DNA of 26,829 nucleotides from positions 1 to 26,829 of the IMG/VR virus record IMGVR_UViG_3300017991_000084; one strand, 5' to 3'. This document shows positions 1 through 26,829 of this stretch, piece after piece; position 1 is the stretch's first letter; each line of letters starts with the position of its first letter. Made by a program: the position numbers and the translations under genes. Origin of the DNA: a virus. The notes under the pieces were generated by a model. It ran no database searches. It saw only the letters and a list, made by a program, of their open reading frames with translations, and was not told the origin of the DNA.

Positions 1-717
1 ACCAGAAGTCGCACCCGAAACCGTGATGCTGTACACACCAGCCGCAGTGATCGTACCACTGACAGTGTAAGGAGACACGCTCGCAAACACACCAGCCGCA
101 CTACACGTACCGATTGTGGTGTATGTGGTTCCGACCTTCATCTCGACAACACAGTTCTCCAGATTGATCAGACCAGGATTGTAGTCTGTGGTTCCTGAGT
201 AGGTCCCGTCGCCGGTTCCCAGACTCTCACGCTCAACGCTCGCTCTCGCGTAACGTCTTCCAGACTTACTCTCCTCATGACCAGTGGTACTTGACAGCAT
301 GGTATCACCGGCAGTGATCTCACCCTTGGTGCTACCGTACTTCACGTCAAGATAGAACACCGCACCGATTCTACGGTCCAGCGCCTGGACAACCGCCACC
401 TTGTTCATAACCAACGTAGGAATCAAAGCCGCGATCACAGGAAGCTGAACACCCAAGAAGCTGATGTTGTCTTCCGTAGTCGTCTCAAACAGATTCCGTC
501 CCTTGGCCGCTGACTCAGAGATGCAGTTGTACAAACACTGAGCAACGTTTCTCTTCTCATGCATCGTAATAGGACGACCCTGAGTCTGCTCCACATACTT
601 TGCAACGCTATTGACATAGGGCTTGATCTGAGGGAGATTCATCAGACGATTACGTCTGTTCTCCATCAGCGTAGCTTCCTCTGCCACCAATTCCGCATAA
701 CCTTCCTTCAGCTTCAT
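1..717 (-). CDS. Major capsid protein, T4 gp23-like (3' end missing)
   Basis: This gene encodes the N-terminal 239 residues of the shell-forming capsid protein and runs off the left edge. The ATG at 717 follows AAGGAG with 7 bases of spacing. The stretch at residues 84-95 (DNISFLGVQLPV), followed by a VQALDRRIGAVFYLDVKYGS block at about 109-128, is the hallmark N-arm and core of gp23-type capsid proteins of T4-like and jumbo phages. Residues 66-69 read ISES, close to where T4 gp23 is cut (after Glu65) by its prohead protease, so processing there is plausible but inferred. The visible C-terminal part is rich in Gly, Ser and Thr and may be an insertion domain. It lies 14 bp downstream of the protease-scaffold gene, which fits a head-assembly operon. 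Confidence 0.9.
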   Translation of the reverse strand, partial: MKLKEGYAELVAEEATLMENRRNRLMNLPQIKPYVNSVAKYVEQTQGRPITMHEKRNVAQCLYNCISESAAKGRNLFETTTEDNISFLGVQLPVIAALIPTLVMNKVAVVQALDRRIGAVFYLDVKYGSTKGEITAGDTMLSSTTGHEESKSGRRYARASVERESLGTGDGTYSGTTDYNPGLINLENCVVEMKVGTTYTTIGTCSAAGVFASVSPYTVSGTITAAGVYSITVSGATSG

Positions 718-731
718 ACCTTCACTCCTTC

Positions 732-2567
732 TTAAGAGGTAAATCCGAATCCTTCGAAGATCTCACCGACCTCCTCATCGACACGTCGTTGTTCTGAATC
801 AACCTCAGGATCGACCTTCCGTACAGCAATTTCCGTGATCCGATCAGAGTGAATTGCACTCCGTCTCTTGGCCTTGGTAAGCCGCTCAATCAGCTCATCA
901 ACGTCCAGAAGTGTGCTGCATTCTCCGAGTAGTGCTCGGACATTCTCGTGAACCTTCAGTCTCGACTCTCGCAAACGCTGGTCGAAATACTCACCCAAAA
1001 CAGCCATCCTTCCTTCAAAGAATGACTCATTGCATCTGTCTTCTATGTCAGCCTTGTGATCCTCATCCAAACTATTGACACGTTCCTCAATAGCTTGAGA
1101 CTTGGTCTTGGCTTCCTCCAGCTGGGCCGCAGCCTCACTGGCATCTTTCGCTTTGGTTTCCAGAACTGACCGCAATCCAGCCACTTCCGTTCGCAAGGTC
1201 TCATTACGCTTCAAGAGCCGCGAACGAACTCTCTTGTGACTTTCATTGGCTTCTTTGACATGCTGCAAAGTGTGCAACGCTTCAAGCGCCTTATCGCGTT
1301 CAGCACGAACGCTGGCCTCCCGGATCTTCAACTCTGTCACCTCACGTACAGATTCCGCGACAGACGAAGCGGAGGCTTCACTATCATCTACGCTCTCCGT
1401 TGCACTTTGTTCGCTCTTTTCTTCAGAATCTGTCACATTTTCTGAAGTTTTCTTGGATTCCTCCATCTCCTCTTCATCCTCATCCTCGACCCCAATCTCG
1501 GAATCCACGTCCTCGGGCTCACCCATAGGCTCCTCATCCATGTCCCCAGGTGCCTCTGGCGCTCCCAGATCATCCTCAGGTTCCACAACAGGCTCACCCT
1601 CCAGCTCGCCGCCAAGCTCACCACCCAGCTCGCCACCCAGCTCGCCCTCAGGTTCAACGGCAGGCACACCCATACCTGTGTTCCCAGGCTCCTCAGGCAT
1701 TGCAGGAAGCTCAGGCTCCATAGCCACAGGAACCACGCTCACGATACCCTCAGGATCGATCCCAACAATCGTGTCCCCATGAACTTCCACATCCGACGTT
1801 GCTCCATCTTTTTCTACAGAAAGAGAAACGTTCGTCTCATCAATACTCTTCACCGTCGCCGTATGATCGCCGTAGTGCAACGTGTCGCCTTCCTTCAGAC
1901 GCTCATCCTTGAACAAATCTGCCAAAGTGATATCTGATTCCTCAACACTCACCGACTCCAAAATGGCCTCGGCCAACTTCTTGTCACCTTCCTTCAACTT
2001 GTCCATCTCACGCTCCACTGTTTCCTTAACATTGCGACGAACGTTCATCGGTGCCACATTGAACGTACTTGGATCAGCCGTGAAGTCAGTTGTCTTGTAC
2101 TGATATGCTTCCGGCACGACACGATGAAACTTCCCACGATCATCCTCAGCCTCTTCCAGGTCACCCTCAGCGCGCGTACTCATGCCCACCTGCGAATCCG
2201 CACGCAACAGACAATCCACGATACGGCCCATTGGAGTGTCCAGAACATCCACCGTCTGGTAGACCTTTCCGTCATTCTCATCAATCCACATCTCATGGAT
2301 GATATGACTGGTCTCCCTCAGATCTGATTGAGTTTCTGCTGGGTGCTCTGCGTGACCATAGAGATTCCGGTTCGACAACTTCTCCTGAAGTTCCTCATTC
2401 CCCAGAACACGCTCCCAAACGGCCTTCTCATAGATCCTTCGGTTCGCATTCATCTCATCGATATTGCAGATGGGATATGTAACACGACACAACACTGTCT
2501 CAGGAAGCTTGCTACGATCCGACTCTACGATCTGCACTTTCCCATGTACTCTCTCAGTCAGCAACAT
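732..2567 (-). CDS. Prohead protease fused to acidic coiled-coil scaffold
   Basis: A 611-residue protein. Residues 1 to about 175 look like a T4 gp21-type (S77/S80) prohead protease: a YGHAEHP motif at 70-76 supplies the likely catalytic His and GMSTRAEG at 128-135 the likely catalytic Ser130. Residues 210-300 are a linker with a small beta-rich segment. Residues 290-395 are Pro/Gly/Glu-rich and contain tandem GELG units. Residues about 400-600 are charged coiled coil, as in scaffold (core) proteins. T4 encodes the protease and the major scaffold separately, so this is a natural fusion. ILES at 202-205, between the two parts, resembles a T4-type cleavage site. The start follows GGAGGAG. It sits between the capsid gene and the 1412-residue gene. 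The protease assignment is firm; the scaffold role is inferred. Confidence 0.85.
   Translation of the reverse strand: MLLTERVHGKVQIVESDRSKLPETVLCRVTYPICNIDEMNANRRIYEKAVWERVLGNEELQEKLSNRNLYGHAEHPAETQSDLRETSHIIHEMWIDENDGKVYQTVDVLDTPMGRIVDCLLRADSQVGMSTRAEGDLEEAEDDRGKFHRVVPEAYQYKTTDFTADPSTFNVAPMNVRRNVKETVEREMDKLKEGDKKLAEAILESVSVEESDITLADLFKDERLKEGDTLHYGDHTATVKSIDETNVSLSVEKDGATSDVEVHGDTIVGIDPEGIVSVVPVAMEPELPAMPEEPGNTGMGVPAVEPEGELGGELGGELGGELEGEPVVEPEDDLGAPEAPGDMDEEPMGEPEDVDSEIGVEDEDEEEMEESKKTSENVTDSEEKSEQSATESVDDSEASASSVAESVREVTELKIREASVRAERDKALEALHTLQHVKEANESHKRVRSRLLKRNETLRTEVAGLRSVLETKAKDASEAAAQLEEAKTKSQAIEERVNSLDEDHKADIEDRCNESFFEGRMAVLGEYFDQRLRESRLKVHENVRALLGECSTLLDVDELIERLTKAKRRSAIHSDRITEIAVRKVDPEVDSEQRRVDEEVGEIFEGFGFTS
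1601..1648 (-). repeat. Four tandem 12-bp units encoding GELG-type repeats
   Basis: Four consecutive 12-bp units on the plus strand, variants of CCAGCTCGCCAC, encode the repeated Gly-Glu-Leu-Gly linker in the protease-scaffold fusion. The repeats are in frame and imperfect (CAAGCTCACCAC is one variant). This suggests expansion by slippage in a flexible acidic linker rather than a regulatory element. Confidence 0.8.
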
Positions 2568-2594
2568 ATTCCTTCTCCTCCTATTGATCGTGAC

Positions 2595-5500
2595 TTACAC
2601 TGGATAGATCTGGCACAGGTCAAAGCTATACCATTCCTGATCCACTTCAGCCTCATTTCCTGTAACCTCCACTGCGTGCTCCGTGACCTTGGCCACCTTG
2701 ACACACTCATAAATGACCCGCATGTTCTTATTCGACATGATTGTCACTTCCGTTCCCTCCTTGATCTCATCGATAGTATCGACGCTCTCATTCAAGCCCA
2801 GAAGCTCACTCGCCAATGAAAACGCAGGATCAATCGATTCCGTCACTTCCTCAGTGACTTCCTCAAACTCCTCGATCTTCTTCTCCGCAACCTCAATTGA
2901 TGGATAAGCTTCCTTGACCGCACTCTTCACAGCCTCACGCAAGGATTCCAAAGTTCCCTTGTACCATGCAGGAGCTGATTCATACTGAGCAACACGCGCC
3001 AAAGCATTCCGTGCCTGATCCTCAGAATTGATTGGGAAGTGATCCTTATCATCACGCACATTCTCATGTGTGGACTGGAAAACACACTCTCCACGATTTC
3101 GAACCTTCGCATCTGGGTCCTTCTCCTCATCCACAGGCTCATCCTCCATCGGACAATCCTCTCCAGCCTCCTTGCGCTTTCCTTTTTTACCCTGATAAGA
3201 ACCTGTACCATCACGTTTCCCAGGCTCATCCTTGCCCTCTTCTACCGCATCTTCCGATTCCTCAACTTCCTCCTCTACCTCGTCCTTACACTTTTCATCT
3301 GCTACTTCCTCTTCCACAGGCTCTTCAGCCTCTTCAACCTCAGCCCCTTCGACCGACTCCTCTGCCTCCATCACCACGTCAGCCGCAGCCATGAATCGAC
3401 TTGAATCAAATCGTGGATTATCTTCCTTGAACATCGCAGCCATCATCTTCGCCAAAGTAGAAGCGGCAGCACGATCCTCCATACCCTTCATCATCTCTGC
3501 GAACTTGATGTAGTACTTCCGTGACAGGGCCTCATCCACCTCGGTAGACTCCGTCGCCACATGTGTAACCTGCTCTCCCCCAGGCTTCTCAGCCAATTCC
3601 ACAGCCACCATATGCTGCTTAGATTTCGGAGGCTTAAATGCAGCTATTGCCTGCTTCTTTGCACCATACAATGAAGTATCATAGATATCCATCTTCTTAC
3701 CATTGTAAAAAGCGACATACCCATTCTTACCCTCATTATCCCCCTCAGACTCCTCGACCTCTTCCGACTCAGCAATCTTCTTCACGGCAGTCACTTTGTC
3801 AACGCCCTTACGCTTGAGCATCATCCTCTCCGCATCATTATCATCCAAAGCCTCAACGCGCATCTCGGCCTCTTCCCCATCATCCTTCAGGTACTTCACC
3901 AAATACACGTGCTTGAATTCACCCTGCTCCTCAACCTTCGATTCTTTCGTATCCATCTCATCCTCCCTACCAAGTGAAATCTCATGATAGTTTCCATGGT
4001 CTGAGACCACCCATACGGGAGGCCAGAACTTATTATCTTCCATCCACTCACGTGCAGCTTGACGCGCCTCGTCCTCGTCATTGAAAGTTCCAATCACCTT
4101 TCCTCCAGCCTTCACCTGAGTCTGACCACCCAAAGATCCTGCTGGTGACAAGAAGATATCATACTCTTCAGGCTCATCCTGATGTTCCTCTTCGCCCTCT
4201 TCTGACCCCTCACCACCAAACTGTGCCTCCAATTCCTTATACATCATCTCTGCCATCTCACCATCATCCGCAACAGACGAATGGCTTGCGCCAGGAGAAT
4301 ACTCAGACGTACTCAAAACCGAATACAGATTACTGTTCTGCCCACTGTGATAGTCACTGGCATACCAGTACATGGCCGCTTCCATGTCAAACTCAGACCC
4401 TTCCTCATCCATCAACGGCTTCAATGCATCCAGCATCTCTTCACGAGTAGGATCTTCGAACTCTGCACTCTCTGACACCTTGGTTCCACTTGAAGCCTCA
4501 GCCAATGCCTCAAACTCCTCCTGTCCCAAGTTCGCCAGTGCATCCTTTGCCAACTCTTCAACGCCAGATTCCGTCAAAGCTCCGTCCTCATGGAACAGCT
4601 CAGCAAACCCTGAATCGAAACTGAACTCTCGCCCGTTCACACTAATGACCGTAGCCTCAGCTCCCTCATCCACCAACTGAACATCGAAGTCATGGCCATC
4701 AAATTCAACTCTCTTTTCAGTCAACTTCGACTCCATAGGACGCATCAGTTCTTTCTTCTTCTTGGGACTCTCCATCTCCTCATCTCCTTCATCGTCCAAC
4801 TCTTCCTCAAAGTCACCCTCCCCCTCAGGTGCCTCCACATCCTCCTCAGCAAATTCATCCTCAGCACCAAGATCGTCCGCAGGAAGATCATCACCAGCCA
4901 GCTCTTCCTCCTCATCCTCCATATCATTGACGATCTCTTGCTCAGCTGCTGGAATGATATACTTTACGATGACCTGACGGTCAATCTCAGAGATACCAAC
5001 ATCACTATCGCGGAAAACAGTGTTCAAGAACAGACTCATATCTGTAGGCTCGATCCCATTCTCTTCAGCTGAGAACAACTGGTTCTCTTCCTGGTCCACA
5101 ATCTTCATGTCAATGATCTCACCCTGATCATTCTTCTCTGGGACCATGTAGAAATGTGTGTCCTCGGACTTGCCCACATACTCCTTGTCCTCTGGGACAG
5201 GAATCTCAGCCTCGTCCTCCATGAAATCTTCCTCAGGCATCTCTTCCTCAGGAGCAAGCTCCTCATCCTCATCTTCCACGAAATCTTCCTCGGCCCCAAC
5301 TTCAGCCTCAGGTTCCTCCTCGAAGTCCTCTTCTTGCTCATTCAACATGTGTGCCGCTAGAAGATGTTCATACGATTCACAAATGATGTCCTCATCCTGC
5401 CTCATGGCTCGCACCCAACCTTGTCTGTAATACGAAATGTAATCTGTGCTCTCACCAAGAGCATCATCCAAGATCTCATCCCAATCAATGGAACAAGGAT

Positions 5501-6833
5501 CTTCACGCTTATCACTCCCACATCCGACCTTACATGTGTCACACTTCCCAGTGTAGCAACAGAACTTGCCCTTCTCTTCTGGGGACAGCTCTGACTTGAT
5601 TCTCTTGAACAGCTCCTTATGTGCAGGAGTCCCATGCTTCATGTCCATAGCCTTGTCCTGCATCTCCTTTGGAAGACGATTAACACGACCATGGAATGGA
5701 GTCACAATGTCCACTTCCGGAACCTTCGCAAAACGAATAGCTTCCTCAGGATTGAAAGCAACTGTCCGAATCCGCACATTCTTCTTTTTCTTCTTCAATG
5801 CCACAGCATCTTCCAATGACAACGAATTGCTGTGAATGCCGTAATCCTTCTCCAGATTATCCACGCTCAGATTTGTAACACCAGTCCGATCAGCCCACTT
5901 CTTGACAAACTCTGGATCTTTTGAAATGGCCTTGATCTGTAGACCGATCTCGTCCGCATCCTTGAACAGAGCCCCCAATGACTCATCATCCTCTGGATTG
6001 TAATCCGAGAATGAGTACAAACGAACACCACCAGAAACATTGAACTTCTTGATGTTCTCCGGACTGAACAGCTTACGCTTTCTCTGAAGCGTCCCAGGCT
6101 TATACTCCACACGACCTGAAATCATGGACGGAGTCTGTGCGCCCATCGTAAATGGTGACTTCCCCTGCACAATAGGCTTAGTCTTCTTGTCCCTCTTATA
6201 TCCAGGCCCAGGCACATGCATCCACTTACGCGCATCAATGTTGTCCTTCACCTGCTGCAAAGACAACCCACCCTGCTTCATGATACGCTCAATCCACTTA
6301 AGTGCATTCTTACGGTTATCCTCCACGTAGCAGTATCCGCAAGGTTTCCCCCTCTTTCGATGTGGGCACTCCATATCGAAATCAATCGAGACCCCTGTCT
6401 TCCCATTGTTTCGAATAGGATCAGACGACAAGTTCGCAGATCTCAAGAAGTAGTTGTAGGCATCCTCAATCTCAGCATCCGTAGGATCATGTGGAGACTC
6501 AGCTTCCTTGTCCGGATCACTGTCATCCTTCACATCGACCTCATCCTTCTCTCCGGTATCCTGAGCAGCCGCATGCCTCTCTTCTTCGCTCTCCTCTTCC
6601 TCCTGAAGGACAGACTCACCCAATGCAGCGCGTACCTTGTCCTCTGGCAGCACATTATGAGTGGAATACATGCTCACAGCCTTGTCCCAATCTTCCACGC
6701 CATACTTCTTCATGAATGCTTGAATATCATTCTTCAACCATTCAGAATCCGTCTCATTCAGATGGAACTCGTGTGACTCTCGAATACTGTCCACCACCGA
6801 AAACAACCTATCAAAGTACGCTTGCCGATCCAT
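2595..6833 (-). CDS. 1412-residue acidic mosaic head protein with radical-SAM-like domain
   Basis: The ATG at 6833 follows AAGGAG. Residues 145-450 look like a radical-SAM-type barrel: Cys156-x8-Cys165-x2-Cys168 in a PCGYCYVE context, strand/helix blocks such as VRLYSFSDYNP and VRIRTVAFNP, then a second Cys cluster (425, 426, 431, 434, 438). Strongly acidic linkers (500-550, 637-690, 1157-1200) separate small modules at about 555-640, 890-955, 970-1020, 1035-1095, 1105-1155, 1245-1315 (DUF6582-like) and 1355-1412. Several resemble short domains I recall from phage head proteins. LGES or LxES motifs at 71-74, 459-462, 753-756 and 1347-1350 could be prohead-protease sites. Position between the head genes and small structural genes suggests a capsid-internal protein or polyprotein. 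Enzymatic activity is unproven. Confidence 0.75.
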   Translation of the reverse strand: MDRQAYFDRLFSVVDSIRESHEFHLNETDSEWLKNDIQAFMKKYGVEDWDKAVSMYSTHNVLPEDKVRAALGESVLQEEEESEEERHAAAQDTGEKDEVDVKDDSDPDKEAESPHDPTDAEIEDAYNYFLRSANLSSDPIRNNGKTGVSIDFDMECPHRKRGKPCGYCYVEDNRKNALKWIERIMKQGGLSLQQVKDNIDARKWMHVPGPGYKRDKKTKPIVQGKSPFTMGAQTPSMISGRVEYKPGTLQRKRKLFSPENIKKFNVSGGVRLYSFSDYNPEDDESLGALFKDADEIGLQIKAISKDPEFVKKWADRTGVTNLSVDNLEKDYGIHSNSLSLEDAVALKKKKKNVRIRTVAFNPEEAIRFAKVPEVDIVTPFHGRVNRLPKEMQDKAMDMKHGTPAHKELFKRIKSELSPEEKGKFCCYTGKCDTCKVGCGSDKREDPCSIDWDEILDDALGESTDYISYYRQGWVRAMRQDEDIICESYEHLLAAHMLNEQEEDFEEEPEAEVGAEEDFVEDEDEELAPEEEMPEEDFMEDEAEIPVPEDKEYVGKSEDTHFYMVPEKNDQGEIIDMKIVDQEENQLFSAEENGIEPTDMSLFLNTVFRDSDVGISEIDRQVIVKYIIPAAEQEIVNDMEDEEEELAGDDLPADDLGAEDEFAEEDVEAPEGEGDFEEELDDEGDEEMESPKKKKELMRPMESKLTEKRVEFDGHDFDVQLVDEGAEATVISVNGREFSFDSGFAELFHEDGALTESGVEELAKDALANLGQEEFEALAEASSGTKVSESAEFEDPTREEMLDALKPLMDEEGSEFDMEAAMYWYASDYHSGQNSNLYSVLSTSEYSPGASHSSVADDGEMAEMMYKELEAQFGGEGSEEGEEEHQDEPEEYDIFLSPAGSLGGQTQVKAGGKVIGTFNDEDEARQAAREWMEDNKFWPPVWVVSDHGNYHEISLGREDEMDTKESKVEEQGEFKHVYLVKYLKDDGEEAEMRVEALDDNDAERMMLKRKGVDKVTAVKKIAESEEVEESEGDNEGKNGYVAFYNGKKMDIYDTSLYGAKKQAIAAFKPPKSKQHMVAVELAEKPGGEQVTHVATESTEVDEALSRKYYIKFAEMMKGMEDRAAASTLAKMMAAMFKEDNPRFDSSRFMAAADVVMEAEESVEGAEVEEAEEPVEEEVADEKCKDEVEEEVEESEDAVEEGKDEPGKRDGTGSYQGKKGKRKEAGEDCPMEDEPVDEEKDPDAKVRNRGECVFQSTHENVRDDKDHFPINSEDQARNALARVAQYESAPAWYKGTLESLREAVKSAVKEAYPSIEVAEKKIEEFEEVTEEVTESIDPAFSLASELLGLNESVDTIDEIKEGTEVTIMSNKNMRVIYECVKVAKVTEHAVEVTGNEAEVDQEWYSFDLCQIYPV

Positions 6834-6842
6834 CGAATCTCC

Positions 6843-7190
6843 TTAGAATCCAAAGATTGATCCCTGCTTCAAGGTGTATGTGTTCTCCACATCGTCCGTA
6901 TTTGCCGCCACACTGCCAGCCTTCCTGTAGACCACAACATCATACACACCCTGAGGTAAGTCTGCCGGAACCACCACTGGAAACTGCCCTGTAGTCCCAT
7001 CCTCAACTAGATCCACTGCTGTGTCAACCCATGTAGGACTGTTCTTCAATGCCTTTGCCACGTCATCCCAAATAGAGCTGTCGCCCTTAAAGACGAACCG
7101 AACATAGTAGCTGTTCCCGGTGTGGCCCAACGCATCATAAAAGATACGTTCCATCCATGATCCACTGATTTGATTTCCACCCAAAGCCAT
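6843..7190 (-). CDS. Hypothetical, probably structural
   Basis: A 115-residue protein whose ATG follows GGAGG with 7 bases of spacing. The sequence suggests a mostly beta fold (alternating segments such as SYYVRFVFKG and GVYDVVVYRKAG), no signal peptide and no membrane segment. I do not recognise the family. It ends 9 bp before the 1412-residue gene and sits inside the head module, so a small virion or head-assembly role is the likeliest reading. That is inference from position and fold character only. Confidence 0.65.
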   Translation of the reverse strand: MALGGNQISGSWMERIFYDALGHTGNSYYVRFVFKGDSSIWDDVAKALKNSPTWVDTAVDLVEDGTTGQFPVVVPADLPQGVYDVVVYRKAGSVAANTDDVENTYTLKQGSIFGF

Positions 7191-7193
7191 GTC

Positions 7194-7433
7194 TTATCCT
7201 CCAAATCCACGCTGCATCAGGAACAGCATAAGTCCAACCACAAACGATGAAATCCCGCCCAGCGCCGCTGAAGCACAGATGATAGTCACCACCCAGTGGT
7301 GATGCAAGTGATTCGAAAACTGCTTCATCATCTGCCTCATGGTCAGGTGCATGTACACCCGCCACTCGCCGTCCGTCATTGATTTCACATCTACTGTTTC
7401 ACTGTCTTCCGGCAACACCAGTTCACTCTTCAT
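7194..7433 (-). CDS. Small membrane protein, holin-like topology
   Basis: The start at 7433 is chosen over an in-frame codon at 7451 because GGAGG lies 5 bases upstream and the gene then overlaps the end of its upstream neighbour by only 11 bp. The 79-residue product has an acidic N-terminus, a His-rich patch (HLHHH) at about residues 43-47 and one long hydrophobic segment at about 48-74 (VVTIICASAALGGISSFVVG) ending in a short basic tail. This fits a single-pass or hairpin membrane protein. A holin or other lysis or virion membrane role is possible, but nothing diagnostic is visible. Confidence 0.65.
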   Translation of the reverse strand: MKSELVLPEDSETVDVKSMTDGEWRVYMHLTMRQMMKQFSNHLHHHWVVTIICASAALGGISSFVVGLMLFLMQRGFGG

Positions 7434-7674
7434 TGATTCCTCCTGACCCATCTATCATATGCTGTAGCTGATCTCGCTCGCGCCGTGTAGCTTCCAGGTC
7501 AAACTGCTGATACCGCATCAGGACTCGCATCAGCCGCATCAAGTCCAACAAAGCATCCATGTCATCTGTCTCCTCCCCGACATCTTCCAACACATAACAA
7601 GTGTCCGGGATAGCCAAGCACTCTCCTCCGATGTTTATCGCACGTGCCAATTCTTGTCGCTCGGCCTTATTCAT
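7423..7674 (-). CDS. Hypothetical, helical
   Basis: The start MNKAERQE at 7674 has GAGGAG upstream and follows the stop of the previous gene by 4 bp; an upstream in-frame start at 7758 would lie wholly inside that gene and is rejected. The 83-residue product has a short Cys-containing N-terminal half (GGECLAIPDTCYVLEDVG) and a helical C-terminal half rich in Asp, Leu, Met and Arg that could form a coiled coil. I do not recognise the family. It is part of the translationally coupled series 8357 to 6843. Confidence 0.6.
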   Translation of the reverse strand: MNKAERQELARAINIGGECLAIPDTCYVLEDVGEETDDMDALLDLMRLMRVLMRYQQFDLEATRRERDQLQHMIDGSGGINEE

Positions 7675-7678
7675 GTCA

Positions 7679-8062
7679 CTACTCCTCATTCGGATCGCCA
7701 CGAGAGGCTTTCCAATTTTCGTAGTCACTAATGTCCATGCCAAGTGCATCTTCCTCATCGAAGTTGTGCCACGGCTCGACTTTCCTCAATGCTTCCAGTG
7801 CGTTCCAAATCACATCATCACCCATGACATGCTCCGGATCTTTCAGCCACCCTTCCAACGCCTCTGGCTTGTTCTCACGGACCCAGTCATAGACACTTTG
7901 TGCTGCGTCTCCACTGCGCACATCTGATGCGAAGTAGTATTGATCACTCAAATTGTTTGCTAGGTTTTCCAGGTCTTGAGCTATCGCATCATACACTGCA
8001 TCGTTGTAGCCGTCCACATCCTCTTCTACTTCCCTAAGGAGTCTGTTGTAGTCACTGTCCAT
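7679..8062 (-). CDS. Hypothetical acidic protein with shared YxRLL N-terminus
   Basis: The start at 8062 is preferred because GAGGG lies just upstream and it avoids overlap beyond the stop of the previous gene (8070). The 127-residue product is acidic and helical. Its N-terminus, YNRLLREVEED at residues 5-15, closely matches YDRLLAQVQED of the 252-residue protein at 10382 and loosely matches YFDRLFSVVDS of the 1412-residue protein. That may be a common targeting peptide. The rest (for example SVYDWVRENKPEALEGWLKD) matches no family I recognise. Confidence 0.65.
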   Translation of the reverse strand: MDSDYNRLLREVEEDVDGYNDAVYDAIAQDLENLANNLSDQYYFASDVRSGDAAQSVYDWVRENKPEALEGWLKDPEHVMGDDVIWNALEALRKVEPWHNFDEEDALGMDISDYENWKASRGDPNEE

Positions 8063-8069
8063 GTGTCCC

Positions 8070-8357
8070 TCACCCATTCAAAAGATTACCTCTATGAGGT
8101 TGTGCGCGTTCTCTACACACAAAGAAATTTTGCGATAACTTTCGCTCACCATCCTCAGCAAAAAGACCAACCCATGTCCCTGACTGAGTGAAATCGACCT
8201 CAAACCGATACAGTCCATTTCCCACATCATCCAATGTCACTTCCGGAGCCCACTTTCCAGTGGGACTCAGCATCAATGCTGTCACCGTGACACCTTCTTG
8301 GAATGCTGTAGATCGATAGTAGATCTTGTGGCGACCTGGAGGGTATCTTTCAGCCAT
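8070..8357 (-). CDS. Small beta-sandwich virion-type protein
   Basis: A 95-residue protein with GGAGGG close to the ATG. The sequence predicts an all-beta fold: repeated strands with Gly turns (GNGLYRFEVDF, SGTWVGLFAEDG) resemble small Ig-like or carbohydrate-module-like domains. The upstream neighbour at 8835 has the same kind of fold, with YVGEFTPDTMGEWQAII in the matching place, so the two are probably related building blocks. Proteins of this type are common near the capsid genes of large phages. A structural role is inferred. Confidence 0.6.
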   Translation of the reverse strand: MAERYPPGRHKIYYRSTAFQEGVTVTALMLSPTGKWAPEVTLDDVGNGLYRFEVDFTQSGTWVGLFAEDGERKLSQNFFVCRERAQPHRGNLLNG

Positions 8358-8379
8358 AAGCCCTCCAGCCTCTAACGCA

Positions 8380-8835
8380 TCAGCTTACCATAGGTGGCGT
8401 ATCAATTGACCCCACCGAGCCCTGAATCGAATCAATCTTACCCTCCATGGTATCCAATTGAGTATCCATACCACCGATCTGTGTGTCCAATCCATCCACA
8501 ACTGAATCGATGATGTCCACCTTGTCATCCACGTCCTCGACAGCCACACCCACTCCAGTGACATCATATGTGCCGACAGAGTATCTCTTAGTGACTTGTC
8601 CAGATCCATCATCCAAATGAATAATGGCCTGCCATTCGCCCATGGTATCAGGAGTGAATTCCCCCACATAGGTTCCAGAAGATCCTCTCTCCGTCAATGT
8701 GAAATCAGGAAAGTTTGAATCCTTAGACCCGTTAGGAAGGTAGATTTCGACTTCAACTGTCTCTCCAGATGCTTTGTTTGGTGCTTGATACAAAACCGTG
8801 ATCGGTTGATTTACTCTGTAGTCCCTCTTACCCAT
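8380..8835 (-). CDS. Ig-like structural protein with C-terminal helical stalk
   Basis: A 151-residue protein with tandem Shine-Dalgarno motifs (AGGAGAAGGAG) before the ATG. Residues 1-95 form a predicted Ig-like beta domain beginning YRVNQPITVLYQAP. Residues 100-150 carry a hydrophobic repeat (VDDKVDIIDSVVDG, LDTQIGGMDTQLDTM) typical of a trimeric coiled coil. The domain-plus-stalk layout suggests a surface decoration or fibre-like element. It lies directly upstream of a second small beta protein. I do not recognise a named family. Confidence 0.6.
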   Translation of the reverse strand: MGKRDYRVNQPITVLYQAPNKASGETVEVEIYLPNGSKDSNFPDFTLTERGSSGTYVGEFTPDTMGEWQAIIHLDDGSGQVTKRYSVGTYDVTGVGVAVEDVDDKVDIIDSVVDGLDTQIGGMDTQLDTMEGKIDSIQGSVGSIDTPPMVS

Positions 8836-8850
8836 CCTTATCTCCTTCTC

Positions 8851-9612
8851 CTAGACAACCACGTGCCCTTGAACTCGAACCCTGAAACTCGACAAATCCG
8901 TCAAGTCATCCTGAATCAGAAGCTGAAGCTCCTGATCATTGTCCCCATCCAATCGGATAGCAACACCGACCGCCGCTTGACCAGCTATCTGAACCATACA
9001 ACGGAAACCGTACTCACCACCTGGCGCTTTCGCATGATACTCCTGAACATTGCACGCCATACCAAGATCTTGATTCGTCTTGACATTGATGATGTTCACA
9101 TAGTTCCCATCATACTTGCCACGCAACACACATCCCTTTGACAGTGCCGCAATGCCACCAAATTTCCCATCATCCATTGCAGTCGCATCAGCAATCGCAA
9201 CATAAATGCGTGTGACATCCCACTGAACGCCCGCATGTGGCGTGACTCTTGCAATCTTGACCGTGGTCCCATCTACAGCCAAGTCATAATTCACAAGATG
9301 CGTATCAGCATTCACTGTGAATGCTGCATCCAACGGAGTGTCCAGATCAATCAAATTGACTGTCACCCCAATAATGATCCCTTCGTAGTACTCTGTGCCC
9401 TCTTTGATGATTATCCCATCACCAACCACCGCTCCATGCCCCGCCTGAAGTGTAATCTGCTGATCTTCTTCAGCTACCCCAGACGCCAATGTGACTGTTG
9501 CCTTATCGATGTGAAACCAATACCCAATAGCCTTCGATGTTTGGTCTTGGAGATTAACAGCTATACCACCGTTCGGCTCCTTCTGGAACCGAGCATTGAT
9601 AAGTCCTCCCAT
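8851..9612 (-). CDS. Beta-rich virion structural protein
   Basis: A 253-residue protein with AGGGGG upstream of the ATG. It is made almost entirely of predicted beta strands. The C-terminal third contains YVNIINVKTNQDLGMACNV followed by GVAIRLDGDNDQELQLLIQD and a closing FRVRVQGHVV. I recall this arrangement from putative structural proteins of other phages, where an RNIFNVKTNGE-like motif and a closing QGHVV are typical. There is no signal peptide or membrane segment. Its place between head and decoration-like genes supports a capsid or tail surface role; the exact part is unknown. Confidence 0.65.
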   Translation of the reverse strand: MGGLINARFQKEPNGGIAVNLQDQTSKAIGYWFHIDKATVTLASGVAEEDQQITLQAGHGAVVGDGIIIKEGTEYYEGIIIGVTVNLIDLDTPLDAAFTVNADTHLVNYDLAVDGTTVKIARVTPHAGVQWDVTRIYVAIADATAMDDGKFGGIAALSKGCVLRGKYDGNYVNIINVKTNQDLGMACNVQEYHAKAPGGEYGFRCMVQIAGQAAVGVAIRLDGDNDQELQLLIQDDLTDLSSFRVRVQGHVVV

Positions 9613-9623
9613 GACCTATCCCC

Positions 9624-10382
9624 CTATTCAGCCTCCTCCTTACGTTTTCCGCGACCCATCTTTTTGTACAGCTCTTCGTCTTCTGGATGGTCGCACTCAC
9701 CCGCCTCCATCCTCTTCAGCTTGGTGTAATACAGGGGATCTCCCTTCAGATGATCCTTCGCAATCTCCAACGCTACCGCTGGATTACTCGTGTGCTCCAA
9801 CTCATGATGCTGACCCATACGAAGCTGCTCTGGATCAAAATCACCATCCTCTGCATCATCAGCGTCCCCACCTGCCAAGAAATCATCCGTAGTATCATCC
9901 TCTTCCTTCTTTTCCTCTTCCTTCTCTTCTCGATCCGGATTCCTCTCTGCCTTCTTGTAGAGATCGTCTATGGTTCCCTTCAGCCCTCCGGACCCTCCCT
10001 CTTCCTTATCCTTCTTTTCCTCGTCTTTCTCTTCCTCTTCATCCACCTTCTGATCCTCATCGACGGCATACTCAGCGCCATCCTGATCCATCTCCTCCTC
10101 ATCGACTTGACTCTCGTTCGTCTCCTCGACTAGATCAAACTGAAACGGAGCCTCCGCATTCTCCGTTTCATTCACAGACCACTGAGAACCATTGTCTGCC
10201 ACGATCCACCACTGATCGCCCTCATAGACCACGTCCCACTCATTGATATCCAGCGAACGGCCCATGTCCGTATTCTCAAAAGCAATACGAATCTCCTTCT
10301 CTGAGTCCACAGGGCACATGCCCATATCTTCCTGCACCTGAGCCAGCAAACGATCATAGTGAGATCCACTCGTGTTATCCAT
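9624..10382 (-). CDS. Acidic protein with C-terminal DUF5661-like domain
   Basis: A 252-residue protein starting at an ATG that overlaps the upstream stop (TGATG). Residues 9-19 (YDRLLAQVQED) match the N-terminus of the gene at 8062. Residues 50-75 contain a WWIVADNGSQWSV block seen in other phage proteins. Residues 90-170 are a Glu/Asp/Lys-rich linker. Residues 180-225 (FDPEQLRMGQHHELEHTSNP, then ALEIAKDHLKGDPLYYTKL) match the DUF5661 pattern of a short helical domain. The function of that family is not established. The acidic linker resembles those of the 1412-residue protein and fits a head-associated role. Confidence 0.7.
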   Translation of the reverse strand: MDNTSGSHYDRLLAQVQEDMGMCPVDSEKEIRIAFENTDMGRSLDINEWDVVYEGDQWWIVADNGSQWSVNETENAEAPFQFDLVEETNESQVDEEEMDQDGAEYAVDEDQKVDEEEEKDEEKKDKEEGGSGGLKGTIDDLYKKAERNPDREEKEEEKKEEDDTTDDFLAGGDADDAEDGDFDPEQLRMGQHHELEHTSNPAVALEIAKDHLKGDPLYYTKLKRMEAGECDHPEDEELYKKMGRGKRKEEAE

Positions 10383-10762
10383 CAGTCCCTCTCCAATCCA
10401 TAGATTTTGTCGGTAGCCTTCTCCAGGATAGAGATGGCCAGTTTCTTGTACTCCCAGTTCCCTTGCTTAATCTCCAACAAAGCATGAGTCAACAAAGAAG
10501 TTGTGGCAACCGCCTCTGTCACTGTCCCCACACCGTGACCCTTGGCCAAACGCTTCAAGGTGGTATGAACACTTTTGCCCTTCAACTTCTCCATCAGCTG
10601 CTTAAGAAGCTGTGCCTCAGTTGGCAATTGCTCCAGTTTCTCTAGACATGCCGATAGCTTCCCGGCTGCATAGAGTCGAGAAGCTTCGGTCACTACATTA
10701 TCGTATCGTGTCCCTCGGAACGTTTGCTCCGCTTCCAAGAGACGCATCTGTGCTTTATTCAT
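10382..10762 (-). CDS. Hypothetical helical protein
   Basis: A 126-residue protein, mostly alpha-helical and fairly basic, with no membrane segment. GGGAG precedes the ATG, which overlaps the stop of the upstream protease gene. It contains a hydrophobic central helix region (VGTVTEAVATTSLLTHALLE). I do not recognise a family. It is coupled on both sides, between the membrane-anchored protease and the DUF5661-type protein. Confidence 0.6.
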   Translation of the reverse strand: MNKAQMRLLEAEQTFRGTRYDNVVTEASRLYAAGKLSACLEKLEQLPTEAQLLKQLMEKLKGKSVHTTLKRLAKGHGVGTVTEAVATTSLLTHALLEIKQGNWEYKKLAISILEKATDKIYGLERD

Positions 10763-11598
10763 CCGGACACTCCCACTGGCAACTCGATTGGATCTTCACA
10801 TGATAGGATGCCTTCCAGGACTCGATCCGCTGGCACCAAAAAGCACAGGCCATCATGCTGCACAAACAACCACACGAACATCCCAATGAAGTTCCCATCC
10901 CTATCGAAAGCTGGACCACCAGAATTCCCTTGATTCCCTGGTGCATCAATCTGAATGTATGAATCAATAAAATCGTATGGCCCCATATCCAAACGATTCA
11001 CACAACTCACGATGCCAGATGAAACTGAATGCTCATTTTTCTTTGGTGTGCCCATCAATAAGACCGGCTCGCCCTGAACCACTTCCTGATCCCACTCTGA
11101 TGTAGTAACCGGATGCAGATCCAGGCCCCCTGAATCAAACCAAATGAGCCCCACATCCGGACAATCCCCATATGGGTGAGCCACTTTCAGCACGTCTCGC
11201 ACTGTCCCATCAAAGAACCGAATATACATTCTCTTGATTTCATGTGCTCCCTTTGCCTGCACATTACTCACTACATGTGCAGCTGTCAAGATCAATCCGT
11301 CTCCAATAACCATCCCAGCCGCATACCCTTGAACCGGCTTTCTAGTAATGGGATTGACATGAGTATACTCTGTAAGCACAGCCACAACAGAAGGCATACG
11401 AAAAGCTGTGACACGTGAACTCCAATCATGATTCAAATGCTGAAGCCCATTCCGCAACTGCATGTCCCGACCATAGGACTGGTGTTCGATGTTGTTCATG
11501 CGCTCACGGTGCTTCATCATCCCCCAGTTCACATACCCCAAATTCCCTCCAATGACGATGATCATCAACAGGACAAGTGATGCGATTCGCTTACTCAT
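10759..11598 (-). CDS. Membrane-anchored trypsin-like serine protease
   Basis: The start MSKRIAS at 11598 is chosen because GGAGGAG lies 5 bases upstream; a longer in-frame form would run into the terminator. The 279-residue product has an N-terminal signal anchor (about residues 5-21), placing the rest outside the cytoplasm. The chymotrypsin/HtrA fold triad is complete: His108 in LTAAHVV, Asp148 in CPDVGLIW and Ser226 in GNSGGPAF. No PDZ domain follows, so it is a bare S1-type catalytic domain. Roles could include envelope protein processing, superinfection control or virion maturation; none is shown. A terminator 37 bp upstream suggests its own expression control. Confidence 0.8.
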   Translation of the reverse strand: MSKRIASLVLLMIIVIGGNLGYVNWGMMKHRERMNNIEHQSYGRDMQLRNGLQHLNHDWSSRVTAFRMPSVVAVLTEYTHVNPITRKPVQGYAAGMVIGDGLILTAAHVVSNVQAKGAHEIKRMYIRFFDGTVRDVLKVAHPYGDCPDVGLIWFDSGGLDLHPVTTSEWDQEVVQGEPVLLMGTPKKNEHSVSSGIVSCVNRLDMGPYDFIDSYIQIDAPGNQGNSGGPAFDRDGNFIGMFVWLFVQHDGLCFLVPADRVLEGILSCEDPIELPVGVSG

Positions 11599-11634
11599 GG
11601 TTGCTCCTCCGATGTGAATGTGACCTGTTTTTCT

Positions 11635-11667
11635 ATAAAAACAAAAGAGCCCCACTCAAGGCTCTTT
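11635..11667 (-). terminator. Rho-independent terminator
   Basis: A perfect 8-bp stem (AAAGAGCC and GGCTCTTT) with an 8-base loop is followed on the minus strand by TGTTTTT. It would end transcripts of the GroES-like operon before the serine-protease gene. The bases just beyond it (TTTTTATAGAAAAAC) form a short palindrome and could contain a -10 element for the protease, but no matching -35 is visible. Confidence 0.75.
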
Positions 11668-11792
11668 CGATTCTAACGTCACATTTCAGGTGTTTTCGCA
11701 TGTCCACCTTCCGTAAACAGACCTTTTCCGTCATCGCAGATACTACCTATACGCCACAACAGAAAATATGTTCGCTGTTTTTTGGAAATTTG
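11668..11792. other. Short intergenic gap, no gene seen
   Basis: These 125 bases between the terminator and the 83-residue gene hold no credible reading frame. On the minus strand a GGCGTATAGG string resembles the -10 region of the two good promoters in the window, but it lacks a clear -35 and a downstream gene before the terminator. Confidence 0.4.
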
Positions 11793-12044
11793 TCAGATTT
11801 CTGAAACTTCCACCTCTCTCAGCTCCACCTCAAGGTTCTTAGGTAGTGCCTCAACTACACCTGTCTCCACTGAACACACATAGACCATGTCCTTCCGGAG
11901 CACCGGCTGATGTGTGAACTCATCTGTGACAGTCAAATCCAGGACCTGCATCAACTTCTGGCGATGACCAGCCGCCACAAAAGCAGACCCAGCATCCACT
12001 GTCTCTAACTTCACTCGTGCATGGCTCTTCATATTCACTCTCAT
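11793..12044 (-). CDS. Hypothetical small protein
   Basis: An 83-residue protein that begins 4 bp inside its upstream neighbour, with GAGGAG 9 bases before the ATG. It has a central motif (VTDEFTHQPVLRKDMVYVCS) and an acidic beta-like C-terminus. I do not recognise it. It is the last gene of the co-chaperonin operon, followed by a gap and the terminator at 11667. Confidence 0.6.
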   Translation of the reverse strand: MRVNMKSHARVKLETVDAGSAFVAAGHRQKLMQVLDLTVTDEFTHQPVLRKDMVYVCSVETGVVEALPKNLEVELREVEVSEI

Positions 12045-12256
12045 TTCAATCGTCTCCTCAAACCATTGACAATCTTAGCCTTAGACCAATCGGTCTCCTG
12101 GAATGCACACTTGACAGGATGCAAGAAATGATCGATGAATAGCTGCACGTATTCATCTTCCTTTGACGGATCATACATGGGACCCAATGCAGATGCCGTA
12201 GCTGCCAATATGGCCTTCCGCATTGCATCTGTCTTGATCTTGCTCTTGATTCTCAT
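12041..12256 (-). CDS. Hypothetical small basic protein
   Basis: A 71-residue protein with Lys/Arg-rich ends and a helical middle (AILAATASALGPMYDPSKED). Its ATG overlaps the stop of the GroES-like gene (ATGA) and the ribosome binding site is weak, so it is probably made by translational coupling. I do not recognise the family. Confidence 0.6.
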   Translation of the reverse strand: MRIKSKIKTDAMRKAILAATASALGPMYDPSKEDEYVQLFIDHFLHPVKCAFQETDWSKAKIVNGLRRRLK

Positions 12257-12561
12257 TTCAGAATCCCAATGATATCTGTCTCCTTGACCAAATGCAGCTT
12301 ATCCGTGCCGATATCCACCGCGACACCAGTCGATGCAGGGAGAAGAATCTCATCACCCACCTTCACGATAGGATCGATGAACGTGCCATCTTCCATCGCC
12401 GTCCCCTGCCCGACAACTCGCACCGTCGCCTTCTTGAAGCTGCCCTCACGCACCGAACCAGGAAGCAACACGCCACCCTTGGACTTCTCATCCGGCTTGA
12501 TGTACTCCACCAAAAGACGGTTCCCAAACAGTTCGATACCAGTACTTGTCTTCTTCGCCAT
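12253..12561 (-). CDS. GroES-like co-chaperonin
   Basis: A 102-residue Cpn10 homologue, the usual length for the family. The mobile loop that docks on GroEL is visible at about residues 25-35 (EKSKGGVLLPG), followed by the beta-barrel pattern with VRVVGQGT and VGDEILLP. T4 uses gp31 in this way with host GroEL to fold its capsid protein, and a phage with a gp23-type capsid would plausibly need the same. The start has GGAGG upstream and sits in a TAATG overlap with the small upstream ORF. Confidence 0.88.
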   Translation of the reverse strand: MAKKTSTGIELFGNRLLVEYIKPDEKSKGGVLLPGSVREGSFKKATVRVVGQGTAMEDGTFIDPIVKVGDEILLPASTGVAVDIGTDKLHLVKETDIIGILK

Positions 12562-12668
12562 TACAGACCTCCTCGACGCAATCTAATGATAATGTAGATG
12601 AATCCAAATCCATCCACCAGTAACTTGAAACCCAACCACACGAGAAACAACTTGTCCATACACCTCAT
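12561..12668 (-). CDS. Possible 35-residue membrane peptide
   Basis: A short frame begins at ATG 12668 (MRCMDKLFLVW), 12 bp after the previous stop, with TAGGAG upstream. It ends in a TAATG overlap with the GroES-like start. One hydrophobic segment spans most of the peptide (LFLVWLGFKLLVDGFGFIYIII) before an RLRR positive end. The tight junctions on both sides are the main support. The gap it fills would otherwise be unexplained. Confidence 0.5.
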   Translation of the reverse strand: MRCMDKLFLVWLGFKLLVDGFGFIYIIIRLRRGGL

Positions 12669-12679
12669 TTCGTCAGCTC

Positions 12680-13111
12680 CTACGACGCCTCCTTTGACTC
12701 CACGCGAACTGCAAGCGGAACACGACAAAAACCAGCAGCCGTTCGCTTGCACACCCAAACCACCTCCCGATCCTTCACACCGTCCACAGCCGCCAGCTCA
12801 GTCACAGATGGGAAGAACAATGTCCCACCTTCCAATCGATCCACATACCGCAAATCCATAACTGGAAGGTCTTCCACATCCCCCACCTTCACCTCAGGCG
12901 CACGTGTGGAATCCATAAATGACCTTCGCAACGTGTCCTCCAAACCAAGCATGTACAGCTCCATCAGTTCCACAATCGCCCCATACGTAATGGACATGTG
13001 ACGTGTTTTCACTTGCAAAGACACCAACTGCCCCTTAGGATCGTTCTTCCATCCTGTCATCTCACAAAGAGTCGCTATCTCAGTAATCAGCTCCTTTGTC
13101 ACCTCTGCCAT
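12680..13111 (-). CDS. Hypothetical protein
   Basis: A 143-residue soluble protein with GGAGG 5 bases before the ATG. It begins with helices (TKELITEIATLCEMTGW) and ends with beta segments (REVVWVCKRTAAGFCRVPLAV). I do not recognise it. It lies in the operon leading to the co-chaperonin gene, 9 bp after the Tat-like protein gene. Confidence 0.6.
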   Translation of the reverse strand: MAEVTKELITEIATLCEMTGWKNDPKGQLVSLQVKTRHMSITYGAIVELMELYMLGLEDTLRRSFMDSTRAPEVKVGDVEDLPVMDLRYVDRLEGGTLFFPSVTELAAVDGVKDREVVWVCKRTAAGFCRVPLAVRVESKEAS

Positions 13112-13120
13112 CTTATCCTC

Positions 13121-13573
13121 CTACAGTCGCATTTTTGGCCTCATCTGATACACTTTTGCCACCAGACCCACGGAACGCAACACCTCCAATGCATCCTCAG
13201 ACACCTGATGTGAATAGTTCACGCTGATCAAAGCATGCACACCACACAATGTCCCTGTCTCACGCGCAGTCAATGGCTCCGACAACTGCCGTTCAATATA
13301 ATGCACAGCACCTAGCGCAGCATCCAACTCAGGACCCTCAGCTAATTCTCCCTCACCTTCCTGCCTAATTGAAAACGTGAGATCCAACACGTCATCCACA
13401 AAAGCCATAGCCTCCTTGACCGCTGGCTCATCCATGTAGTTGTCCAGCAATAAGTGTGTCCGCTTCACAATCTGAGACCGACGATAGAAGGATGATCTCT
13501 TCCACACCATGTTGGCACCCACCGGGATAGCTGCTACGATCAGTCCCATCTTCAACATCTCACGTCGCGTCAT
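13121..13573 (-). CDS. Hypothetical protein with Tat-like N-terminus
   Basis: The ATG at 13573 sits in a TGATG overlap with the small upstream ORF. The 150-residue product begins MTRREMLKMG followed by a hydrophobic run (LIVAAIPVGA). This matches the twin-arginine pattern (S/T)-R-R-x-F-L-K except for Met in place of Phe. No obvious AxA cleavage site is seen, so it may stay anchored. The remainder is helical with acidic segments (FVDDVLDLTF, EGEGELAEGPELDA). Export by Tat is inferred from the motif only, and the function is unknown. Confidence 0.6.
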   Translation of the reverse strand: MTRREMLKMGLIVAAIPVGANMVWKRSSFYRRSQIVKRTHLLLDNYMDEPAVKEAMAFVDDVLDLTFSIRQEGEGELAEGPELDAALGAVHYIERQLSEPLTARETGTLCGVHALISVNYSHQVSEDALEVLRSVGLVAKVYQMRPKMRL

Positions 13574-13698
13574 CAAAAGCCCTTTCCAAATAGAAGCTCT
13601 AGTTGATTCAGTATCTGAGAAAGCAGCTCCAAGCCGATCTTACTAATCACCAAAAAATGACCTAGCACAAGCAGGCCCACTACACGAGACGAAATCAC
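13573..13698 (-). CDS. Possible 41-residue membrane peptide (GTG start)
   Basis: The frame starts with GTG at 13698, overlapping the stop of the DUF6899-like gene (GTGA), and stops in TGATG with the next gene. It encodes a hydrophobic peptide (VVGLLVLGHFLVI) followed by an amphipathic Leu-rich helix (LELLSQILNQLELLF). The ribosome binding site is weak (GGGG). Coupling on both sides and the membrane-like sequence support it. Confidence 0.5.
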   Translation of the reverse strand: MISSRVVGLLVLGHFLVISKIGLELLSQILNQLELLFGKGF

Positions 13699-13967
13699 AG
13701 CAGATCCCCATCCACTTCAGACACGCCACCGTTCTCCGCAATCTTCTTCTGCTCATACGGAGTCACCACCCGGCGAATGAACTCAGCCAAGGCACACGTG
13801 AACACACCACACAGGGCATTGAGGTTCACATACCGAAGCCCGCGATTCTCCACCTGCCGATGAGTCAGCTTCGTGAATACATAATTCAGCTGCCCATCAT
13901 CCAACGCCGGAAACTGGTCCACAATTGCATCCAGCTCAGGACGGCTCTCTTGTGTTATGTACGGCAT
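13695..13967 (-). CDS. DUF6899-like phage protein
   Basis: A 90-residue protein with GAGGAGG before the ATG. It begins MPYITQESRPELD and contains LNYVFTKL and FIRRVVTPYEQKKIAENGGV, matching the pattern of DUF6899, a short helical family frequent in phages. The function is not established in the family. It is preceded by a gap with a strong hairpin and so may start a new transcript segment. Confidence 0.75.
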   Translation of the reverse strand: MPYITQESRPELDAIVDQFPALDDGQLNYVFTKLTHRQVENRGLRYVNLNALCGVFTCALAEFIRRVVTPYEQKKIAENGGVSEVDGDLL

Positions 13968-14040
13968 CCTTCTTCCTCCTCTTCAAAACCTCTTCTCTTT
14001 CCAGTTCAAGATACCAGCGTATTAGAGCTGGTGAGCAAAC

Positions 14041-14071
14041 CGGAGCTGATCCTGATGAAGGATCAGCTCCG
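14041..14071 (-). terminator. Strong 12-bp hairpin without clear U-tract
   Basis: A perfect inverted repeat (CGGAGCTGATCC and GGATCAGCTCCG) with a 7-base loop lies 9 bp after the 49-residue gene. Only GGTTTG follows on the minus strand, so it is a weak terminator at best. It could equally be an mRNA-stabilising or processing hairpin between two gene sets. Confidence 0.5.
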
Positions 14072-14080
14072 CGATTTCGA

Positions 14081-14230
14081 TCAGTCGATCTCTGTCGGAT
14101 CATCGCCCTGCCTCAATGCCTTGCGTACCTTCGCACGCTCCGATTTGTGTCCCTTCTTACTCTTGGGCCTTGATCCACCCCACTCACCACCTTGATCACG
14201 GCGATTGCCGCGACGGTATGTCCTACCCAT
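14081..14230 (-). CDS. Small very basic protein
   Basis: A 49-residue protein starting inside the end of its upstream neighbour (8-bp overlap). It begins MGRTYRRGNRRDQGG and has a Lys/Arg-rich middle (RPKSKKGHKSERAKVRKALR). The charge suggests nucleic-acid binding, but there is no recognisable fold. The upstream product also ends in a basic tail, so the region codes two consecutive basic peptides. Confidence 0.6.
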   Translation of the reverse strand: MGRTYRRGNRRDQGGEWGGSRPKSKKGHKSERAKVRKALRQGDDPTEID

Positions 14231-14804
14231 TCTTCTGGCCTCTCTTCTTCTTGATGCTCTTCTTCGGCTTCTGGAACGAATCGATGTACTTCTGAGCCAT
14301 CTTCTTCTCTTTCGCCGTCAGCAGAGAATCCTCCACCGCATTCGTCAAACCACACACCGAACACTTGAACTCATACACCGGCTCATCCGAACCCATCAGG
14401 ATGTTCACGCACTCGAACTTATGTCCGAATCGTGCTTGGCAACTGACAGTCACTCCAGTAATCTCACCCAGATTGTTGTGACCATGCGCCAACTCGATCA
14501 TGTATCCTTCATTACGCTGCACGATACCCTGCAATGCCGCCAACGAATTGACAAGATCGACTTCCGTATCAACCAAACCCATGATACGGGCCTCATCCAG
14601 TTCAGCCTTCTTTATCAACTCCTTGAAGAGACGATTCTTGAACGTATTCAATTGCCTCTGACGAACCACGGCCACGCGCTGCATGTCCTCAATGATCGCA
14701 TCCTGCACCTGGACCTCCCTCTGTAGATCATTCATGTGCCGTGCTGCCAACACACAAGCCAACATGAACAGCAAAAAGAATGCTCCCAATAGAACGCCCA
14801 CCAT
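14223..14804 (-). CDS. Membrane-anchored coiled-coil protein with Cys4 motif
   Basis: A 193-residue protein with GAGGAG 6 bases before the ATG. Residues 2-20 form a transmembrane anchor (VGVLLGAFFLLFMLACVL). Residues 23-110 form a long coiled coil. Residues 120-155 contain four Cys (SCQARFGHKFECV and FKCSVCGL) that could bind zinc. The C-terminus is Lys-rich (KPKKSIKKKRGQK). The layout suggests a membrane-tethered protein with a cytoplasmic metal-binding, nucleic-acid-contacting end. I know no matching family. Confidence 0.6.
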   Translation of the reverse strand: MVGVLLGAFFLLFMLACVLAARHMNDLQREVQVQDAIIEDMQRVAVVRQRQLNTFKNRLFKELIKKAELDEARIMGLVDTEVDLVNSLAALQGIVQRNEGYMIELAHGHNNLGEITGVTVSCQARFGHKFECVNILMGSDEPVYEFKCSVCGLTNAVEDSLLTAKEKKMAQKYIDSFQKPKKSIKKKRGQKNG

Positions 14805-14835
14805 TGCAATCTCCTCTCAATTCAGTTCAGGATAA

Positions 14836-14858
14836 GGGAGGCTCACATTGAACCTCCC
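14836..14858 (-). terminator. Weak hairpin between nadV-type gene and next gene
   Basis: A 6-bp stem (GGGAGG and CCTCCC) with an 11-base loop is followed on the minus strand by TTATCC. Just upstream is TATAAT at 14865-14870, which may serve as a -10 for the coiled-coil gene, though no good -35 is visible. It may be an attenuator or a weak terminator after the NAD genes. Confidence 0.4.
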
Positions 14859-14875
14859 ACTCTTATTATACGCTG

Positions 14876-16255
14876 TTACAGCTGCGCCCGAACGCGAATT
14901 CCCTCAAAATTCCATTCTTTTGTGATTTCGCCGTTCTCGAAGACAGTCACCAACTGATCTTCACCACCACGATCCTGCTGCACGGTACTGAACCCATGGA
15001 CCCCACGGAGAAGCTTCAGACGCCCACGCTTAGACGCCTTGCTGCCATCAATGGGATCTTTGTAGATATCGTACCACGTGCCGTCACGCTTCTGGGCGCT
15101 ACACTTGAACGCGAACCGCTGGGTATCCCGATTGATCTTCTGGAGTAGCCCACCGCCCATGCCGAACGTGGCAATGTTCTCGACGCTCCAGCCCGCATCC
15201 GTGATAGCCACCAGGATCTCCTCGATCTTCTGCTTGTCCAGCCCATCACCCCATAGGACCTTGACCTTCGGATTGATGACCCTGTAACCCTTGCTGTTGA
15301 GTGAGCCACCAAACTTCTCCCAGAGGATCGCCAGCAATCGCAGCACCGTCTCCACCGGATCTCCACTGTCAGGACGCACCACGAACACACCGTCACGCTC
15401 CAGGATCTGCTCACGATAGGTTCCACCGATGATATTCTCCACGGTGTTGTAGATATCGAAACTGTCCGACACCACACTCAGGATGCCTGTAGGATACGCC
15501 TCCAGGAGCTGCCCGATGATCCTCTCTTCACCATCCGGCCCCAAGGAAGTCATGACGCTGTGCTCCGTCGCCGGAACGCTGAAGCCAGCTGCACCCTCGT
15601 GACCGTAGTATTCCTGTGCCGCGACGAGCGCCGCAACCGTATCCGTCCCCTTGAAGTTGATCAGGTGTGCGAGACCACCGATAGCCGCAGCCTCGACACT
15701 GGAGACACCACGGAATCCGAAGTCATGGAGCATGAAGTCCAGAGCCCCATCGTTGTCTGCGGTTTTTTCTGTAAAAACACTGATCATCTTCTTGACTTCA
15801 CGGCTCAACGTAGCCACCGTGCAAGCATGCCACACGTGACACAGAAGAGTTTCCAGGTGATTCGTCAGTGGCGCACAGTGCGGACACGTGTTCTCCACCG
15901 TCATCATGACGTTGCCCACCGGAACGACCGTACCCTCAGGGACTGCCTTGATCCGGATCGGAAGCTTGCCGTCATGGGCGAACCAGATGTGCTCCCACAT
16001 TTTTCTATTGAACAGATCCTTGCTGCCCAAGTGCTGCTCGACCAACAGCTCAGCATCATCGATCTTCGTCTGGGTGACAACCATGCCCTCCAGGTATTCC
16101 TTCAGGAGATACTGAAGGCCGAAGAACACAGTCGAATCGAACTCCGCACCCTCACGAGCCTCGAAGTAGCTGTAGACCGTTTCCGTATCCGGCTGATACT
16201 GCTGCCAATGTGCCAACTTGTAACTGTCTGTCGTCTGAATGATGTTCTTTCTCAT
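14876..16255 (-). CDS. nadV: Nicotinamide phosphoribosyltransferase (Nampt, NadV type)
   Basis: This enzyme makes NMN from nicotinamide and PRPP. The ATG at 16255 has GGAGG 8 bases upstream. The 459-residue length is normal for the family. Family hallmarks are clear: Asp178 in LHDFGFRGVSS, the catalytic His232 in VPATEHSVMTSLG, and Arg294/Asp296 in VVRPDSGDP. It also has the N-terminal TDSYKLAHWQQY signature. It is 33 bp downstream of the NMN adenylyltransferase gene, so the pair converts nicotinamide to NAD+. Comparable gene pairs occur in KVP40-like phages. Codon use looks like that of its neighbours. Confidence 0.95.
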   Translation of the reverse strand: MRKNIIQTTDSYKLAHWQQYQPDTETVYSYFEAREGAEFDSTVFFGLQYLLKEYLEGMVVTQTKIDDAELLVEQHLGSKDLFNRKMWEHIWFAHDGKLPIRIKAVPEGTVVPVGNVMMTVENTCPHCAPLTNHLETLLCHVWHACTVATLSREVKKMISVFTEKTADNDGALDFMLHDFGFRGVSSVEAAAIGGLAHLINFKGTDTVAALVAAQEYYGHEGAAGFSVPATEHSVMTSLGPDGEERIIGQLLEAYPTGILSVVSDSFDIYNTVENIIGGTYREQILERDGVFVVRPDSGDPVETVLRLLAILWEKFGGSLNSKGYRVINPKVKVLWGDGLDKQKIEEILVAITDAGWSVENIATFGMGGGLLQKINRDTQRFAFKCSAQKRDGTWYDIYKDPIDGSKASKRGRLKLLRGVHGFSTVQQDRGGEDQLVTVFENGEITKEWNFEGIRVRAQL

Positions 16256-16288
16256 AGTTCTGTCCTCCAAAACTTTGCATCAACGCAT

Positions 16289-17173
16289 CTATTTGGAATT
16301 CATGAGCATGTCGTACAACGGACGATGCTCCTCAACGATCTTCTCTCTCAAACCTTCCACCTCGATCCAAGCCAGCTCCGAAATATCATCATCCGGCAAG
16401 GGTCTGCCAAACATGTGCTTGGCCTGGAAAAAGGCTGTCACTGTGCCATCCAGCTCCCGACGATACCGCCAGTCATCGATAGGACAGCTGCCCACATACT
16501 GAGGATCTGTGATCTCGATATGGGCCTCTTCCGCGACCTCCCTGCGACATGTTGCTTCCAAGGATTCCCCAGGACTGACGAAACCACCGATGAAACGATA
16601 CAGCTGCTCATTGGGCTTCTTCGCCACCAGAAGATGAGTACACGCCTCATTCCAGATAGCCACGTCCACTGTGGGGAATGTTGTCGGATGCCGATTGTAT
16701 GCTGCCCAGACCACGCCCGCACGGAAACATGGATGTGACTTGACATGAGCGCCAAGCTTCTTCCGCACTATGGTCCCTGATTGGTACACCGACTCCTCGA
16801 TTTCTTCCGTGTCATACTTCCCTGTGTAGTGATCGATGAAGGATTCACGTCCTCCGTAGAGCACCACCGTCGCCATCGGCCCGACTAGATCTCGGATCTG
16901 CTGGTCCAGGTTCTTGCTCCACACGTCATCCGAAGGCACGTCCTTGATATACAATACGTTTACGTTCGGATACCCGTTGAGAATCATCTGCTTCCGGGAT
17001 TCAAAGTCCAGTGGGTTATTGCGCGTCACCCTCGCTGGAGATAGACCCAGAAACAGGAGCACCTTCTCGTGCTTCCGCACCACACTGTTGATCAATTGCT
17101 TGTGTCCCTCGTGCAGCTCATCCACCTGGAATCGCCCAACGAGTACACCGACTTCTGCCACTTCCTGATTCAT
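16289..17173 (-). CDS. nadM: Bifunctional NMN adenylyltransferase / Nudix hydrolase
   Basis: The start at 17173 is chosen for its AAGGAG at 6-base spacing; an in-frame ATG at 17233 lacks a comparable site. The N-terminal half is an NMNAT: GRFQVDELHEGH at 13-24 gives the nucleotide-binding HxGH, and SGTIVR at 132-137 the C-terminal ATP motif. The C-terminal half is Nudix: Gly197-x5-Glu203-x7-REVAEE, complete except that His replaces the late Gly. The NMNAT makes NAD+ from NMN and ATP. The Nudix part in such fusions cleaves ADP-ribose. It works with the adjacent Nampt. Confidence 0.93.
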   Translation of the reverse strand: MNQEVAEVGVLVGRFQVDELHEGHKQLINSVVRKHEKVLLFLGLSPARVTRNNPLDFESRKQMILNGYPNVNVLYIKDVPSDDVWSKNLDQQIRDLVGPMATVVLYGGRESFIDHYTGKYDTEEIEESVYQSGTIVRKKLGAHVKSHPCFRAGVVWAAYNRHPTTFPTVDVAIWNEACTHLLVAKKPNEQLYRFIGGFVSPGESLEATCRREVAEEAHIEITDPQYVGSCPIDDWRYRRELDGTVTAFFQAKHMFGRPLPDDDISELAWIEVEGLREKIVEEHRPLYDMLMNSK

Positions 17174-17239
17174 ACCTGTCTCCTTTCGCATCATCGCATC
17201 TAAAGAAACAATTGTAGGTCTCTTGGTCCTCATTTATTC

Positions 17240-17269
17240 CCCAGCAGGGAGGACTCCACGATGGCTGGG
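17240..17269 (-). promoter_or_regulatory. Hairpin in the leader of the NAD gene pair
   Basis: A 6-bp perfect inverted repeat (CCCAGC and GCTGGG) with an 18-base loop lies between the last tRNA and nadM, 67 bp before its start. It could be an RNA-processing site that separates tRNAs from mRNA, or a stability element. There is no U-tract. Confidence 0.35.
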
Positions 17270-17308
17270 CCAGATGTCTTCATGTCACCTACTTGGAAGA
17301 CCAACGAA

Positions 17309-17380
<72 letters not shown>

Positions 17381-17385
17381 GCTAA

Positions 17386-17460
17386 TCTGGGTGGGTGGAT
17401 TCGAACCACCGACATCTCGGTTCCAGGCCGAGTAGGCTGACCAAACTGCCCTACACCCAG
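17386..17460 (-). tRNA. tRNA-Pro-like (TGG) with C at position 33
   Basis: The cloverleaf is complete: acceptor CTGGGTG/CACCCAG, D stem GGGC/GCCT, anticodon stem CTCGG/CCGAG, T stem GGTGG/CCACC with TTCGAAT. The anticodon loop is CCTGGAA, so by position the anticodon is TGG (Pro). The base before it is C rather than the near-universal U33, and position 37 is A rather than the G usual in tRNA-Pro. Identity and function are therefore uncertain. No CCA is encoded. Confidence 0.85.
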
Positions 17461-17464
17461 TCAA

Positions 17465-17538
17465 TCTCTGTGGCTGGATTCGAACCAGCGACTTCTCGGC
17501 CCCAAACCGAGCGACATACCAAGCTTGCCTACACAGAG
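17465..17538 (-). tRNA. tRNA-Pro (TGG)
   Basis: The acceptor is CTCTGTG/CACAGAG, the anticodon stem CTCGG/CCGAG and the loop TTTGGGG, giving anticodon TGG with normal U33 and G37. The T arm is GCTGG/CCAGC with TTCGAAT. It starts with C1-G72 as bacterial tRNA-Pro does. It shares the anticodon stem with the neighbouring tRNA at 17460, so the two probably arose by duplication. No CCA is encoded. Confidence 0.92.
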
Positions 17539-17642
17539 CCTATGTATCCTTCCCGAACAAGCTCGTCCCATTTCCGTTCGACAGAAAAATGGCGATACTC
17601 GATCAAGCAGTGATCGAACCCAGCCGGATACTCAGCTGGCAC
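17529..17642 (-). CDS. Possible 37-residue ORF between tRNA genes
   Basis: A GTG-started frame fills the gap between tRNA-Trp and the second tRNA-Pro and overlaps the latter's 5' end by 10 bases. The peptide (EYPAGFDHCLIEYRHFSVER, then KWDELVREGYIGS) looks protein-like in composition. GAGGA lies just before the start but belongs to the tRNA-Trp 3' end. It may be a real small gene, a fragment of one captured between tRNAs, or chance. Confidence 0.35.
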   Translation of the reverse strand: MPAEYPAGFDHCLIEYRHFSVERKWDELVREGYIGSV

Positions 17643-17645
17643 CAA

Positions 17646-17716
17646 CAGATCCTCAAAGATTCGAACTCTGACCCTACGGGTTGGAACCGCAGATGCTACC
17701 GTTACACCAAGGACCT
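17646..17716 (-). tRNA. tRNA-Trp (CCA)
   Basis: The acceptor AGGTCCT pairs with AGGATCT including one G-T pair; the D stem is GTGT/GCAT, the anticodon stem TGCGG/CCGTA and the loop TTCCAAC, giving CCA. The T arm is CAGAG/CTTTG around TTCGAAT. The discriminator is G, as in bacterial tRNA-Trp. No CCA tail is encoded. Confidence 0.9.
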
Positions 17717-17737
17717 GTGTATTCACTTTTCAAATCA

Positions 17738-17794
17738 GAGTAACCTAATCAGCCGTCCCCAGTCCACCACTGGTCACCAACCTTTCGGTTACTC
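17738..17794 (-). ncRNA. Possible structured RNA between tRNA-Ile and tRNA-Trp
   Basis: In the 89 bases between two tRNAs, GAGTAACC and GGTTACTC form a perfect 8-bp outer helix. It encloses CCAGT-GGTGG-ACTGG, a 5-bp hairpin. Alternatively AACC-GAAA-GGTT forms a GNRA-type hairpin using one outer strand. There is no T-arm motif, so it is not a standard tRNA. It could be a degraded tRNA, a processing spacer or a small RNA. Confidence 0.35.
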
Positions 17795-17805
17795 CCTAGG
17801 TGGAA

Positions 17806-17878
17806 TCGGAACACCTGGGATCGAACCAGGAATCTCGCGGTTATCGGCCGCGCGCTCTACCAGTTGAGCCATGCTCCG
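17806..17878 (-). tRNA. tRNA-Ile (GAT) with C at position 33
   Basis: The cloverleaf reads acceptor CGGAGCA/TGTTCCG (one G-T), T8-G9, D stem GCTC/GAGC, anticodon stem CGCGG/CCGCG, loop CCGATAA, and T arm CCTGG/CCAGG with TTCGATC. The anticodon is GAT by position. Position 33 is C, not U, and the perfectly paired stem leaves no room for a shift. It is first in the tRNA cluster, right after the promoter. No CCA is encoded. Confidence 0.9.
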
Positions 17879-17886
17879 TCACATAA

Positions 17887-17915
17887 AGTATACACTCAAC
17901 TACGCATGGATGCAA
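17887..17915 (-). promoter_or_regulatory. Sigma70-like promoter for the tRNA/NAD cluster
   Basis: On the minus strand TTGCAT, a 17-base spacer and TATACT lie 9 bases before the tRNA-Ile gene. The -10 context (GTGTATACTTTATGTG) closely resembles the promoter at 25253 (GCGTATACTTTAAGTG). It points to host RNA polymerase use and probably early or middle expression of the tRNAs and the NAD genes. Confidence 0.75.
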
Positions 17916-17926
17916 GAAAAGTTCGC

Positions 17927-18334
17927 CTATTTCTCAGATTTTGCCAATAATCTATCGATTACGGGCCTCAAACGAGGAATATCATCCACTGTCTCACAGT
18001 AGACCACCGGAATCCCGGCCTCAATCGCTGCATCGATCTCACGCTTCATCCCACCTGAAATGTAACTCTCAGGGGCAAAGATCACGATGAAGTCACGCTT
18101 CTTGAGGATGATGATATCCGTCTTCAAGACCACGTCCTCAGACAGATCGTGCTCAAAGAACGCAGTCATGACAAACTCATTGTGCTCTGCTGGCACATAG
18201 AAATCCACCTCTGGGAACGCTACCCGAAGCTGCTTAGCGAACTCAATAGCCAGCTGCATGTTGGCCAGCTCATCATCCTTTGTCGCCTTTGCGCCCAACG
18301 AACCACGGATCGGATGACTCACATACACTCTCAT
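17927..18334 (-). CDS. DUF4406 / nucleoside deoxyribosyltransferase-like protein
   Basis: The start MRVYVSHPIRG at 18334 has GGAGGAG 5 bases upstream. The 135-residue protein has the fold pattern of DUF4406 and nucleoside 2-deoxyribosyltransferase-like proteins: SHPIRG after strand 1, an acidic segment DLSEDVVLKTDIII, and SGGMKREIDAAIEAGIPVVY near the end, where Glu is the usual catalytic or binding acid. The family handles N-glycosidic bonds of nucleosides or binds nucleotides. Its place among NAD- and ADP-ribose-related genes hints at a related substrate, which is inference. Confidence 0.75.
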   Translation of the reverse strand: MRVYVSHPIRGSLGAKATKDDELANMQLAIEFAKQLRVAFPEVDFYVPAEHNEFVMTAFFEHDLSEDVVLKTDIIILKKRDFIVIFAPESYISGGMKREIDAAIEAGIPVVYCETVDDIPRLRPVIDRLLAKSEK

Positions 18335-18336
18335 CG

Positions 18337-18633
18337 TCACTCCTCCTCATTCAAACAGTAGCGACACATCTCCTCAACATCACACCAGCAACATGGTCCC
18401 ACCATGGCGAAGCACTTCGGACACTCTGTAGTCGGATCGTAAGAGAAGATCTCAGCCCCACACCCATCACACAGATCATTTTCCTCAGCCTCCGCTGTGC
18501 AATCCGCACACAACATATCACCACTGAGGCACGCCGAACACAGATCGATCCCACACTCAGAGCATGACTCAGCCTCCCTCAACAGGATCTCATCTCCACA
18601 GTCATTGCAGACTGTCATCACATCGCCGTCCAT
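18337..18633 (-). CDS. Cys-rich multi-zinc-knuckle protein
   Basis: A 98-residue protein with more than a dozen Cys, arranged as CxxC pairs along its length (CNDCGDEI, CSECGIDLCSACL, CADC, CDGCGAEI, CPKCF, CCWC, CRYC). This suggests several zinc ribbons or treble clefs. GAGGAG precedes the ATG, which overlaps the upstream stop. The highly acidic intervening segments argue for protein binding rather than DNA binding. No specific family is recognised. Confidence 0.7.
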   Translation of the reverse strand: MDGDVMTVCNDCGDEILLREAESCSECGIDLCSACLSGDMLCADCTAEAEENDLCDGCGAEIFSYDPTTECPKCFAMVGPCCWCDVEEMCRYCLNEEE

Positions 18634-18878
18634 CATATCTCCTCTGTTTGAAAATGCGGATAACCGGGACCATATGTCACATCATAAGACTTGAACCCGT
18701 CTGTCACTCGAAACTGCACTGCCCCATGATTCACCATCTCTTCTGTAGTACGATCCTCTGCCATAACACCCGCACCAAGCTCCTCCAGAACCTCCACCAT
18801 CTCAGCGCGCAATTCTTTCGTATTATTCTCAAACAAGAATGGCTTTAACGCCATATGTATCATCTTCGGATCAATCAC
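18633..18878 (-). CDS. Hypothetical small protein (GTG start)
   Basis: An 81-residue protein whose GTG start at 18878 follows GGGAG and overlaps the end of the kinase gene by 8 bp. Residues 20-35 are an amphipathic helix (ELRAEMVEVLEELG) and the C-terminal half looks beta (AVQFRVTDGFKSYDVTYGPG). I do not recognise it. It is coupled on both sides within the 19.9-17.9 kb operon. Confidence 0.6.
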   Translation of the reverse strand: MIDPKMIHMALKPFLFENNTKELRAEMVEVLEELGAGVMAEDRTTEEMVNHGAVQFRVTDGFKSYDVTYGPGYPHFQTEEI

Positions 18879-19317
18879 GTTCCAACTCCCCTCTTTGCTT
18901 CTGCGCCACCTCTACCCACTCTTCCACAGAATAACCACGGCCCTCTTTCCCACGTCGCTCAGCCACCTCTTCGTCTGTCGGCAAGGGCAGGAAGTCCCAT
19001 GTCACGCGATAGGGCCTCCGTGTTTCAAATGCAAGCTGTTGTGTAAATAGAATCCGATCCTTTTTCTTCAAGAACAACACAGCATCATCCACCGCCACAT
19101 TGATCCCATGGTCCAGCCACTGTGATGTCGCCGCCAACATCACATTCCAAATCACACCTTCCGTCTTCGGATCATAGATGTATTTGTGATGGAAGATCGT
19201 CCGAAGTGCATCAGCCTCTACGATCACAGCCTCATGCTCTTCAGCCCATTTCCGGCACGCTGTAGACTTCCCGCTCGCCACAATCCCCACAGGGATGTAC
19301 AGTTCAAGGTCTTTCAT
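18871..19317 (-). CDS. P-loop kinase-like NTPase
   Basis: A 148-residue protein starting at an ATG after GGAGAAG. The Walker A motif GIVASGKST is at residues 11-19. An acidic VEADALRTIF follows at about 33-42, then NVAVDDAVLFLKKKDRI. This order (P-loop, substrate Asp/Arg, second Asp) is like small nucleotide or polynucleotide kinases of the T4 Pnk N-domain and zeta-toxin group. There is no phosphatase domain. It overlaps the NADAR gene by 4 bp, so the two are co-translated. The substrate is unknown; RNA/DNA 5' ends or a nucleotide are the main options. Confidence 0.75.
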   Translation of the reverse strand: MKDLELYIPVGIVASGKSTACRKWAEEHEAVIVEADALRTIFHHKYIYDPKTEGVIWNVMLAATSQWLDHGINVAVDDAVLFLKKKDRILFTQQLAFETRRPYRVTWDFLPLPTDEEVAERRGKEGRGYSVEEWVEVAQKQRGELERD

Positions 19318-19730
19318 CTCTTCTCCTGAATCAACAGCTCTTGGCGCACCCGCATCAAAAGCCTTCCCAGCATGTTTTCTCCGACTCCTTCACAAACACC
19401 CCAGAACGTATCTCCCCAAGTATTGTCCTCCTGGATGTACTCCTCAATCCCTTTCAACCTCTCAGCCAATTCAGGATTGTAATAGAACTTCGCGCGCAGC
19501 AAAGAGAGCATAACATGGACTTTGATCTCCTCCCAATCCTCTCTCAGAGATAACTGACCACCCAAGCGCTTTGCCTCCCCTGGAGTCTCACACTCCAGAA
19601 TGAGATCCGCATACTTCAGATTCTTCGCAGCTTGATATGCATGCTCCACAGTAGGCCAGCGCCTGCACTCCCACCGAAAAGATGCGGCATAGAAGTTACT
19701 CAAGAATGCATAGTCACCGCGAAATCTCAT
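19314..19730 (-). CDS. NADAR-family N-glycosidase
   Basis: The start MRFRGDYAFLSNFY at 19730 has GAGGAGG 8 bases upstream. The 138-residue protein is a full-length NADAR (YbiA/DUF1768) domain: LSNFY at 10-14, TVEHAYQAAK at 27-36 with the likely catalytic Glu29, VMLSLLRAKF in the middle and NTWGDTFWG near the end. NADAR enzymes act on N-glycosidic bonds of ADP-ribose-type substrates, and some remove ADP-ribose from guanine in DNA. Next to NAD-salvage genes, this suggests reversal of an ADP-ribosylating host defence, which is inference. Confidence 0.88.
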   Translation of the reverse strand: MRFRGDYAFLSNFYAASFRWECRRWPTVEHAYQAAKNLKYADLILECETPGEAKRLGGQLSLREDWEEIKVHVMLSLLRAKFYYNPELAERLKGIEEYIQEDNTWGDTFWGVCEGVGENMLGRLLMRVRQELLIQEKR

Positions 19731-19926
19731 CCCCAAGCCTCCTCAATTCCTGTATTGATCTGCGACGAATCCGCTCAGCCTCCACATAGGATGGCTCACC
19801 AAATGGATCACCGCCAGATAGTAGAGCTGCGTCAATGTGAAACATCCGTGCTATCTGACGCTCCATCTCCTCGCGTACCTCGGCCAGATTCGTTAGAAAC
19901 TCTAATGGCTTCAGCTCTTCTTGCAC
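19714..19926 (-). CDS. Hypothetical small protein (GTG start)
   Basis: A 70-residue helical, charged protein starting with GTG after GGAGG (9-base spacing). It overlaps the NADAR start by 17 bp. A short SGGDPFGEP motif at about residues 37-45 separates two helices, the second Arg-rich (EAERIRRRSIQELRRLG). I do not recognise it. Confidence 0.55.
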   Translation of the reverse strand: MQEELKPLEFLTNLAEVREEMERQIARMFHIDAALLSGGDPFGEPSYVEAERIRRRSIQELRRLGDEISR

Positions 19927-19990
19927 GATTATACACCTCCAGAGGTACTAGACCTTTGAGCACTTGAATCCACCACCATTCCCAATCCAT
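19832..19990 (-). CDS. Possible Trp-rich small ORF overlapping its neighbour
   Basis: A 52-residue frame begins at ATG 19990, with AGGAG at good spacing, shortly after tRNA-Gly. Its N-terminal half (MDWEWWWIQVLKGLVP) looks protein-like, but the C-terminal half overlaps the next gene by 95 bp and becomes low quality. It fills an otherwise empty gap. It may be real, or only a leader that couples to the GTG start. Confidence 0.3.
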   Translation of the reverse strand: MDWEWWWIQVLKGLVPLEVYNRARRAEAIRVSNESGRGTRGDGASDSTDVSH

Positions 19991-20003
19991 CGTCATCTCC
20001 TAA

Positions 20004-20078
20004 TGAGGGTGACAGGAATCGAACCTGCACCTTCTGGTTGGAAGCCAGATATGCTAGACCGTTAAACACCACACCCCC
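20004..20078 (-). tRNA. tRNA-Gly (TCC)
   Basis: The acceptor is GGGGGTG/CACCCTC with one G-T pair, the D stem GTGT/GCAT, the anticodon stem TCTGG/CCAGA and the loop CTTCCAA, giving TCC with normal U33. The T arm is GCAGG/CCTGT with TTCGATT. It stands apart from the other tRNAs and its first base is also the last base of the upstream gene's stop codon. No CCA is encoded. Confidence 0.92.
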
Positions 20079-20311
20079 TAGAACTTCACTGGATCAGTAC
20101 CTTCCCGATTCTTCCATCGGAGCACACAACCCATGCTACCCACGGTAGGAACACAGTGAATCACACCCTTGTCATCAAGGACTCGATGTGTGCTCCCACC
20201 CTTACGCAAGAACAACTTCTTCGGATTGTCAATCCGATAGATTCTACCGCCCCAGTCGTACTCACGCCACAGCTCATCTGTCAAGTCACCCACAAACATG
20301 TCCTCACTCAT
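20078..20311 (-). CDS. Hypothetical small protein
   Basis: The start MSEDMFVGDL at 20311 has AAGGAG 7 bases upstream. The 77-residue product is compact and probably beta-rich (GGRIYRIDNPKKLFLRKGG, GVIHCVPTVGSMGCVLRW). Its TAG stop shares one base with the following tRNA-Gly, so the mRNA must be cut there to free the tRNA. I do not recognise the family. Confidence 0.6.
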   Translation of the reverse strand: MSEDMFVGDLTDELWREYDWGGRIYRIDNPKKLFLRKGGSTHRVLDDKGVIHCVPTVGSMGCVLRWKNREGTDPVKF

Positions 20312-20334
20312 CCTTTTTCTCCTTTCGACAGCGC

Positions 20335-20366
20335 GGCACAGGGACGATATGAACTGTCCCTGTGCC
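20335..20366 (-). terminator. Perfect 11-bp hairpin without U-tract
   Basis: GGCACAGGGAC and GTCCCTGTGCC pair perfectly around a 10-base loop, between the genes starting at 20767 and 20311. No T-run follows on either strand. It may be a weak terminator or a processing/stability element. Its 3' side lies only about 10 bases from the next ribosome binding site. Confidence 0.45.
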
Positions 20367-20395
20367 ACCGCCTGTACTCTATCTCACACACAAAG

Positions 20396-20767
20396 TCACC
20401 TCTTTCTCTGTGACTCATCGGCCTGTCGCGCCACTGCTGCGTCTCGCTCCAAGCCCACCATCACCATCATGTAGTCCAGCTCGATCATCACCAGACGTAG
20501 ATCCCTATCGGTGGGATCTGTGCTTTCTTCCCACACACCCACGTCACTTTTCAAGAGACCGAGCCAGTTTCTGGTCTCCATAGACACCCATGGCTGCTCA
20601 AAAACCTTCTCACCCATCATCAGGATGCCCTTCTTCGCACCGAATATGCAGCACTTGTTCAGGGCTCCATTGACTTGTTCCATTTCATACGGAGAAGGAT
20701 CATGGATCACTTTCTGCGGAGCCTTATTCTCATCACCACAACTAGGGTCGATGGGTCCAAACAACAT
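20396..20767 (-). CDS. Hypothetical protein
   Basis: A 123-residue protein whose ATG overlaps the upstream stop (TGATG) with GGAGGG upstream. It contains a Cys pair (NKCCIFGAKKGILMMGEKVF) and a helical Met-rich segment (LRLVMIELDYMMVMVGLERD). No membrane segment is convincing. I do not recognise it. Confidence 0.6.
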   Translation of the reverse strand: MLFGPIDPSCGDENKAPQKVIHDPSPYEMEQVNGALNKCCIFGAKKGILMMGEKVFEQPWVSMETRNWLGLLKSDVGVWEESTDPTDRDLRLVMIELDYMMVMVGLERDAAVARQADESQRKR

Positions 20768-21063
20768 CACTTACCCTCCCACATATGATCCACACGCTCC
20801 GTCACCCGGTTCTTCTCCCGGAACACCATGTCCAGCACCTTAGCCCGATGCAAGAATGTAGCATTGTCATGCTGCCCAAGCTTCATCTGATGTGACTCCT
20901 CAGAATCCACCCCATACTCATGCAGTAGCGTGACATACTGAATAGTCAAATTCGCATTGTCCGCAATCTGCTCTGTAGACCTGATCACATCCACTAGCTT
21001 TTTTATAGAAAAGAGTAGCACAATGAACGCAACCACAATCACAACCGGCCCCAAAACTCCCAT
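20767..21063 (-). CDS. Small single-pass membrane protein
   Basis: A 98-residue protein with an N-terminal transmembrane segment at about residues 4-20 (LGPVVIVVAFIVLLFSI) and a soluble helical tail of about 75 residues. The topology fits a membrane-anchored accessory or lysis protein such as an i-spanin, but length and context are not diagnostic. It opens a run of small membrane genes. Confidence 0.6.
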   Translation of the reverse strand: MGVLGPVVIVVAFIVLLFSIKKLVDVIRSTEQIADNANLTIQYVTLLHEYGVDSEESHQMKLGQHDNATFLHRAKVLDMVFREKNRVTERVDHMWEGK

Positions 21064-21106
21064 ACTACCACTCCTACGAACTCAAACGCACGATTGTTCA
21101 CCAAAA

Positions 21107-21403
21107 TCAGCGACTACGATGAATAGTCATCAATCGGTCATGTAACGCGCGCTCCATCCGACTCATGCACCCATAGGCGATTGACGCCTTGCCCACCAGC
21201 ACCACGATGAAGCCAGGAATCATCCCCAACTCAAAGAAAACCGCCCGGATGATGCCCCACACCACCGCCGAATTGTTGACACCCCAGTTCGTGACCGCTG
21301 CCATGATGCCACCATACAACATGACATAGATGCCCAGCCAGAACACCAGACCGATCCCACCCAGGATCAGCAACAAACCAAAAATCACAGCGAACTTTCT
21401 CAT
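21107..21403 (-). CDS. Membrane protein with three hydrophobic segments
   Basis: The start MRKFAVIFG at 21403 has GGAG 8 bases upstream. The 98-residue product has hydrophobic segments at about 4-22, 24-40 and 51-72, with a basic C-terminus (SRMERALHDRLMTIHRSR). A holin-like role is possible for a protein of this size and topology but is not shown. It overlaps the upstream Zn-ribbon gene by 4 bp. Confidence 0.6.
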   Translation of the reverse strand: MRKFAVIFGLLLILGGIGLVFWLGIYVMLYGGIMAAVTNWGVNNSAVVWGIIRAVFFELGMIPGFIVVLVGKASIAYGCMSRMERALHDRLMTIHRSR

Positions 21404-21762
21404 TTTTCTTCTCCCACTGAATCGTCTTCGATTTCTCCGGGATTCCCGGAACGCTTCTCCCAACCCTCAGCCCAAGGACCATCTTCTTCCTCAGGCCCAC
21501 ATTCTGCATCGATCTTCTCCATTGTAGGACAGTGCTTCGGGATCACGAACGCCTCAAACCTGCGCCCCAACCCCTTCTCAGGCTGCTCTCGCAACGCTGG
21601 CACGAAGGTGAAATTGTTGAACCCCAACGGGATTCCACCACTGTAGACTGCCTGGAGATCATCCATGTAACGACCTCTGGCTCGCCCACAGTCGCACATC
21701 TTCCACTTCTTGTCTGTCAGACTGAAAACCCCATGACAGTGCGGACAATAGAGCAACTTCAT
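21400..21762 (-). CDS. Zn-ribbon-like hypothetical phage protein
   Basis: A 120-residue protein beginning MKLLYCPHCHGVFSL, followed by WKMCDCGRARGRYMDD. The two Cys pairs (CPHC and CDC) suggest a small zinc ribbon. The block LQAVYSGGIPLGFNNFTF is a pattern I recall from uncharacterised phage proteins. The C-terminal third is acidic and disordered. Its function is unknown. Confidence 0.65.
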   Translation of the reverse strand: MKLLYCPHCHGVFSLTDKKWKMCDCGRARGRYMDDLQAVYSGGIPLGFNNFTFVPALREQPEKGLGRRFEAFVIPKHCPTMEKIDAECGPEEEDGPWAEGWEKRSGNPGEIEDDSVGEEK

Positions 21763-21962
21763 CGGCTACTCCTCGGCTTAAACTCCCAGGTAGCGGAGAA
21801 GGTGAAGCCCTCCCACGCATCCGGATCTCCACGATACGTCTCCTGCGCCCAGCCCACAGTCACTGAGTCAGGAACCACAGTCGCCTGCTTGTCAGCCCCG
21901 ATGCCCGCACAACCACATGCACCGAGCGCCACCAGAATCAGAACACACAGCAATCGTCTCAT
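21759..21962 (-). CDS. Small lipoprotein
   Basis: The start MRRLLCVLIL at 21962 has GAGGAG 6 bases upstream. The 67-residue product has a lipoprotein signal peptide with lipobox LGAC (Cys16), and the mature part contains GWAQETYRGDPDAWEGFTFS, a pattern I recall from other phage lipoproteins. It may act as an outer-membrane spanin-like subunit or an envelope modifier. The start ATG overlaps neither neighbour, but the stop overlaps the Zn-ribbon gene. Confidence 0.65.
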   Translation of the reverse strand: MRRLLCVLILVALGACGCAGIGADKQATVVPDSVTVGWAQETYRGDPDAWEGFTFSATWEFKPRSSR

Positions 21963-21972
21963 TTCATTCTCC

Positions 21973-22137
21973 TCACACGCTGTCAGGCACGCGCCCGACA
22001 ATTACAGGATTGACTTCCACCACATCGTACTTCGCTGCGCCACCAGTGGACCCGCAATGAAAATCCCAAATCAACGGAACACGAGAAAACCACTGCACGC
22101 ACTGCAACACACCATCAGCCACCAGTCCATACCACAT
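21973..22137 (-). CDS. Small hypothetical protein, 54 residues
   Basis: A short frame starting at ATG 22137 with GGGAG 7 bases upstream and 1 base after the previous stop. It ends 10 bp before the lipoprotein start. The peptide (MWYGLVADGVLQCVQWFSR, then VPLIWDFHCGSTGG) is protein-like with a beta-like C-terminus (YDVVEVNPVIVGRVPD). Spacing and the ribosome binding site support it. I do not recognise a family. Confidence 0.6.
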   Translation of the reverse strand: MWYGLVADGVLQCVQWFSRVPLIWDFHCGSTGGAAKYDVVEVNPVIVGRVPDSV

Positions 22138-22138
22138 C

Positions 22139-22411
22139 TCAATCTCCCAAGGATAAGAATGCTATGATCTCAACAGGCTGTGAACCATCCTTCACATGCT
22201 CCAACACGCCACTCTGTGTGTAGGCACTCAGAAGAATCTCAGGACTTTCCTCTTCCAACGCCTCTCCCACCATGCAGCGAACCTCATAGCACCACTTGCC
22301 GAAGCTGTAGCCAGCTGGGAGAGACTCAATTTTCTGGAAAAAAGCCTCAGATACCAGATGGAAGCAGTAGTCTCCACCGCCCAAGTCGCTCATAATCACG
22401 GCACACTTCAT
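22139..22411 (-). CDS. Hypothetical small protein
   Basis: A 90-residue soluble protein with GAGGTG before the ATG, overlapping the upstream gene by 4 bp. It begins MKCAVIMSDLGGGDYCFH and contains a helical centre (VGEALEEESPEILLSAY). I do not recognise it. The fold looks alpha/beta. Confidence 0.6.
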   Translation of the reverse strand: MKCAVIMSDLGGGDYCFHLVSEAFFQKIESLPAGYSFGKWCYEVRCMVGEALEEESPEILLSAYTQSGVLEHVKDGSQPVEIIAFLSLGD

Positions 22412-22644
22412 TTCTGCACCTCGATCTCACCTATCACCGTACCATTAGGGTCCAGGAGCCTCCGTATGCCCTCCTGCTCCACGATCTCCCACTGAGGGAC
22501 CTCCGGTGCCCCCTCCTTCAACTCGTACCGCTTAGGCGAGCTATGGAGCCCCATACGGCATTGTATTGATCCGATAGACAGCACCAGCAGGGTTATCGCC
22601 ACACCCAGAAGGATCGTACCCGGAGTATTCTCATCCAGCTTCAT
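22408..22644 (-). CDS. Small single-pass membrane protein
   Basis: The start MKLDENTPGTILL at 22644 overlaps the previous stop (ATGA) and has AAGGG upstream. The 78-residue product has one transmembrane segment at about 9-27 and a C-terminal soluble part (QWEIVEQEGIRRLLDPNG, then TVIGEIEVQK) with a small beta look. It is coupled with the upstream membrane gene. Confidence 0.6.
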   Translation of the reverse strand: MKLDENTPGTILLGVAITLLVLSIGSIQCRMGLHSSPKRYELKEGAPEVPQWEIVEQEGIRRLLDPNGTVIGEIEVQK

Positions 22645-22847
22645 CGGTTCCCTTTCAGAAAAGCCCCAATCCGCTTCAGAAACCGGCCCACGGCCTTCAG
22701 AGCACCACCGATCACCGTAAACACAATCCATGCCACAAACGCTAACACCGCAGCACACAAAGCCAGCAGAAACGCTGCCATCGGAAGGGCATACGGCAAC
22801 ACGGCCAGAATCACAATCACCAACAAGATACCCCACAGAATCGCCAT
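22641..22847 (-). CDS. Small hydrophobic membrane protein
   Basis: The start MAILWGILLV at 22847 has GAGGAG 7 bases upstream. The 68-residue product has one or two transmembrane segments (residues 2-50) and a basic amphipathic C-terminus (GRFLKRIGAFLKGNR). This is a holin-like or pore-like layout, but nothing diagnostic is seen. Confidence 0.6.
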   Translation of the reverse strand: MAILWGILLVIVILAVLPYALPMAAFLLALCAAVLAFVAWIVFTVIGGALKAVGRFLKRIGAFLKGNR

Positions 22848-22858
22848 CTCACATCTCC

Positions 22859-23386
22859 TCAACGCACAGGTTTCGGACGAGGAATGCCATTCCGCTCACC
22901 GATGGCTTCCACCGCCTCTTTGGCTTCCTTCAGGCCCGCATGTGTGGCCTCACGATACAACTTGATTGCCGGAATCTTGCGCCCACTTCTCAGCTCCGCA
23001 AGAATCCGCTCCTCCAGATCCGAAGTCAGATTGAGGAAGAAATTCCCCAGTCCCGCTCTCTTTACCGCACTCACAAATTCCTTGGGATTCGTCGCAATCA
23101 GATGCATGAGCAACAAAGAGATTGCCGACTGACTGACCTGACCTGATGTAATCGCATGGTAGACACCGAGCGACTGGTTCTGGGCAATTCGGTTCTCCTG
23201 GATAATGCCCATATCCTCAGCCCTTCGCTCCAGTGAAATCAGACGCCTATCCAAATCAACCAGATTACAGCGTGCTGTCTCCAGAGCACTCTGCGCCGAC
23301 GCTCGCTCTGCATTCGCCACGTGCAGCTCCTTCTCCAACTCCACAATCCGATCTTTCAACTGCTGTTTCGTAGGCTGATTAGCCAT
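22859..23386 (-). CDS. Coiled-coil protein with L7/L12-like C-terminal segment
   Basis: The start MANQPTKQQL at 23386 has GAGGAG 7 bases upstream. The 175-residue protein has a coiled coil at about 5-65, a helical middle, and a C-terminal segment (RKIPAIKLYREATHAGLKEA, then KEAVEAI) closely resembling the helical part of the ribosomal protein bL12 C-terminal domain, which recruits translation factors. The coiled coil could mimic the dimerising N-domain. A role in modifying translation is speculative. Confidence 0.6.
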   Translation of the reverse strand: MANQPTKQQLKDRIVELEKELHVANAERASAQSALETARCNLVDLDRRLISLERRAEDMGIIQENRIAQNQSLGVYHAITSGQVSQSAISLLLMHLIATNPKEFVSAVKRAGLGNFFLNLTSDLEERILAELRSGRKIPAIKLYREATHAGLKEAKEAVEAIGERNGIPRPKPVR

Positions 23387-23543
23387 CTTCATTCTCCTCA
23401 GGGTAGGTAAGGTCGGTGAAGATCCCAACAAAGGTATCTCCAAGATGAGCCTTGTTCGCTTGACAGATGAAGATCGCTCCATACCTGTCAGCGTTGGCCC
23501 CACACACTGTACACCGTACTGCGTTTTCTACGACCTCTTCCAT
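23379..23543 (-). CDS. Small Cys-containing protein, 54 residues
   Basis: The frame starts at ATG 23543 with GGAG 5 bases upstream and overlaps the next gene by 8 bp. It carries a CTVCG knuckle at residues 11-15 plus a later Cys (FICQANKAHLG) and an acidic C-terminus (YPEENEDG), resembling part of a zinc site. It sits between two confident genes and fills the gap. I do not recognise a family. Confidence 0.6.
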   Translation of the reverse strand: MEEVVENAVRCTVCGANADRYGAIFICQANKAHLGDTFVGIFTDLTYPEENEDG

Positions 23544-23567
23544 CGTCTCTCCAAAGCATACACCAAA

Positions 23568-23888
23568 TCAGCTGTGTTGCAAATACTTTTCCAGCCGATC
23601 CAGCAATTTCTCTGTCGGTATGATTGTCGCCCGTCCCTGGAACTCACTCTCCACGAAGTAGCCATCTTGCTTCAGCTCCACACAAGCCTCTCCATTTTTG
23701 ATCAGCCCTGTGCCAGAATCAGGATACAATGTGCAGAACGAAAAAGCCGAACCATGCCTCTCCAGATTAGTCTTACACGCCTGGATGGTCTGAGCCACCA
23801 TAACCTCCTTCTCACAGGAACCCATGAAACTCATCAAATCCCACCCTGTCTTGACCTTCTCCGCGATAGCCAGTATCCGCTCACGCAT
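23568..23888 (-). CDS. Hypothetical protein
   Basis: A 106-residue protein with GGGAG before the ATG, which overlaps the upstream stop by one base. It has helical N- and C-terminal parts and a beta-like centre (SAFSFCTLYPDSGTGLIKNG). Three Cys are scattered without a metal-site pattern. I do not recognise it. Confidence 0.6.
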   Translation of the reverse strand: MRERILAIAEKVKTGWDLMSFMGSCEKEVMVAQTIQACKTNLERHGSAFSFCTLYPDSGTGLIKNGEACVELKQDGYFVESEFQGRATIIPTEKLLDRLEKYLQHS

Positions 23889-24100
23889 CAGTCCGTCTCC
23901 CGATTCTGCCCATCTGCCAGAGGATCGTCATCGTACCACTCGTCCTCCGGATAGTCCTCTGCCACTTGTCGGCACAGCTCAATGAAACGCGCCCGCTCAC
24001 GGTCCTCAGCTTCACTCATCTTATCATCATCCAGATGACTGATGCAATCCTCCATGTCCTGAATCGTGTTGTGAAATCGATAGTAGACTACACTACCCAT
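23888..24100 (-). CDS. Small acidic hypothetical phage protein
   Basis: The start MGSVVYYRFHNTIQDM at 24100 has GAGGAG 7 bases upstream. The 70-residue product is acidic and helical (SEAEDRERARFIELCRQVAE). The YYRFHNT...L..L start is a pattern I recall from uncharacterised phage proteins. Its function is unknown. It overlaps the upstream gene by 8 bp. Confidence 0.6.
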   Translation of the reverse strand: MGSVVYYRFHNTIQDMEDCISHLDDDKMSEAEDRERARFIELCRQVAEDYPEDEWYDDDPLADGQNRETD

Positions 24101-24362
24101 TGGGAATCTCCTCATCAGTGAACATCGGACGATAGAATGCCTCCGGGCAATTCTCATCGATCCACCTCACCACCGTGTGCCGCACACCCATCCAGATCGC
24201 CACAATCATCTGAGGAGGATATGCCGTTAGCGGCTCCTGCCACACCTTGTCCTCGATCTCCGGATGAGTCTCCTTGTAGATCTTCATCACGGCATCCACG
24301 TTCTTGTCAGGCCACAAACCATGCTCGGCCAACAACGTTCGAATCTTCTGCTCAACGGTCAT
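24093..24362 (-). CDS. Hypothetical small protein
   Basis: The start MTVEQKIRTLLAEHG at 24362 has GGAG 9 bases upstream. The 89-residue helical protein (KNVDAVMKIYKETHPEIEDK, then YPPQMIVAIWMGVRHTVVRW) has no recognised family. It is the first gene after the structured non-coding stretch and so may be expressed from, or downstream of, that RNA. Confidence 0.6.
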   Translation of the reverse strand: MTVEQKIRTLLAEHGLWPDKNVDAVMKIYKETHPEIEDKVWQEPLTAYPPQMIVAIWMGVRHTVVRWIDENCPEAFYRPMFTDEEIPNG

Positions 24363-24454
24363 ACGCTCATTCTCCAAAAAGGTTCGTTGGCACATGCAAG
24401 GAAACCGCAAACACCTAATAACCCACCCACCTCACCTATAAAGGCAAGATGACG

Positions 24455-24699
24455 GCGAGACCAGCTTTTAGGTCCCGCTTTGGCCCGCGACAGCCCGACC
24501 GATTTAGGAGCTACCTCGCGTAGTAGAACTCTCCCTTTGTCGGCCCTGAGCCTGCGACTTCCCTGCACATACCAAAGAACATTCCGCTGATGGCAACTAG
24601 GTCCCTTCACCCACGCCCGTACTTTCGAGCTTCCCACCGCAACGCGACTTCGAGTCCGTCCACGGTAACCAAGCAGTGACCCCACACTGCCGAAGCTCG
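24455..24699 (-). ncRNA. Candidate structured non-coding RNA
   Basis: The 368 bases from 24363 to 24730 carry no convincing gene. Three helical domains pair on the minus strand. (1) CGAGCTTC (24692-24699) pairs with GAAGCTCG (24626-24633), enclosing a GCAGTG/CACTGC hairpin and a GACT/AGTC hairpin under ACCG/CGGT: a three-way junction. (2) GGCCGA (24540-24545) pairs with TCGGTC (24497-24502), enclosing GGAG/CTCC and CTAC/GTAG. (3) GCGGGACC pairs with GGTCTCGC (24455-24478) around an 8-base loop. It may be read through from the promoter at 25253. I do not recognise an RNA family, and no T-arm or tmRNA/RNase P motif is visible. Confidence 0.5.
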
Positions 24700-24730
24700 C
24701 CACCAACTACCCACGCCGCAACCATTATCG

Positions 24731-25216
24731 TTACGCGACTGCCAACGCCCTCGCCTGCCTCGGCCTCTTAAAGAAACCGAACTTCGGATTGTCGTCAGCC
24801 TGCACCACATTCGCCACAAACGTCACATGAGCGCCCACCGGAAGCTCACCCAAGGATTTGGGGACCGAACCCCACACCTTGAAGCCACGGTCATCCTGCA
24901 CAGTCATCTTCAGGACCATGCCGAACTGAGTATCGCGCCACTTGACCGACAGGACCTCACCAGTGATCTGAATACCATTACCCACGACCACATCAGGAGC
25001 ACTCGCCTCTTCCAGCCTGCTCTGCTCAATTCTCTGCCGATACCAGAAGTTCTTGATGGCCGCTACAATCACCGCAGCGCCCTGCTTCTCGCTCAGACTA
25101 CCGAACCGATTCAGCTTGACCTTGATGTCATACAGGAACTCATTGTCATTGACCAGCTCACTGTTCAGAATCGACATCACGACAGGGTTGTCCGCTCTGT
25201 AGTTTCGTTTCGCCAT
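24731..25216 (-). CDS. OB-fold-like nucleic-acid-binding protein
   Basis: A 161-residue protein with GAGGAG 7 bases before the ATG, first after the promoter and its leader. Residues 1-65 are helical (SLSEKQGAAVIVAAIKNFWY). Residues 75-161 (GNGIQITGEVLSVKWRD, MVLKMTVQDDRGFKVWGSVP, VGAHVTFVANV, PKFGFFKRP) match an OB-fold-like domain I recall from phage replication or repair-associated proteins. Nucleic-acid binding is likely but inferred. Placement behind a sigma70-like promoter suggests non-late expression. Confidence 0.7.
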   Translation of the reverse strand: MAKRNYRADNPVVMSILNSELVNDNEFLYDIKVKLNRFGSLSEKQGAAVIVAAIKNFWYRQRIEQSRLEEASAPDVVVGNGIQITGEVLSVKWRDTQFGMVLKMTVQDDRGFKVWGSVPKSLGELPVGAHVTFVANVVQADDNPKFGFFKRPRQARALAVA

Positions 25217-25252
25217 GGTTCAGCTCCTCAAAGGGTTTCGGCTTACACTTAA

Positions 25253-25280
25253 AGTATACGCCATATGCCTTGAGAAGCAA
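25253..25280 (-). promoter_or_regulatory. Sigma70-like promoter
   Basis: On the minus strand TTGCTT, a 16-base spacer and TATACT precede the OB-fold gene. The -10 region (GCGTATACTTTAAGTG) is nearly the same as at the tRNA cluster (17887). It may also drive the structured RNA and the genes beyond it, since no terminator is seen between. Confidence 0.7.
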
Positions 25281-25286
25281 ATCATT

Positions 25287-25457
25287 TTATGGAAAAAGTG
25301 CGTCCTTCATGACATCGATCTCTTCCTGCAACGCCGTCAGGTCCTGGTAGATCTGCTGCTTGTCTACGCTCATGTCCGCAAACAGAGCACGAACCGCCAG
25401 CATAGCCTCAGCAAACAGCCTCCTCTCCGCTCTCCCATGTGCCATTGGATGGTCCAT
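25287..25457 (-). CDS. Small helical protein, 56 residues
   Basis: The frame starts at ATG 25457 in a TGATG overlap, with GAGGAGG 7 bases upstream, and ends at TAA before the promoter. The peptide is helical (RRLFAEAMLAVRALFADMSV) and ends in a charged coiled-coil-like segment (LTALQEEIDVMKDALF). I do not recognise it. The strong ribosome binding site makes it credible. Confidence 0.65.
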   Translation of the reverse strand: MDHPMAHGRAERRLFAEAMLAVRALFADMSVDKQQIYQDLTALQEEIDVMKDALFP

Positions 25458-25843
25458 CAGAAGTCCTCCTCATATGGCTCCAGCTTCGCCAGCGCCTTCT
25501 CCACACCCTCGAACGGTCCCCATCCACCGTACTCAATCCGGAGCCCGTCGATGTGTGCCGCCACGTCATCAATCACGCCACGAACTGAATTCTCTGAGCA
25601 CGCCGACAGGATGATAATCCCAGCTCCCGGATGCAACTCAGCCAGCTTACAGATGGGACTGTACATCGCGTGCATCCGCAACATATCACCCACCGCTGAC
25701 ATGTCCAGGACGTAATAGTCAGCCACCAGATCCACAGCCTCAAACACCGACTCCACCGCCTGCGCCCGATGCCCCTTCTGCTTGGCCCAGCGCACCCACT
25801 GCTTGCGGTTGTCTGAGTCGTCATCTATGAACACAAACCTCAT
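25457..25843 (-). CDS. CheY-like receiver-domain protein
   Basis: A 128-residue protein, the size of a stand-alone receiver domain, with GAGGAG 5 bases before the ATG. It starts RFVFIDDDSDN: the acidic pocket is Asp7-Asp9. A conserved-looking Asp47 (YYVLDMSAVG) would be the phospho-acceptor, and LSACS around Ser80 replaces the usual Ser/Thr switch. The last-helix Lys is not obvious, so phosphotransfer may be lost. It could be a decoy for host two-component signalling or a structural protein with the same fold. Confidence 0.6.
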   Translation of the reverse strand: MRFVFIDDDSDNRKQWVRWAKQKGHRAQAVESVFEAVDLVADYYVLDMSAVGDMLRMHAMYSPICKLAELHPGAGIIILSACSENSVRGVIDDVAAHIDGLRIEYGGWGPFEGVEKALAKLEPYEEDF

Positions 25844-26025
25844 GGCATCTCCTCGATCTCATTGAGCACAATCGTGAATTTGTTATCCGGTATGCCCGGA
25901 ATGAGTCTCCATGCCTCATCCACCTTCATGATAGATTCCTTCCACGAACGTGCAATCACATTCAAATTGCACGAGATCGTAGCCGCTTTGTGCTTCAGCG
26001 TGAAATGAAATCGCCACTTCTTCAT
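25840..26025 (-). CDS. Hypothetical small protein
   Basis: The start MKKWRFHFTLKHKAA at 26025 has AAGGAG 8 bases upstream. The 61-residue product is basic at its N-terminus, beta-like (FHFTLKHKAATISCNLNVIA), and acidic at its C-terminus. I do not recognise it. It is coupled to its neighbours by 4-bp overlaps. Confidence 0.6.
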   Translation of the reverse strand: MKKWRFHFTLKHKAATISCNLNVIARSWKESIMKVDEAWRLIPGIPDNKFTIVLNEIEEMP

Positions 26026-26519
26026 AGTCCCAGCTCCTTTTTGGCAGTTTCCCAGTCTACGAACTCCAGCTCGACCACCTTGTTCAAGACCGCGCTCATC
26101 CATTCATGGTCGTAGTCATTCTCAGTCGTAGTCAGATCCTGGACCAGTGACACAATTTCCATGCTCGGAGCCCCGATCTGATCTTCCGGCCCATAGCAAC
26201 TGCAATGTCCGATGTTGGCCCAGCCGAACTTCCCATCCAGTTTGTATGCAGCGCAACCATGACCCTCCCAGGACCCAGTCTCGTACCAGTACACCAGCCA
26301 ATCGAAGTCAAACCGATCATAGTCGATCTCTTCCGGCCCCACCTGGAAGACTCTCATCTCACCAGACCGATACTCTTCGCACGACCCATCAATCGGAGTC
26401 TCCAGCTGGCGATCCATCTCCTTGGCCAAACGGGAACAAGGGTGCTCCCTCGACAAAATCAATTCCGCAGCCCACTCCACAAACGTCTGCACAACACTCT
26501 TGTCCAGTTCGAATTTCAT
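26022..26519 (-). CDS. Hypothetical phage protein with GHCSCYGP motif
   Basis: A 165-residue protein with GGAGG before the ATG. Residues 65-115 (DYDRFDFDWLVYWYETGSWE, then GHGCAAYKLDGKFGWANIGH and CSCYGP) follow a pattern I recall from uncharacterised phage proteins of this class. The N- and C-terminal parts are helical. Its function is unknown. It overlaps both neighbours slightly. Confidence 0.6.
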   Translation of the reverse strand: MKFELDKSVVQTFVEWAAELILSREHPCSRLAKEMDRQLETPIDGSCEEYRSGEMRVFQVGPEEIDYDRFDFDWLVYWYETGSWEGHGCAAYKLDGKFGWANIGHCSCYGPEDQIGAPSMEIVSLVQDLTTTENDYDHEWMSAVLNKVVELEFVDWETAKKELGL

Positions 26520-26671
26520 AGTTCCTCCACCTCACCTTCATAGATCAGCCACGTTTTGCCACAATCGCACGTGTGCGTCAGCTCGATTGTCCAGTGAGCA
26601 TACACATACGCAGGATACTCGTGAAACTTCCCGCACGTGCAAGTGTAGCCTTTGGGCAGCTCCTTACCCAT
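26516..26671 (-). CDS. Small zinc-ribbon-like protein, 51 residues
   Basis: The frame begins MGKELPKGYTCTCGKFHEYP at 26671 and has two Cys pairs (CTC and CDC), a plausible zinc site, with a Trp/Tyr-rich middle. Its ATG lies within the last codons of the upstream membrane gene (8-bp overlap) and the stop overlaps the next start by 4 bp (ATGA). The ribosome binding site is weak, so coupling is likely. Confidence 0.6.
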   Translation of the reverse strand: MGKELPKGYTCTCGKFHEYPAYVYAHWTIELTHTCDCGKTWLIYEGEVEEL

Positions 26672-26829
26672 AGAAGCCACCGAAGAGCAGCAACAGCTGG
26701 AAAATAGTCGTCAACAGCAACTGCATCAGCACAGCCACTATCGATGCTGCCGGACCCACACCTTGACTCTCGCCATGCTTCGCCATCAGCACCATCTTCC
26801 AGAAGAAAGCAAAGACACACCAGATGATC
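26664..26829 (-). CDS. Partial membrane protein (5' end missing)
   Basis: The last 54 residues of a protein that runs off the right edge. They contain two hydrophobic segments (IIWCVFAFFWKMVLM and PAASIVAVLMQLLLTTIFQL) separated by a short polar loop, so it is a multi-pass membrane protein. The stop overlaps the start of the small zinc-ribbon-like gene. Its function is unknown. Confidence 0.55.
   Translation of the reverse strand, partial: IIWCVFAFFWKMVLMAKHGESQGVGPAASIVAVLMQLLLTTIFQLLLLFGGFYG

Follow-up and report, generated by a model that had tools for sequence, protein, structure and literature searches.

Two large, ornate RNAs, GOLLD and ROOL, are found in phages and prophages (PMC12286853). 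Few known RNAs are as complex as large structured phage RNAs of this kind, which are still without a function (PMC12286853). In the present work, we examine a window consisting of bases 1–26,829 of the 90,829-base record of an uncultured virus, hereafter called G000, in which the minus-strand stretch 24707–24382 plausibly represents a novel functional RNA. Like GOLLD and ROOL, this stretch is non-coding, multi-domain and highly structured, with possible loop–loop contacts, and its phage also has a tRNA cluster (17.3–20.1 kb). Unlike them, it has no Rfam match, it is about 326 nt long whereas many GOLLD RNAs exceed 800 nt, and it is not sited in a tRNA island, the nearest tRNA being 4.3 kb away. 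In length, family structure and location it falls outside both families.

The packaging RNA (pRNA) of phi29 is another structured phage RNA with hairpin loops. The present RNA differs from it by the lack of an Rfam match and by not lying beside the terminase gene, which is found at about 53–55 kb of G000. With riboswitch and attenuator leaders it shares a multibranched domain, closed by a helix called P1, just upstream of an SD, and a U5 tract after P1. In contrast to such leaders, however, no known class is matched, P1 is far longer than a switching helix, and the SD is predicted to be free. The long terminal helix around hairpins is also found in the ncRNAs of retrons and DRTs and in the omega RNAs of IscB/TnpB. 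No Pfam RVT_1 domain could be found anywhere in the 90.8-kb record, so no cognate RT of the kind that goes with a retron or DRT ncRNA is seen, and both neighbours of the RNA are small proteins, not nucleases.

G000 is a tailed phage that encodes a terminase, a family A-type DNA polymerase, an RNA ligase, RtcB and NAMPT. A first-pass annotation, made from the letters of the window, had described positions 24363–24730 as gene-free, and the calculations agree with this. The 368-base gap separates two minus-strand genes and is bounded exactly by the stop codon of one, P0001 (24731), and the ATG of the other, an 89-aa gene (24362). A codon model was trained on 25 G000 genes; it gives negative log-odds for each of the six frames of the gap, while genes scored in the same way give +0.19 to +0.72 per codon. 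A missed coding sequence would have to be either a 115-aa ORF with a TTG start (24359–24706), which does offer 115 open codons and an ATGA overlap with the next gene, or a frameshifted pseudogene. The ORF, however, scores −0.19 per codon, and in every 90-nt minus-strand window of the gap the best of the three frames lies below the 1st percentile of real-gene windows. The ORF is therefore not a gene and its ATGA end is coincidental, and the window scores make a frameshifted pseudogene also unlikely. We consider a missed coding sequence very improbable altogether: a protein frame through the stretch had been named beforehand as one of three objections, but no frame gives a coding signal, and the gap lacks coding potential, as is generally expected for a structured non-coding RNA.

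We now consider the folding of the minus strand, whose main elements are the following.

24382–24707, minus strand: structured RNA composed of two adjacent multibranched domains, with ends placed from the fold
24382–24580, minus strand: 3′ domain closed by P1 (z −6.2, 0 of 1500 shuffles; from the pair list)
24497–24545, minus strand: predicted P2/P3 hairpin with an internal loop and the 6-nt loop ACGCGA (pair probabilities about 0.8–0.9)
24482–24495, minus strand: P4, a weak 4-bp hairpin with the loop GUCGCG, from the fold
24455–24478, minus strand: P5, an 8-bp hairpin, from the fold
24427–24452, minus strand: P6, an 11-bp hairpin with a UAUA loop, from the fold
24376–24380, minus strand: U5 tract, one base past P1, read from the sequence
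24586–24707, minus strand: predicted 5′ domain, an 11-bp helix (24707–24697/24596–24586) around four hairpins (z −3.07, 2 of 500 shuffles)

The energies were compared with those of dinucleotide shuffles, and both the z-score and the number of shuffles that were as stable or better were recorded. The minus strand of the whole 368-nt gap has an MFE of −152.1 kcal/mol, with z-scores of −3.6 to −3.8. Trimmed to the part that pairs, 24707–24382 (326 nt), it has an MFE of −149.4 and a z-score of −6.44, with 0 of 300 shuffles as stable, and for the inner 209 nt closed by P1 the z-score is −6.2 (0 of 1500). The plus strand folds weakly, with z −1.4 for the 368 nt and z −2.2 for the 209 nt. Among the 725 minus-strand windows of 250 nt spanning the whole of G000, 24376–24625 takes rank 2. 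The window at rank 1, the most stable in G000, holds a plain and perfect 13-bp hairpin at about 14043–14071 on the minus strand, GGAGCTGATCC..GGATCAGCTCC. The first-pass annotation had suspected folding beyond chance and had proposed the comparison with shuffled controls; the energy indeed lies outside the shuffled range, and it does so on the transcribed strand.

The helix P1 connects 24580–24550 with 24412–24382 by 30 pairs, eight of which are G-U, and has one mismatch. With one mismatch allowed, no longer helix was found in the 90.8 kb of G000; the longest ones in 12 locally shuffled minus strands reach at most 19–27 pairs. The eight G-U pairs, which become A-C mismatches on the plus strand, and the weak fold of the plus strand indicate an RNA signal and not a DNA palindrome. 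The signal thus resides in RNA, on the strand from which both flanking genes are transcribed. Inside the 3′ domain, it can be speculated that UCGCG of the P4 loop pairs with CGCGA of the P3 loop over 5 bp. The U5 tract could possibly be a 3′ end or a partial terminator.

The 5′ domain requires some comment. It was here that the first-pass annotation had placed its emphasis, on a three-way junction in which GAGCTTC/GAAGCTC closes two hairpins. The junction is indeed obtained in the MFE structure of the isolated stretch, but by itself (111 nt) it is unexceptional, with z −1.6, and in longer context it competes with the 11-bp helix 24707–24697/24596–24586, so that it is one of two alternative folds. 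Two hairpins are common to both. In our models, the fold of the 5′ domain is less certain than that of the 3′ domain, and it is the P1-closed 3′ domain, not the three-way junction, that appears as the best-supported part. The wider proposal of a novel structured phage RNA stands in that the stretch is non-coding, structured, located behind a promoter and without an Rfam match.

As to known families, Rfam 15 was searched, including tmRNA, RNase P, 6S, SRP, tRNA, GOLLD, ROOL, OLE, raiA and riboswitches. At gathering score it gives six tRNAs in the window and nothing in the gap, and at E-values up to 10 there is still no match in the gap, two sub-threshold snoRNA matches outside it being due to chance. 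ARAGORN detects no tRNA or tmRNA in the gap; tRNAs are found at 17309–17878 and 20004–20078 only, and there is no tmRNA. The former stretch is a minus-strand cluster of Met, Pro, Pro, Trp and Ile, and the latter a separate tRNA-Gly, also on the minus strand; the RtcB and RNA ligase genes are elsewhere in the record than the cluster. The earlier statement that the stretch resembles none of tmRNA, RNase P, 6S, SRP and tRNA is in line with these results, and the Rfam search suggested along with it returned no family for 24363–24730.

The surroundings of the RNA are made up of three elements.

25253–25280, minus strand: promoter, TTGCTT (25280–25275), a 16-nt spacer and TATACT (25258–25253), within the repeat 25224–25300
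24731–25216, minus strand: P0001, 161 aa, the first gene of the module, with N-terminal helices and a predicted C-terminal OB fold
24093–24362, minus strand: all-helical orphan protein of 89 aa, directly behind the RNA, with the SD GGAG at 24375–24372

The promoter is part of a repeat of about 75 nt (25224–25300, minus strand) that contains TTTGCAT, GTATACTTTaGGTgTA and a closing SD, TTTGAGGAG, which is GAGGAG in the copy of the window. Further copies are located at 36349–36291, 34530–34472, 27401–27330 and 86413–86359 in G000, and at 21092–21154, 22303–22364 and 24518–24588 in G001, a relative introduced below. The sigma70-like promoter noted in the first-pass annotation is thereby recognized as a member of a family of phage repeats, and no terminator-like site was found on the minus strand between 25280–25253 and the RNA, just as had been stated.

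The AF2 model of P0001 has a pLDDT of 87, and its Foldseek matches are IF-1, RPA, PriB and SSB, by which the protein is predicted to be a nucleic-acid binder. Distant homologues occur in 351 phage records. At the 37 loci that were checked, the next ORF begins 0–138 nt downstream, without a comparable gap, which means that the P0001 family is not generally tied to such an RNA. The 89-aa gene has a codon log-odds of +0.72 and an AF2 model with a pLDDT of 80, and no convincing homologue of the protein was found. Farther along, at 22859–23503 (minus strand), a 214-aa protein has a match to the C-terminal domain of ribosomal L7/L12 with a Pfam E-value of 7.9e-6, just over the cut-off.

Relatives of the phage were sought by gene. 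The DNA polymerase gave none, the protease distant ones, and the terminase alignments gave G001 (IMGVR_UViG_3300035698_013868, 46.6 kb) and others, while with the cytidyltransferase/NUDIX gene G001 alone is close. This last gene follows that of NAMPT at 14876–17233 (minus strand), the two constituting a phage NAD-salvage pair that is kept in G001. G001 is collinear with G000, and the terminases are 83% identical. The gene downstream of the 89-aa gene in the window has an orthologue in G001 that directly follows a copy of the promoter. P0001, the RNA and the 89-aa gene hence form one module of about 1.1 kb, which is present in G000 and missing from G001 through insertion or deletion. Being missing from a syntenic relative, the RNA is therefore either dispensable or recently acquired.

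Homologues of the RNA were searched for in several ways. With blastn against phages and plasmids, the RNA itself and short chance matches were obtained, nothing more. Neither nhmmer and word-7 blastn on the collected loci nor a search of 29 related records gave an RNA homologue, and a single-sequence covariance model, R1, applied to about 50 related virus records and to the pattern matches, found the RNA itself only. A gapped loop motif had matched three stretches in viral_contigs and six in genome_contigs, but these are not supported by R1 and are considered chance matches. The orphan character of the sequence and its absence from G001 would fit a structure that has no function as RNA, i.e. 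a stable fold of a spacer, coming from a recent acquisition or being the relic of an unrecognised element, and not under selection. Such a fold would, however, have to be reconciled with z-scores below −6, with a G-U-rich, strand-specific helix that is the longest of G000, and with the retention of 368 non-coding bases in spite of the compactness of the phage genome. We consider this scenario unlikely.

By means of a helix scan and an energy scan of G001, we could pinpoint a second structured RNA, at 36828–36600 (minus strand) in G000, 12 kb from the first, with its orthologue at about 20330–20545 (plus strand) in G001. A copy of the phage promoter immediately precedes it and the SD of a small gene immediately follows; it has a z-score of −6.6 in G000 and no match in Rfam. 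In the two-sequence alignment of G000 and G001, all 53 of the 53 modelled pairs are kept, with 16 double compensatory changes, a figure that falls to at most 3 when the partners are slid by one column. A 7-nt T-loop-like hairpin (TGCAACT) can be recognized in it by eye, together with two GAUC hairpin loops that are able to pair with one another over six positions in both phages. A similarity to motifs of the cobalamin riboswitch was considered and dropped, since it has no support from Rfam and the motif is the T-loop-like hairpin. The energy outlier at 42251–42500 of G001 looks on inspection like repetitive coding sequence. Judged from the alignment, the second RNA is better proven than 24707–24382, and its compensatory changes indicate that this phage lineage does make such RNAs.

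The two RNAs have similar outlines, with a long P1 of comparable span (26 pairs, 36805–36612, span 193 for the second; 30 pairs, span 198 for the first), a multibranched core, and an SD immediately downstream. In both, hairpin loops could kiss through palindromes, GAUC in the one case and CGCG in the other. One may therefore ask whether 24707–24382 is a divergent paralogue of the second RNA, the two making up one new class with two members. When the first RNA is scanned with R2, the covariance model of the second, the score is 5.6 bits and the long helix alone is aligned; the model of the first gives background on the second. The inner hairpins also differ in order and sequence. By these comparisons the two RNAs are not detectably homologous, and we regard a common class as improbable, even more so than a fold without function.

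The main rival to an RNA with a role of its own is an element that acts in cis within the P0001 operon. As a leader, an attenuator or a processing structure, it would determine how strongly the 89-aa gene and those after it are expressed, or how stable their mRNA is. In favour of this, the RNA lies immediately against the SD of the gene that follows, the U5 tract after P1 resembles the end of a long-range terminator stem, and the second RNA likewise has a promoter on one side and the SD of a small gene on the other. Moreover, in the MFE structure of 24730–24300 the start codon is paired with bases just past the P0001 stop. In this 431-nt fold, however, the SD of the 89-aa gene is predicted to be unpaired (0.79–0.87), and the pairing of the start codon, strong in that one fragment, is gone as the flanking context is extended; the native value is then 0.71 unpaired, compared to 0.47 on average after shuffling of the RNA region. 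Sequestration of the start codon was consequently discarded, and no switch-like alternative fold at this codon held as the context was lengthened. In addition, a 30-bp helix would be a poor switch, and no anti-terminator is seen. The predicted free SD and the lack of stable pairing of the start codon in longer context weaken the cis-acting alternative, which we nevertheless consider possible, although doubtful.

Our preferred interpretation is that 24707–24382 on the minus strand is a real structured RNA of no known family that works as RNA, in the form of a scaffold or RNP, and to this we assign an even chance. It would belong to an optional module comprising the OB-fold gene, the RNA and the gene for the small helical protein, and would be transcribed from the phage-type promoter. 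As a two-domain scaffold or RNP, it would either be kept in the P0001–RNA transcript or be cut out of it. Its 3′ boundary would be at the base of P1 and the U5 tract, and P0001, being encoded alongside, would be the obvious candidate for a partner. That the RNA accumulates, where its ends are, and any partner or function are points that we infer from the sequence and its models.

A bolder interpretation, which we put forward tentatively and with distinctly less confidence, is that large structured RNAs not described before, at least two in number (24707–24382 and 36828–36600), are encoded by the lineage, with closing helices of about 30 and 26 bp and multibranched cores, and that the one in the window shares an optional cassette with an OB-fold RNA-binding partner of its own, being a new phage RNP. 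A shorter example, unrelated to GOLLD and ROOL and neighbouring an OB-fold gene, in a phage with a second RNA that is proven by covariation, would provide small objects on which roles as RNP scaffold, host-takeover factor or regulator can be tested. The present case also shows that strong RNAs invisible to family libraries are present in single uncultured genomes.
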